DNA of 53,162 nucleotides from an uncultured Clostridia bacterium (GTDB lineage: Bacteria; Bacillota; Clostridia; TANB77; CAG-508). Location: NCBI GenBank assembly GCA_944388805.1, contig CALXKE010000012.1:1-53162 (forward strand), written 5' to 3'. Below, piece after piece: positions 1 through 53,162 of this stretch. Below the pieces are notes generated by a model, which saw nothing but the letters and a program-made list of their open reading frames with translations, made no database searches and was not told where the DNA came from. Numbering within the stretch: the stretch's first letter is position 1; each line of letters starts with the position of its first letter. A program made the translations under genes and the position numbers.

Positions 1-90
1 GGACAAGAAAGAATCTACTATGTATTAGGATTTACTGTATTAGGAACATTAGCAGGAGGATTAATCTTAATTAAGAAGTTTGTTATATAA
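1..90 (+). CDS. C-terminal end of a membrane-anchored protein (5' truncated by window edge)
   Basis: The frame is open from base 1 to a TAA at 88-90 and encodes 29 residues: a short polar stretch, one hydrophobic segment of about 18 residues containing GTLAGG, then a KK pair before the last few residues. This looks like a C-terminal membrane anchor, as in wall- or membrane-anchored surface proteins. The LPXTG-type motif that would show sortase anchoring is not in the visible part. The family cannot be assigned. Confidence 0.6.
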   Translation, partial: GQERIYYVLGFTVLGTLAGGLILIKKFVI

Positions 91-147
91 CAAAAAAATA
101 AAAGGGGAAAATAGAATATCACAACATCATGTATTAACAAGAATTGT

Positions 148-175
148 AAAATAGGACACAAAGATGTCCTATTTT
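148..175 (+). terminator. Hairpin terminator after the truncated gene
   Basis: An 11-bp perfect stem (148-158 with 165-175) closes a 6-nt loop. The descending arm ends in TTTT but no long U-run follows, so termination may be moderate. It separates the upstream gene from the promoter at 191-218. Confidence 0.65.
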
Positions 176-190
176 ATTGCCTAAATTTCT

Positions 191-218
191 TTACAATTAA
201 AATTTGGTATGGTATAAT
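191..218 (+). promoter_or_regulatory. Sigma-A type promoter for the 251-1186 gene
   Basis: A -35 TTACAA (191-196) and -10 TATAAT (213-218) are separated by 16 bp. Transcription would start near 225, so an ATG at 224 cannot be the translation start; this supports the ATG at 251. Confidence 0.7.
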
Positions 219-250
219 TTTCCATGAAAAAGACTAGTGAGGTGAAAAAT

Positions 251-1186
251 ATGAATCAAATTTTAGCAACCAGTAATCCAACAACAAAGAAAACTAAAAA
301 GAAAAAAAGTGGTGGACCTGCAGATATAAAAACAGTTGTTAGAGTATTTGCAATAGCAATGTTGATATTTGGTGTATTTATGATAGGAACAGGATCTTAT
401 GCCATATATAGAGATAATGAAGCTAACAATTCAGAAATTACCAAACCAGTCATAACAGAAACATTAAATGATGATAATACAGCAGTTATATTAACAGTTA
501 CACATGACAAAGCAATTGATAGAATAGAATATAGTTGGAATGACGATGAAGTACAAACGATAACTGGAAATGGAAGAAAATATATAGAACAAGAAATAGA
601 AATCCCAGGAGGAACAAATACATTAAATGTAAGAGCAATTGATACACAAGGACAAGAGATTTCTACACAAAGAGAATTTACAGCAGAAGATAAGATGAAT
701 TTAAATTTAACGATTTCAGAAGATAATAAATTAAAAATAACTGCAGAAAGTGAAACAGAAATAACATATATGACTTATAAATGGGATGAAGAAGAAGAGC
801 AAAGAATAGATATTAATGCAACAACAGTAAATCAAGAAATTGATGTGCCTATGGGAACACATAACATAACGGTTACCTTAGTAGATGTAAATAATGAAAC
901 TACAACAAAAGAGCAAACAGTTATGGGAACGACAAAACCAATAATCAATATAGATACAGATGATGCTGGAGAATATTATTTAATTACGATTACAGATGAA
1001 ACTGGATTGGAAAGAGTAGACTTAAACGTTAGAGGGGAACAACGAACTATTACAGTTGAAAATGGAGAAAAAGAATTAAAATATAAATTAAAATTAAATG
1101 AAGGTGATGAAAATAGACTAGAAATAACAGCTTACAATGTTGATGGAATAGCCTCTGATACAAGAAGAGTCAGTGCAGCAAAATAA
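251..1186 (+). CDS. Single-pass membrane protein with three Ig-like extracellular repeats
   Basis: The 311-residue product starts at ATG 251, behind a GTGAGGTGA ribosome binding site. A Lys-rich cytoplasmic N-terminus (KKTKKKKS) precedes one transmembrane helix at about residues 29-53. The rest is three beta-rich modules of roughly 80 residues (about 65-146, 150-226, 229-307), each with an I-Y-W/D-L strand pattern ending in an L-x-V/I-x-A/V-x-D/N motif, as in bacterial Ig-like folds. No enzyme motif is visible. It is likely displayed outside the membrane as an adhesion or structural protein; this role is inferred from architecture. Its own promoter and a flanking hairpin suggest it is monocistronic. 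Confidence 0.75.
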   Translation: MNQILATSNPTTKKTKKKKSGGPADIKTVVRVFAIAMLIFGVFMIGTGSYAIYRDNEANNSEITKPVITETLNDDNTAVILTVTHDKAIDRIEYSWNDDEVQTITGNGRKYIEQEIEIPGGTNTLNVRAIDTQGQEISTQREFTAEDKMNLNLTISEDNKLKITAESETEITYMTYKWDEEEEQRIDINATTVNQEIDVPMGTHNITVTLVDVNNETTTKEQTVMGTTKPIINIDTDDAGEYYLITITDETGLERVDLNVRGEQRTITVENGEKELKYKLKLNEGDENRLEITAYNVDGIASDTRRVSAAK

Positions 1187-1197
1187 ATTTGATAAAG

Positions 1198-1230
1198 TTT
1201 CCCTACATATAATATGTGTATGTAGGGAAA
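1198..1230 (+). terminator. 12-bp inverted repeat after the Ig-like protein gene
   Basis: A perfect 12-bp stem (1198-1209 with 1219-1230) lies in the 61-bp gap. No U-run follows (TAGATTAAGG), so it is a weak terminator or a processing/stability hairpin rather than a clear intrinsic terminator. Confidence 0.5.
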
Positions 1231-1247
1231 TAGATTAAGGGGAGAAA

Positions 1248-2036
1248 ATGGATAATACTTTTTTTCATATATTAACCTATTTTGTTATTTATTCATTTTT
1301 AGGATGGGTTTTAGAAAGTATAGTAAGAACAATTTGTGAAAAAAAAATAATCAATACAGGATTTTTAATAGGACCATTTTGTCCAATATATGGATTTGGT
1401 GCTATTATTATGCTATTATTTTTAGATAGATTTAAAAATAATATTTTTCTCTTATTTTTTATTTCAGTCATCGCATTAACTCTATGGGAATATATAGTAG
1501 GTGTACTTTTAGAAAAGTTTTTTTCTACGAAATATTGGGATTACTCAAATCATAAATTCAATTACAAAGGTAGAATTTGTTTAACAAATTCTATAGCATG
1601 GGGAGTTTTAGGAGTTTTGTTTATCAATTATATACACCCATTTATTATACAAACACTAAGTTATGTGGAGTTTATGTATGTAGCAATTATTGCTAGTGTT
1701 ATAGTATTAATATTACTAATCGATGCGATTATCAGTATTATTAAAGTAAAGAATATAAAATCTACATTAGAAAAAATAGAAGACATTAATGAACAAATTA
1801 AACAAAAATTATCAGAATTAAAAGATAAAGAAAAAATATCAGCAAATGATAATATGCAGAAACTCATAAATAATTTAAAAACGCGAAGGGATAGAACAAT
1901 GCGACGTTTATATAGAAGAGCATACAGATTGAAAAAAGCGTTCCCAGCAATCAATACAAAAGAATTTACAGAAATATTAAATAAGAAAATGGAATTTAAA
2001 CATGTAAAAACAAAAAAAGAAAAAAAGGGTGAATAG
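1248..2036 (+). CDS. Multi-pass membrane protein of the putative ABC-transporter type IV (CmpB, PF06541) family
   Basis: The 262-residue protein has about five transmembrane helices in residues 1-165, then a Lys/Arg-rich, probably coiled-coil cytoplasmic tail (about 170-262). The N-terminal pattern YSFLGWVLESI, the GPFCPIYGFGA segment and a KYWDYS motif are characteristic of this family, whose members were called ABC-transporter type IV or CmpB but whose function is unproven. The start at ATG 1248 follows AAGGGGAG. The stop is just upstream of the next start at 2038, so the two genes are very probably co-transcribed. Confidence 0.8.
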   Translation: MDNTFFHILTYFVIYSFLGWVLESIVRTICEKKIINTGFLIGPFCPIYGFGAIIMLLFLDRFKNNIFLLFFISVIALTLWEYIVGVLLEKFFSTKYWDYSNHKFNYKGRICLTNSIAWGVLGVLFINYIHPFIIQTLSYVEFMYVAIIASVIVLILLIDAIISIIKVKNIKSTLEKIEDINEQIKQKLSELKDKEKISANDNMQKLINNLKTRRDRTMRRLYRRAYRLKKAFPAINTKEFTEILNKKMEFKHVKTKKEKKGE

Positions 2037-2037
2037 T

Positions 2038-2979
2038 ATGGTTCAAGAAATTTATATTATAGATGATGATGATTCATCTATTGTAATCTTTAGAGAATTG
2101 TTCAGGGAAGATAAAGATTATAAATTTATTAGTGTAAAATCAGAACAAATTGATATTGCATTAAAAAATATTCCCTCATTAATCATTATTAATGAGGATG
2201 CAATTGATAGAGATGTAGTAGGACTTTGTAAACAAATTAGACGAGATGAGGATAACACAATCACACCTGTTATTGTTGTATCTTCCAACAATGATAAAGA
2301 ACATAGAATGAAAATCTTAAGAGAATCTGTTGAATATTATATCAAAAAACCTGTTGATGAAGAATATTTATATTACACAGTAAAAAATTTAAACAGATTA
2401 CTTGCTAATAACAGAAGAGTTAGTCCGCTAACAGGATTACCAGGAAATGTCCAAATACATGCAGAATTGAAAAAGAGATTATCTAATAATGAGCCATTTT
2501 CTGTATTATATTTAGATTTAGACAATTTTAAAGCATATAATGATGTGTATGGATTTGTCAAAGGTGATCAAATTATTGAATTTACAGCAGAGACAATTTT
2601 AAAAGGTGTTCATAATAATTTCACAGAAGAAGCTTTTGTAGGACATATTGGCGGAGATGATTTTGTTGCTATATTACCATCAACCAATTGCGAAAAAATT
2701 TGTCAAAACATATTAGCCATTTTTGACAATAATGTAAAAAAATTCTTTACGGAAAGAGATTTAGAAAAAGGATATATAGAGGTAGAAAATAGAAAAGGCA
2801 TTATAGAGCAATTTCCATTAACATCTCTTTCAATAGGTGTCGTAGTTGCAGACCCTGGAAGATTTCATAACATATTAGAAATTGGTGAAGTAGGTGCTCA
2901 AGTAAAACATGCTGCTAAATCTGTTATGGGAAGTAGTTATGCAGTGGACAGAAGAAAAGAAAAGAATCATATCATTTAG
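2038..2979 (+). CDS. Receiver-like/GGDEF protein (probable diguanylate cyclase)
   Basis: The 313-residue protein has an N-terminal CheY-like domain (1-120) and a C-terminal GGDEF domain. The active-site signature is GGDDF at 205-209, with LDLDNFKAYND at 159-169 for metal/substrate binding, so GTP to c-di-GMP synthesis is expected. The receiver keeps the acidic pocket (DDDD at 9-12) and the KP motif, but the phospho-acceptor position is Asn52 (LIIIN). The RxxD inhibitory site expected before GGDEF is replaced by TEEA. The start at ATG 2038 was chosen over 2029 because of the AAGGGTGA spacing. Control by phosphorylation is therefore doubtful; the receiver may act as a protein-interaction module. 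Confidence 0.85.
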   Translation: MVQEIYIIDDDDSSIVIFRELFREDKDYKFISVKSEQIDIALKNIPSLIIINEDAIDRDVVGLCKQIRRDEDNTITPVIVVSSNNDKEHRMKILRESVEYYIKKPVDEEYLYYTVKNLNRLLANNRRVSPLTGLPGNVQIHAELKKRLSNNEPFSVLYLDLDNFKAYNDVYGFVKGDQIIEFTAETILKGVHNNFTEEAFVGHIGGDDFVAILPSTNCEKICQNILAIFDNNVKKFFTERDLEKGYIEVENRKGIIEQFPLTSLSIGVVVADPGRFHNILEIGEVGAQVKHAAKSVMGSSYAVDRRKEKNHII

Positions 2980-2989
2980 AATAATCTAG

Positions 2990-3022
2990 AAAAATTGCAG
3001 ATTTTTAAATCTGCAATTTTTT
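2990..3022 (+). terminator. Rho-independent terminator
   Basis: A long AT-rich stem with a TTGCAGAT core (2992-3004 with 3007-3019) is followed by TTT. It ends the CmpB-like/GGDEF operon. Confidence 0.8.
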
Positions 3023-3086
3023 AACGGTTACACATAAAAAAAGAAATAAGTCATATACATATAATAAAAACTTTAGGAGATAAAGA

Positions 3087-3816
3087 ATGAAAAAATTTAC
3101 TATAAAAAGAGTTTTGATTATATTTTTTGCATTTATTATTAGTTTTAGTGTATACTTAGCACAAAATAATACAATTAACCCCAAAAGAGAAATAGGAGAT
3201 GCTGTTCAAGTAACATCATTGCCTGTTTCAGGAAAAGTAGTGATATTAGATGCAGGACATGGCACACCAGATGAACGGAGCAGAAAGTAGTAATGGAACA
3301 ACAGAAGCACAAATTAATTTAAAAATAACCTTGAAACTACAACAGCTTTTAGAACAATCAGGATGTACAGTAATTTTAACAAGATCAGATGAAAATGCTA
3401 TATATGATTTAGACTCAAAAACATTAAGACAAAAAAAGGTTTCAGATATTCATAATAGAGTAAAAATAGGAAATGAATCTTCGGCAGATATATTTGTATC
3501 CATACATTTAAATAAAATAAATGAGCAACAATATTATGGCTGGCAAACTTTTTTTAATACCAGTAACGAACAAAGTAAAATTTTAGCAGAAGAAATACAG
3601 AGTAATTTAAATGAAACCATACAAAAGGAAAATAATAGAATAGCTATGAAATTAAATACAGTTTATATTATGAAACATGTAGAAATTCCCATATCCATTG
3701 TAGAATGTGGATTTCTTTCTAATCCACAAGAAGAGCAACAATTACAAGAAGATGAATATCAAAATAAGTTGGCTTGGGGAATTTATAATGGAATCATATG
3801 CTATTTTCAAAATTAA
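3087..3816 (+). pseudogene. cwlD: N-acetylmuramoyl-L-alanine amidase (CwlD-like), frameshifted
   Basis: Two overlapping frames together make one Amidase_3 enzyme. The first (3087-3290) has a signal-anchor and the zinc-ligand motif LDAGHG, and stops early. The second holds the remaining motifs: the metal-binding Glu of GTTEAQIN, SIHLN with the second His, and the catalytic Glu of VECGFLSN. Removing one base, the C at 3276, restores a continuous DEGAESSNGTTE reading, typical of CwlD. CwlD cleaves the peptide side chain from muramic acid during spore cortex synthesis so that PdaA can form muramic-delta-lactam. The lesion is either a true mutation or a single-base sequence error; all catalytic residues survive, which favours a recent event or an error. 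Confidence 0.85.
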
Positions 3817-3905
3817 ATGATTTTGAAACGCATTTATATTATGAATCTTCAAGTTATGTGTATGAATATTTAAAAGAAGAATTAGAATGTAATAAAGAAA
3901 ATTAG
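3798..3905 (+). other. Short unassigned ORF (35 aa) overlapping the end of cwlD
   Basis: ATG 3798 to TAG 3903 reads MLFSKLNDFE...ECNKEN, a plausible acidic peptide, but no good ribosome binding site lies upstream and no family is recognised. It may be a remnant or chance. The rest of the gap to 3971 shows only AT-rich sequence. Confidence 0.2.
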
Positions 3906-3971
3906 AATTTTATGAATGAACCTTTATTTTAAAGCATATAATTAAATAGCTTTAAAATGGAGGTTTTTATT

Positions 3972-4742
3972 ATGTTTCTCGTATTTAACAAGCAAAAAAT
4001 ATATACCTATTTAGTATCTATTATAATTGTTGTCATATTATTTTGTATGACAGGTACATTAACAGAGAATAAAGAAAGCATAGAAACAGCCTCCACTAAT
4101 GAAAAATTTTTACCTATCTATAAAGTGCAAACAGAAGGAAATAAAGTAGCGTTAACCATGAACTGTGCATGGAATGCAGAGGATATTGATAAAATATTAG
4201 AAGTATTAGAAGAAAACAATGTAAAAATCACTTTTTTTATGGTAGGAGATTGGATAGAAAAATATCCAGAAGCTGTTAAAAAAATACATGATGCCGGCCA
4301 TGAGATTGGAACACATAGTGATACACATCCACATGTTAATAATTTGAGTTATGAAGAAAATGTTGAAGAAATAGAAAATAGTAATGACAAAATAGAAAAT
4401 ATTACAGGAACTAGAACAAATTTATATAGAACACCATATGGAGAATATAATCAAACAGTCATAAAAGCGGCACAAGATAAAGGATATTACACAATACAAT
4501 GGAGCTTAGATACATTAGATTATACAGGATTAACAGGAGAAGAAATGTGGAATCGAATCAAAGATAAAATTGGTTCAGGGGATATTATATTAATGCATAA
4601 TGGAACAGAGCATACAGCAGATAGTTTAGATAAAATCATAAAAAATATAAAAGAAAAAAATTTAGAAGTTGTAAAAATCTCAGAAATGATATACAAAGAC
4701 AATTATACAATTGATGTCAATGGAACACAGAAAAGAAATTAA
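3972..4742 (+). CDS. Polysaccharide deacetylase, sporulation PdaB-like
   Basis: This 256-residue protein has an N-terminal signal-anchor (about residues 8-30) and a NodB domain (about 45-235). Motifs in order: a variant first motif TMNCAWNAED in place of TFDDG, metal-binding HSDTHPH, RTPYGEY, LDTLDY and LMHNG. The variant first motif is usual in the PdaB-like sporulation branch, which is related to peptidoglycan N-acetyl or polysaccharide deacetylases but has unclear activity. ATG 3972 is preferred over 3957 because TGGAGG sits 8 bases upstream. It follows cwlD, supporting a role in the spore envelope. A strong terminator follows at 4797-4846. Confidence 0.8.
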   Translation: MFLVFNKQKIYTYLVSIIIVVILFCMTGTLTENKESIETASTNEKFLPIYKVQTEGNKVALTMNCAWNAEDIDKILEVLEENNVKITFFMVGDWIEKYPEAVKKIHDAGHEIGTHSDTHPHVNNLSYEENVEEIENSNDKIENITGTRTNLYRTPYGEYNQTVIKAAQDKGYYTIQWSLDTLDYTGLTGEEMWNRIKDKIGSGDIILMHNGTEHTADSLDKIIKNIKEKNLEVVKISEMIYKDNYTIDVNGTQKRN

Positions 4743-4796
4743 GGTATGTATAAATTTGGAAATAAAGGGAAAAATAAATATAGTTATGCGAGATCT

Positions 4797-4846
4797 AGAT
4801 TTTCTTGTGCGACTTTGTCGCTTAGAAAATCTTAGGCTTGTTTTTT
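4797..4846 (+). terminator. Two-part hairpin terminator
   Basis: The outer stem AGATTTTCT/AGAAAATCT (4797-4805 with 4824-4832) and inner stem GCGAC/GTCGC (4809-4813 with 4817-4821) are followed shortly by a T-run (4839-4846). It lies close before the next ribosome binding site, so it could also attenuate expression of the 4861 gene. Confidence 0.7.
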
Positions 4847-4860
4847 AGGAGACAAAGAAA

Positions 4861-5367
4861 ATGCATTTTATTGGTATTTTTTCAAATCATTCAGAATATG
4901 AAATCATAAAACAAAATATAATAAAAATACTAGATAGGAAAGATCTAGAATTAATTCATATAAGCTCTAACAATATACAAAATATGAAAAACATCGTATT
5001 TGAAACAATTGTGTTGTGTCATCAAGAAAACATGAATGACGAACAAAAAAGTGTTCTAAATAAGCTTTGTAGCAATTGTATGTTTATTATTGTAAATGCA
5101 GATGCGTTTTGTAAAACAAAGATGATAGGTAATAAAAAAACAAATTGTGTCAGTTATGGCTTAAATCAAAAATCAACGATAACGGTATCTAGTATTCAAG
5201 AAGATAAAGCAATTTTATCCATACAAAGAAATATAAATAATTTGGAGAAAAAGACAATTGAAATGGGAGAAATGGAAGTGGATGTAAAGAAATATAAACT
5301 AGATCAAATAGAAAATATATTAGCAATTTTTGCAATTTATTTGGTATATAGCAAAGAAAATGATTGA
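4861..5367 (+). CDS. Hypothetical protein with a Mur-ligase-like segment
   Basis: The 168-residue soluble protein starts at ATG 4861 behind TAGGAG. The segment IIVNADAFCKTKM...VSYGLNQKSTITVSSI (about residues 77-120) resembles the end of the Mur ligase central domain, where a VLNADDP-type motif and a TYGL motif normally occur. The ATP-binding P-loop of Mur ligases (GTxGKT) and the C-terminal ligase domain are absent, so it cannot be a complete ligase. It may be a stand-alone derivative or a diverged fold. The function is unknown; the resemblance is pattern recognition only. Confidence 0.5.
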   Translation: MHFIGIFSNHSEYEIIKQNIIKILDRKDLELIHISSNNIQNMKNIVFETIVLCHQENMNDEQKSVLNKLCSNCMFIIVNADAFCKTKMIGNKKTNCVSYGLNQKSTITVSSIQEDKAILSIQRNINNLEKKTIEMGEMEVDVKKYKLDQIENILAIFAIYLVYSKEND

Positions 5368-5412
5368 AAACAAGGATTTTTTACAAAAAAATTACAAATT
5401 TAACTTTTTATG

Positions 5413-5441
5413 TAGACAAAACCGGGAAAATGTTGTATAAT
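5413..5441 (+). promoter_or_regulatory. Sigma-A type promoter for the tandem-OB SSB gene
   Basis: TAGACA (5413-5418) and TATAAT (5436-5441) are separated by 17 bp, with a TG two bases before the -10. A leader of about 60 nt precedes the TTG start at 5509. Confidence 0.75.
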
Positions 5442-5508
5442 AGGTAATGTAGACTAAAAGAGGTAAAAAAATACAATTGATAAAATAAATTTTAAGGAGG
5501 AAAATAAA

Positions 5509-6213
5509 TTGGATACAAATTATTTAGAAAACAACTATTTAACATTAGTTGGAAAAGTTACAGGAGAAAAGAAATTTAGTCATGAAATTTATGGGGAAAG
5601 ATTTTATATCTTTAATTTAGAAATACCTCGTTTAAGTGGCGTAGCAGATATTATACCAATTACCATTTCAGAAAGACTAATTAATGAAGATACATTAACT
5701 GAAGGACAAAAATTGCTAGTAAAAGGACAATTCAGATCATATAATAGTTATGAAAGTGAAAAAAACAGATTAATATTAACTGTATTTGCCAAAGATGTGA
5801 AAGTAATATCTGAGGAAGAACAAAGTGAAGAAGAAAATGAGATGACTAAAAAAGATGTTGTTACAAATGAAGTTGTTTTAATTGGCTACATTTGCAAAAA
5901 ACCAATATATAGACAAACACCATTTGGCAGAGAAATTGCAGATATATTACTTGCAGTTAATAGAGCATATAATAAATCAGATTATATTCCATGTATTGCA
6001 TGGGGAAGAAATGCAAGATTTTGTCAAAATCTTGAAGTTGGTTCTCAAATAAAATTAGTTGGTAGAGTTCAATCAAGAACCTACGAAAAGAAACATGAGG
6101 ATGGAAGTGTTGAAACAAGAGTTGCTTATGAAGTCTCAGTAGGAAGTTTAGAAGTTATTGAAGAAAATGATAATGAAAATACGCTTGAAACAGAGAATCA
6201 AGAAGCAGTGTAA
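5509..6213 (+). CDS. Single-stranded DNA-binding protein with two OB folds in one chain
   Basis: The 234-residue protein starts at TTG 5509, 9 bases after a perfect AAGGAGG. It contains two successive OB-fold modules: residues about 7-103 (NYLTLVGKVTG ... LILTVFAKDVKVI) and about 119-222 (NEVVLIGYICKKP ... VSVGSLEVI). The second is closest to classic SSB, with the IPCIAWGRNA strand and LVGRVQSRTY. An acidic linker (EEEQSEEENE) joins them. The tail lacks the conserved DDDIPF-like tip that SSB uses to recruit partners. Housekeeping SSB has a single OB fold per chain, so this is likely an auxiliary or lineage-specific SSB; its role in repair or DNA uptake is inference. Confidence 0.8.
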   Translation: MDTNYLENNYLTLVGKVTGEKKFSHEIYGERFYIFNLEIPRLSGVADIIPITISERLINEDTLTEGQKLLVKGQFRSYNSYESEKNRLILTVFAKDVKVISEEEQSEEENEMTKKDVVTNEVVLIGYICKKPIYRQTPFGREIADILLAVNRAYNKSDYIPCIAWGRNARFCQNLEVGSQIKLVGRVQSRTYEKKHEDGSVETRVAYEVSVGSLEVIEENDNENTLETENQEAV

Positions 6214-6234
6214 AATATAAATAGAAATGAAATA

Positions 6235-6270
6235 AAAGTTTGAAAAGTCTAGTCTTTTCAAACTTTTTTT
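6235..6270 (+). terminator. Rho-independent terminator of the SSB gene
   Basis: A 13-bp stem (6235-6247 with 6254-6266) and a T-run to 6270 end the SSB transcript. Confidence 0.9.
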
Positions 6271-6276
6271 GATATA

Positions 6277-6413
6277 ATGCAAAAGAACTGTTATTGTTCA
6301 GGCCGACATACACAGTGGGAAGTATTCATAAATTATTTATTACTCGGCTCAATACGATATTTAAGAATTGTATGTCGGTTTAAACAATAACAAAGAATAT
6401 ATGATATTTGCAT
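6277..6413 (+). ncRNA. Structured intergenic element, candidate regulatory RNA or long leader
   Basis: In the 250-bp gap before the GT-C-like gene, three nested perfect arms pair across about 135 nt: ATGCAAA (6277-6283) with TTTGCAT (6407-6413), GTTATTGTT (6290-6298) with AACAATAAC (6383-6391), and CCGACATAC (6303-6311) with GTATGTCGG (6370-6378). The 58-nt inner region can form smaller helices (GTATT/AATAC). It lies between the SSB terminator and the next gene. I recognise no known riboswitch class, and no clear promoter or U-run marks its ends, so a 5' leader is as likely as a free RNA. Confidence 0.5.
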
Positions 6414-6464
6414 AATAGATAATTTTAATGTGAAATATCAATAAAAATTTTCTGGAGGAGAAAT

Positions 6465-8165
6465 ATGTTTAAACACAAAGAGAAAAAAGAAAACAATGGG
6501 GGAAATGAGAAGATAAAGGGGATACTTCATTCTAAATGGTTTTTTGGAATCATAGCAATTATACTAATTGCAATATTTTGTATTGCTATGACACCAGTTA
6601 CATTACAAAATGATATGTTTTATACCATAAAAATAGGAGAACAGATCACTGAAACAGGAATTGATATGCAAGATCATTTTTCTTGGCATGAAGGTTTAGC
6701 CTATACTTACCCACATTGGTTATATGATTTAATAACATACTATATATATGCAGGATTTGGTATGACAGGAATCTATGTAACCACTTGTATATTAACGGCT
6801 ATATTAGGAATTTCTCTTTATATAGTGAATACAAAAATAGCTAAAAACCAATTAGTTTCATTAATATTAACAGTAATTGTTATCTATATCCTGAGAGGAT
6901 ATATTGCAGCAAGAGCGCAATTAGTGACTTTTATTTTATTTGTATGGATTATCTATTGTATTGAAATGTTTTTGAAAAATAGAAAAATTCGATATGCAGT
7001 CGGATTAGTTTTCATTTCAACGTTAATTGCTAACTTACATGTAGCCGTTTGGCCATTTATATTTGTGTTGTTTTTACCATATATAGCAGAATATTTAATT
7101 GCTTTAATAGCAGAAGTTACGATATATAGAAAAATTCATATAAAATTATTAAACTTTAGAATAAAGAGATTAAGTAAATCAGAAAAAAATACTGAGAAGA
7201 GATTAAAATTAGAAGAAGATTTAAAAAATACGATAGATAAAAATGAAAAAATAAAAATAAAGAGAGAAGAAACATTAAAAAATCCATATAAAATTAAATT
7301 TCATAAAAATCCAAATGTCAAATGGTTAATCTTGGTTATGATTATATGTGCTTTTACAGGTTTATTAACACCATTAGGAGACACACCCTATACCTATTTA
7401 TATAAAACCATGGAAGGAAATACAACACAAAATATTAATGAACATTTACCAATGACCATTATTGATGAAACAGAAGCTTTATCAGCAATTATAGTTATTT
7501 TAGCAATTTTAACCTTTACAAAAACAAAAATTAAACTAAGCGACTTATTTATGATAAGCGGTTTATGTCTTTTAATGTTGGCATCAAGAAGACAAGTTAC
7601 CATGTTTTGCTTAATCGGTGTATTCATTGTCAATAAAATGATATGTGGATTATTTGAGATATATACGAAAGATGGAATCGAAAGACTAACAAACCTGATT
7701 ACAGGTAAAGTGGGATATATCGTAATGATTTTGGTTATGCTTGGTTTAAGTTATCATTTTTATGAGCCAAAACAAAATGATGAATATATAGATGATACAG
7801 CATATCCAGTTCAAGCATGTGATTATATATTAGAGAATATAGATTTGGGCAAAGCCAGATTTTATAATGAATATAATTACGGAAGTTATATGATATATAG
7901 AGGAATTCCAGTATTTATTGATTCTAGAGCAGATTTATATGCACCAGAATTTAGCGGAAAAGAAGATGACATATTCATGGATTTTATTAATACGTCTAGT
8001 ATAGGAGAATTTTATGAAGATACATTTGAAAAATATGATATTACACATGTGATTACTTATAAAAATTCAAAAATGAATATGATTATAAAAGAAACCAATG
8101 ATCCAAATTATAAAGAGCTATATGAAGATGATTATTTTACAATATACGAAAGACTAGATGTATAA
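6465..8165 (+). CDS. Large multi-pass membrane protein, GT-C glycosyltransferase-like
   Basis: This 566-residue protein starts at ATG 6465 behind CTGGAGGAG. It has about ten hydrophobic helices in two blocks (residues 25-220 and 285-430), separated by a charged Lys/Glu-rich cytoplasmic insertion (about 225-285). A soluble domain of about 135 residues lies at the C-terminus. The first extracytoplasmic loop carries QNDMFYTIKIGEQI and DHFSWHEGLAYTYPHWLYD, a layout like the first loop of GT-C membrane glycosyltransferases that use lipid-linked sugars, although the expected acidic metal motif is not clear. The product and substrate are unknown. It slightly overlaps the frame of the lspA region downstream and is likely co-transcribed with it. 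Confidence 0.6.
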   Translation: MFKHKEKKENNGGNEKIKGILHSKWFFGIIAIILIAIFCIAMTPVTLQNDMFYTIKIGEQITETGIDMQDHFSWHEGLAYTYPHWLYDLITYYIYAGFGMTGIYVTTCILTAILGISLYIVNTKIAKNQLVSLILTVIVIYILRGYIAARAQLVTFILFVWIIYCIEMFLKNRKIRYAVGLVFISTLIANLHVAVWPFIFVLFLPYIAEYLIALIAEVTIYRKIHIKLLNFRIKRLSKSEKNTEKRLKLEEDLKNTIDKNEKIKIKREETLKNPYKIKFHKNPNVKWLILVMIICAFTGLLTPLGDTPYTYLYKTMEGNTTQNINEHLPMTIIDETEALSAIIVILAILTFTKTKIKLSDLFMISGLCLLMLASRRQVTMFCLIGVFIVNKMICGLFEIYTKDGIERLTNLITGKVGYIVMILVMLGLSYHFYEPKQNDEYIDDTAYPVQACDYILENIDLGKARFYNEYNYGSYMIYRGIPVFIDSRADLYAPEFSGKEDDIFMDFINTSSIGEFYEDTFEKYDITHVITYKNSKMNMIIKETNDPNYKELYEDDYFTIYERLDV

Positions 8166-8211
8166 GAAAAGCGTATTACTTGCGGAATTATACAATAAAA
8201 GAGAGGGATTT

Positions 8212-8742
8212 ATGAGAAAAGAAGAAAAGAAAAAATTAAAAAAACTATATTTTATGTTAGCTATCATGATATTTCTTATTATATTTATAGACCAATTATC
8301 TAAAGTTCTTGTGATACATTATGGAGAAACCACATTACTATCTGGTAAAATCATATTGAGACAAGCAGACATTGCAAGTAGCGCGTATGATGAAACTTCT
8401 AGAGGTGTAACCATATTGACAAATTTATTCATTGTGGGGATTATTTTGGGAATTATAAAAAGTGACAATCAATTTATAACGAAAAAAATTAAAATATTGC
8501 TAAGTCTTGCATTTGCAGGAGGTGTTAGCAATATCATTGATAGATTATGTAGAGGAAATGTTGTAGAATTTATTAATATTGGAAACTTTCCAGCATTTAA
8601 TATAGCAGATATTTGTATTTTAATTGGTTGGATTTCTTTTGTTGCCATATTTGCTTCTTTTTCAGCAAAAGAACTCTTTAAAAAGAAATCAAAACCAGAG
8701 GAAAAAAGAAAAACGGAAAATAGAGATAATGTCAATTCGTAA
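8212..8742 (+). CDS. lspA: Lipoprotein signal peptidase (signal peptidase II)
   Basis: LspA is a membrane aspartyl protease that removes signal peptides from prolipoproteins. The 176-residue protein has four hydrophobic segments. The family motifs are FIDQLSK near residue 25, GGVSNIIDRLCRG with the first catalytic Asp, and NIADICILIG with the second. The start at ATG 8212 follows AGAGAGG; an in-frame ATG at 8158 lies inside the upstream gene and would add an unconserved extension. The conserved asparagine-rich NxGxAF loop between segments 1 and 2 is less clear than usual. The Lys-rich tail precedes rluD by 24 bp, a classic lspA-rluD pair. Confidence 0.9.
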   Translation: MRKEEKKKLKKLYFMLAIMIFLIIFIDQLSKVLVIHYGETTLLSGKIILRQADIASSAYDETSRGVTILTNLFIVGIILGIIKSDNQFITKKIKILLSLAFAGGVSNIIDRLCRGNVVEFINIGNFPAFNIADICILIGWISFVAIFASFSAKELFKKKSKPEEKRKTENRDNVNS

Positions 8743-8766
8743 AGGAAAGAAAGGATAGAATAATAC

Positions 8767-9687
8767 ATGAAGTATTTTGAAGTAGAAAATGATAACAAAA
8801 GAATTGATGCATATTTATCAGAAAAGATTGCAGATACATCAAGAGTTGCAATACAAAGATTAATAAACAATGGAAAAGTATTGGTAAATGGTAAAAGCAT
8901 AAAAGCATCCTATAAAGTACAAGCAGGAGATAATATTCAAGTAGAAGAGGAAATTCCAATAGAAGTATCTTTAAAAGCACAAGAAATTCCCTTAGAGATT
9001 ATTTATGAAGATGATGATATCATTGTTGTAAATAAACCAAAAGGAATGGTGGTACATCCTGCCAATGGAAATCCTGATGGAACTTTGGTAAATGCCATTA
9101 TGGCAATTTGTAAAGATTCTTTATCAGGAATAGGAGGAAAAATTAGACCCGGAATTGTGCATAGATTGGATAAAGATACATCAGGAATTATCATTGTTGC
9201 AAAAAATGATAAAGCACATATAAACCTAAGTGAACAAATAAAAAATCATAAAGTAAAAAAGACATATATCGCTTTGGTAAGAGGAATTGTAAAAGAAAAT
9301 GAGGCAACCATTAATATGCCAATTGGAAGAAGTGAAAAAGATAGAAAGAAGATGGCTGTCACAAGGAAAGGAAAAGAAGCGATTACGCATTTTAAAGTGC
9401 TAGAAAGATATGATAAGTATACTTTATTACAGGTAAATATAGAAACAGGAAGAACCCATCAAATTAGAGTTCATTTATCTCAAATAGGATATCCGATTGT
9501 AGGAGATGAAGTGTATTCAAATGGAAAAAATGAGTGGAATATAAAAGGACAATGTTTGCATGCAAAAAGTTTGGATTTTACACATCCTACAACTGGAAAA
9601 ATGATGCATTTAGAAGCAGAATTACCTGACTATTTTGAAAATATACTAAAGGATTTGGAAAGTAGAAAACAAAATTTAATGATTTGA
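8767..9687 (+). CDS. RluD-family 23S rRNA pseudouridine synthase
   Basis: This 306-residue enzyme isomerises specific uridines of structured RNA, most likely 23S rRNA. An S4 RNA-binding domain (about 10-70) is followed by the catalytic domain with HRLDKDTSG at 132-140, in which Asp135 is the nucleophile. The TGRTHQIRVH motif typical of the RluA/RluD/RluC branch is present. Placement directly after lspA matches ylyB (the rluD-like gene) in many Firmicutes. The start is ATG 8767, with a purine-rich GGAAAGAAAGG upstream. The exact target uridine cannot be read from sequence. Confidence 0.9.
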   Translation: MKYFEVENDNKRIDAYLSEKIADTSRVAIQRLINNGKVLVNGKSIKASYKVQAGDNIQVEEEIPIEVSLKAQEIPLEIIYEDDDIIVVNKPKGMVVHPANGNPDGTLVNAIMAICKDSLSGIGGKIRPGIVHRLDKDTSGIIIVAKNDKAHINLSEQIKNHKVKKTYIALVRGIVKENEATINMPIGRSEKDRKKMAVTRKGKEAITHFKVLERYDKYTLLQVNIETGRTHQIRVHLSQIGYPIVGDEVYSNGKNEWNIKGQCLHAKSLDFTHPTTGKMMHLEAELPDYFENILKDLESRKQNLMI

Positions 9688-9756
9688 ACATTGTGATTTA
9701 TAGAAGATTCAATCTTAAGTTATGGAAAGATGACAAACACGAAAGGAGATTTACTT

Positions 9757-10476
9757 GTGGAAGTAATACGATTACAAAAATATTTAGCAGAGGCAGGAAT
9801 TGCTTCAAGAAGAAAAGCAGAAGAGCTCATCTTACAAGGAAAAGTCCAGGTAAATGGAAAAGTGGTAACAGAACTAGGAACAAAAGTACAGCCTGGAAAA
9901 GATGAAGTGAAATATGAAAACAAGATTGTACAAATCGAAAGTAAGAAAATATATATTTTATTAAATAAACCAATTGGATATGTAACAACTGTAAAAGATC
10001 AATTTGACCGTGATTCTGTTTTGGACTTGGTAAAAGTAAAAGAAAGATTAGTACCGGTAGGAAGATTAGACATGTATACATCAGGAGCTTTAATTCTTAC
10101 AAATGATGGAGATTTTGTGTATAAAGTGGCACATCCAAAACATGAAATTAACAAAACCTATACCGTTACTTTAAAAGGAATTGTTAGTAAAGAAAATGTA
10201 GATAATTTAAGAAGAGGTGTGGATATTGGAGGATATATTACAAAGCCGGCTAAAGTAAAGATATTAAAAACGGATGAAGAAAAACAGATTACAAGATTAG
10301 AAATTATTATACATGAAGGAAAAAATAGGCAAGTAAGAAAAATGTGTGAAGCGATTGGACATAAAGTGCTTGCTTTACATAGAAGTGCGATTGCAGGCGT
10401 TGGAGTAAAAGATTTAGAACTCGGAAAATGGAGATACTTGTCGAAAGAAGAAGTGAGAAAAATATTAAATGACTAA
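9757..10476 (+). CDS. rluB: RsuA/RluB-family pseudouridine synthase
   Basis: This 239-residue enzyme has an N-terminal S4 domain (LQKYLAEAGIASRRKAEEL) and a catalytic domain with GRLDMYTSG, nucleophile Asp105 in the numbering used here. EGKNRQVRKM is the RsuA/RluB family signature. The GTG start at 9757 is preferred because AAAGGAG lies 9 bases upstream; an ATG at 9730 precedes that site. It is last in the GT-C/lspA/rluD/rluB run and ends in a terminator at its stop codon. Firmicutes homologues modify 23S rRNA near the peptidyl transferase centre; the exact site is inferred from family. Confidence 0.88.
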   Translation: MEVIRLQKYLAEAGIASRRKAEELILQGKVQVNGKVVTELGTKVQPGKDEVKYENKIVQIESKKIYILLNKPIGYVTTVKDQFDRDSVLDLVKVKERLVPVGRLDMYTSGALILTNDGDFVYKVAHPKHEINKTYTVTLKGIVSKENVDNLRRGVDIGGYITKPAKVKILKTDEEKQITRLEIIIHEGKNRQVRKMCEAIGHKVLALHRSAIAGVGVKDLELGKWRYLSKEEVRKILND

Positions 10477-10502
10477 AACACAAGATTTGCTTGTGTTTTT
10501 CT
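10475..10502 (+). terminator. Rho-independent terminator of the rluB operon
   Basis: A 10-bp stem AAAACACAAG/CTTGTGTTTT (10475-10484 with 10490-10499) overlaps the rluB stop codon and runs into a T-tract. Confidence 0.9.
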
Positions 10503-10625
10503 GCATTTTGTGATTTAATATATATAATTTTAATTTATATATTTTATTCTAAATTTTATCATAAATTTTAATATCAAAAAAATTTCCAAAAGTAAGTTTA
10601 AAATTTATTTTGTAAGGAGGTGATA

Positions 10626-11236
10626 ATGTTATATATCAGTTTACGTATAAAAACTATATTCAATGTATCCATAAAATAAAACAAAAAGATTATCTAGATT
10701 TGAGAGAAGAAAGTGAAGGATATGGCCTTTCCATAGGAGATAATTTAGAAGAAAGATATAAAGGTATCATTGAATATTTATTCAAAGACAAACAAAGAAT
10801 TTGTTTTTTTCTTAATTGTTTTTTAGATTGTTATGAAAAAATAGAAAAAGAAAAATTGGTATATATTGATTTTTATAAAGGAAAGAAAGGTATAAAAATT
10901 ATATATAAACATTCTGATAAACAGATATTTTATATGATTATGTATCAACAAAAAATTTCTGCAGATTTACCATATTCTATTTTACAGGAATGCGTAAAAA
11001 TCATTAAGAATTCCAAACAAAAAGATGTTAAGAATATGATTATTATTCCTATTGTGATATATGTTAAAGAAAATGTATATCCTTATGGAAAAGTAATGAA
11101 ACAATGTTTTCAGATAACAACGTATGATAATCATATACTAGAATTAAAATACAATTTAATAAACTTATCTAGATTTTTAAAACAGCCTAAGATGAGAAAT
11201 ACCATATTAGAGGAGTTAATATATATAGAACATTAA
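10626..11236 (+). pseudogene. Rpn/PD-(D/E)XK nuclease-like protein with a displaced start (probable frameshift)
   Basis: A textbook AAGGAGGTGAT is followed by ATG 10626, but that frame stops after 17 codons. The coding frame (10628 onward) is one base out and contains YQFTYKNYIQ upstream of the first in-frame TTG at 10700. The body reads IFYMIMYQQKISADLPYSIL and IIIPIVIYVKENVYP, resembling the FLIEHQS...MPYRML core of Rpn recombination-promoting nucleases/putative transposases (PF12784 group), but with the key acidic and Gln residues degraded. The most likely reading is a decayed Rpn-family gene with a start-proximal indel. An unusual start codon (ATA 10631) is an alternative. Confidence 0.55.
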
Positions 11237-11256
11237 AAGATATCAAATTTTAGATG

Positions 11257-11474
11257 CAACTAACCCTTATATGTATTGTTATTATTTTTTACACCTTGTG
11301 TGTCTCAACCACTAATGTTGAAAGATAAATTTTTATCTAGTCTTAAATAAATTTAATCCTATCTAAAAATTTTCTTTTCAACGTGTGAAGATTGCTCCAA
11401 TCGCACTCGCTATCGCTCGTTTGATTGCTTACGCGGTGTTTCAAAATAATAACAATACATATAAGGGTTAGTTG
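11257..11474. repeat. 218-bp palindromic element with 32-bp perfect terminal inverted repeats
   Basis: The left arm (11257-11288) and right arm (11443-11474) are exact reverse complements over 32 bp, starting CAACTAACCC. The 154-bp interior is less AT-rich in part (GCTCCAATCGCACTCGC) and contains smaller inverted repeats, but no ORF. It sits between the Rpn-like remnant and the ABC importer operon. It resembles a MITE-like insertion or a long RNA hairpin in the operon leader. No obvious target-site duplication is seen. Confidence 0.8.
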
Positions 11475-11576
11475 TATAGTGTAATAGATACACCATCTTT
11501 GTTGGTTTTACATAAAATATAGTAATAGCAGAATAAATAACAGATATATCAAAAGATTGGAAAGGAATGAGACTAG

Positions 11577-12344
11577 ATGAAAACCATATTAGAGATAAAA
11601 AATATTTGTAAAACGTATCAAAGTAAAGAGGGAGAAATAGTGGCACTAGATAATATTCATTTTAGAGTAGAAGAAGGAGAGTTTGTATCTATTATAGGAC
11701 CTAGTGGTTGTGGAAAATCTACTTTGCTATCTATTATTAGTGGATTAGAAGAAAAAACAAAAGGAGAAATCTACATAGAAAATAAAAAAGTAGAAGGAAT
11801 CTCAGAAGAAGTGGGATATATGTTACAAAAAGATTGTTTATTGGAATGGAGAAATATATGGAGCAATAGTATATTGGGATTGGAACTAAAAGGTGCTTTA
11901 AATGAAAATAGCAAACAATATGTAGAAAGTTTATTAAAAAAATATAATCTTTATGATTTTAAAGATAAATATCCATCAGAGCTATCTGGAGGAATGAGGC
12001 AAAGAGCAGCTTTAATTAGAACTTTAGCAACAAACCCAAAGATCTTATTACTAGATGAAGCCTTTTCTGCATTGGATTATCAAACAAGAATCATGGTAAC
12101 GAATGATATTTATTCGATATTAAGAAAAGAAAATATGACAGCGATTATTGTCACACATGATATTTCAGAAGCCATTAGTATGTCTGATAGAGTGATGGTA
12201 TTAACCAAAAGACCAGGAAGAGTAAAAGATATTCATACAATTGATTTTGAGATGGAAAATAGAAATCCTATCAATGTAAGAGAAAGTCCAAAATTTAGTG
12301 GGTATTTTAACACTTTATGGAAGGAGTTGGGTGTTGATGAATAA
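11577..12344 (+). CDS. ABC transporter ATPase, SsuB/TauB/ThiZ type
   Basis: This 255-residue cytoplasmic ATPase energises uptake. Walker A is GPSGCGKST (41-49), the signature LSGGMRQR starts at 136, and Walker B is LLLDEA (157-162), followed by the H-loop in VTHDISEA. The sequence follows the nitrate/sulfonate/taurine subgroup, with VMVLTKRPGRV near the end. The start is ATG 11577 behind GGAAAGGAATG. It overlaps the permease start and shares the locus with a SsuA/THI5-like binding protein. The substrate (aliphatic sulfonate, pyrimidine precursor or other) is not determined. Confidence 0.9.
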   Translation: MKTILEIKNICKTYQSKEGEIVALDNIHFRVEEGEFVSIIGPSGCGKSTLLSIISGLEEKTKGEIYIENKKVEGISEEVGYMLQKDCLLEWRNIWSNSILGLELKGALNENSKQYVESLLKKYNLYDFKDKYPSELSGGMRQRAALIRTLATNPKILLLDEAFSALDYQTRIMVTNDIYSILRKENMTAIIVTHDISEAISMSDRVMVLTKRPGRVKDIHTIDFEMENRNPINVRESPKFSGYFNTLWKELGVDE

Positions 12345-13143
12345 TTCTTTATCACAAGAAAGAAAGCAATATATCAAACATAATCGAAAAAGAAAAATAC
12401 TGGTATTTACAACACAGGTAGCAATATTACTTGGCTTTTTAGCTATATGGGAAATATTAGCCGATATGAATATCATAGATAGTTTTATCATGAGTCAACC
12501 AAGTCGAATATGGGAAACATTAACCAACTTAGGGTCTAATGATTTGCTAATGCATATAAAAGTGACTGTATATGAGACAGTTGTAGGATTTTTATTAGGA
12601 ACCATTTTAGGAACGATAATTGCCATTATGTTATGGTGGTCTAAGTTTCTTTCAGATGTGCTAGAACCTTATTTAGTCGTATTAAATAGTTTACCAAAAG
12701 TTGCTTTAGGACCTGTCATTATCATATGGGTAGGAGCAGGAACACCAGCGATTATTGTGATGGCAGTTGCCATTTCATTGGTGGTTACTATATTAGAAAA
12801 TCTAAATGGATTTATCAAGACAGATAAAGATTTGATTAAAATGGCAAAAACCTTTAAAGCTACAAAATTCCAAATATTAACGAAAATTGTTATACCTGCC
12901 AATATTTCTACTTTTATCAATTCTTTAAAAGTTAGTATAGGACTTTCTTTAGTAGGTGTTATCTCTGGAGAATTTTTAGTATCTAAAGCAGGTTTGGGAT
13001 ATTTGATTGTATATGGTGGGCAAGTGTTTAAGTTGGATTTGGTTATGGCAAGTGTGATTATACTTGGTGTTGTAGCAGGATTGATGTATTTGGCTGTATT
13101 ATTATTAGAAAAAATTATATTGAAATCTAAAAAATTTCAGTAA
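12337..13143 (+). CDS. ABC transporter permease, SsuC/TauC/ThiX type
   Basis: The 268-residue integral membrane protein has six predicted helices. It has a BPD_transp_1 domain with the coupling EAA-like loop (KTFKATKFQILTKIVIPANI) that docks on the ATPase. ATG 12337 overlaps the last codons of the ATPase gene, implying translational coupling; GTG 12331 is an alternative nearer the AAGGAG. It works with the adjacent ATPase and with the binding protein encoded after the terminator. Confidence 0.88.
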   Translation: MNNSLSQERKQYIKHNRKRKILVFTTQVAILLGFLAIWEILADMNIIDSFIMSQPSRIWETLTNLGSNDLLMHIKVTVYETVVGFLLGTILGTIIAIMLWWSKFLSDVLEPYLVVLNSLPKVALGPVIIIWVGAGTPAIIVMAVAISLVVTILENLNGFIKTDKDLIKMAKTFKATKFQILTKIVIPANISTFINSLKVSIGLSLVGVISGEFLVSKAGLGYLIVYGGQVFKLDLVMASVIILGVVAGLMYLAVLLLEKIILKSKKFQ

Positions 13144-13146
13144 TAG

Positions 13147-13177
13147 AAAAACTACTAATTTATTTTAGTAGTTTTTT
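13147..13177 (+). terminator. Terminator between permease and binding-protein genes
   Basis: The stem AAAACTACTA/TAGTAGTTTT lies just after the permease stop and is followed by T residues. It splits the transporter genes into two transcripts. Confidence 0.85.
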
Positions 13178-13184
13178 ATTGTTT

Positions 13185-13213
13185 TAGACAACAAGTTTCT
13201 TATTATATAGAAT
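13185..13213 (+). promoter_or_regulatory. Promoter for the substrate-binding protein gene
   Basis: TAGACA (13185-13190) and TAGAAT (13208-13213) are 17 bp apart. This explains how the binding protein, needed in excess, is expressed separately from the ATPase and permease. Confidence 0.65.
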
Positions 13214-13280
13214 AATTTAACATTTCACACATTCTCATAAACAACATAAAATATAAAGAGAAAAATCAAGGAGGTGTGAA

Positions 13281-14300
13281 ATGAGTAAAAAAGGAAAAAT
13301 TGCGCTAGTGGTAGTAATCTTAATAATTGCAATCATTATTGCTGTTGTCGTTATAAAATGTCAAAAAGGAAACAATCAAAATGCTTTACAAACCATCAAT
13401 GTTAGTGAGGTAACACGTTCTGTCTTTTATGCACCACAATATGTTGCAATCAATAATGGATACTTTGAAGAAAAAGGATTAGAAATTGAATTGTCAACTG
13501 GTCAAGGGGCAGATGCGGTTATGACAAGTGTATTAGCCAATCAAGTAGAAATTGGATTTGCAGGTCCAGAAGCATCTATCTATGTGTATAATGAGGGAAA
13601 AGAAGATTATACAGAAGTATTTGCGCAATTAACGAAAAAAGATGGTTCATTATTAGTTTCTAGAATAGATGAAGAAAATTTTAGTTGGGAAAATTTAAAA
13701 GGCAAAACAGTTATTCCAGGAAGAAAAGGTGGCGTACCATATATGACCTTGGAATATGTTCTAAAAAAGAATGGAATTAATCCAGAAACAGATGTGGTAT
13801 TAGATGACAGTATTAAATTTGATTTAATGGCAGGTGCGTTTGCAGCTGGAAATGCTGACTATGTGACTTTATTTGAACCAACAGCTTCTTTAACAGAACA
13901 AGAAGGAAAAGGATATGTTGTGGCATCAGTTGGAGAAGAGGCAGGAGAAATACCATATACAGCCTATTTTGCTAAAAAAAGCTATATTGAAGCAAATGAA
14001 GAAACTATTCAAAACTTTACAGACGCAATTTATAAAGGGCAAACTTGGGTAAAAGAACATACTGCAGAAGAGATTGCAACTGTTATACAAGACTTTTTTC
14101 CAGATACAAGTATTGAAATGTTAACAGAAGCAATACAAACATATAAAGATATAGATGCATGGAATGATACACCAGTATTAAAAGAAGAAAGTTTTAATAG
14201 ACTTCAAGAAGTTATGACTTTGGCTGGAGAATTAGAAAATCCTGCACCTTATGACAAGGTTGTAAATAATACGTATGCGATTCAAAGTATAGAAAATTAA
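13281..14300 (+). CDS. SsuA/THI5-like ABC substrate-binding protein
   Basis: The 339-residue extracytoplasmic solute-binding protein has an N-terminal hydrophobic anchor (about residues 6-26). The Cys in VIKC lacks a proper lipobox, so it is probably membrane-tethered by the helix. The NMT1/SsuA-like fold is indicated by FYAPQYVAINNGYFEEKGL at the start of domain 1, VLANQVEIGFAGPEAS, and LKGKTVIPGRKGG before the domain crossover. It follows AAGGAGGTGTG at 13269. It delivers substrate to the upstream permease/ATPase pair. No TPP or other known riboswitch is visible, so the ligand is left open. Confidence 0.88.
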   Translation: MSKKGKIALVVVILIIAIIIAVVVIKCQKGNNQNALQTINVSEVTRSVFYAPQYVAINNGYFEEKGLEIELSTGQGADAVMTSVLANQVEIGFAGPEASIYVYNEGKEDYTEVFAQLTKKDGSLLVSRIDEENFSWENLKGKTVIPGRKGGVPYMTLEYVLKKNGINPETDVVLDDSIKFDLMAGAFAAGNADYVTLFEPTASLTEQEGKGYVVASVGEEAGEIPYTAYFAKKSYIEANEETIQNFTDAIYKGQTWVKEHTAEEIATVIQDFFPDTSIEMLTEAIQTYKDIDAWNDTPVLKEESFNRLQEVMTLAGELENPAPYDKVVNNTYAIQSIEN

Positions 14301-14324
14301 TTTTTACTATTATGTAAAAATGTA

Positions 14325-14353
14325 TTGACAAATAAAACTCATAATGTTATATT
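14325..14353 (+). promoter_or_regulatory. Strong promoter for the XRE regulator
   Basis: A perfect TTGACA (14325-14330), a 17-bp spacer and TATATT (14348-14353) precede the gene starting at 14378. Confidence 0.8.
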
Positions 14354-14377
14354 TACCAATGAAGGAGAAGTGATAAT

Positions 14378-14710
14378 ATGAACATGGATTTTTCTAATAT
14401 TGGTAAAAGAATACAGGCAACAAGGATAGAAAATAAAATTAGTCAAAAAGAGATGGCAGATTTTTTAGGAATATCTTTAAATTATATAAGCAGATTAGAA
14501 AATGGAAAAACAAAAATAGATTTGAAAACATTTATAAAAATATGTGATTTCTTAAATATTTCTATTTATGATGTTCTAAATCAAAAGAGTGATCATATAA
14601 TAAGATATATGGATAAAGATTTGTATGAATTGATTATTAAATGTAATCTGGAGAAACAAAGATTAATATATAACATGGTAAAATTATTGATAAAAAATCA
14701 AGTGGTATGA
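14378..14710 (+). CDS. XRE-family transcriptional regulator
   Basis: The 110-residue DNA-binding protein has a Cro/C1 helix-turn-helix (about residues 6-62: IGKRIQATRIENKISQKEMADFLGI then SLNYISRLENGK) and a short helical C-terminal dimerisation segment. It starts at ATG 14378 after GAAGGAGAAG. It stands alone with its own strong promoter and a terminator behind it. Targets are unknown; SinR-like biofilm or sporulation roles are possible but not shown. Confidence 0.88.
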   Translation: MNMDFSNIGKRIQATRIENKISQKEMADFLGISLNYISRLENGKTKIDLKTFIKICDFLNISIYDVLNQKSDHIIRYMDKDLYELIIKCNLEKQRLIYNMVKLLIKNQVV

Positions 14711-14763
14711 AAATTTTGGAGAATTGTATAAATAAGAATTGTAGTATAATTAGTAAATTCTGG

Positions 14764-14790
14764 AAAAAAGTCAAAAATTTGACTTTTTTT
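14764..14790 (+). terminator. Rho-independent terminator
   Basis: The stem AAAAAGTCAA/TTGACTTTTT with a T-run lies between the XRE gene and the hydrolase gene. A TATAAT hexamer at 14745-14750 precedes it by about 14 nt but lacks a convincing -35. Confidence 0.85.
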
Positions 14791-14859
14791 TAGATTTATA
14801 GTATACTATTTCGGTACTACTTTTTTTAAAATATAAAATATTTAAGGAGAAGGATTACA

Positions 14860-16188
14860 ATGAAAAGTAAAATGAATATAAAAAGCATTTTTGTCATGGC
14901 AATTATATCCTTAGCTAGCTTGCTTTTTATAAATATCAGTTTAGCAGCCAATACAGGAACTATCAATGTACAAGTTGCTAATTTAAGAAAGACAGCAGAT
15001 GCTGAAAGTACAATCTTGGAGCAAATTACTTTGAATCAAGAAGTCGAAATCGTTGGAGAAGAAGGTGACTGGTACCAAATTACATATAATAATATTACCG
15101 GATATGTAAGTAAAGAACTAGTGACAGTAAATTCAAATCCAGAACCTACAGAAGATAGCAATCAAGGAAGTGAAAATACGACAGAAGAAAATAATGAAAA
15201 AGTAGAAACTACGACAGAAGAAGGTACTGAAACAGACAGTACAGAAGAAATAACATTAGGAGAGTATAAAATTTCAGAGGATACAAGACTAAAATTAATA
15301 CCATCAATTAATGCAACAGATGTGATAGAATTAAAAACAGATGAAACAGTTACTGTCACAGAAATCATGAATGGATGGGCATGTGTAGAAACACAAACAA
15401 CAAAAGGTTGGTTAAGAAAAGATAAATTAAAGAAAGATGAGCCAGTGGAAGAAACTGCAGAAGAAGTTCAAGAAGAACCTGTAGCGGAGGAACCAGTTCA
15501 AGAAACACCAATCAAAACACAATATGTAAATTCTACAACAGTTAATGTAAGACAAGAAGCAAATACTTCTAGTACAATTGTAACAACTGTAGCTTTAAAT
15601 ACAGAGGTTCAAGTTTATAGTGAAGAAAGTGGATGGAGTAAAGTAAAAGTAAATAATGTAGAAGGATATATTTCATCTTCATTATTATCTAACAATAAAC
15701 AAGAAACTTCGAGAGGCCAAACCACTTCTAGAAGAACAAGTAGTACAAATACAAGAACAAATACAACCACAAGTACAACAAGTCAAACAACAACAGAACC
15801 AACAACAAGTGTACCATCATCTAGCAATGGTTCAGCAATTGTTGCAACAGCAAAAAAATACTTAGGATATAAATACACTTATGGAGGAAGTTCACCAAGT
15901 ACAGGATTTGACTGTTCAGGATTTACTTCATATGTATTTAAACAATATGGAATATCTTTAAGTAGAACAGCTGCAGGGCAATATAGTAATGGTGTTGCTG
16001 TTAGTAGATCAAATTTACAACCAGGAGATTTGGTTATGTTTGGTAAATCTGGAATTAATCATGTCGCGATATATATTGGAGGAGGACAGATTATTCATGC
16101 ATCAACTCCATCAACAGGAGTTAGAATTGATTCTTTGAGCACAGGATATTATAATAATAATTATGTAGGTGCAAGAAGAGTTCTATAA
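14860..16188 (+). CDS. Secreted peptidoglycan endopeptidase: three SH3 domains plus NlpC/P60
   Basis: The 442-residue exported protein has a signal peptide ending near SLAA (about residue 30). Bacterial SH3 modules follow at about 35-87, 125-190 and 225-275, separated by acidic Glu/Thr-rich linkers. A Thr/Ser-rich linker (about 280-325) leads to a C-terminal NlpC/P60 domain. The catalytic set is Cys352 (DCSG), His401 (NHVAIY) and His413 (IIHAS). Such enzymes cut gamma-D-Glu to diamino acid links in wall peptides, and SH3 domains bind the wall. The start is ATG 14860 behind AAGGAG. It acts outside the cell, probably in growth or separation. Confidence 0.92.
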   Translation: MKSKMNIKSIFVMAIISLASLLFINISLAANTGTINVQVANLRKTADAESTILEQITLNQEVEIVGEEGDWYQITYNNITGYVSKELVTVNSNPEPTEDSNQGSENTTEENNEKVETTTEEGTETDSTEEITLGEYKISEDTRLKLIPSINATDVIELKTDETVTVTEIMNGWACVETQTTKGWLRKDKLKKDEPVEETAEEVQEEPVAEEPVQETPIKTQYVNSTTVNVRQEANTSSTIVTTVALNTEVQVYSEESGWSKVKVNNVEGYISSSLLSNNKQETSRGQTTSRRTSSTNTRTNTTTSTTSQTTTEPTTSVPSSSNGSAIVATAKKYLGYKYTYGGSSPSTGFDCSGFTSYVFKQYGISLSRTAAGQYSNGVAVSRSNLQPGDLVMFGKSGINHVAIYIGGGQIIHASTPSTGVRIDSLSTGYYNNNYVGARRVL

Positions 16189-16205
16189 TGATAATGAATT
16201 TGGAG

Positions 16206-16261
16206 GAAAAGGATTGAAAAATTTAATTCTTTTCCAAACAGGATTGCAGCTTGGGAAAGGA
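16206..16261 (+). promoter_or_regulatory. Leader hairpin element, copy A (before comEC)
   Basis: TTGAAAA (16214-16220) can pair with TTTTCCAA (16230-16237) leaving one bulged C. The right arm is followed by GATTGCAGCTT and GGAAAGGAATG, where CTT faces the Shine-Dalgarno AAAG. About three quarters of positions match copy B before hpt (38262-38316). This is a recurring cis element of unknown role, probably acting in RNA. Confidence 0.5.
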
Positions 16262-18869
16262 ATGATAACAAATTTGAAGAGACCAATTGTCATTATAGTT
16301 ATAGGATATATAATCGGAATTATTTGGGGGCTATACTTTGATTTTAGTATAGTCCTTTTATATATCTTAATAGCTATATTGTTTTATAGAAAAAATCAAA
16401 GAAATTCAATCATCTCGTTTCTGATTATACTTTTAAAAAAATGTTTTAAAAATAAAAAGAATACATCATTTCAATTATTTTCAATTCATCGATATGTTCG
16501 ATATATCAAATTAATTTTGACAAAACAAGTTATTTTTTTTATCGTCGTGAGTTCTATTATTTCTAATACAATTCTCATATCACAAGAAAATCGATATAAA
16601 AATCTATATCCTGAAGAAACCATCATCGTGGAAGGAATTATTGTCAGTAATCAGGAAGAAAGAGAATATAAAAATCGATATAAAGTAAAAGTTTTAACAG
16701 TAAATTCATCTGATAAATATCAATCCACACAAATTTATATAGAAGTAAAAAAAGATAGTAAGTTTCAATATGGTGATAAAGTAAGATTACAAGGAGAGTT
16801 TCGAAGAGGAAGCGAACAAAGAAATACAGGAGGATTTGACTATCAGCTATATTTAAAATCTATCAATATATATGGTACTTTAAAAGTTGAAAACTATCAA
16901 AAAATATCTTCAGATAATGTAAGCTGGATTGAAAAAAGCATCAATACAATCAAATTAACAATTGCAGAAAATATTGAAAAAGTATTAGAAAAAGAGGAAG
17001 AGCAAATTGTAAAAGGACTAATCTTAGGAGACACGACAGTTTTAAAAGAAGAGTTAAAAGAAAAATTTCAAGTGGCGAATATTTCTCATGTTCTAGCAGT
17101 ATCTGGCATGCATATTATTTATATCATTATGGGAATAGAAATGGTTTTTAAGACATGGCTTGGAAAGAGACATGTAAAATATGTGATTATCTTTGGTGTA
17201 ATATTTTATATGAGTATAACAGGGTTTACAAGTTCAATTGTAAGAGCAGGAATTATGGGAATGATGAATATACTAGCTTTTTTAGTGTATAGAAAAAATG
17301 ATATATGGACATCAATAGCTATTTCCTTAGGAATCATTTTAATACAAAACCCATATGCGATTACAGGTGTCGGATTACAATTATCTTACTTAGGTACGAT
17401 TGGAATTATTTTATTCAATAAAAATGTAAAGCAGTATTTAGATAATATAAAATGGATAAAAAATAATATTCAAATCAAAAAAAGTAAACGAATTTCTAAA
17501 ATTGTAGAAAATTTAAAAGATATGATATCTGTTACACTTTCTGCACAAATGATGATTCTTCCAATTATGCTTTATCATTTTAATATGATAGGAATTTATT
17601 TTGTGATAACCAATATATTGGTTAGTATCATTATTGGTCCCATTATGTTTTTATCTATTATTTTTGTCTTTAGTTCATTTATTCATTTACATATTTCACA
17701 ATTTATATCTATTTTTTTATCATTCGGTATTAAAGGACTAATACAAATTTCCAATTTATCCAATTTGCCTTTTTCAAAAATATATGTACCCACACCAAGC
17801 ATTTTATTTATCATTATCTATTACATTGCCATATTAGCAGGCAATCAAATATATGTCATTTATACTAGTAAATATTTAAATGGTACAAAAAGAAGAGTAA
17901 AAAATCTAATTGCACTTATAAAATATAAACTATATGAAAAAAAGAAAAAAACATGGAAAATATATCAGAAAATTTTACGAGAAAGAAATATAAAAGCATT
18001 TATTGAGCGAACATATAAAGGAATTTTTTTTATCATTTTTTTGATAGGAATTTATCAATTTCCTAAAAACTTAGAAATTTATTTCTTAGACGTAGGACAA
18101 GGGGATGCTTGTTTTATCGTCACACCAAATCATAAGACCATTTTAATTGATGGAGGAGGAAGTACTTCAAGTACATTTGATGTGGGAAAAGATACGCTAA
18201 TACCTTATTTATTGGACAAAGGATATACACAATTAGATTATGTATTCATTTCTCATTTTGACCAAGACCATGTAGGTGGAATATTATCACTATTAGAAGA
18301 ATTAAAAGTAGAACAAATATTTATTAGTAAACAGGGAGAAACAAGTGATAATTATGAAACATTTTTAGAAATTGTTGCACAAAAAAATTTAAAAGTACAA
18401 GAAGTAAAGATAGGTGACAAAATTACAATAGGAGATGTTACTTTCCATATATTATGGCCAAGTGAAAAACAAATAGAAGAAAATATATTAAACAATAATG
18501 CGATGGTGATGAAATTACAATATAAAAGTTTTAGTATGCTATTTACTGGTGATATAGAAGAAGTGGCTGAAAAGAAAATTTTAAGCTTATATAGTGCTAA
18601 CTTAGATAGTTTAAAAGCAACTGTATTAAAAGTAGCTCACCATGGTTCTAAAAGTTCATCAACAGAAGAGTTCATAAAAGCAGTGAATAGTAAAATTGCG
18701 ATTATTGGTGTAGGAGAAAATAATATGTTCGGACATCCAAACGATGCTGTTTTAGAAAAATTACAAGCATTTCGGTATGCAGGTTTTCAGGACAGATGAA
18801 AATGGAGAAATTCGTATAAGTGTTAATCGTAGAGGTAGGATTCGTGTGAAAAAGTTTATAGAAGATTAA
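16262..18869 (+). pseudogene. comEC: ComEC/Rec2 DNA-uptake channel, frameshifted near the C-terminus
   Basis: ComEC moves single-stranded DNA across the membrane during transformation. Order: two N-terminal helices, a DUF4131 OB-like domain, the multi-helix competence domain (HVLAVSGMHI) and a C-terminal metallo-beta-lactamase domain (LDVGQGDA, HFDQDHVGG, KVAHHGSKSS). The frame runs off at a TGA (18797-18799). If the single C at 18773 is removed the reading continues as FGMQVFRTDENGEIRI and stops at 18867-18869, matching the usual ComEC ending. The break is therefore one extra base. The start is taken as ATG 16262, though the Shine-Dalgarno is very close and TTG 16274 is possible. Confidence 0.88.
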
Positions 18870-18906
18870 AAGTTGCCAAAGGGGACGGGGCATTTTGGCA
18901 ACTTTT
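18867..18906 (+). terminator. comEC terminator with a GGGGACGGGG loop
   Basis: A 14-bp stem containing AGTTGCCAAA/TTTGGCAACT encloses a GC-rich 12-nt loop and ends in TTTT. The loop motif GGGGACGG recurs at 31690 and, as GGGACG/GGGACAG, in the palindrome at 23728-23870, so this may be an inserted repeat serving as terminator. Confidence 0.8.
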
Positions 18907-19093
18907 GTATGTCTTTATTGTTAAAAAATACAAGAAAATGTATAAAGGAGAAAAAAAGGTAAATAATACTATAAAAGGATATGTAAGGTAATATTTAAAA
19001 AGATAAAAGAAAACTAAAAACTAGAAAAAAACTAAAAGAGATATCGATGTTTTTTTAAATAAAAATGAAACCTTAGGAAGGAATGTTTATCAT

Positions 19094-19702
19094 ATGAAAA
19101 AAAGTATCATCATTTCAGCCATTATTGTATTATTTATCTTAGGAACAGTCATTGGCACTATTTTAATAAAAAATATTTCAGGACAGGAAAAAACAGGAAC
19201 GGAAATTGCAGAACAAAATCAAGAAGAAATATATGATGAATGTACAGATGAATATGAAGAAATGATAGAAAGTAACACATTAGTAGAGGAGACAAGCTCA
19301 GAAGGAGAAAAAATATCTCCAAATTGTTCCATTATATTTAGAAGACATTATAATGATTGTGGACATACGATTGAACAATATGCTAGTGTTCCAACAGAAT
19401 TAGTCAATAAAACAGAAGAGGATTTACAAGAACAATATGAAGGTTGGACAATTGAAGAATTCTCACGAAATCAAATTATATTATATAGGGACTTTGATAG
19501 TGAGTGTGGAGAACATTATGTACTAAGAGAAAAAGACGGGAAAGTAGTTGTATATCTAAAAACAGGAGATACAGAGGAATTAGTGGAAGAAACAGATATA
19601 GCAACAGAATTTTTAACAGAAACAGATAGAATCGAATTACAGAATGGTATTGAGGCAAATGGAAGAGTGGAGTTGAATCAATTAATAGAAGATTATGAGT
19701 AA
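19094..19702 (+). CDS. BofC C-terminal-domain-like membrane protein
   Basis: This 202-residue protein has an N-terminal signal-anchor (about residues 4-25), an acidic linker, and a C-terminal module with HYVLREKDGKVVVY ... TDIATEFLTETDRIELQNGIE ... LIEDYE. That pattern matches the C-terminal domain of BofC (bypass of forespore C), a protein of the forespore-facing space that restrains SpoIVB protease signalling. A conserved Cys pair (NDCGH, SECGE) may form a disulfide. The start at ATG 19094 follows GGAAGGAATG. A sporulation role is inferred from the domain only. The 190-bp gap upstream shows nothing else recognisable. Confidence 0.65.
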   Translation: MKKSIIISAIIVLFILGTVIGTILIKNISGQEKTGTEIAEQNQEEIYDECTDEYEEMIESNTLVEETSSEGEKISPNCSIIFRRHYNDCGHTIEQYASVPTELVNKTEEDLQEQYEGWTIEEFSRNQIILYRDFDSECGEHYVLREKDGKVVVYLKTGDTEELVEETDIATEFLTETDRIELQNGIEANGRVELNQLIEDYE

Positions 19703-19708
19703 AAATTG

Positions 19709-19746
19709 AAGATGAAACACCTTAACGGGCGTTTCATCTTTTTTTT
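19709..19746. terminator. Bidirectional terminator between convergent genes
   Basis: AAGATGAAAC/GTTTCATCTT (19709-19718 with 19731-19740) is followed by a T-run on the plus strand and, in the other direction, by a TTCAATTTTT tract. It overlaps the last codons of pgsA. Confidence 0.85.
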
Positions 19747-20327
19747 CTTTCTTTTTTATCAATTGTAACTTCTTTCTTTAAATCTTCCTTATCAATAAAT
19801 CCTTTTTTATAAACATCTTTAATATACATCAATAAAGAAAATACAGTAGCAAATAAAGCTAAATAGAATAACCATAAATCTAAATTAGACCAAATGGATT
19901 CTAAATCAAATTGATTAATTAATAATGAAAATACAATAGCAACATAGAAAAGAACGGTTGCTAATTTTCCATACCATTTGCTATATACTACAACGTCTTT
20001 ACCATAAAGGAAAGAAGCGCCTGCAATCATAATTAGTTCTTTTAATAACACAACTGCTAATATCCAAATAGGAATAATATGGATTAAAGTTAATGAGGCA
20101 ATTGTTGCGATTTGCGTTAATTTATCTGCCAAAGGATCCATTAGTTTTCCAAAGTTTGATATTAAATTAAATTTTCTTGCAATACATCCATCAGCAATAT
20201 CTGTGATACCAGATATTGTGAAAAATATGAAAGCAATAATATAATCTCCATTAAAAATACTTATTACAATAACTGGTATCAATAAAAATCGAATGATTGT
20301 TAGTGCGTTTGGTACATGTTTTAACAT
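19734..20327 (-). CDS. pgsA: CDP-diacylglycerol-glycerol-3-phosphate 3-phosphatidyltransferase
   Basis: PgsA makes phosphatidylglycerol phosphate from CDP-diacylglycerol and glycerol-3-phosphate. The 197-residue membrane protein has about five helices. The CDP-alcohol phosphotransferase signature is intact as DGCIAR...GKLMDPLADK (Asp-Gly, Ala-Arg, Gly, Asp, Asp). A long Lys-rich tail closes the protein. It starts 9 bp downstream of the clpE stop with an AGGAG-type site, so the two minus-strand genes form one operon. Confidence 0.92.
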   Translation of the reverse strand: MLKHVPNALTIIRFLLIPVIVISIFNGDYIIAFIFFTISGITDIADGCIARKFNLISNFGKLMDPLADKLTQIATIASLTLIHIIPIWILAVVLLKELIMIAGASFLYGKDVVVYSKWYGKLATVLFYVAIVFSLLINQFDLESIWSNLDLWLFYLALFATVFSLLMYIKDVYKKGFIDKEDLKKEVTIDKKERKKR

Positions 20328-20336
20328 AAAAATCTC

Positions 20337-22700
20337 CTATTTTACTTCAAATTTTAAATTTCCATCTACAAAATCAATATTGACAGTTTGACCATCTAAT
20401 AATTGTTGTCTTAAAATCATTTCAGATAATTCATCTTCAACATATCTTTGGATAGCTCTTCTTAATGGTCTAGCACCAAATTTAATATCTGTTCCTTTCT
20501 CTAAGATATAGTTTTTAGCAGCTTCTGTCATATTCATTTTAATATCTTTATCTGATAAAGCTTTGACTGTATCATTTAACATTAAATCAACAATTTGTAA
20601 TAATTGTTCATTTGTTAATGGGTCAAAGGTAACAATCTCATCAACTCTATTTAAGAACTCAGGTCTAAAGACATCTTTTAGACTATCCATAATTTTATTT
20701 TTATTCATCATAGAGTTTCCAAATCCAATAGAATTATTATTTAAGTTAGAACCTGCATTAGATGTCATAATGATAATGGTATTTGAAAAACTAACAGAAT
20801 TTCCTTGACTATCTGTTAAGATTCCATCATCTAATACTTGTAATAAAATATTAAATACATCTGGATGTGCTTTTTCAATTTCATCCAATAAAATGATAGA
20901 ATATGGTTTTCTCTTTACTTTGTCTGTTAATTGTCCTGCATCATCATAACCAACATATCCTGGAGGTGCACCAATCAATTTAGAAGTAGAATGACTCTCC
21001 ATGTATTCTGACATGTCAATTCTGATAATAGAATCTTCAGATCCAAACATTTCATAAGCTAAACTTTTAGCAAGTTCTGTTTTACCAACACCAGTAGGAC
21101 CAACAAAGATAAATGAAGGTGGTCTTTTGGTTGATTTTAATCCGGCTCTATTTCTACGAATGGCTCTTGCTACAGCATTTACAGCCTCATCTTGACCAAT
21201 AATTCTTTTATGAAGATTGGTTTCTAAGTTTAATAATTTTTGTGTTTCTGCTTCTGTAATTTTTTGTACAGGTATTTTTGTCCAGCTTTCAATGACATTG
21301 GCAATATCTTGGACTGTCAATTGTCTAGGTTTCATTGTTTTGTTTAATTTATCGATTTGCTCGATTAATTGACATTCACGTGTTTTTAAATCAGCTGCTT
21401 TTTGATAATCTTCTGTAGAATCAGCAGCAATCACTTCTTCTTTTTCTGCTTGTACTTGTTCTAATTCTTGTTTTAATTTTTCTAAAGTAAATAATTCTTT
21501 ATTCTCTAAATTGATTCTTGAGCAAGCTTCATCTAAAATGTCAATTGCCTTATCTGGTAAAAATCTATCATGAATATATTTTTCAGACATGATAACTGCT
21601 TGTTTAATGACATCTAAAGAAATTTTTACTTTATGATATTCTTCATAATATTTTTTGATACCTTCCAAAATGCCAATTGAATCATCAATATTTGGTTCTT
21701 CTACTAAAACTTGTTGGAATCTTCTTTCTAAAGCAGAATCTTTTTCAATATATTTTCTATATTCTTTTAAAGTAGTCGTACCAATTAATTGAATTTCGCC
21801 ATTTGAAAGGGCAGGTTTTAAGATGTTGGCAGCATTCATAGAATGTTCACCATCACCAGCACCAATGATATTGTGGATTTCATCAATCACTAGAATGATA
21901 TTTCCATATTCTTTGCATTCATCAATGATTCCTTTCATTCTAGATTCGAATTGTCCTCTAAATTGTGTTCCTGCAATAACAGCAGTCATATCTAAAAGAT
22001 ACACTTCTTTATTTAATAATTTTGCAGGCACATTTTGATTCGCGATTCTAATGGCTAATCCTTGAGCAATAGCTGTTTTACCAACACCTGGTTCACCAAT
22101 CAAGCAAGGATTATTTTTAGAACGTCTATTTAAAATTTGGATAATTCTTTTAATTTCAGTATCTCTTCCGACAACAATATCAAGTTCGTTGTTTTTTGCT
22201 TTTGCAGTTAGATTGGTACCATAAGTATCCAAAAACTTTTTCTTTTTGTTTTGCTTTGTATTTTTCTTTTTTTCTACTTTTACTTTTTTTCTGCCATTAT
22301 TTAATTCTTGTTCATTATTACCATTATTGTTATTTGAATTTCCAAACATATTAGAGAATAATGAACTTAATGGAATGGCTGCACCTGATACTTTACCAGA
22401 ACCATCTCCGTTGTCATCACCATTATTTTCAAAAGTGATGGCACCATCGATATTTTCAATATCTTCCAAATTAATATTTTCAGCTAAATCTTTAAAAATG
22501 GTTTCAAATTGTTTTGTCATATCATTTAAATTTACATTATCTTTAGATAAAATTTCATTTTGTTTATATAATACTTCATTAGGGTTAATGCCTTTGGCTT
22601 TTGCACAATCATAACAATACCCTTCTAAAGATTCTTTACCATTTTCAATTTTTTTATAAAAAAGGATAGCTGGGTTTTTATTACATTCTGAACATAACAT
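20337..22700 (-). CDS. clpE: ClpE-type AAA+ unfoldase with N-terminal zinc finger
   Basis: This 787-residue HSP100 protein unfolds substrates for ClpP. The N-terminus has a four-Cys zinc finger (Cys3, Cys6, Cys29, Cys32), the hallmark of ClpE, then an Asn/Gly-rich linker. AAA module 1 has GEPGVGKTA and VIDEIHN. A UVR-like coiled region (about residues 410-450, EDYQKAADLKTRE) sits between modules. AAA module 2 has GPTGVGKTE and LLDEIEKAHPDV. The SIGFGN loop in module 2 fits the ClpP-docking loop. The ClpC-type N-domain repeats are absent. A consensus promoter lies upstream; no clear CtsR direct repeat was identified. Confidence 0.9.
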   Translation of the reverse strand: MLCSECNKNPAILFYKKIENGKESLEGYCYDCAKAKGINPNEVLYKQNEILSKDNVNLNDMTKQFETIFKDLAENINLEDIENIDGAITFENNGDDNGDGSGKVSGAAIPLSSLFSNMFGNSNNNNGNNEQELNNGRKKVKVEKKKNTKQNKKKKFLDTYGTNLTAKAKNNELDIVVGRDTEIKRIIQILNRRSKNNPCLIGEPGVGKTAIAQGLAIRIANQNVPAKLLNKEVYLLDMTAVIAGTQFRGQFESRMKGIIDECKEYGNIILVIDEIHNIIGAGDGEHSMNAANILKPALSNGEIQLIGTTTLKEYRKYIEKDSALERRFQQVLVEEPNIDDSIGILEGIKKYYEEYHKVKISLDVIKQAVIMSEKYIHDRFLPDKAIDILDEACSRINLENKELFTLEKLKQELEQVQAEKEEVIAADSTEDYQKAADLKTRECQLIEQIDKLNKTMKPRQLTVQDIANVIESWTKIPVQKITEAETQKLLNLETNLHKRIIGQDEAVNAVARAIRRNRAGLKSTKRPPSFIFVGPTGVGKTELAKSLAYEMFGSEDSIIRIDMSEYMESHSTSKLIGAPPGYVGYDDAGQLTDKVKRKPYSIILLDEIEKAHPDVFNILLQVLDDGILTDSQGNSVSFSNTIIIMTSNAGSNLNNNSIGFGNSMMNKNKIMDSLKDVFRPEFLNRVDEIVTFDPLTNEQLLQIVDLMLNDTVKALSDKDIKMNMTEAAKNYILEKGTDIKFGARPLRRAIQRYVEDELSEMILRQQLLDGQTVNIDFVDGNLKFEVK

Positions 22701-22739
22701 ACTTTAAACTCCTCATTTCTATATAAATATACAATATAT

Positions 22740-22768
22740 ATCATACCCCAAATTCCGTGAATAGTCAA
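22740..22768 (-). promoter_or_regulatory. clpE promoter
   Basis: On the minus strand TTGACT (22768-22763), a 17-bp spacer and TATGAT (22745-22740) form a strong sigma-A promoter 40 bp before the clpE start. Confidence 0.8.
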
Positions 22769-22774
22769 TAAAAT

Positions 22775-22817
22775 TTAAGAATATTCATGTTGAAAATTAA
22801 GAATATCTATGTTGAAA
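22775..22817 (+). repeat. Two 21-bp direct repeats with 22-bp period, overlapping a -35 box
   Basis: Copies at 22775-22795 and 22797-22817 differ at two positions and both end in ATGTTGAAA. The second copy supplies the -35 TTGAAA of the rightward promoter. A two-turn spacing is typical of tandem activator or repressor sites such as LytTR boxes. Confidence 0.6.
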
Positions 22818-22840
22818 TATTTATATAGAAATGCTATAAT
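22812..22840 (+). promoter_or_regulatory. Promoter of the RsiV-like gene
   Basis: TTGAAA (22812-22817), 17 bp and TATAAT (22835-22840) precede the gene at 22872; divergent from the clpE promoter. Confidence 0.75.
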
Positions 22841-22871
22841 AAAATAAGATTATAGTATAAGAGGTATTCAA

Positions 22872-23729
22872 ATGAATGTAAATTTACCAAAGAAAGCAAA
22901 GATTAGTGTTAAAGCTGTCATTATATATACAGTTTCTATAATTACTTGTATTATAGCAGTTATTATAGCAGGATTGTCAATTTATTATGGAAGTGATGAA
23001 TTAGATAGATTAATCACAATTGGTGGTTCAAGTTTGACACAAGCAGATGAAGAGTATCAATTGTTAGTTTCTAATTTCGATGATGTATTTCAAAATCAAT
23101 TAGAAGAATATACAACAGATGTAAGTATAAAAAAAATAGATGAAGGAAAAGATGTCGTATATACATATTATTCAAAAGATGAGAATAAAAAGAATAGTTA
23201 TGATTTGAACTTAAATATTCCATATATTAATATTGATAATGAAACCATAGCAGCATATAACGAGGAAATTAAACAAACTTATGAGGAAAAGGCAGAAAGT
23301 ACACTACAAACAGAAAATGAAAATATAATTTATACACTTCAATATGAAGCAACAATAGAAAATGATATTTTGTCTTTAATTATTAGAGCGAATCTAAAAG
23401 AAGGTTCAAGTGCACAAAGACTAATTGTCCAAACATTTAATTATGACTTAAGAAACAATAAAGAGATAACTTTAGAAGAGGTTATTAATCTAAAACAATT
23501 AAATATGAATGATGTACAAAATAAAATAGATCAGGAAATAGAATCAGAACATCAAAGAGTAGAAGATTTAAGAAGTTTAGGCTATGGAATTTTTGAGAGA
23601 GATCCAGAAAATGAAATGTACAAAATAGAAAATTCACAAGATTTTTTTGTGAAAGATGGAAACATTTATATCATATATGCATATGGAAATGAGAACATAA
23701 CAAGTGAAATGGATTTAGTAATTGTATGA
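22872..23729 (+). CDS. Membrane-anchored RsiV/PdaC-like (DUF4163/DUF3298) protein
   Basis: The 285-residue protein has a short cytoplasmic N-terminus, one helix at about 15-38, and an extracytoplasmic domain. The segment LNLNIPYINIDNETIAAYNEE resembles the DUF4163 start, and TFNYDLRNNKEITLEEVI with GNIYIIYAYGNE resembles DUF3298. These domains occur in the anti-sigma factor RsiV (lysozyme receptor) and deacetylase PdaC. No sigma factor gene is adjacent and no catalytic motif is seen, so a sensor or wall-binding role is inferred. A long palindrome begins at its stop codon. Confidence 0.6.
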   Translation: MNVNLPKKAKISVKAVIIYTVSIITCIIAVIIAGLSIYYGSDELDRLITIGGSSLTQADEEYQLLVSNFDDVFQNQLEEYTTDVSIKKIDEGKDVVYTYYSKDENKKNSYDLNLNIPYINIDNETIAAYNEEIKQTYEEKAESTLQTENENIIYTLQYEATIENDILSLIIRANLKEGSSAQRLIVQTFNYDLRNNKEITLEEVINLKQLNMNDVQNKIDQEIESEHQRVEDLRSLGYGIFERDPENEMYKIENSQDFFVKDGNIYIIYAYGNENITSEMDLVIV

Positions 23730-23870
23730 AACGTTAGGGACGTGCCAAATCGTTCCAAAATGAAACAAAAGGGACAGACCTCAACTTAAATTTAGTAAAT
23801 AAAATTTAAAATTTTGAGGTCTGTCCCTTTTGTTTCATTTTGGAACGATTTGGCACGTCCCTAACGTTTC
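23728..23870. repeat. Palindromic repeat with 57-bp perfect arms
   Basis: Bases 23728-23784 are the exact reverse complement of 23814-23870. The AT-rich 29-nt centre can pair further. Arms contain GGGACGTGCCAAATCG and GGGACAGACCTCAA, GC-richer than the surroundings. It starts at the stop codon of the upstream gene and is followed by TTGGCAAC repeats. Structure suggests a mobile palindromic repeat of REP/MITE kind that may also end transcription. Confidence 0.9.
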
Positions 23871-23905
23871 ACCCTTTGGCAACTCTTGGCAACCTTTTCA
23901 ACAAA

Positions 23906-23936
23906 AAAAGAGAGAAGCTTTGAAGCTTCTCTTTTT
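23906..23936 (-). terminator. Terminator downstream of htrA (works in both directions)
   Basis: AAAAGAGAGAAGCTT/AAGCTTCTCTTTT forms a 13- to 14-bp stem with a 2-nt loop; the minus-strand transcript continues into a run of seven U. The region 23937-24056 holds no gene. Confidence 0.8.
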
Positions 23937-24056
23937 GAAAATAAAAGGGGATGTTTTTTTATTTCAATCAGTAATTGATTACTGACTATGTTTGTATTAT
24001 AAAATGCAAATTTGTCCATTTTGTGAACTAGAAGTGAAAAAGAAGTAATTATTTTT

Positions 24057-25334
24057 CTAAGGTTGTTCTCCTAATGTAATTGTTAAATCTTTTTCTTGAC
24101 CATCTCTATTAACTGTAATTGTCATTTCATCACCAATACTATGTGAATTTTTAATTTCATTTAATTCATCCATTGTTTTTATATCTTTTCCATCGGCTTT
24201 TATAATGACATCACCAATTTTAATTCCGCCTTTTTCAGCAGCTGAAAATGTTTCAACATCTTTTACATAGATGCCTTCTACTAAATTATTTTTTTTGGCA
24301 GTTTCAGCATCTAAATCCATTCCTGTAACACCAATATATGGTCTTCTAACTTTACTATATTCAATTAATTGAGAAGTGATATCTGTTGTTGAATTAATTG
24401 GTATAGCAAATCCCATACCTTCAACATCTTCACCTGTTAATTTTAAAGTATTAACACCAATTACTTTTCCTTCACTATTTACTAAAGCACCACCACTATT
24501 ACCAGCATTAATAGCTGCATCTGTTTGAATTAATGTATAGGTTTTACCATCTGAATCAGTAACTTCTCTATTAACGGCACTAACAACACCACAAGTTATT
24601 GTGCTTTGTAAACCTAAAGGACTACCAACAGCCATTGCAAATTCTCCTACTTTAATAGAATCAGAATCAGCAAACTCTGCTTTTGTTAAACCAGTTGCAT
24701 CAATTTTTATAACAGCTAAATCTGTTTCTTCATCAGTACCAACAATAGTTGCATCATATTGTGTGTCATCATTAAATAAGGTAACTGTAATTTTTGTTGC
24801 TTCTGATACTTGATAATATGCTTCTGCTTCACTAGAAGAAACAACATGGTTATTTGTTAAAATATATCCATCATCACTAATGATAATACCTGAACCTGTT
24901 GCGGTAGCAGTTGATGTTTGATTTCCTCCAAAAATAGAGAACATAGATGTGACATTATATTCAATTTGAATACCTACAATTGATGGTAAAATTTTATTGG
25001 CTGCATATACAGATGTATCAGAATAATTTGATAAGGAAACTTGGTCAACATATCCTGTTGATTGTACACTAGAAGTATTAGATGTACCAGAATTTGTAGT
25101 TCCCATTATTTGATTTCGAATAGTTGGAACTCCGAAACAGGTACCTAGTACAACTGCACAACCAACAACTCCACTAAAAAATGGTAAGACAACATTTCTT
25201 CCGAAGTTTGAATTTTTTTTAGGCTTAGTATCCATTTCATAAACTGCTTTATAATTACCTGGATTTGAAACAGTTTTGAATTTTGAATGATTTACTTGGT
25301 TTGCTTCATTTTCTTGATTATTATTATTTTCCAT
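24057..25334 (-). CDS. HtrA/DegP-like membrane-anchored serine protease
   Basis: This 425-residue quality-control protease has a cytoplasmic N-terminus of about 45 residues, a transmembrane helix (about 48-68), a low-complexity Ser/Thr linker, a trypsin-like domain and a PDZ domain (about 335-420). The catalytic triad is His163 (TNNHVV), Asp205 (ETDLAVIK) and Ser280 (NAGNSGGALVN). The protease domain faces outside and degrades misfolded exported proteins. The start is preceded by AGGAGGTAATATAT on the minus strand. Close relatives are annotated htrA, htrB or degP; which paralogue cannot be decided. Confidence 0.92.
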   Translation of the reverse strand: MENNNNQENEANQVNHSKFKTVSNPGNYKAVYEMDTKPKKNSNFGRNVVLPFFSGVVGCAVVLGTCFGVPTIRNQIMGTTNSGTSNTSSVQSTGYVDQVSLSNYSDTSVYAANKILPSIVGIQIEYNVTSMFSIFGGNQTSTATATGSGIIISDDGYILTNNHVVSSSEAEAYYQVSEATKITVTLFNDDTQYDATIVGTDEETDLAVIKIDATGLTKAEFADSDSIKVGEFAMAVGSPLGLQSTITCGVVSAVNREVTDSDGKTYTLIQTDAAINAGNSGGALVNSEGKVIGVNTLKLTGEDVEGMGFAIPINSTTDITSQLIEYSKVRRPYIGVTGMDLDAETAKKNNLVEGIYVKDVETFSAAEKGGIKIGDVIIKADGKDIKTMDELNEIKNSHSIGDEMTITVNRDGQEKDLTITLGEQP

Positions 25335-25484
25335 ATATATTACCTCCTATAATTATATATATATTAACCTATTCTGAACATATAATACAATATATTTGTG
25401 AATTTTATGTGAAGAAAATAGGATTTTTATAAGCCTATTATATATGACTTATGTAGAATAAAAAAGATTTTAAATCAAATTTTA

Positions 25485-25513
25485 TTGAAAAAAAGTAGAT
25501 AAAAAGATATAAT
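25485..25513 (+). promoter_or_regulatory. Promoter of the pilin-like gene
   Basis: TTGAAA (25485-25490), 17 bp and TATAAT (25508-25513). The 250-bp intergenic region between htrA and this gene is otherwise AT-rich without a gene. Confidence 0.75.
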
Positions 25514-25584
25514 ATAAGAAAAAATCTTTATAAAGTCAAGATAAAAAATAATAAATGATGTAGAATTAATAGGAGAAAAGTAAA

Positions 25585-26118
25585 ATGAACAAAAATAATC
25601 AAAAAGGTGTTACACTAGTTGTATTAACAATTGCAATAATTGTTTTAATCATTTTAGCGGGCATAATGATTCATATTGGAACAAAATCAATTCAACAGGC
25701 AAATTTAGAAGGACTAAAAACGAATATGTTATTAATTGAAACAAAGGCAAGAGAATTTGTTGAAAATGCAAGTTTTGATTTAGGGATAGACCCACAAAAT
25801 GCCACTGATGAGATGAAAACAAATGCACAAAGTGAATTAAATGGTGAAAACAAAGGAACATTAGTGACTTCTGATGATGGTATAATAAGTCAATTGCTAA
25901 ATATAGGTATCAGTCAAGAAGATATTGACAGTGAAAATGTATATAAACTAACAACAGAAAATCTAGAAAAGATGGGAATTAATAATGTAGAATCCAATGA
26001 TGAAAAAGGATGGTATGTAATTGTATACAATATAGATGATACAACTGCAGAAATTTATCATACAATTGGATATGATGGAAAATATTCTTTAACCGATATT
26101 GAACAAATAGAATTATGA
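25585..26118 (+). CDS. Type IV pilin-like (prepilin) protein
   Basis: The 177-residue protein begins with a short basic leader NKNNQKG followed by VTLVVLTIAIIVLIILAGI, the cleavage/methylation site and hydrophobic N-helix of type IV (pseudo)pilins. Glu at position +5 of the mature protein, normally conserved, is replaced by Val, so assembly may differ. The globular part is acidic. No prepilin peptidase, ATPase or platform gene is in the window. It could be a stand-alone pseudopilin or a surface protein using the same export signal. RNase HII follows after 7 bp. Confidence 0.7.
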   Translation: MNKNNQKGVTLVVLTIAIIVLIILAGIMIHIGTKSIQQANLEGLKTNMLLIETKAREFVENASFDLGIDPQNATDEMKTNAQSELNGENKGTLVTSDDGIISQLLNIGISQEDIDSENVYKLTTENLEKMGINNVESNDEKGWYVIVYNIDDTTAEIYHTIGYDGKYSLTDIEQIEL

Positions 26119-26125
26119 GAAAAGC

Positions 26126-26821
26126 ATGCATAATAACATCAAAGATTTTTATGTACGAATGACCAAGAAAAATAAGGAAAGAAGTGTGGAGACAATAAAA
26201 GAAAAAGAATTAGAAAGATTAACCAATTTAAAAAGTATGGAAAAAGAACTTTACGATAAGGGATTTGAATATATTTGTGGAATAGATGAAGCAGGAAGAG
26301 GACCATTAGCTGGTCCTGTTGTTGTTGCAGGGGTCATTATGCCTAAAGATTCTATGATAGAAGGAGTCAATGATTCTAAAAAGGTATCAGAAAAGAAAAG
26401 AGAAAAGTTATATGATATGATTTTAGAAGAAGCCATCAGTTATTCTGTTGCCATTATTGGACAAGATGTGATAGATGATATCAATATTTTAAATGCAACC
26501 AAACAAGGTGTTACAACAGTAGTAGAAGAATTAGATGTAAAACCAAATTTAATATTAGTAGATGCACTAACACATATTAACACAAAGGGAATTCCTTATG
26601 ATTCCATTATCAAAGGAGATGCTAAATGTTATAACATAGCAGCTGCATCGATTATTGCAAAAGTAACAAGGGATAGAATTATGCGTGAGTGGGATGAAAT
26701 CTATCCACAATATGGTTTTATTAATCATAAAGGATATGGAACAGCTAAGCATATTGAAGCATTAAAAGAATATGGACCATGTCCAATACATAGAAAAACA
26801 TTCATTAAACATTTTGTATAA
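26126..26821 (+). CDS. rnhB: Ribonuclease HII
   Basis: RNase HII cleaves the RNA strand of RNA-DNA hybrids and removes misincorporated ribonucleotides. Catalytic motifs are CGIDEAGRGPLAGPVV (first Asp-Glu pair), LVDAL (third acid) and KGDAKCYNIAAASIIAKV with the conserved Asp/Lys. At 231 residues the length is typical. The ATG at 26126 has a weak site; the GTG at 26186 sits behind AAGGAAAG and would give about 211 residues, so the start is uncertain. It is probably co-transcribed with the upstream pilin-like gene. Confidence 0.92.
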   Translation: MHNNIKDFYVRMTKKNKERSVETIKEKELERLTNLKSMEKELYDKGFEYICGIDEAGRGPLAGPVVVAGVIMPKDSMIEGVNDSKKVSEKKREKLYDMILEEAISYSVAIIGQDVIDDINILNATKQGVTTVVEELDVKPNLILVDALTHINTKGIPYDSIIKGDAKCYNIAAASIIAKVTRDRIMREWDEIYPQYGFINHKGYGTAKHIEALKEYGPCPIHRKTFIKHFV

Positions 26822-26916
26822 GAAAATAACAAAAAAATAGAGAGAACAGTATTCTATAAATATGCAATATATAATCAAACATTAGGTATTTTAGCATACA
26901 GAAGGAGTGGGAAAAG

Positions 26917-28221
26917 GTGAACATTTTAGAAATTATAGAAAAAAAGAGAGATAAAAAAGAATTATCAAAGACAGAAATCGAGTACTTTATTGAAGGATAT
27001 ACACATGATAAAATAGTAGATTATCAAGCTGCTGCACTAATCATGGCAATGTATTTAAATGGAATGACAAAACAAGAAACAACAGATATGACAATAGCAA
27101 TGGCAAACTCAGGAGAACAATTAGATTTATCAAAATTAAATGAAATCATTGTTGATAAACACTCAACAGGAGGAGTAGGAGATAAAGTATCTTTAATCTT
27201 ATTACCGCTAGTTGCCTCTTTAGGTGTACCAGTTGCAAAAATGTCTGGAAGAGGATTGGGATTTACAGGAGGAACAGTTGATAAATTAGAATCTATACCA
27301 GGATATCAAACTGGTATTAATATCCACAAGTTTGTAGAAAATGTGGAAAAAATAGGAATCAGTATGATTTCTCAGACTTTAAATTTAGCGCCTGCAGATA
27401 AAAAGATATATAGTTTAAGAGATAGCATTTCCTGTGTAGAAAGTATTCCATTAATTGCTTCTAGTATTATGAGTAAAAAAATTGCAAGTGGAGCGCAAAA
27501 AATTGTCTTAGATGTTACTTGTGGTTCAGGAGCTTTTATGCAGTCAAAAGAAAAGGCAGAAGAATTAGCAGAGGAAATGATTGAAATTGGCAGATTAGCC
27601 AATAAGGAAACGGTATGTATACTTACCAATATGGATGAACCATTAGGATATGCTGTAGGAAACTCTTTAGAAGTCATAGAAGCCATTCAATTTTTAAAAG
27701 GGAACATGCCAGAAGATGTCAAAGAAGTGGTATTAGAGTTGGGAGCATATATGGTAAAACTTGCAGGAAAAGGAGAAAATATTGAAGAAAATAAAGCAAG
27801 ATTATTACAAAACATTGAAAATGGAAAAGGATATGAAAAATTTATACAATTAGTAGAAAATCAAGGAGGAGATGCCTCATATATAAAAGACGTTCATCAA
27901 TTTCCAAAAGCAAATTATATAGAAAATGTATATAGTGAAATAAATGGTTATATCCAAAGTATGAATGCAAAAGAAATTGGGAAAATTGTCTGTGATTTAG
28001 GAGCAGGCAGAATCCGAAAAGAAGATAATATTGATAATGCAGTTGGAATTATATTACATAAAAAAGTTTCAGATAAAGTGGAAAAAGAAGAGTTGCTAGT
28101 TACGATATATGCAAATTCAAAAGAAAAACTAGAAGAAGCGAAAAAGAAATTATTAGAAGTTATAAAAATAGAAGAACAAGAGATTAAAAAGCCAAAAATG
28201 ATATTAGAAATTATGAAATAA
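26917..28221 (+). CDS. pdp: Pyrimidine-nucleoside phosphorylase
   Basis: This enzyme splits uridine, thymidine or deoxyuridine with phosphate for nucleoside salvage. The 434-residue protein has the usual alpha domain, then VDKHSTGGVGDKVSLILLP (phosphate-binding and signature motif) and KMSGRGLGFTGGTVDKLE, and a C-terminal domain ending in the PYNP_C fold. GTG start at 26917 behind AAGGAG. Substrate breadth (Pdp versus thymidine phosphorylase DeoA) follows the Firmicutes norm but is not proven by sequence. Confidence 0.9.
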   Translation: MNILEIIEKKRDKKELSKTEIEYFIEGYTHDKIVDYQAAALIMAMYLNGMTKQETTDMTIAMANSGEQLDLSKLNEIIVDKHSTGGVGDKVSLILLPLVASLGVPVAKMSGRGLGFTGGTVDKLESIPGYQTGINIHKFVENVEKIGISMISQTLNLAPADKKIYSLRDSISCVESIPLIASSIMSKKIASGAQKIVLDVTCGSGAFMQSKEKAEELAEEMIEIGRLANKETVCILTNMDEPLGYAVGNSLEVIEAIQFLKGNMPEDVKEVVLELGAYMVKLAGKGENIEENKARLLQNIENGKGYEKFIQLVENQGGDASYIKDVHQFPKANYIENVYSEINGYIQSMNAKEIGKIVCDLGAGRIRKEDNIDNAVGIILHKKVSDKVEKEELLVTIYANSKEKLEEAKKKLLEVIKIEEQEIKKPKMILEIMK

Positions 28222-28361
28222 TAAGAGTATTTATATGCATTTCTAGAAAATTAGGCAGTATTAAAAAATAGAAGAATCCATTTATGATTGGATATATATA
28301 TGTTTGGTGATATAAATTTTAAAGAATGTAAAGATAAATGCTAGTTTTATAAAACCAGTAT

Positions 28362-28390
28362 TTGAAAAATTATGTAAATTGTGTTATAAT
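28362..28390 (+). promoter_or_regulatory. Strong promoter for the structured RNA
   Basis: TTGAAA (28362-28367), 17 bp and TATAAT (28385-28390) end just before the folded region starting at 28395. Between pdp and this promoter (28222-28361) only small AT-rich hairpins are seen. Confidence 0.8.
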
Positions 28391-28394
28391 TAAA

Positions 28395-28636
28395 GTTGGA
28401 ACTCGTCAACATTGATTCAGTAGAAAGGAGGTGCTCCCGATGGGAACACTTAAAGATGAGCCATCAACTCATCAACCAGAATCAATTATGACCATCCTGT
28501 CTCTTTATACAGATGGATGGTTTGTGGAGGACATCGAAGAAAGATTCGATGAAGTGAAAAAGTATGCTGTTAAGTAAATGGTAAACTTTTTCAGCTCCAA
28601 AAGTTTTCCCCCCACTTCGGTGGGGGATTTTTTTTG
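28395..28636 (+). ncRNA. Highly structured non-coding RNA candidate with its own promoter and terminator
   Basis: Nearly the whole 240 nt can pair. Stems: TTGGA 28396-28400/TCCAA 28596-28600 (closing); TTGATTC 28412-28418/GAATCAA 28479-28485, enclosing hairpins at 28431-28449 and 28455-28473; ACCATCC 28491-28497/GGATGGT 28515-28521 with TGT/ACA continuing inside; CATCGAA 28532-28538/TTCGATG 28545-28551; GAAAAAGT 28556-28563/ACTTTTTC 28585-28592. A CCCCCAC-TTCG-GTGGGGG terminator with eight T follows. GC is far above the surroundings, as expected for folded RNA in AT-rich genomes. Size and clostridial setting recall raiA-motif RNA, but I cannot confirm the class. A 45-codon ORF (28440-28577) overlaps it and could be an alternative reading. 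Confidence 0.72.
28605..28636 (+). terminator. UUCG-capped terminator of the structured RNA
   Basis: CCCCCAC (28609-28615), TTCG loop, GTGGGGG (28620-28626), then a T-run from 28628. It is the strongest intrinsic terminator in the window. Confidence 0.95.
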
Positions 28637-28745
28637 TTGTATAGGTAAAATCGCTTTTTTATTGAATAAAAAACATCATTATTCAGAAAAATTGCTATGT
28701 AATTTTTCGTGTCGACAAATAAAATAAAAATTTTATCTAAAACTC

Positions 28746-28774
28746 TACAAAAAATAAGAAAATAGTGATATAAT
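28746..28774 (+). promoter_or_regulatory. Probable promoter of the small membrane protein-cdaA operon
   Basis: TACAAA (28746-28751), 17 bp and TATAAT (28769-28774). The leader to 28901 is long (about 120 nt) without an obvious known element. Confidence 0.55.
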
Positions 28775-28900
28775 ATAAATGTTAGTATAAACTTTTTATA
28801 TAAAAATCATGTAAATACTTAGATATATAAAGAAAAATTTATATAGGGCGGTATATAAATAAAAATAACCTATATGATAAAAAGAAAGGAATGAGCAATT

Positions 28901-29050
28901 ATGAAAAAAGAAAAAAATCAACAAGAAAAAGTAAAGAAAACAAAACATTATGATAAAGGAAGAATTTTTGTAAAAGTCATGGCAGGTTTTTTAGCAATAT
29001 TAATGATATTAGCAACAGCTTCAACACTAATATATTCACTAATGATATAA
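28901..29050 (+). CDS. Small single-pass membrane protein upstream of cdaA
   Basis: ATG 28901 to TAA 29048 encodes 49 residues: a Lys-rich hydrophilic N-terminus (MKKEKNQQEKVKKTKHYDKG) and one transmembrane helix (about residues 27-48). The site AAGAAAGGAATGAGC is well placed. It lies 16 bp before cdaA and must share its transcript, so a regulatory or assembly role for the cyclase is a reasonable guess. I recognise no family. Confidence 0.75.
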   Translation: MKKEKNQQEKVKKTKHYDKGRIFVKVMAGFLAILMILATASTLIYSLMI

Positions 29051-29066
29051 TAAAAGAGGTAAAAAT

Positions 29067-30014
29067 ATGATAATTGATTTTGGAATGAATTGGGAAAATT
29101 TTTATACAGATAATATTGTAGGATATATAAAATCATTACAAGAAAATCCATTTGAATTGATTACATTAATTATTGATTTAGCAATCGTAATATTTTTAAT
29201 ATATTCCTTTTTAAAAGTTGTAAAAGGATCTAGAGCATGGCAGTTAATTAAAGGAATTGTCTTATTGATTATCATTACTTGGCTTAGTGGATTATTCAAC
29301 TTGCAAATTTTAAATTGGATTTTAACAGGTATCATGAACTTAGGAGTGATTGCTATTATTGTTATATTCCAGCCAGAATTAAGAAGAGGACTTGAACAAT
29401 TAGGAACCAACAAATTTACAAAGTTTTTTGGAATTGACAAGGACTTAGCAACCAAAACCAAAGAAGATATTTATAAAATTGTCATTGCAGCAGTAGAATT
29501 ATCAAAAAGTAAAACAGGTGCTTTAATCGTTATAGAAAGAGATATAAAAATACAAGATGTTGTAGCTAGTGGAATACCTATGAATGCAGATGTGTCTCCT
29601 CAATTATTAGTTAATATTTTTGAACCAAAAACACCATTACATGATGGAGCAGTTATTATTTCAGGAAATAAAATAGCAGCAGCAGCCTGTGTATTGCCAC
29701 TTGCAGATGATAATGATATAGCAAAAGAATTAGGAACAAGACATAGAGCAGCAATCGGAATATCAAAAGAATCTGATAGCATTGTAGTAGTTGTTTCAGA
29801 GGAAACAGGAAAAATTTCTATTGCAAAAGATGGAACTTTGATTGCAGACGTTAGTGAGGAAGCTTTGAAAAAGATATTAATTACGAATGTAGTAACAAAA
29901 AGATTTGCAGTAGAAAAAAGAGAAAGAAGAAATAAAATAAGAGAAATAAGGGAAAAATTACGTAAAGAAAAGCAAGAAGAGAAAGCCAAAGAAGAGGAAG
30001 AAAAGAAAGAATAA
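29067..30014 (+). CDS. cdaA: Diadenylate cyclase CdaA (c-di-AMP synthase)
   Basis: CdaA makes c-di-AMP from two ATP; the messenger controls potassium/osmolyte transport and wall homeostasis. The 315-residue protein has three helices (about residues 30-105) and a DisA_N/DAC domain with DGA at 193-195 and GTRHR at 223-227, both catalytic. The charged Lys/Glu tail is longer than usual. The usual partner CdaR (YbbR repeats) and glmM do not follow; truA does. ATG 29067 follows AAGAGG. Confidence 0.95.
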   Translation: MIIDFGMNWENFYTDNIVGYIKSLQENPFELITLIIDLAIVIFLIYSFLKVVKGSRAWQLIKGIVLLIIITWLSGLFNLQILNWILTGIMNLGVIAIIVIFQPELRRGLEQLGTNKFTKFFGIDKDLATKTKEDIYKIVIAAVELSKSKTGALIVIERDIKIQDVVASGIPMNADVSPQLLVNIFEPKTPLHDGAVIISGNKIAAAACVLPLADDNDIAKELGTRHRAAIGISKESDSIVVVVSEETGKISIAKDGTLIADVSEEALKKILITNVVTKRFAVEKRERRNKIREIREKLRKEKQEEKAKEEEEKKE

Positions 30015-30037
30015 AAGTCGCATATTGCGACTTTTAT
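30012..30037 (+). terminator. cdaA terminator
   Basis: TAAAAGTCGCA/TGCGACTTTTA is an 11-bp stem with a 3-nt loop overlapping the stop codon; T residues are built into the arm. Confidence 0.8.
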
Positions 30038-30180
30038 TGATTACTTTGCATTGAATATCTTTGGATAATGTTTAATTAAATAAAAATTAGAAAAGAGTGA
30101 ATATGTATTTTTTATAGAAATATATATAAATGAGCCATTATAATAGATGAATAAGGATTTGAGAAAGAGGAATTTGAATT

Positions 30181-30924
30181 ATGAGAAATATAAAATTAGT
30201 GATTGAATATGATGGGAAAGACTTTAATGGGTGGCAAAAACAACCAACAAAATTAAATATTCAAGGTGAAATTGAAAGGGCAATTAAACAAATAACAGGT
30301 GAAGAGGTGGACTTAACAGCTTCTGGAAGGACAGATGCAGGGGTTCATGCGTTTGGACAAGTAGCTAATTTTAAAACAAACTCGAATATACCAATTGAAA
30401 AAATTCCAATAGCGTTAAACTCTAATTTAAAAAAGTCAATTGTCATAAAATCAGCAGAAGAAGTTGAAGAAAGATTTCATAGTCGATTGAATTGTAAAAG
30501 AAAAACGTATCGATATATTATTAATAATTCAAAATATGGAACAGCAATTTATAGAAATTTAGAAACCCATATACCCATGAAACTAGATATACAAAAAATG
30601 CAAGAAGCAGTAAAATATTTTGAAGGAGAACATGATTTTAAAGCATTTAAAGCAAGTGGAACAAGTAGCAAAAGTAGTGTAAGAACAATTTATAAAGCAA
30701 AAGTGATTGATGCAGGAAATGAAAGAATTTATATTGAGTTAACCGGAAACGGTTTTTTATATAATATGGTAAGAATTATTGCAGGAACTCTTGTGGAAGT
30801 AGGATTGGGAAAAATAGAACCAAATGAAATAAAAACAATTATCGAATCACAAAAAAGGGAAAAGGCAGGAAAAACATTGCCACCACAAGGTTTATACTTA
30901 GTTAGTGTGGAATATGAAAAATAA
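30181..30924 (+). CDS. truA: tRNA pseudouridine(38-40) synthase
   Basis: TruA converts uridines 38-40 of the tRNA anticodon arm to pseudouridine. The 247-residue length is standard. The catalytic Asp52 lies in SGRTDAGVHA, and later motifs FLYNMVRIIAGTLVEVG and the closing PPQGLYLVSV are typical. ATG 30181 has a modest purine-rich GAAAGAGG site. Monocistronic by appearance. Confidence 0.95.
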   Translation: MRNIKLVIEYDGKDFNGWQKQPTKLNIQGEIERAIKQITGEEVDLTASGRTDAGVHAFGQVANFKTNSNIPIEKIPIALNSNLKKSIVIKSAEEVEERFHSRLNCKRKTYRYIINNSKYGTAIYRNLETHIPMKLDIQKMQEAVKYFEGEHDFKAFKASGTSSKSSVRTIYKAKVIDAGNERIYIELTGNGFLYNMVRIIAGTLVEVGLGKIEPNEIKTIIESQKREKAGKTLPPQGLYLVSVEYEK

Positions 30925-31014
30925 GATAATGTAATTGATATTTACTTTTCATAATATGAACAAAGTAATTGGATTATGCATAAAATATAGTAAAAAGAAA
31001 AAAGGAGAAAGCAT

Positions 31015-31656
31015 ATGAATACAATTTTACTTATATTTTTTGCAATACCATTAGCTGTGATTATATTTTCCATAGCATTACAAAAAATCTTGAAATGTCC
31101 GGCATTAGTTGCAGGAATTATATTTGCAATAGGTGTTATTATCACATTTATTATAGGAAATCTAATTGTTTTAGCAGCTACTTTGGTTTATACATTAATT
31201 AGTTATATAACGGCATTAATTACTTGTTTGATAAAGAGATTTTGTAATAATGATGATGATAATTGCTGCAGAAGAAACTGTTGTTGGAATCATAATAACA
31301 ATAATGAAAACGATTTGTTGACCATAAGCAGTCGTTGCCAAAATAATGGAAATGGCGATTTATTAACAATTAATAGTAGTTGTGCAAATGGAAACACCAA
31401 TAATTTATTGACAATTAGTAGTAATAATAATGGAAGGGATTGCTGTTGCCATAATGATGATAATAATCATTGTGGATGTGAAAATAATAATGATTTAAAC
31501 ACAGTAAATACAATCAATGGTGTTATTAGAATTGTAGATAATAATGGAAATAATAATTGCAATAATGATGAAATATCGACTAGAATTAATGTAGTACCAA
31601 ATACTGCAAATAATGGTAGAACAGGATGCATTTGTGGAAGATATAGAAGAAGATAA
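31015..31656 (+). CDS. Membrane protein with an Asn/Cys-rich repetitive tail
   Basis: The 213-residue protein has three hydrophobic helices in residues 1-75, then an unusual tail rich in Asn, Cys, Asp and Gly. Within it a short motif, LLTISS or LLTINSS, occurs three times at about 20-residue spacing, and Cys-clusters (NCCRRNCC, CCCHNDD, HCGC) lie between. Cys/His clusters suggest metal binding or disulfide cross-linking. The ending is basic (CGRYRRR). I recognise no family. A spore-coat-like or metal-binding surface protein is possible. AAGGAG precedes ATG 31015. Confidence 0.75.
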   Translation: MNTILLIFFAIPLAVIIFSIALQKILKCPALVAGIIFAIGVIITFIIGNLIVLAATLVYTLISYITALITCLIKRFCNNDDDNCCRRNCCWNHNNNNENDLLTISSRCQNNGNGDLLTINSSCANGNTNNLLTISSNNNGRDCCCHNDDNNHCGCENNNDLNTVNTINGVIRIVDNNGNNNCNNDEISTRINVVPNTANNGRTGCICGRYRRR

Positions 31657-31776
31657 CTAAGGAAATGTGGGAACGACTCGAGGGATTTTGGGGACGGACT
31701 CATTTTTCCTTTTTTTATTTCAGTTGAAATTTTATGAAATTTATGATAACATATATCATACGAAAAGGAGGAGAAG

Positions 31777-32631
31777 ATGTTAGAAATAATAGAAGATACA
31801 ATAATAGATAGTGTAAAATTAATTCCTTTTTTATTTCTTACTTATTTACTAATGGAATACATAGAACATAAAACCAAAGAAAAAACAAAGGAAACTATAA
31901 AAAAATCAGGAAAGTTTGGGCCATTTTTCGGAGCATTACTTGGTATAGTTCCTCAATGTGGATTTTCTGTTTCTGCTACCAATTTATATGCAGCGCGAGT
32001 AATAACTTTAGGTACATTAATTGCTGTTTACTTGTCTACTTCTGATGAAATGCTACCTATATTTTTATCAGAAGGTGTAGCTGTTGATGTGATTATAAAA
32101 ATATTAGCTATTAAATTGGTTATTGGTATGATAGCTGGATTTTTAATAGATTTGTTTATACGATTAAAGCATAAAGGAAAAGAAGAAGAAGAAAAAATCA
32201 TTGATCTATGTGAAAAAGAGCATTGCCATTGTGAACATGGAATTTGGAAATCTGCATTAAAACATACTGTAAACATATTTATTTTTATATTTATCATAAC
32301 ATTTGTCATCAATTTAGCAATTTATTTTATTGGAGAAGAAACAATTGCTGGATTTATGCTAGATAGACCAATATTAGGACCAGTTATATCTGGATTGATA
32401 GGATTAATTCCAAATTGTGCTTCATCAGTTATTATTACACAAATGTATCTAGAAAATATTATATCTGTTGGCACAATGATTGCAGGTTTATTAGTTGGTG
32501 CAGGTGTGGGACTAGCAGTATTATTTAGAACCAATAAAGGCATAAAAGAAAATATAAAAATTACTATTTTGCTATATGCGATAGGTGTCATATCTGGCAT
32601 CATATTAGAATTGATAGGATTAACAATATAA
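31777..32631 (+). CDS. Putative ArsP_2-type (PF11449) metal transporter
   Basis: This 284-residue membrane protein has two homologous halves of about four helices each. The half-motifs FFGALLGIVPQCGFSVSATNLYA and ISGLIGLIPNCASSVIITQMYLE are the repeats seen in the putative manganese/heavy-metal exporter family, with a conserved P-x-C in each half. The central loop carries a His/Cys cluster (CEKEHCHCEHG) suited to metal binding. The substrate is not established. AAAGGAGGAG precedes ATG 31777. Confidence 0.82.
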   Translation: MLEIIEDTIIDSVKLIPFLFLTYLLMEYIEHKTKEKTKETIKKSGKFGPFFGALLGIVPQCGFSVSATNLYAARVITLGTLIAVYLSTSDEMLPIFLSEGVAVDVIIKILAIKLVIGMIAGFLIDLFIRLKHKGKEEEEKIIDLCEKEHCHCEHGIWKSALKHTVNIFIFIFIITFVINLAIYFIGEETIAGFMLDRPILGPVISGLIGLIPNCASSVIITQMYLENIISVGTMIAGLLVGAGVGLAVLFRTNKGIKENIKITILLYAIGVISGIILELIGLTI

Positions 32632-32640
32632 GAAACAAAA

Positions 32641-32685
32641 AACAAAGACTTACGAATTTATTTTAATCGTAAGTCTTTGTTTTTG
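32641..32685. terminator. Bidirectional terminator between convergent genes
   Basis: A perfect 15-bp stem, AACAAAGACTTACGA with its complement at 32667-32681, separates the transporter (+) and the coupling-type ATPase (-). T-tracts lie on both sides. Confidence 0.9.
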
Positions 32686-32694
32686 AACTTTTTT

Positions 32695-35025
32695 CTATTT
32701 TTTTTCATTTCTTTTGAAATTGATAACAACAGCATCATCATTATCAAACAAATATCTAGAATCTGTAGTATCTGTTTGTATTGGGTTGATTTCATCTCGT
32801 TCATCTTTAAAATCTAAATTTTTTAAATCAAATTTCTTTTTAGGTGAAGAATTATCATCTTCTGTAGCAGTTGTAACACTATCAGAGTATTTACCAAAGT
32901 CAAAAGTTTTGATTTTTTGTTTTTCTTTATATTTAGATTCTAGGTAATTAAATTTACCAGGACCAACCATTAAACGTCCACCAATATCTTTAACTTTATA
33001 GGCACATTTCTTATCTGTAAGCATTCCTTGTAATTTTCCAGGTGTAAAATAGTCAACATATGCCCATTTTGCATCACCTAATTTATTGGTATAAGACATT
33101 TTTTCTGTATCCAAATCTACTTTGTAGGTCCATTCTCTGTGTGAACCAAATTCTGAAACCCACCATTTTAATTCATCTATAACGGCATTACCAGTAAATA
33201 CTTTATTTGAACAGTTTGATAAGATGGTGTTTTTATAATTTTCTCTAGATCTAGGTGTTTCTAATTGTGCTAAGTTTTGAGCAGAGATAATGGTTCCAAC
33301 ACGATATTTTCTATACATTGTGAAGATAGCTTCTGTTGCTTTACAAATAAAGTCAGGAAATTCATCAACATATAGGAAATTAGGAACTCTTGAGTTTTCT
33401 CCACCAGGTCTTCTTAAAACAGCATTTTGCATTGATATTAAGAAGAATAATCCAAATGCTTGATGTGTTGATGAACCTAAATCACCACGTCTCGTGCATA
33501 CAAAAGTAATATCTCCATTTGCGAGTGCTTTATCAAAATCAATATTATTAAATCGATTACATAAGATAGATTTAACACCAGGTAATCTTAAAAGATTATC
33601 TAATTGTGTAACTGCTGCATAAATATCTTTTTCAGTTTGAGATCTTGCAGGTCCATCTTTATAGAAACATTTTTTAAAATATGAAAGTTGTATAGCATAT
33701 TTTTCTTTTAACTCTTCATCATGAGCTAAGATTTCACACATTTTTTCTATTAATTCAAAATTTGTGAACATTTTTAGCATATCTTCCATGTTAGGAAGAG
33801 CACCTTCGTTCATTCTAGGATACATTTCTTTTAATAAAATAGCCAAATTCTCAATTGCTTGAATAATAAAGTCTTCTCTATAGGCATCTTCAACTTCTTC
33901 ATGTGCATTGTTGTACATAGCTTTTAAAGCAGAAGATATAGTAACTGCTATCTTTGAAGGTTCATCATAAACAAAAGGATTTAATCCTATTGAGTTAGGA
34001 TTTGATGGATCAATCATATTGTATTTAAATCCATAATTATCGCAGACTTGTGTCATATGGTCAATTAGTTCATAATCTGGAGACATGATTTCTAAACCTA
34101 AATTTTTATATACATTTTCACCATTTAGTGTTCCTAAAATCATCTTTTTCATATAACCATTATAAACAGCTTCTTTTCCCTCAGTAGGAGCAAGCATTTC
34201 TAATTTAAAGTTTTCATTAAGATAATCATTATCATATGGTCTTTTCAAATGTGCGATACCTGTTTTCAAAGCAGTAAATCCCATTTCTTTAGAAACTTCT
34301 CTAAAGAAGTATTTTTTCTCAATATCTCTAGCAATCATTGGTTCAAAAACTAAAGAAGTTTTCCCTGTTCCAGATCCTCCACAGACAAATAAAGATAAAT
34401 ATCTTGAAACTTCTGGAATAATGATTGTTGTACCATAATCAGAGTCTGTACATAAAAAGACTTCACAGGTATAAACACCTCTATCTTTTTTAGGGTCTGA
34501 TAAATCAATTCCTTTATAATCCCAGATAGAACGGATTTGATCCAAGTTATCATTGATACCCATATATAACCATTTGAATACTGGAAATATAGTGACTAAT
34601 GGTAAATAAAGTGAGATACTAATAAAAGCAGGCTTTACAATATCAGAAAAATCTGTAATTAATTCTACATAATTAGGAACAGATAATAATAGCAACCAAG
34701 CTCCCATATTTAGCCATTGGGTAAACATAGAAATGGCAATGATATATAGTCCAATAACGTATACATAGAATATAGCTACTTTTTTCATGTTTGAAGTAGC
34801 AAATTCAGATTGTCCTGAAAACAAAAATGCAAAAATTGGACATGCCAAAGCTAATGTGTATTTTATAGGTCCCCAATAAGAATAGGATACACCTGTAAAT
34901 ATCATAAGAAGCATCTCAACAATTCTATCTACTGCTAAATATACTGTTATCAATGTTAAAATATATGTTGCAAATGTGTTTCTACTAACATTTAATTTCT
35001 TTAAAAATTTGTCTATTAGCTTCAT
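32695..35025 (-). CDS. Orphan VirD4/TraG-type coupling ATPase
   Basis: This 776-residue protein has about four to five transmembrane helices in residues 20-155, then a cytoplasmic motor with Walker A GGSGTGKTS (starting at 216) and Walker B FLYVDEFPDF, followed by TIISAQNLAQLE. This is the type IV coupling protein/TraG layout used to feed DNA or protein to a secretion channel. The all-alpha-like region between (about 370-520) is acidic. No relaxase, VirB4 or other conjugation gene is nearby; neighbours are core sporulation and metabolic genes, so it looks like a domesticated or stand-alone translocation ATPase. The Lys/Asp-rich C-terminal tail is probably disordered. Confidence 0.82.
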   Translation of the reverse strand: MKLIDKFLKKLNVSRNTFATYILTLITVYLAVDRIVEMLLMIFTGVSYSYWGPIKYTLALACPIFAFLFSGQSEFATSNMKKVAIFYVYVIGLYIIAISMFTQWLNMGAWLLLLSVPNYVELITDFSDIVKPAFISISLYLPLVTIFPVFKWLYMGINDNLDQIRSIWDYKGIDLSDPKKDRGVYTCEVFLCTDSDYGTTIIIPEVSRYLSLFVCGGSGTGKTSLVFEPMIARDIEKKYFFREVSKEMGFTALKTGIAHLKRPYDNDYLNENFKLEMLAPTEGKEAVYNGYMKKMILGTLNGENVYKNLGLEIMSPDYELIDHMTQVCDNYGFKYNMIDPSNPNSIGLNPFVYDEPSKIAVTISSALKAMYNNAHEEVEDAYREDFIIQAIENLAILLKEMYPRMNEGALPNMEDMLKMFTNFELIEKMCEILAHDEELKEKYAIQLSYFKKCFYKDGPARSQTEKDIYAAVTQLDNLLRLPGVKSILCNRFNNIDFDKALANGDITFVCTRRGDLGSSTHQAFGLFFLISMQNAVLRRPGGENSRVPNFLYVDEFPDFICKATEAIFTMYRKYRVGTIISAQNLAQLETPRSRENYKNTILSNCSNKVFTGNAVIDELKWWVSEFGSHREWTYKVDLDTEKMSYTNKLGDAKWAYVDYFTPGKLQGMLTDKKCAYKVKDIGGRLMVGPGKFNYLESKYKEKQKIKTFDFGKYSDSVTTATEDDNSSPKKKFDLKNLDFKDERDEINPIQTDTTDSRYLFDNDDAVVINFKRNEKK

Positions 35026-35061
35026 CTAAAATATCCTTTCAAAATTATAATCATACATATA

Positions 35062-35090
35062 TATTATCCTACAAAATGGCCAAAAAAACA
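35062..35090 (-). promoter_or_regulatory. Promoter of the coupling-type ATPase gene
   Basis: On the minus strand TTGTTT (35090-35085), 17 bp and GATAAT (35067-35062). Confidence 0.6.
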
Positions 35091-35128
35091 AGAGTTTTAG
35101 CTAAATTTATTTAAGTTTGTCTAAATAT

Positions 35129-35216
35129 TGTTACAATTCACAGCTTTAAATAGAAACTAATGAAAATGTTGAACTATAAATATTTTATAAAATACTATTG
35201 ACTGTGAACTGTAACA
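35129..35216. promoter_or_regulatory. Paired operator-like inverted sites between divergent genes
   Basis: TGTTACAATTCACAG (35129-35143) and CTGTGAACTGTAACA (35202-35216) are reverse complements with one mismatch, 58 bp apart. The right copy sits directly after a TTGACT (35198-35203) that could be the -35 of the yaaL promoter (TATAGT at 35223-35228, 19-bp spacer). The left copy lies upstream of the minus-strand promoter. Dimeric repressor sites with looping are a natural reading; the regulator is unknown. Confidence 0.5.
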
Positions 35217-35283
35217 CATATTTATAGTATAAAAAATAGATTTTTGAATATACTATTATGAAAAAAGGGGCAGGAGGAAATGT

Positions 35284-35568
35284 ATGGAAGATGGATATAT
35301 GAGAGAAAGCGAAATAGAAAGTTTAGAGGAAAAAGAAAGAGAGATTGAACTGATTAAAAATATTATAAAAACAAGAAGAGACTTAAAAAATGTAGATAGA
35401 AACTTTGAATTTGCACAAGACGATTTGGTGGATTATTATATTTATGAAATGAAGGCTAATCAAGCAAAATTAAACTATTTAATTAAAATGGCAAAAATGA
35501 AGGGAATTACAGTAGATATGATTAATGATATAAAATATAGACTTTCTAGTGATGAAGAAGTCGGATAG
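35284..35568 (+). CDS. yaaL: YaaL family (DUF2508) protein
   Basis: The 94-residue soluble helical protein matches the YaaL/DUF2508 pattern DLVDYYIYEMKANQAKLNYLIKMAKMKG. Its function is unknown, but it is usually encoded immediately before bofA, as here. ATG 35284 is 6 bases after AGGAGG; an ATG at 35280 is out of frame. Confidence 0.85.
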   Translation: MEDGYMRESEIESLEEKEREIELIKNIIKTRRDLKNVDRNFEFAQDDLVDYYIYEMKANQAKLNYLIKMAKMKGITVDMINDIKYRLSSDEEVG

Positions 35569-35637
35569 GTCTATTTGTCCAATTGATAGCATAATAATGA
35601 GTAAGAGAATATATATGTTATCAATTGGAGGTAGAAA

Positions 35638-35898
35638 ATGGATTTAAATATAATTACATATTTAGCTTGTATCTGTTTTATATTTATCGTTGGAAGAATT
35701 TTTATTGTCCCACTGAAAAAAATATTGAAACTCATTATTAATTCAATATTTGGTGGGGTGATGATATATGTAATTAACCTAATAGGTGCTAATTTTGGAT
35801 TTCATATAGGTTTAAATATTGTTAATAGCATCATCATAGGTTTGTTGGGACTACCTGGGGCAGTTTGCTTAATAATTGTAAAATTATTAATTGGATAA
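35638..35898 (+). CDS. bofA: Pro-sigma-K processing inhibitor BofA
   Basis: BofA is a mother-cell membrane protein that holds the SpoIVFB protease inactive until the forespore signals. The 86-residue length, two to three hydrophobic helices and the C-terminal GLPGAVCLIIVKLLI match the family. It lies 69 bp after yaaL in the standard order. Its presence supports a spore-forming ancestry. Confidence 0.85.
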   Translation: MDLNIITYLACICFIFIVGRIFIVPLKKILKLIINSIFGGVMIYVINLIGANFGFHIGLNIVNSIIIGLLGLPGAVCLIIVKLLIG

Positions 35899-35939
35899 AC
35901 ATTAAAAAATAAGAACCTTGTTGTCTAAGACAATAAAAG

Positions 35940-35969
35940 AGCCAAGTCAAAATTATTTTTGACTTGGCT
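35940..35969 (-). terminator. glmS terminator
   Basis: AGCCAAGTCAAAA/TTTTGACTTGGCT (13 bp, 4-nt loop) lies 10 bp after the glmS stop; the minus-strand read continues as CTTTTATTG. It may also stop bofA transcripts. Confidence 0.85.
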
Positions 35970-35979
35970 AATTAATATA

Positions 35980-37821
35980 TTATTCAACTGTAACAGATTT
36001 TGCTAAGTTTCTAGGTTTATCAACATCTAATCCTTTTTCCTTTGAAATATAGTATGATAATAACTGTAAAGGAATAATTGATAAGATTGGTGAAATATAT
36101 GGACTAGTCTCAGGAATTTCTAGTACAGTATCAAACATAGATTTATCAATTTTTTGGTTAGTAATAATTAAAGTTTTTGCTCCACGAGTGATAACTTCTT
36201 GAAGATTACTAACTGTTTTCTCAACTAAGGTAGGTTCTGTCATAATACCTACAACTGTTATATCTTTTTCGATTAAAGCAATTGGTCCATGTTTTAATTC
36301 ACCTGCTGCATAACTTTCTGAATGAATATATGAAATTTCTTTTAGTTTTAAAGAACCTTCTTTAGCAACAGTTTCATCAATACCTCTACCAATAAAGAAA
36401 ATATCTTTTTCTTGATAAATTCTTTTTGAAAATTGTTTAACAATATCTTCTAATTTTAGACATTCTTCAATTTTTCCTGGTAAGTCTAAAATTTCTTTTT
36501 TTAATTCATGTAATTTTTTAGAATTTTTTTCAAGTATTTCTGCAAAATAAATGGCTAATATAACCATTAGAACCACTTGTGAAGTATATGCTTTTGTAGA
36601 AGCAACTGCAATTTCTGGTCCAGCATGTGTATAAATAGAATAATCTGCTTCTCTTGTAATAGAACTTCCAATAACATTAGAAATGGCAAGTGTTTTTGCA
36701 CCTTTTTGTTTTGATAATTTTAATGCGGCAATGGTATCTGCTGTTTCTCCTGATTGAGAAATAAAGATACATAATGTTTTATCATCGATTAATGGATCTC
36801 TATATCTAAATTCAGAAGCGATATCTACTTCAGTTGGAATTCTACAAAGTTTTTCAATAATATTTTTTCCTGCTAATCCAGCATGCATTGCTGTACCACA
36901 AGCAACAATGTAAATTTTATTTAAGCTTGATAAATATTCTTTTGTGAATTTCAATTCATCAAACTCACATTTTGTGTTTTCACTAAATTTAGCGCCGATG
37001 GTTTCACGAATGGCTGTTGGTTGCTCATGAATTTCTTTTAGCATAAAATCCTCATAACCATTTTTTTCGCTACTAGCAGCATCCCATTCAATACTTTGTG
37101 TCTTTTTATCTATTTTATTTAAATCTTTATCATAAAATTCAGCAGAATCTCTTGATAAAAATACATATTCTAAATCATTTAAAAGATAGAAATTTCTAGT
37201 AAATGATAAAATGGCAGGAATATCTGAAGAAATATAATTTTCATCAATTCCTTTTCCAATAACTAAAGGACTATCTTTTCTTACAACAATCATATTATCA
37301 GGAAAGTCTTTACAAATAATCTCTAAAGCAAAACTTCCTTTTAAATCAGAGCAAGCATTTCTAACAGCCGTTAAAAATTTCATTTTTCCTGTTTCTTCTG
37401 TCTCTTTAGTATAATAATAATGAATTAAATTTGGAACAATTTCTGTATCTGTATCAGAATAAAACTTATATCCATTATCCATTAAAAATTTTCTTAATTC
37501 ATTATAATTTTCGATAATACCATTATGCACAACACTAAATGATTTTGAATTATCTTGATGAGGGTGTGCATTTTCTTTAGATGGTTTTCCATGTGTTGCC
37601 CATCTCGTATGTGCGATACCAATGGTACCTTTTAAATCATCAATACCTTTTATATTATATAAATTTTTTACTCTTCCTTTATTTTTCATCACAACCAAAC
37701 CTTCTGGTTCAATTGTTGAAATACCTGCAGAGTCATAACCTCTGTATTCTAACCTTAAAAGTCCATTGATTAAAATTGGACTTGCTTTTTGTTTTCCTAT
37801 ATAACCTACAATTCCACACAT
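35980..37821 (-). CDS. glmS: Glutamine-fructose-6-phosphate aminotransferase (isomerizing)
   Basis: GlmS makes glucosamine-6-phosphate from fructose-6-phosphate and glutamine, the entry to wall amino sugars. The 613-residue enzyme has an N-terminal glutaminase with nucleophile Cys2 (MCGIVGYIG), RYRGYDSAG-type motif as EYRGYDSAG and THGKPS, then two SIS sugar-isomerase domains (ISQSGETADT, ELKHGPIALI) and the closing KSVTVE. The start follows AGGAGG. A glmS ribozyme in its leader provides feedback control. Confidence 0.97.
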   Translation of the reverse strand: MCGIVGYIGKQKASPILINGLLRLEYRGYDSAGISTIEPEGLVVMKNKGRVKNLYNIKGIDDLKGTIGIAHTRWATHGKPSKENAHPHQDNSKSFSVVHNGIIENYNELRKFLMDNGYKFYSDTDTEIVPNLIHYYYTKETEETGKMKFLTAVRNACSDLKGSFALEIICKDFPDNMIVVRKDSPLVIGKGIDENYISSDIPAILSFTRNFYLLNDLEYVFLSRDSAEFYDKDLNKIDKKTQSIEWDAASSEKNGYEDFMLKEIHEQPTAIRETIGAKFSENTKCEFDELKFTKEYLSSLNKIYIVACGTAMHAGLAGKNIIEKLCRIPTEVDIASEFRYRDPLIDDKTLCIFISQSGETADTIAALKLSKQKGAKTLAISNVIGSSITREADYSIYTHAGPEIAVASTKAYTSQVVLMVILAIYFAEILEKNSKKLHELKKEILDLPGKIEECLKLEDIVKQFSKRIYQEKDIFFIGRGIDETVAKEGSLKLKEISYIHSESYAAGELKHGPIALIEKDITVVGIMTEPTLVEKTVSNLQEVITRGAKTLIITNQKIDKSMFDTVLEIPETSPYISPILSIIPLQLLSYYISKEKGLDVDKPRNLAKSVTVE

Positions 37822-37881
37822 AATATAAATCCTCCTAAAATTTGTTTTTGGGAATTAAAGGTATGCAAATAAAACCTATAT

Positions 37882-38021
37882 GTATTGACCTTTGTTACAA
37901 CATTACTATTGCTCTTTTAATCAATACTCATGACCATAAGTGAAAGCCATCAGAGCACCCGCCGAATCTTTCGATAACTCTGAACCTCGTCAACACCCAA
38001 AAAAGAGTGTCCAGGCGCTAT
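37882..38021 (-). ncRNA. glmS self-cleaving ribozyme-riboswitch
   Basis: On the minus strand the leader of glmS reads AGCGCCTGG at the cleavage end (near 38019), then GTGTTGACGAGG, GTTATCGAAAGATTCGGCGG and GTGCTCTG, which are the conserved glmS ribozyme core segments in order. A distal stem GTATTGA/TCAATAC (37882-37888 region) with an ACAAAG segment fits P4. Glucosamine-6-phosphate is the cofactor for self-cleavage, which destabilises the mRNA. It starts about 60 bp before the glmS ATG. Confidence 0.95.
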
Positions 38022-38163
38022 ATATGAACGAAATATTGCCCTCCTTTCTAAACATTTTCTTGCATACTTTTAATTTACTGCTATTATATTATACTAAAAT
38101 GAAAAAATACGCAAGTCCTAGTAAAAAAATTTTATTTTTTAGATAGAAAAAATAATAAAAAGA

Positions 38164-38192
38164 TTGAAAATATAGGTAAAATCATATATAAT
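38164..38192 (+). promoter_or_regulatory. hpt promoter
   Basis: TTGAAA (38164-38169), 17 bp and TATAAT (38187-38192). It gives hpt an untranslated leader of about 130 nt. Confidence 0.75.
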
Positions 38193-38215
38193 ATAGGTGT
38201 TCAAAATAAAACATA

Positions 38216-38327
38216 CAAAAAGGGGATAGGTAACCAGAGAGCCTAAATAAGAAATAAGGGGAATGCGGTTGAAAATATAATTCTTTTCCAACCGAGATTG
38301 CGCCTTAAGAAAGGAATGCGTTAAAAC
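38216..38327 (+). promoter_or_regulatory. Structured hpt leader containing hairpin element copy B
   Basis: CGGTTGAAAA (38266-38275) pairs with TTTT-C-CAACCG (38284-38294), a 10-bp stem with one bulged C. A second helix (CGCCTT with AAGG...GCG) covers the Shine-Dalgarno AAAGGA. Upstream, TAGG/CCTA (38226-38244) forms a further small hairpin. The element matches copy A before comEC. It is not a purine riboswitch by sequence; a regulatory role for a purine-salvage gene is possible. Confidence 0.5.
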
Positions 38328-38846
38328 ATGAATGTATTAATTAATGAAACAAGAATTGAAAAAAGATTGGAAGAAATGGCAAAAGAAATAGACAAAGATT
38401 ACGAAGGAAAAGAAATTATTCTAATTGGTATCTTAAAAGGTTCAGTTGTCTTTATGGTAGAATTAGCCAAAAGACTAAAAACAAAAGTACAATTTGAATT
38501 TATAGAAGTATCTAGTTATGAAGGAACAGAAAGTACAGGAAAAGTAAAAATTGTAAAAGATATAAAAAATAGTATTGAAGGAAAAGATGTATTAATTGTA
38601 GAAGATATTATTGATACAGGAACAACGCTAGCATTTTTAAAGGACTATTTTAAATTAAAGAGACCAAATAGTTTAAAAATTGCAACTTTACTTAGCAAAC
38701 CATCAAGAAGAACAAAAGAATTAGATGTAGAATATATTGGATTTAGAATAGAAGATAAATTTGTAGTAGGATATGGTTTGGATTATAACCAAAACTATAG
38801 AAATTTACCATATATTGGCTATGTAGAAAGTGTAGATGAGTTTTAA
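38328..38846 (+). CDS. hpt: Hypoxanthine phosphoribosyltransferase
   Basis: Hpt salvages hypoxanthine and guanine with PRPP to IMP and GMP. The 172-residue length is standard. The PRPP-binding loop is VLIVEDIIDTGTTL, with the conserved acidic pair, and the base-binding end DKFVVGYGLDY is present. ATG 38328 follows AAAGGA at an 11-base distance, longer than ideal, as part of the folded leader. Confidence 0.95.
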   Translation: MNVLINETRIEKRLEEMAKEIDKDYEGKEIILIGILKGSVVFMVELAKRLKTKVQFEFIEVSSYEGTESTGKVKIVKDIKNSIEGKDVLIVEDIIDTGTTLAFLKDYFKLKRPNSLKIATLLSKPSRRTKELDVEYIGFRIEDKFVVGYGLDYNQNYRNLPYIGYVESVDEF

Positions 38847-38968
38847 ATAAAAGATAATTTTTAAGTTAAAATATGAGATTAGAAATGGTTTAAAAAAATT
38901 TTAAGAAAGACTTATAAATTCCACCAGAAGATATAAGCCTTTCTTTTGACAATAAAGGAATGGATGAA

Positions 38969-40828
38969 ATGTTTGATATAGAAGAGGAATTAAAGAAATT
39001 GCCAGGAAAGCCTGGTGTATATATTATGCATGATAAAGATGATAACATTATCTATGTTGGAAAAGCGATTTCATTAAAAAACAGAGTTAGACAATATTTT
39101 AGAAAAACCAATAAAACAGCTAGAATTGAAAAAATGGTTTCTTTAATTGATCATTTTGAATATATTGTTGTAGATAATGAGGCAGAAGCTTTAATCTTAG
39201 AATGTAATTTAATCAAAAAGAATAGACCCAAATTTAACGTATTATTAAAAGATGATAAAACCTATCCATATATAAAAATAGATGTAAAATCAGAATATCC
39301 TGGAGTTTATTATACAAGAAGAGTGATAAATGATGGTTCAAAATATTTTGGACCATATGCAAATCCTGGTGCAGCAAAAGAAATGTTAGACTTTATTAAA
39401 GAAAGATATAAAATTCATCAATGTAGAACCTTAAAAGAAAGAACAAGACCATGCTTGAATTACCATATAGGTAGATGTTTGGCACCATGTATGGGAAATA
39501 TAGATAAAGAAGAATATCGAAAACAAGTAAATGAAATTATTGATTTATTAGAAGGAAAAACAGATAAAGTTTTAAAAGATTTAGATTTACAAATGAAAGA
39601 AGCCTCTCAAAAAATGGAATATGAAAAAGCTGCTAATTTAAGAGATAGAAAACAAGCAATAGAAAGAGCTTCAGCAAAACAAAAAGTATCCAATATATCA
39701 GAAAATAGCATTGATGTTATCGGAATTGCAAAATCAGATTTAGAAGTTTGTGTAGAAATCTTTTTTGTAAGAGGAAGCAAAATGATAGGAAGAGAACAAT
39801 ACTTCTATAAAGATTTAAAAGACATGGAAGATAAAGAGATTCTTTCAGGATTTATCAAACAATACTATTTTGACAATCCAAACATTCCTAGTAAAATTAT
39901 GATAAGAGAAGAAATAGAAGATAAAGAAGCAATTGAAAGTTGGTTGTCCACAGAATTGGGAAAAAAAGTGGAAATCAAATCACCTAAAAAAGGTGAAAAA
40001 TTAAGATTTGTAGAAATGGCAGAAAATAATGCAAAAGTAACATTAGATAATAAAGAAAAAGATAAAAGTGAAATTTTATTAGAATTAAAAGAAGTACTAA
40101 AAATGGATATCTTACCAAGAAAAATAGAAACTTTTGATATATCGAATATATCAGGGGAATATATGGTAGCTGGAATGTGTGTGATGCAAGATGGTGTCAT
40201 CAAAAAGAATCTATCTAGAAGGTTTAAAATTAAAACGGTTTATGGGCAAGATGATCCAAAATGTATGGAGGAGGTTATCACTAGAAGATTAAGACATTCC
40301 ATCGAAAATCCAAATGGTGGATTTGGAAAGCTTCCAGATGTCATATTTGCAGATGGTGGTATTACACAAATACGAGCAACGAAACAAGCGATTGAAAATG
40401 TTTTAAATGAAGAAAAAGAAAAGATTATGCAGGAAGATATGACAGAGCAAGACAAAAAAGAAAAACTAGAAATGGTAGAAAAAGAATTAGATATTAAAGT
40501 ATTTGGTATGGTTAAAAATGATGAACACCAAACAAGAGCTTTAATGGATGAGGATAGAAATGAACTAAACATTTCAGAAAACTTAATGAAATTAATTACT
40601 AGATTTCAAGATACAGTTCATGATACAGCTATTACATACCATAGAAAATTAAGAGATAAAGAAATGAGAAAGTCAGCATTAGATGATATTAAAGGAATTG
40701 GTAATGCGAAAAAACAAGCCTTGTTAAAACAATTTGGAAGTGTAGAAAAGATAAAACAAGCATCTATAGAAGAACTGATGAAAGTAAAAGGTATTACAAA
40801 AGAATTAGCAGAAAAATTAAAACAATAA
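38969..40828 (+). CDS. uvrC: Excinuclease ABC subunit C
   Basis: UvrC makes both incisions in nucleotide excision repair. The 619-residue product has an N-terminal GIY-YIG nuclease (KPGVYIMHDKDDNIIYVGKA), the UVR motif (about 200-235), an RNase H-like C-terminal nuclease (TFDISNISGEYMVAG, FADGG, KNDEHQTRAL) and a helix-hairpin-helix end (LDDIKGIGNAKKQALL). ATG 38969 is preferred because AAAGGA would be directly against an ATG at 38960. Confidence 0.95.
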   Translation: MFDIEEELKKLPGKPGVYIMHDKDDNIIYVGKAISLKNRVRQYFRKTNKTARIEKMVSLIDHFEYIVVDNEAEALILECNLIKKNRPKFNVLLKDDKTYPYIKIDVKSEYPGVYYTRRVINDGSKYFGPYANPGAAKEMLDFIKERYKIHQCRTLKERTRPCLNYHIGRCLAPCMGNIDKEEYRKQVNEIIDLLEGKTDKVLKDLDLQMKEASQKMEYEKAANLRDRKQAIERASAKQKVSNISENSIDVIGIAKSDLEVCVEIFFVRGSKMIGREQYFYKDLKDMEDKEILSGFIKQYYFDNPNIPSKIMIREEIEDKEAIESWLSTELGKKVEIKSPKKGEKLRFVEMAENNAKVTLDNKEKDKSEILLELKEVLKMDILPRKIETFDISNISGEYMVAGMCVMQDGVIKKNLSRRFKIKTVYGQDDPKCMEEVITRRLRHSIENPNGGFGKLPDVIFADGGITQIRATKQAIENVLNEEKEKIMQEDMTEQDKKEKLEMVEKELDIKVFGMVKNDEHQTRALMDEDRNELNISENLMKLITRFQDTVHDTAITYHRKLRDKEMRKSALDDIKGIGNAKKQALLKQFGSVEKIKQASIEELMKVKGITKELAEKLKQ

Positions 40829-40839
40829 AAAAAGGGGAG

Positions 40840-41010
40840 TTACCTCCCCACACAGGCGTATTTCATACGCCTTTTTTTTATATGTCCCCAAAGGGACATA
40901 GCAGGATAGCGACCGGCTAATCCTGCAGTAACCCTATGAGCCTGAATAATGCGATAGAGAATTCCTCCGACCACCAGACAAATAGGAATTAAAATAATTG
41001 CTTTTTTCAT
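40840..41010 (-). CDS. Small membrane protein (56 aa), minus strand
   Basis: The minus-strand ATG at 41010 follows a strong AAAGGAGG and encodes 56 residues. An N-terminal helix (AIILIPICLVVGGILYRII) is followed by a basic tail with Arg and Lys. Codons such as CTG, GTC, CGC and GGT are commoner than in neighbouring genes. The last codons overlap the uvrC terminator, so the true end may differ in relatives. Family unknown. It is followed upstream by another atypical membrane protein gene on the same strand. Confidence 0.6.
   Translation of the reverse strand: MKKAIILIPICLVVGGILYRIIQAHRVTAGLAGRYPAMSLWGHIKKRRMKYACVGR
40854..40879 (+). terminator. uvrC terminator
   Basis: AGGCGTAT/ATACGCCT with a 3-nt loop and eight T. 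It lies inside the 3' end of the minus-strand ORF 40840-41010. Confidence 0.9.
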
Positions 41011-41130
41011 AATGTAGTCCTCCTTTGCGTAATAAAAGCAATTTACAGAGAGTTTTCTCTGTAGGTACTAAGATACTATATCATAATTTACCTGATATAT
41101 CAATTACTTAAATGAGAGAAAAAATAAAAA

Positions 41131-41161
41131 GACGTCCGATTTGGATTTTCCAAATCGGATG
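41131..41161 (-). terminator. Terminator of the 41170-41550 gene
   Basis: TCCGATTTGGA/TCCAAATCGGA (41135-41145 with 41149-41159) followed on the minus strand by CTTTTTATTTTTT. It lies 10 bp beyond the stop codon. Confidence 0.85.
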
Positions 41162-41169
41162 CCTGAGAA

Positions 41170-41550
41170 CTATTTGAGTGTAGCCTTATTCATAAGACTA
41201 ATATCAGTCTTAGACTTAGTATTAGCCTTAATTTTAGCTTCGGCTTCAGCTTTAGCTTTATTGGCTATATCTAGTTCTCTACGGGCCTTTTTAGCCCGTT
41301 TAGCTCTTGACCACCTAGCAAGGTAAAGTCTCAAGGTTTGTGCAACCTTAAGAGCTCCAGCGCCTGCCAAAAAGATGGCAACAGCCTCTGGCGGTGTGTC
41401 CGTGAATTTCTCGATAATAGCGGACACGTTTTGGATGATAAGAACTCCACCCAAAATTAAGAGCCCAATCAAACCAAAAATCACAGCAGTTACTCCTGCC
41501 ATTTTAAATTTTTCATTCCGTCTTTCCTTTTGTTTTTCTGTTTTCTTCAT
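41170..41550 (-). CDS. Unknown membrane protein with a basic/alanine-rich helical tail
   Basis: The start is ATG 41550 (minus) behind GAGAGGAG, giving 126 residues; an upstream in-frame ATG at 41601 lacks a site. Order: Lys-rich N-terminus, two transmembrane helices (about residues 18-42 and 55-72), then a long, highly charged helix (ARWSRAKRAKKARRELDIANKAKAE). The Arg/Ala composition and GC-richer codons differ from most of the window, hinting at transfer from phage or plasmid. No family recognised. Confidence 0.65.
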   Translation of the reverse strand: MKKTEKQKERRNEKFKMAGVTAVIFGLIGLLILGGVLIIQNVSAIIEKFTDTPPEAVAIFLAGAGALKVAQTLRLYLARWSRAKRAKKARRELDIANKAKAEAEAKIKANTKSKTDISLMNKATLK

Positions 41551-41766
41551 TGTTGTTATACTCCTCTCTTTGATTTGATTTGTGAAGGACTTTTCCTTCA
41601 ACTACTTATATTATATCATAAAATGGATAAAAATACAAAAAAATATATAGTTTCAAGAATTTATATAGAAAGAATAAGAAAAATCTGAAAAGTTATTTCA
41701 AAATAAGGAATAAATCAAACATAACATGAATATCATATTATGAAAAATTACAAAGGAGGATAAATA

Positions 41767-41958
41767 ATGGAATATACAGAGGGAAAAATATTGAATTTAA
41801 CATTGAGAAAAAACAATAAGGAAAGGATAGATAAGAAATTTCTAAAAAAAATTTATGAACATAAATGGATTAGTATGATATTAGTATCATTAATTGTTTT
41901 ATCTACTATAAATGCAATGATGATATATAATTTCTTTAAAATTTTACAAAATATTTAA
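41767..41958 (+). CDS. Small single-pass membrane protein (63 aa)
   Basis: ATG 41767 is behind a strong AAAGGAGGATA. The 63-residue protein has a basic N-terminal half and one transmembrane helix (about residues 36-58, ISMILVSLIVLSTINAMMI). No motif or family is recognised. It faces the minus-strand small membrane genes and precedes hairpin element C. Confidence 0.6.
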   Translation: MEYTEGKILNLTLRKNNKERIDKKFLKKIYEHKWISMILVSLIVLSTINAMMIYNFFKILQNI

Positions 41959-42024
41959 ATCGTCAAATACCCTTGGAAAAATCAAAAAAATATGGTAAAA
42001 TATAGATATTCTAATAATAGGAAG

Positions 42025-42151
42025 TAATTGAAAAATAATTACAATTTTTGCTACGTCAAATTCAATTTAAAACGCGGTTACATACAAATAGTATGCTCCC
42101 TTGCCTTTTAAATTCAATTTTCCTTGCAAAAATTTAATTCTTTTCCAATTA
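42025..42151 (+). repeat. Hairpin element copy C (upstream of the methyltransferase gene)
   Basis: Nested arms: TAATTGAAAA (42025-42034) with TTTT-C-CAATTA (42141-42151, one bulged C); AATTTTTGC (42043-42051) with GCAAAAATT (42126-42134); a 15-position stem with one mismatch (42058-42072 with 42106-42120); CATAC/GTATG in the centre. The right arm AATTCTTTTCCAA is identical to that in copies A and B. C is an expanded version of the same element with a 92-nt internal hairpin. Confidence 0.75.
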
Positions 42152-42185
42152 GATTTTGTGTAGAAAAAAGGAATGTAGAAAAATT

Positions 42186-43052
42186 ATGAAAATAGCAAAT
42201 GAATGGAAAGATTATAAAATATTAGACATGGCAGATGGGCAAAAATTAGAAAAATGGGGGAATGTCATTTTATCTAGACCAGATCCACAAATTATTTGGA
42301 AAAATAAAAGTTTTCCAAATAAATGGAAAGAAATGAATGCTGTATATAATAGAAGTAAAACAGGAGGAGGTTCATGGGAATTTAAGAAAAAAGTACCTTC
42401 TCAATGGCAAATTAAATATAAAAATTTAACATTTAACATTAAGCCAATGGGATTTAAACACACAGGCTTATTTCCTGAGCAAGCAGTTAATTGGGATTGG
42501 ATGATACAAAAAATTAAAAGTGAAAAAAGACAAATAAAAGTATTAAATCTATTTGCCTATACTGGAGGGGCAACTGTTGCTTGTTTATCAGCAGGAGCTT
42601 CTGTATGTCATGTTGATAGTTCAAAAGGAATGACCACTTGGGCAAAAGAAAATGTAACATCTTCAAAATTACAAGATAGACCAGTTCGATTTATTGTAGA
42701 TGATGTCGTAAAATTTGTAAATCGAGAAATTAGAAGAGGAAATACCTATGATGCCATTATTATGGATCCACCTTCATATGGTAGAGGAGCTAAAGGAGAA
42801 GTGTGGCAATTTGAAAATAATATCTATGATTTAGTGGAATTATGTACAAAAGTATTATCAGATAATCCTTTATTCTTTTTGATTAATTCCTATACAACAG
42901 GAATATCAAGTAAAGTTTTAGAAGATATTTTACATTTAACTGTTTCAAAGAAATATAAAGGAAAAATTGAATCTGGAGAAATTGGACTTCCTATGGAAAA
43001 TTCTAAGTTGGTTTTGCCTTGTGGGATTTATGGAAGATGGGAACTAGTTTAA
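42186..43052 (+). CDS. Class I SAM-dependent methyltransferase, RlmI/RlmK-like
   Basis: This 288-residue enzyme has motif I NLFAYTGGATVACLSAGA, motif II HVDSSKGMTTWAKEN and the catalytic DPPSYGRG. NPPY/DPP-type motifs with a preceding FKHTGLFPEQ are typical of the PF10672 rRNA m5C/m2G methyltransferase group, so rRNA is the likely substrate. The start at ATG 42186 lies behind AAAAAAGGA; earlier in-frame codons fall inside element C. Confidence 0.82.
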   Translation: MKIANEWKDYKILDMADGQKLEKWGNVILSRPDPQIIWKNKSFPNKWKEMNAVYNRSKTGGGSWEFKKKVPSQWQIKYKNLTFNIKPMGFKHTGLFPEQAVNWDWMIQKIKSEKRQIKVLNLFAYTGGATVACLSAGASVCHVDSSKGMTTWAKENVTSSKLQDRPVRFIVDDVVKFVNREIRRGNTYDAIIMDPPSYGRGAKGEVWQFENNIYDLVELCTKVLSDNPLFFLINSYTTGISSKVLEDILHLTVSKKYKGKIESGEIGLPMENSKLVLPCGIYGRWELV

Positions 43053-43173
43053 AAGATAATCAGCATCTTGCGTCGTTAAACATCGTTTTAAATTTAGTCG
43101 ATGTGCAAAGAGCACACCTCATAAATTTAAAACTCGTTTGCCTAGCAATATACTAATTCTTTTTTAAACTAGT
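43043..43173 (+). repeat. Hairpin element copy D (upstream of the RluA-family gene)
   Basis: A 12-bp perfect terminal inverted repeat, ACTAGTTTAAAA (43043-43054) with 43162-43173, overlaps the stop codon of the methyltransferase gene. Inside, TTTTAAATTT (43086-43095) pairs with AAATTTAAAA (43123-43132) and TGTGC/GCACA forms the tip. The right end TAATTCTTTTTTAA is a diverged copy of the AATTCTTTTCCAA arm. Confidence 0.7.
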
Positions 43174-43211
43174 ATTGTAGAAAAAATCAAGAAATTAGAA
43201 GAGGAATGTAA

Positions 43212-43913
43212 ATGAGCAAACTAAAAATCATATATGAAGATAACCATATTATTGTCGTTGAAAAAATACCCAATATTCCTTCACAATCAGATAAAACAGG
43301 AGATATGGATATGCTAACACTTGTAAAGGAGTATATAAAGGAAAAATACAATAAGCCGGGAAATGTATATTTGGGATTAGTGCATAGACTAGATAGACCT
43401 GTTGGTGGAGTAATGGTATTTGCCAAAACTTCAAAAGCTGCTTCAAGATTAAGTAATCAAGTAAGGGAAAAAGTGTTTAAAAAAGAATACTTAGCAGTTG
43501 TTGATGGAAAGATTGAAAAGACGAAAGGAACTTTGGTTGATTATTTATATAAAGATGAAAGAAATAATATGAGTAGGGTAGTTAACAAAGAAAAGAAAAA
43601 TGCGAAAGAAGCAAAATTGGACTATGAAGTATTAAAATATAATGAAGTAAAAGATTTATCTTTACTGAAAATAAATTTACATACAGGAAGACATCATCAA
43701 ATTCGTGTACAATTGTCTCATTTTGGACATAGTATATTCGGAGACCAAAAGTATGGAACGAGAGGAAGAGGAAAGCAAATTGCTTTATGGGCATATAAAT
43801 TAACAATTGAACATCCTATAACAAAAGAAACATTAGAATTTAAAGATTTACCAGAACCAATTGGAACATGGTGTATATTAAAAAATGAAAAGAATATAAT
43901 TGGAGAAATATAA
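43212..43913 (+). CDS. RluA-family pseudouridine synthase
   Basis: This 233-residue enzyme lacks an S4 domain and consists of the catalytic domain alone. HRLDRPVGGVMVFAKT carries the catalytic Asp (about residue 60), and TGRHHQIRVQLS is the RluA-family RNA-binding motif. It probably modifies rRNA or tRNA; the target is not known. ATG 43212 follows GAAGAGGAATG. Confidence 0.88.
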   Translation: MSKLKIIYEDNHIIVVEKIPNIPSQSDKTGDMDMLTLVKEYIKEKYNKPGNVYLGLVHRLDRPVGGVMVFAKTSKAASRLSNQVREKVFKKEYLAVVDGKIEKTKGTLVDYLYKDERNNMSRVVNKEKKNAKEAKLDYEVLKYNEVKDLSLLKINLHTGRHHQIRVQLSHFGHSIFGDQKYGTRGRGKQIALWAYKLTIEHPITKETLEFKDLPEPIGTWCILKNEKNIIGEI

Positions 43914-43921
43914 ATATTTAG

Positions 43922-43957
43922 AATATAGTTGGTAGTAAAATCGACTATATTTTTTTA
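43922..43957 (+). terminator. Rho-independent terminator
   Basis: AATATAGT/ACTATATT with a T-run, directly after the pseudouridine synthase stop. Confidence 0.8.
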
Positions 43958-43998
43958 TTTTATTAAAAATTTTTTTATAAAATAAATAGAATTAAATT

Positions 43999-44062
43999 TT
44001 TGTAAAAGAAAATAAAGTTTTTACAAAATAAAAGGCATTAAAAATTATAAGAGTGCTACAAT
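43999..44062 (+). promoter_or_regulatory. Putative agrBD promoter with upstream operator repeats
   Basis: A -10 TACAAT (44057-44062) lacks a good -35, as in activated promoters. Just upstream, TTTTGTAAAA (43999-44008) and TTTTACAAAA (44020-44029) are inverted repeats with a 21-bp period; the flanking TAAA-T/G-TTTT blocks also repeat directly every 20 bp. Binding by the LytTR regulator at 46467-47183 is inferred. Confidence 0.45.
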
Positions 44063-44088
44063 CGAATTAGCAAGAAGAGGTGAAGAAA

Positions 44089-44706
44089 ATGATAGATACA
44101 ATCTGCACATTCTTGACTAATAGAATCAGAAAAGAAATGCCAGAAATAGATGATGAGAGAGCAGAGGTAATCAATTATGGCTTACAAAATATAGTAGGAG
44201 AAATACCAAAAATTTTCTTATTATTATTAATCGCATTTGTTCTGGGAATGTTTAAAGAAGTATTATTCATGTTTGTAGTATTACTTCCATATAGAGGAGC
44301 ATCTGGAGGTTTTCATTTAAAAACACATTTAGGATGTATACTTGGAACAACTGCTTTCTATTGTGGAAATGTATTTCTTTCACAACATGTTATATTGGAT
44401 GATATAACAAAATATGTTTTAATAGGAATTAGTTGGATATTTGGAATGTTTATGATAAAACTTTATGCACCAGCAGATACAGAAAATGTTCCTATATTAT
44501 CTAAAAAAGATAGAAGAAAGAAACAAATGATAGCATATGTTACATATTCAATAGGACTTATGGCTGCTTTATTGATTCAAGATAATGTAATTTCGAATAT
44601 ATTATTATTTGGAAATCTTTTACAAACATTAACAATTACAAAATTGGCATATAGATTAACAAAAAATAAATATGGGTATGAAGTGTATGGCGACGCTTCA
44701 GTTTAA
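44089..44706 (+). CDS. agrB: Accessory gene regulator AgrB (peptide-processing membrane endopeptidase)
   Basis: AgrB cleaves the AgrD propeptide and forms the thiolactone of the autoinducing peptide. The 205-residue protein has about five helices. The catalytic pair is His76 and Cys83 in RGASGGFHLKTHLGC, after the conserved PYRGASGGFH motif. ATG 44089 is chosen from the GAGGTGA position; GTG 44080 overlaps that site. agrD follows after 61 bp, with a hairpin between (about 44715-44742). Confidence 0.93.
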   Translation: MIDTICTFLTNRIRKEMPEIDDERAEVINYGLQNIVGEIPKIFLLLLIAFVLGMFKEVLFMFVVLLPYRGASGGFHLKTHLGCILGTTAFYCGNVFLSQHVILDDITKYVLIGISWIFGMFMIKLYAPADTENVPILSKKDRRKKQMIAYVTYSIGLMAALLIQDNVISNILLFGNLLQTLTITKLAYRLTKNKYGYEVYGDASV

Positions 44707-44767
44707 AAAAGTTTAAAAAACATATACCGGTGTGTTTTTAAAAATATATAATAAGGGGGAATCTATT

Positions 44768-44884
44768 ATGTTCAAATTTTTAGCTAAAGTAGCAGAAAAA
44801 TATGCTAAAGCAACTAATACAACATGTATATTTTGGGTATTACATCAACCAAAAATGCCAGAAAGTATGATTAGAAAAGACTAA
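44768..44884 (+). CDS. agrD: AgrD autoinducing-peptide precursor
   Basis: This 38-residue peptide has an amphipathic N-terminus (MFKFLAKVAEKYAKA), a core TNTTCIFWVLH and a C-terminal recognition tail HQPKMPESMIRKD. The Cys followed by hydrophobic residues and then QPxxPE is the clostridial AgrD pattern; the mature peptide is expected to be a thiolactone around Cys-Ile-Phe-Trp-Val, with the exact ends uncertain. It starts after AAGGGGG and lies directly behind agrB. Confidence 0.9.
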   Translation: MFKFLAKVAEKYAKATNTTCIFWVLHQPKMPESMIRKD

Positions 44885-44890
44885 TCAAAA

Positions 44891-45030
44891 TTGGCAAAAA
44901 TAGGACGAAACATTATTTTTGCCAACCCATATATAACTTAAAAAGTTATATATTTACAATCCAATACAAGACAGCTTTTGTAAGCTGTTTTTTCTTATTG
45001 AATAGGAAAAAGTAATTTTTCCTATTCAAC
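44891..45030 (+). other. Tandem hairpins in the agrBD 3' region
   Basis: In order after agrD: TTGGCAAAAATA/TATTTTTGCCAA (44891-44902 with 44914-44925), ATATAACTT/AAGTTATAT (44931-44939 with 44943-44951), the U-run hairpin at 44971-44993, and TTGAATAGGAAAAA with its complement at about 44998-45030. The stacked stems fill the gap to the agrC terminator. They may stabilise the agrBD 3' end or form a small RNA. Confidence 0.55.
44971..44993 (+). terminator. agrBD terminator
   Basis: ACAGCTT/AAGCTGT with a 4-nt loop, followed by six to seven T. Most likely main stop of the agrBD transcript. Confidence 0.8.
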
Positions 45031-45050
45031 AAAAAACAATGTTGCACAAA

Positions 45051-45127
45051 AAAATAGATATGATTGTTGTACTGAACCCAAAAAATGTCCAATTTTTTGG
45101 GTTCAGTACATTGTTCATATCTATTTT
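45051..45127 (-). terminator. Long-stem terminator of the agrAC operon
   Basis: An outer 13-bp stem (45051-45063 with 45115-45127), a 5-nt internal loop and an inner 17-bp perfect stem (45069-45085 with 45093-45109) make an unusually long hairpin. The minus-strand transcript then runs into U-rich sequence. It sits 6 bp past the agrC stop. Confidence 0.85.
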
Positions 45128-45133
45128 AATTTC

Positions 45134-46483
45134 TTAATAATATATTTCAATTTGTTGAGAAAAATATTTTTCATTTTTTGTGGTATATAAATCTAAATTT
45201 TTGTTTTTATTTAATATTTTTCGAACTTCCCATAAACCTAATCCAGTATGATTTTCTTTTCCAGAAAATCCTTTATTGAATATTTTTTCAGTATCCACAT
45301 TTTTATCTTTATAGGTATTTTCTACTATAACAAGTTGTCTATGATTTTTAGCATCATCTCTAAAAATGATATTTATTACTTTTTCTTCACACTCGCTACT
45401 TGCATCTATGGCATTATCTAAAAGAATTCCTAAAATTCTAGTAAATTCATATATTTTCATATTTAAGTTACTTAAATCTAATAATAGTGACATATTGACT
45501 TTTATTCCTTTTTGTTCAGCCTCATTATATTTTGTAGTTAATAAACTATATACACCAGGATTATTGATTAGTTTAGGATTTAGAACATATAAGTTATTTA
45601 CTTTTTGACAATCATCTTCAAGTTGTACATAATATTTCTTTAATCCTTCCATATCATTTGTTTTTACATATCCGCCAATGGTTGTTACAATATTATCAAA
45701 ATCATGTTTAAAACCTCTTACATTATCATGTAAAATACTTAATGTTTTGTTATATTCTTCTGCATTTTGTAATTTTTGAGTGGTTATGGACAATTTAATT
45801 ACTCTTGTTAAGCTATATATACTTACACTAAAATATGCAAGTAATGATAAAAAGCTTAAGAAAGTAATAATCAAAGGTAAAGTGTCTGTATAATAAGTGG
45901 TTATAACAGCTTGAAAACAAAGTGTTATAAATCCTATTAGTAAATTCAAATATAATACATTTTTACTTTTCTTATCTAAATTATAGTCTGGCAAATCTAT
46001 TTTATAGTTTTTGAATTTTAATAATAATGTGATAAGAAATATAATAAAATACATTAATGCAAGATATATAATTCTATATATTGGAACAGTTGCAGATTCT
46101 TCATAACCGATATTAAGTAGGGTAAAATATGGATTTAATATTAATATACCAACTAATGCAAATAATAATGTAGAAATTATGCTCGCGATTAATCCTTGCA
46201 AAAGTGTTGTCTTAAAGATAAAGCAGATGATTACAAAAATACAGATATAATTAATAAAGGTACTATATGGTGAGGGAATAAAACATGTACTTAAAAATGT
46301 AATCATACTACAAGACAAAACATAGATTGTATTTTGTTTTGTAGTTGTTTTTAAATTAAATACTGTAGTAAAAATGATTAATGTAAATATAGTTTCTATA
46401 ATAGCACTAGGCAAAAGAATAAGCTTTATCAAAATTTCATTAGGCGTAGTCAACGCATTCCATATATTATTCAATAATTCCAT
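45134..46483 (-). CDS. agrC: AgrC-like sensor histidine kinase (HPK10)
   Basis: The 449-residue receptor kinase has about six to seven helices in residues 1-225 for peptide sensing, then a dimerisation/phospho-acceptor helix with His260 in FKHDFDN and a GHKL ATPase with DNAIDAS and GLGLWEV. This is the HPK10 subfamily that senses AgrD-derived peptides. It overlaps agrA by 17 bp on the minus strand, so the pair is translationally linked. The order is convergent to agrBD, unlike the staphylococcal single operon. Confidence 0.9.
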   Translation of the reverse strand: MELLNNIWNALTTPNEILIKLILLPSAIIETIFTLIIFTTVFNLKTTTKQNTIYVLSCSMITFLSTCFIPSPYSTFINYICIFVIICFIFKTTLLQGLIASIISTLLFALVGILILNPYFTLLNIGYEESATVPIYRIIYLALMYFIIFLITLLLKFKNYKIDLPDYNLDKKSKNVLYLNLLIGFITLCFQAVITTYYTDTLPLIITFLSFLSLLAYFSVSIYSLTRVIKLSITTQKLQNAEEYNKTLSILHDNVRGFKHDFDNIVTTIGGYVKTNDMEGLKKYYVQLEDDCQKVNNLYVLNPKLINNPGVYSLLTTKYNEAEQKGIKVNMSLLLDLSNLNMKIYEFTRILGILLDNAIDASSECEEKVINIIFRDDAKNHRQLVIVENTYKDKNVDTEKIFNKGFSGKENHTGLGLWEVRKILNKNKNLDLYTTKNEKYFSQQIEIYY

Positions 46484-47183
46484 ATTTTTTTATAACCTCC
46501 ATAAATTCCTTTTTATATTTAGGTCCAATGCTACAAAATGTATCATTATTAAAATATACAGTTAGAGCAACAGGATCCACATTTTTGATGTTGTTTAAAT
46601 TTACAATATAAGATTTGTGACATCTTACAAAATTATCAGGTAACTTATCTTGAATTTTGTTAAAAGAACTATAAGATTCATAATCACGAGAAGAGGTATG
46701 AAAATTTAATTTCATACCATCTCTTTTAATATATTGAATTTGCGTTTCATCTACAAGTGTGTTTTTATTATCAATTTTAATATATTTCTTTGGTAATCCA
46801 TAAACATCATCGAAAAGCCTTTTTACAGTATCTTCTAATCTTTCATAGGTAATAGGTTTAGCTAAATAATCAAATGTTTTATATTTATAAGCCATCATAG
46901 CATATTCTAGATGACCGGTTGTAAATATAAGATAAACATTTTTATTTTTCTTTCTAATTTCTTCAGCTAAATCTAAACCAGATTTTTGAGATTTTAAATT
47001 AATATCTAAAAGTAAAACATCGATTTGATTTTCATTGTCAAAACAAGCCAATAAATCTTCAAAGTTATTAAATTTGAAAGATACTTGACCTTCAAGATTA
47101 TTTTTTGTAAATATAGTTTCTAATAGTTTTTCTAATCTATCTAAAATGTTTGTATTATCATCACAAATGACAAAATTTAACAT
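46467..47183 (-). CDS. agrA: AgrA-like response regulator (REC-LytTR)
   Basis: This 238-residue regulator has a receiver with phospho-acceptor Asp60 (VLLLDINL), acidic pocket CDD and KP lysine (AKPI), then a LytTR DNA-binding domain (about residues 130-235, with YIKRDGMKL, FVRCHKSYIVNLNNI). ATG 47183 is preferred because AGAGGGGGC lies upstream. It should bind tandem sites near agrBD and other promoters. Expression starts from the minus-strand promoter at 47267-47295. Confidence 0.92.
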   Translation of the reverse strand: MLNFVICDDNTNILDRLEKLLETIFTKNNLEGQVSFKFNNFEDLLACFDNENQIDVLLLDINLKSQKSGLDLAEEIRKKNKNVYLIFTTGHLEYAMMAYKYKTFDYLAKPITYERLEDTVKRLFDDVYGLPKKYIKIDNKNTLVDETQIQYIKRDGMKLNFHTSSRDYESYSSFNKIQDKLPDNFVRCHKSYIVNLNNIKNVDPVALTVYFNNDTFCSIGPKYKKEFMEVIKKYGIIE

Positions 47184-47266
47184 GCTAGTAGCCCCCTCTT
47201 TATTTAATAAAATAATATGTTTCGACAATAAAAAAATAATTACCTTATTTTTCCAGCAGTAACAAC

Positions 47267-47295
47267 AATATATTCTAAAAAAATCATCTTGTCAA
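47267..47295 (-). promoter_or_regulatory. agrAC promoter
   Basis: On the minus strand a perfect TTGACA (47295-47290), 17-bp spacer and TATATT (47272-47267). This looks constitutive, consistent with basal two-component levels. Confidence 0.85.
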
Positions 47296-47501
47296 TACTC
47301 TTGTAATAATTTTATATTACAGATAAAAGCGTTAATACCAGTAAAAAATAGAAATGGAATGAAAAAGGTGATAAAAGTAAATTTACAATTATTGGAATTT
47401 TATTGGCTTGGTATACTACAAAGATATATTGAAAAAATATAGTCATTTCCTAAAATTTATGATATACTAATAAATAATTCATAAAAAGTGGAGAAACAAA
47501 G

Positions 47502-48383
47502 ATGATTGACTTTACAAACGCAATAGAAGAATTTAATAATTATAAAGGTTCAGAAAAAAAGAAAACTTTAATCTATAACAATAAAAAATATTTAGTTAAA
47601 TTTCCAGATCCAGTTAGAGAAAAAAATAAAAATATATCATATATCAATAATGCTTTTTCTGAATATGTTGGAAGTAATATATTTAAAATAGTAGGTTTTA
47701 AAACACAAAATACAGTTTTGGGAAAATATGAATATAAAGGTAGAGAAAAAATAGTATGTGCTTGTGAGGATTTTACAGATAATGAAAATATATTGTATGA
47801 GTTTGAAAACTTAGCTTTAAGTACGAATCCTGACAAAAAAATAGAAACAGAATTAAAGGACATTATTGAGGTTATAGAAGAAAGTAAAATGATAAATAAT
47901 GTAGAAACGAAAGAAAAGTTTTGGGATATGTTTATTATAGATAGTTTGATTGGAAATACAGAGAGGCATAATGGAAATTGGGGATTCTTGTTAAATAAAA
48001 ATACAGGAAGGGCTGAATTTTCTCCAATTTATGATTGTGGGTCATGTTTAAATCCAATGCTTGAAGATGAAGAAATTGAGAAGATAAATGAAACAGAATT
48101 AAAAAATCTAGCAATAAATTGTTATTCATGCTTAAAAGAAAATGGCAAAAAAATTCATTATATGACATATATAAAACAAAAAGAAAATGAAGAATGTAAT
48201 CATGCTATAAAGAGATTATTTACACATATTAACATGAATGAAATAAACAAGTTTATTAATAGTATAGATTGTATATCCAAAGTGAGAAAAGAATTTTACA
48301 AAAAAATGATAGAGCAAAGGTATGATGTTTTGAGAATAGCATATGAAGAATTAATTAACATTGGTGATGAAGGTAGTAGGTGA
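47502..48383 (+). CDS. HipA/CtkA-like protein kinase
   Basis: This 293-residue protein follows the HipA-like/CtkA fold: Lys33 in KKYLVKFP (ATP lysine), FSEYVGSNIFKIVGF, the loop IGNTERHNGNWGFLLN and the metal-binding DCGS (Asp178). In typical members the catalytic loop is N-x-D-R-H; here Glu154 replaces the Asp, which could weaken activity. There is no HipB-like antitoxin gene, so a classical toxin pair is unlikely. It lies between agrAC and a HAD hydrolase. The substrate is unknown. Confidence 0.78.
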   Translation: MIDFTNAIEEFNNYKGSEKKKTLIYNNKKYLVKFPDPVREKNKNISYINNAFSEYVGSNIFKIVGFKTQNTVLGKYEYKGREKIVCACEDFTDNENILYEFENLALSTNPDKKIETELKDIIEVIEESKMINNVETKEKFWDMFIIDSLIGNTERHNGNWGFLLNKNTGRAEFSPIYDCGSCLNPMLEDEEIEKINETELKNLAINCYSCLKENGKKIHYMTYIKQKENEECNHAIKRLFTHINMNEINKFINSIDCISKVRKEFYKKMIEQRYDVLRIAYEELINIGDEGSR

Positions 48384-48419
48384 AATCTTAGCAGAAAAAT
48401 AATAAGAAAGGTGAAAATG

Positions 48420-49052
48420 ATGGAGAAAAATGGAATATTATTTGATTTAGATGGAACATTATGGGACGTAAAAAATTCAACGTTTGAAAGTGCAAATAAA
48501 ATTGTAAAAAAACATAAATTAAAAGAAATATCTATGGAAACAATCTGTGCAGTATTTGGACTAAATAAATTTGAAGTAGCACAGTTATATTTTCCATATC
48601 TTGAATTGAATCAATCTTTAAATTTATTAGATGAAATTGAGATTTTAAATATAAAAAATTTAAAAGAATATGGAGGCAATATATATCCAAATTTAAAAGA
48701 AACTTTAGCAAGTTTGAGAAAAGAATATGAATTATTTATTGTTAGCAATACATCAAAAAGTGAATATATTGAAGCATTTTTAACATCAGCCAAGTTAAAT
48801 AACTATTTTAAAGATTATATTGCTGCTAGCAAACTTGGAATTTCAAAGGCTGATGCAATAAAAAAGATAATAAATGATTATAAATTAACTAAAGCTGTAT
48901 ATGTGGGAGATACCAAAAAAGACATGGAAGCTTCGAATTTAGCTAAAATACCATTTATACAAGCAAAATATGGATTTGGGAAGAATTTAAATGCAAAATA
49001 TTACATTAATGCATTCAAAGAATTACCTTATATAGTAGAAAAGCTTATTTAA
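48420..49052 (+). CDS. HAD-superfamily hydrolase (phosphoglycolate phosphatase-like)
   Basis: This 210-residue enzyme has motif I FDLDGT (nucleophile Asp9, acid Asp11), motif II VSNTS, a Lys in motif III (ISKADA) and motif IV VYVGDTKKDMEAS, with a helical cap between I and II. It hydrolyses small phosphate esters; the substrate is not assigned. The start is ATG 48420 after AAAGGTGA. It may share a transcript with the kinase 37 bp upstream. Confidence 0.88.
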   Translation: MEKNGILFDLDGTLWDVKNSTFESANKIVKKHKLKEISMETICAVFGLNKFEVAQLYFPYLELNQSLNLLDEIEILNIKNLKEYGGNIYPNLKETLASLRKEYELFIVSNTSKSEYIEAFLTSAKLNNYFKDYIAASKLGISKADAIKKIINDYKLTKAVYVGDTKKDMEASNLAKIPFIQAKYGFGKNLNAKYYINAFKELPYIVEKLI

Positions 49053-49098
49053 AATGTTAGTTTCAATTATTATTGAAAGTTAAAATAAATGTGAAATT

Positions 49099-49131
49099 AG
49101 AGATATTAAGATATTAGTATCTCTTTTTTTG
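49099..49131 (+). terminator. Rho-independent terminator
   Basis: AGAGATA/TATCTCT with a 12-nt loop and a T-run to 49131 after the HAD gene. Confidence 0.8.
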
Positions 49132-49262
49132 TAGCATGAAAATGAAATAAAATTTTAAAATTTTATCCGATTTACCTATTTTATAACAGACCTCAATAGG
49201 AAAGGAATAATTTAAAATATGATTCATAAAATTAAACAAAAGAAAATTAGAGGAGGAACATA

Positions 49263-49745
49263 ATGCGTAATAGGATAAGAAAACAATCAGTTAGAAATAT
49301 AGGAATAATGGTATTGCTTATAGTAACGATATCATTAACGATTATACAAAGCCAGCAAGAAGAAATGATAAATACAAATGCAGGAACAGTAAGTGTAAGC
49401 ACTAAAAAAATAGAATGGGGGATTAAAAGAAATGATAACCATGAACAACCAGATTTGGGGAGTGAGAATAGAAAAATATTAGAAGAAAATAATGGAATAG
49501 CATTAGGAAATAGTGAATCAAAAGTAATTTATTTAACATTTGATGAAGGTTATGAAGCTGGATATACAACTCAGATTTTAAAAATATTAAAAGAAAATGA
49601 TGTAAAAGCAACTTTTTTCCTAACAGCACATTATATCAATACTCAAGAAGAACTAGTAAGACAAATGATTGATGAAGGACATATTATAGGAAATCATACA
49701 CCTATTTCCTTAATGTCCGGAAATAATATAAATGTAAAATGCTAG
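49263..49745 (+). pseudogene. pdaA: PdaA-like N-acetylmuramic acid deacetylase, truncated
   Basis: The product has a signal-anchor (about residues 12-28) and the first half of a NodB domain: YLTFDEGYEAGYT, then ATFFLTAHYI and EGHIIGNHT, which are PdaA-specific. After GNHT the conserved NH..M segment and the rest of the domain are missing; the frame ends in an unrelated tail (PISLMSGNNINVKC) at 160 residues. Half the catalytic residues are gone, so it is inactive. PdaA works after CwlD to form muramic-delta-lactam. The break at about 49700 coincides with a foreign remnant. Confidence 0.85.
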
Positions 49746-49833
49746 AGTAATAGCCTATTTAGAGCAAATAAAAACAATTAAAGTTTTTGAAAAATGTATG
49801 AATGAAAAGTTAAATATTTCGATATATGAATAA
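49738..49833 (+). other. C-terminal remnant of an unknown gene at the pdaA break
   Basis: Directly past the pdaA break an open frame without a start reads ARVIAYLEQIKTIKVFEKCM to a TAA at 49831. It looks like a coding remnant (helical C-terminus) left by a deletion or excised insertion. The parent gene is not recognised. Confidence 0.35.
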
Positions 49834-49925
49834 ATAATATGGATTTTTCAAATTTAATTGTATAAAAAAGGAATTTGTGATATTATAAATTCAAAATAAC
49901 AACGAGAAAAAGGAGACAAGCCTTT

Positions 49926-51356
49926 ATGGAAGAAAATATTAAAAATATTATTTTATTAGGCGAAAATGTTAATACAGAATTAAAAGAAGCCACTAATGGA
50001 TTACCTAAAAGTGTATTTGAATCCGTATGCTCATTCTTAAATACTACAGGAGGATATATTATTTTAGGAGCAAATGATAAAAAAGAGATTATTGGAATAA
50101 AAGAGGAATTAATAGAGAAAATTAAAAAAGATTATACAACGCAGTGTAACAATAAAGAAGTTATAACCCCAACTATTTTATCAGAATTACATGAAATAAA
50201 GATAGACGGAAAAATACTTTTATATACACATATTGAAGAATCAACAGAAATTCATAAATGTAAAGGAAAAGTCTTTGTTCGTAATTATGAAGGTGATTTT
50301 GATATATCAGATAATATTCCATTAATTGCTAGTATTCATAATAAAAAACGAAAAATATTTGATGAAGATACAATTTATCCATATGTTTCAGTAGAAGATG
50401 ATTTAAGATCTGATTTAATAGAGAAAGCAAGAAAGTTAGCTAATTCAAATGTAAAGAAAAGACATATTTGGATGGATATGACAGATTTGGAATTGCTAAA
50501 AAGTGCAGGATTATATAAAGTGGATAAGGAAACAGGTAAACGAGGCGTAACACTTGCTGGTGTTATGCTATTTGGAAAAGATGATATAATTTCAAATATT
50601 AATCCTTATTGTAGAACAGATGCTTTATATAGAGTAGATGATTTAGACAGATATGATGATAGAGATTTTGTAGAAACCAATTTAATAGATATGTATGATA
50701 GACTAATTGATTTTATAGCAAAATATACAATGGACAGGTTTGCACTAGATGAAAATGCAAGAAGAGTAAGCCCAAGAAATGTAATGGCACGTGAAATAGT
50801 TTTAAATACTCTTATGCATAGAGATATAACAGATGGTCATACAAGTAGAGTAATTATTTATAAAGATAAATTAATATGCGAAAATCCAAATTCTTTTAGA
50901 ACAAATGGATTACTTACTATAAAAAATTACACACCATTTGCAAAAAATCCAACAATTGCAAAATTTTTTAGAGAAATAGGATATGCAGACGAGTTAGGTA
51001 GTGGTTTTATAAAAATTACAAAAAATTCATATTTGTATTCAGGAAAACCACCTATTTTTGAAGATAAAGAGATGTTTAGAGTAACAATTCCACTATTAAG
51101 AGATGAAAAATTGGATGAAAAAGATTTAATTAATTTAGCAAATGATACTTTAAATGATACTTTAAATGATACTTTAAATGATACTTTAAATTTGTTAAAA
51201 ATAAATCCTAATATGAAACAAAAAGATATTGCTATAAAATTAAGAGTTTCTGAACCAACAATAAAAAGAAATATAAAAGAATTAAAAGAAAAAGGATATA
51301 TTGAAAGAGAAGGGTCAAAAAAGACTGGACATTGGAAAATACTAAAAAATGATTAA
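49926..51356 (+). CDS. AlbA_2/RecG-like ATP-binding transcriptional regulator (COG2865 type)
   Basis: This 476-residue protein has an AlbA_2 (Schlafen-like) N-domain with NTELKEATNGLPKSVFESVCSFLNTTGGYI, a middle region with DRDFVETNLID, and a HATPase_c_4-like part (REIVLNTLMHRDI, ADELGSGFIKI). It ends with a winged-helix (KDIAIKLRVSEPTIKRNIKEL). Between the last two a 12-bp unit repeats four times, giving NDTL x4. Such proteins regulate genes in accessory regions; the target is unknown. The start is ATG 49926 behind AAAGGAG. Confidence 0.82.
   Translation: MEENIKNIILLGENVNTELKEATNGLPKSVFESVCSFLNTTGGYIILGANDKKEIIGIKEELIEKIKKDYTTQCNNKEVITPTILSELHEIKIDGKILLYTHIEESTEIHKCKGKVFVRNYEGDFDISDNIPLIASIHNKKRKIFDEDTIYPYVSVEDDLRSDLIEKARKLANSNVKKRHIWMDMTDLELLKSAGLYKVDKETGKRGVTLAGVMLFGKDDIISNINPYCRTDALYRVDDLDRYDDRDFVETNLIDMYDRLIDFIAKYTMDRFALDENARRVSPRNVMAREIVLNTLMHRDITDGHTSRVIIYKDKLICENPNSFRTNGLLTIKNYTPFAKNPTIAKFFREIGYADELGSGFIKITKNSYLYSGKPPIFEDKEMFRVTIPLLRDEKLDEKDLINLANDTLNDTLNDTLNDTLNLLKINPNMKQKDIAIKLRVSEPTIKRNIKELKEKGYIEREGSKKTGHWKILKND
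51141..51188 (+). repeat. Tandem repeat, 12 bp x 4, inside the AlbA_2 gene
   Basis: Four exact copies of AATGATACTTTA encode NDTL each. Copy-number change keeps the frame, so it would alter linker length rather than switch the gene off. Confidence 0.95.
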
Positions 51357-51513
51357 GATACCGAAGCGGGAACTCTGTATTTTCTCTGTATTATTTTACG
51401 GAATGCAGAGGACTAGAAAACTTGTTTTTCTATGTGTTTATGGGATACATTCTGTATCTCTTTCCTGCCTTTTATAATGAACTAATAAAAAAGAAAGCGA
51501 ATGATTGAAATTG

Positions 51514-51825
51514 ATGCATGAATATAAAATAATAACACTATGTGGTTCAATTAAATTTAAGGATGAATTTATGAAAGTTCAAGAGAAACTTACATTAGAT
51601 GGAAATATAGTTTTAACACCTAATTTTTTTAATAGTATAAAAAAAGAGGATATAGACGAAAAAACTAAGAAAATGCTAGATGAAATGCATAAACAAAAAA
51701 TAGATATGTCTGATGAAATTTATGTGGTTAATGTTGACGGATATATTGGAGAAAGTACAAAATTAGAAATAGAGTATGCAAAAAGAAAAGGTAAAAAAAT
51801 TTCTTATTTGGAAAGCATCAAATAA
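51514..51825 (+). CDS. Nucleoside 2-deoxyribosyltransferase-like small protein
   Basis: The 103-residue Rossmann-like protein carries LCGSIKFKDEFM at the N-terminus and MSDEIYVVNVDGYIGESTKLEIEYAKRKGKKI at the end, the pattern of the nucleoside 2-deoxyribosyltransferase/DUF4406 superfamily. Catalytic activity is uncertain because the family includes non-enzymatic members. ATG 51514 was chosen over the TTG at 51505; the binding site is weak (AAAGAAAGCGA). The gap upstream (51357-51513) is GC-richer, hairpin-prone sequence without a gene. Confidence 0.7.
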   Translation: MHEYKIITLCGSIKFKDEFMKVQEKLTLDGNIVLTPNFFNSIKKEDIDEKTKKMLDEMHKQKIDMSDEIYVVNVDGYIGESTKLEIEYAKRKGKKISYLESIK

Positions 51826-51959
51826 AATAGTAATTTGTCGAGATGTAAAGTTTTGGTTGCAATTTAAAAAGTATTGCAAAATTATAAAAGTGCAACTAAA
51901 AGTTGATAGAAAAAATCACTCATTTAATCTAAGATTGAACTTGAAAGGAGGAACATCTA

Positions 51960-52829
51960 ATGAAGTTTGGCGAAAATTTATATAATTTAAGAAAAAAACA
52001 AAAAATTAGCCAAGAAAAATTGGCAGAGAAAATTGGAGTGTCAAGACAAAGTGTTTCAAAATGGGAGAATGGAACTGCATATCCAGAAATGAACAGAATA
52101 TTTGAACTTTGTAAAATATTTCACTGCAAATTAAATGATCTAGTTAATGATAATATTTTAGATTTTGATTCATTAGATAAAGAAGTAAAAATGAGTGTCG
52201 TAAAATTTAATAAGGAAAAACAGAACAAATTAAAAATAGTAAGTAAAACTATTTCAATTTTTTCAAAAATGTTACAAGTTATAACCATAATTATTAGTGC
52301 AGTAATGATTATGAGTATGCTATTTATTCCGTCAGTAATAAATAATACAAATGTGGACAATGGAAGTATTATAGTAGCAGATAAAAATGTAATGGAATTT
52401 AATTTAGACCAAATGACAACTAACACAATAGTAAATGTTTTTGAAGAGCATTCTAAATTAGAAATTATATTGTATACAGATATTATTATGATATGTCTAA
52501 CTATTTCTGTTATGATAATTTCGTTTGCAATGTTATATCTTGCAAAATTGTTTGATAGTATAAGTAAAGGAGATACACCATTTACTTTAGAAAATTTAAA
52601 AAACATAAAAAGAGTAGCAATATTATTTATATCATATTTAATATTCCCAGATGTATCAGGGACATTGTTTCAATGGATTACAAAGATAGATATGAATATT
52701 GATTATGAAATTACAAAAATTTTTTATGTTTTAATTATAATATGTATTTATTATATATTTGATTATGGACATCAAATACAATTAGATTCAAAAGGAAAAA
52801 TATATGGTGAGGTAGAAAGTAATGAATAA
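51960..52829 (+). CDS. XRE-family regulator fused to a DUF2975-like membrane domain
   Basis: The 289-residue protein has an N-terminal Cro/C1 helix-turn-helix (about residues 3-60, ISQEKLAEKIGVSRQSVSKWENG) and four transmembrane helices (about 97-120, 163-190, 215-235, 245-265). The stretch KGDTPFTLENLKNIKRVAILF is the DUF2975 signature. A membrane-bound regulator could sense envelope state; this is inference. The start at ATG 51960 follows GAAAGGAGG. It overlaps the next gene by 8 bp. Confidence 0.82.
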   Translation: MKFGENLYNLRKKQKISQEKLAEKIGVSRQSVSKWENGTAYPEMNRIFELCKIFHCKLNDLVNDNILDFDSLDKEVKMSVVKFNKEKQNKLKIVSKTISIFSKMLQVITIIISAVMIMSMLFIPSVINNTNVDNGSIIVADKNVMEFNLDQMTTNTIVNVFEEHSKLEIILYTDIIMICLTISVMIISFAMLYLAKLFDSISKGDTPFTLENLKNIKRVAILFISYLIFPDVSGTLFQWITKIDMNIDYEITKIFYVLIIICIYYIFDYGHQIQLDSKGKIYGEVESNE

Positions 52830-53076
52830 AAGTGAATTTATAAAAGAATTATCAAAACAAACAAGCTATAATGAAGAAAGATGCAATACAATAAATAATA
52901 TTGTAGAAGATACATTTATTATAGGGAAAAAGAATAAGGAAAAAATAATAGAAAAATTTGAAAAACAAATAAATTTAGGTGAAAATGAAGCAAATAAATT
53001 ATATGAAATTGTTATGAGAATTATAGGTACTGAGATTAAAAATAAATTAAAACATCCATTTAAAAGTCAAGATTAA
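52822..53076 (+). CDS. Small conserved partner of the XRE-membrane regulator
   Basis: The 84-residue helical, charged protein (MNKSEFIKELSKQTSYNEE at the start, KNKLKHPFKS at the end) overlaps the regulator stop by 8 bp, indicating translational coupling. The N-terminus looks HU-like in pattern but no DNA-binding arm follows. Such small genes often sit behind XRE-DUF2975 regulators. Function unknown. From 53077 to the window end no gene is visible. Confidence 0.72.
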   Translation: MNKSEFIKELSKQTSYNEERCNTINNIVEDTFIIGKKNKEKIIEKFEKQINLGENEANKLYEIVMRIIGTEIKNKLKHPFKSQD

Positions 53077-53162
53077 AAAGACAAATTCTATGCACAATAT
53101 TTATAGATGTTAGAACTAATCTCTATTTCTATAGCGAAATATAATAAATGCAGATGTAAAAA

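Follow-up and report, generated by a model that had tools for sequence, protein, structure and literature searches.

The window, a 53,162-nt stretch of DNA from an uncultured Clostridia bacterium, contains an AT-rich gap between two genes which, judging from their sequences, we take to be deoA-like (ending at 28221) and cdaA (starting at 29067); the neighboring genes look chromosomal on reading. A clean transcription unit on the + strand lies inside this gap. It begins with a sigma-A type promoter, TTGAAA-17-TATAAT with a TG extension (28362 to 28390, 11 of 12 matches), in which the two boxes occupy 28362 to 28367 and 28385 to 28390 and are separated by a 17-nt spacer. Just 5′ of the -35 box is a near-perfect palindrome, CTAGTTTTATAAAACCAG (28341 to 28358), which is perfect in two related genomes, G131 and G034. 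The mRNA 5′ leader (28395 to 28423), placed by an inferred transcription start and an alignment of five A-type cassettes, is followed by a Shine-Dalgarno sequence, AAAGGAGG (28424 to 28431), and by a predicted hairpin at the start codon, GUGCUCCC-GAU-GGGAACAC (28431 to 28449). The open reading frame (ORF), identified by homology and pN/pS, spans 28440 to 28577 (45 codons, MGTLKDEPSTHQPESIMTILSLYTDGWFVEDIEERFDEVKKYAVK, net charge -5) and carries a mid-coding hairpin, ACCAUCC/GGAUGGU (28490 to 28522). The unit ends at an intrinsic terminator (28609 to 28635) consisting of the UUCG-capped stem CCCCCAC-UUCG-GUGGGGG (28609 to 28626) and a U-run to 28635; in type B cassettes the terminator lacks the U-run. 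The GC content of the element is 40.9%, compared to 19.7% and 18.9% for its flanks and 27.5% for the window.

A consensus scan of positions 28200 to 28950 found two terminator-like sites against 0.1 expected, the second being the start-codon hairpin as seen on the minus strand. Promoter-like sites showed no enrichment in the same interval (three found, 5.2 expected from shuffles). Other ORFs in the vicinity were also recorded. A 49-aa ORF (28901 to 29050, + strand) directly precedes cdaA and has a hydrophobic C terminus by eye; a similar ORF is present in 77 of 80 distant loci, and no Pfam match was found for it up to E 0.01. An ORF at 31015 to 31656 (+ strand) is asparagine and cysteine rich, and a large ORF at 32695 to 35025 (- strand) resembles by eye a type IV coupling (VirD4/TraG-like) protein, which may be the marker of a nearby conjugative element.

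The cassette was found at the deoA-cdaA locus in 13 genomes, including that of the window. A DNA search of 94 genomes, the window's own among them, gave partial matches in G034 and G036, both at the corresponding position, and bases 3 to 57 of the query showed 93% identity in G034. A 33-base DNA match in G061 was rejected, as no such ORF was seen there on reading. The leader pattern was present in 3 of the 210 genomes of the genus, and protein searches over the same 210 genomes added G131 and G149; with the G036 protein as a query, the window and G131 were recovered at E values of 6.6e-5 and 2.6e-5, respectively. Eight more cassettes (G027, G047, G147, G242, G020, G007, G025, and G185) came from the regions upstream of cdaA, where 28 of the 30 best cdaA matches were read (all except L087 and L088). 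A hidden Markov model (HMM) built from these eight and run over the 210 genomes gave no further strong match, the next best being 6.6e-5. Weak HMM matches within the genus, in 25 of 30 genomes in the protein search and 14 of 22 with the eight-cassette HMM, plus G051, were not counted as members; those at L043, L098, L099, and L107 were inspected.

Loci without the cassette were also read. Six of 15 such loci (L062, L063, L068, L071, L072, and L082) retain a similar promoter by reading, and the presence of a promoter without the gene points to gene loss. Among 80 more distant loci that were fetched, no cassette was seen on reading in the 18 with long or unmeasured gaps, in 55 others the distance from deoA to the 49-aa ORF does not exceed 179 bases, and the remaining 7, whose gap is unmeasured, were not inspected. 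For the 100 genomes of the genus that are left, coverage came from the protein searches alone. Two further observations were made during this survey. First, small ORFs at L098 (1381 to 1587) and L099 (81 to 392), near a gene that we presume to be mutY-like, contain two copies of a similar "GYT..EI" unit and match the HMM weakly (7.2e-4 and 8.3e-4); they are possible distant kin of the small protein. Second, long inverted-repeat inserts, MITE-like by eye, lie upstream of cdaA in other species (L080, L083, L118, and L169).

Outside the genus, relatives were found at unrelated loci in three genomes of two other genera, namely, G333, G258, and G247, the last two belonging to the same genus. In 287 genomes of the order, a pooled HMM had 12 matches, namely, nine cassette carriers, G051, G333, and G258. 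Built without the latter two, it still scored G333 at 4.0e-10 and G258 at 2.0e-6; G051, at 8.5e-4 and in a long frame, was not counted as a member. When G333 and G258 were included in the HMM, where their own scores are by construction, a search of 233 genomes of the family added G247 at 4.5e-13. The G333 gene occupies another chromosomal site, between what are presumably RNase J-like and glutamyl-tRNA synthetase-like genes. The G247 gene lies within a prophage, where it is transcribed opposite to the adjacent holin and endolysin genes; beyond these come tail and head genes, whereas an RNase E/G-like gene flanks it on the other side. The neighbors in G258 are holin-like and lysozyme-like by reading. 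The protein family, from uncultured Clostridia and mostly unmatched in Pfam (11 of 12 proteins), occurs both at a chromosomal locus and beside phage lysis genes in a related genus.

Comparison of the cassettes showed that the ORF is kept in frame in all 12 other locus cassettes, at lengths of 35 to 45 codons across the 13 and with a Shine-Dalgarno-like GGAG in each. Of 31 within-type pairs (12 of the 13 cassettes, G185 being left out), 30 had a pN/pS ratio below 1 (range, 0.23 to 0.74). These pairs lack independence, and pS climbs to 0.6 to 0.9 in the wider ones. By type, the ratios were 0.23 to 0.53 in 21 of 21 type-B pairs and 0.26 to 0.74 in 9 of 10 type-A pairs. The exception was the closest pair, the window and G131, with six nonsynonymous changes and one synonymous change (ratio, 1.62). 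Conservation extends to the protein sequence, beyond a mere run of codons. On this comparative evidence, the 45-codon ORF at 28440 to 28577 is most likely a real gene.

All 16 proteins examined are acidic, with net charges of -1 to -8. An AlphaFold model of the window protein (input of six sequences; mean pLDDT, 78.9) has a disordered N terminus and three short helices, at residues 13 to 24, 29 to 34, and 36 to 43; Foldseek found no solved structure in the PDB resembling this model, the one match having an E value of 9. The window protein had no Pfam match up to E 10, and 11 of 12 proteins scanned fell under every Pfam cutoff. Only the G036 protein passed, by hmmscan, with 27.6 bits for HTH_68 (cutoff, 27) and 26.2 bits for DUF433 (cutoff, 23.6). 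In a six-frame scan of G036, HTH_68 reached 25.3 bits, under the cutoff of 27, and the Pfam HTH_68 model found a single genome, G036, among the 287 of the order. For five A-type members, the best E values in PHROGs and NCBIfam were 0.12 and 0.054, respectively.

Several other leads were followed and set aside. A PDB sequence search with the profile listed 31 sequences, with TALE repeat proteins at whole-sequence E values down to 3.9e-16; no single stretch of these passes by itself, and they were therefore read as summed repeats. The PDB matches of the G036 protein were designed repeats and a DUF433 entry (E 0.9). The 14 IMG/VR matches to the DNA pattern looked, on reading, like chance or unrelated sequences, and none of 13 candidates from an IMG/VR scan with the protein profile was confirmed. 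No relative emerged from 50,697 phage records when a single protein (G333) was used as the tblastn query, and the small-protein family was not described in any of the papers listed by a literature search. The best reading is that the small acidic protein would be a fast-evolving product of an mRNA selected for its structure.

The RNA from 28395 to 28640 has a predicted folding energy of -81.4 kcal/mol (z, -4.71), and none of 200 dinucleotide shuffles folded as well; the same was true of 28395 to 28600, which excludes the terminator (z, -4.97; 0 of 200). Nine helices make up the predicted fold, among them a 5′-terminal GUUGG/UCAAC, AUUGAUUC/GAAUCAAU enclosing two hairpins, and the terminator stem. 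The sequence-only reading had described a multistem RNA in a GC-raised island, with its own promoter just 5′ of the element and a UUCG-capped terminator, and each of these features was borne out here.

How much of this folding goes beyond the coding requirement was measured by synonymous resampling. With cassette codon usage, each of the 13 cassettes had a negative z (mean, -2.88; extremes, -0.86 and -5.67), and with host usage the mean was -6.7. Permutation of each cassette's own codons gave a mean z of -2.84, with G149 and G007 near zero. As a control, 29 pieces of neighboring genes gave -0.28 with host usage (standard deviation [SD], 1.39; 5 of 29 below -2) and -0.35 with own-codon permutation (SD, 1.21; 4 of 29 below -2). 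When relatives were pooled into seven clades, the mean z was -2.72, with a Welch P value of 0.005 against the control that is a guide only, because the two sides used different codon tables, whereas the permutation figures are like for like. These statistics show more folding in the coding sequences of this locus than amino acids and codon composition demand. Outside the genus, excess folding was absent in G258 (z, +1.99) and G247 (+0.32) and weak in G333 (-1.14; own-codon permutation, -2.03).

The region around the start codon outranked 37 of 38 control genes in stability in the window and in ten other cassettes; the figure was 32 of 38 for G036 and 12 of 38 for G149. Of the 13 locus cassettes, all but G149 have a predicted start-codon hairpin; outside the genus, one is predicted in G333 and G258 but not in G247, and at least four different arm sequences are used by reading. 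The hairpin was equaled by 1 to 5 of 400 shuffles in type B and G185, by 47 of 400 in G027, and by 16 to 91 of 400 in type A, the window itself having 28 of 400. Within one group of uncultured Clostridia, the message for the small protein appears to be under selection to form successive hairpins.

When the individual helices of the window were mapped onto the other rows (that of G025 being edited at its 3′ end), only the terminator stem was kept in 13 of 13 cassettes. The mid-coding hairpin has 12 of 12 pairs in G131, 9 of 12 in each of G036, G149, and G034 (the last showing four double changes), and 3 to 6 of 11 to 12 pairs in type B and G185. GUUGG/UCAAC is fully kept in G036 and G131, the start hairpin is in place in G034 and G131, and the other helices are fully held in G131 alone. 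Most helices shift register among cassettes. In an alignment of the seven type-B sequences, 93.4% of the cells pair, a value equaled by none of 500 shuffles. Compensatory changes in the same seven sequences were seen in 3 of 45 pairs, which 100 of 500 shuffles reached; the covariation score was reached by 37 of 500 shuffles, and the RNAalifold covariation term was +0.9. What all members share is the protein, whereas the folding belongs to the lineage that carries the gene at the deoA-cdaA site.

We consider it probable that the element is a monocistronic gene producing a small acidic protein from a hairpin-structured mRNA. In such a gene, the sigma-A type promoter would yield a leader of about 45 nt ending in a strong Shine-Dalgarno sequence with the start-codon hairpin directly behind it. 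This hairpin would set translation initiation, and the hairpins in the coding region may prolong the life of the mRNA or pace the ribosomes in an AT-rich cell. The weakest part of the proposal concerns function. We suggest tentatively that the small protein might bind a second protein and so serve as a minor accessory factor, moron-like and possibly of phage-accessory origin. The suggestion is made because the protein is acidic, fast evolving, repeatedly lost, and found beside prophage lysis genes in a related genus. A doubtful extension of the proposal is that the whole coding sequence is selected as a chain of hairpins, reinvented in new registers as the protein evolves, so that the two layers coevolve and folding as such, rather than any single structure, is what is selected. 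If true, the hairpins might, for example, protect a potent small protein or limit its dose, or the RNA might itself be a second product.

A related explanation is a dual-function transcript, in which the RNA itself acts as a base-pairing or protein-binding regulator, as in SR1, and the small protein is a second product. Such a transcript would fit with selection on coding-sequence folding over and above the protein, and with the five A-type sequences, in which, by reading, the promoter and leader diverge less than the coding region does. However, a regulator of this kind is unlikely given that the terminator stem alone among the window helices is kept in 13 of 13 cassettes, and two of the three homologues outside the genus lack excess folding.

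The original proposal of an independent noncoding structured RNA, either a raiA motif or a new class with an incidental ORF, survives in part. Its own transcription unit, as judged by sequence, and a selected structure both stand (z, -4.7 to -5.0, in a GC island), and the changes between the window and G131 are mostly nonsynonymous, as a noncoding RNA would allow. The noncoding half is not supported, as the ORF is kept under purifying selection: it is in frame in every cassette, homologues retain it with synonymous changes, which is the outcome that the sequence-only reading had itself named as a refutation, and homologous proteins occur in two other genera. Nor was the structured-RNA class upheld by covariation, since the compensatory changes, which the sequence-only reading had expected in the stems, are nearly absent from the type-B alignment and within the shuffle range. 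Rfam at gathering thresholds gave no match at the element or in 15 related loci, and the list of 17 Rfam matches with E values up to 10 does not include RF03072, the raiA motif. The gathering-threshold scan of the window does find glmS elsewhere in it, a ribozyme/riboswitch at 37872 to 38030 (- strand; 85.9 bits against a gathering threshold of 37). A scan of genomes for raiA was silent in all 30 relatives and also in 14 control genomes, so that its absence from the genomes is unproven. Taken as a whole, the noncoding reading is largely refuted and very improbable.

An attenuator or leader peptide for the cdaA operon would explain why a short ORF followed by a terminator lies about 0.4 kb upstream of cdaA, and why, in the window, the consensus scan found no promoter separating the terminator from the 49-aa ORF. 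It is nonetheless highly implausible, as cdaA is present in 206 of 210 genomes of the genus, mostly without the cassette, a promoter-like sequence precedes the 49-aa ORF and cdaA in several other species by reading, the homologues in other genera are at unrelated loci, and the protein sequence itself is conserved. A type I toxin with translation restrained by the structure of its mRNA would match the compact structured mRNA with its start codon within a hairpin but is scarcely credible, as 16 of 16 proteins are acidic, membrane-like character is lacking (hydrophobicity judged by eye), and the sole minus-strand promoter-like site in 28200 to 28950 (consensus scan only) is upstream of the gene and points away.

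The structured gene for a small acidic protein that we favor offers a compact natural case for studying joint selection of a protein code and an mRNA fold. Folding scores alone pointed to a noncoding RNA, whereas comparison reveals a small-protein gene that is also under RNA-structure selection, and this is a caution for noncoding-RNA discovery in AT-rich genomes.

Some likenesses to known systems are apparent. First, the raiA motif RNA, or ModT (RF03072), is of similar size (motif of ~215 nt) and is found in Bacillota. Its consensus is reported to comprise 8 helices together with 2 pseudoknots, and more than 2,500 species are reported to have it (PMC11706538). The element, in contrast, has no covariance match up to E 10, contains an ORF under purifying selection, and forms a local string of hairpins. 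Second, the core of the G036 protein is above both cutoffs for HTH_68 (PF22943) and DUF433 (PF04255) in hmmscan, though not for HTH_68 in the six-frame scan, and DUF433 is reportedly linked to antitoxins. However, only 1 of 12 proteins passes, the window protein has no match, and the members here are acidic and 35 to 45 aa long. DNA binding is at most a candidate activity of the small protein. Third, phage morons and small prophage proteins such as DicB (PMC6832061) resemble the element, which by sequence has its own promoter and terminator, is small and patchy, and has a relative in G247 beside lysis genes; unlike them, it occupies a fixed deoA-cdaA site in the window's genus. Finally, SR1/SR1P of Bacillus subtilis (PMC8501984) is likewise a short transcript that encodes a small protein.
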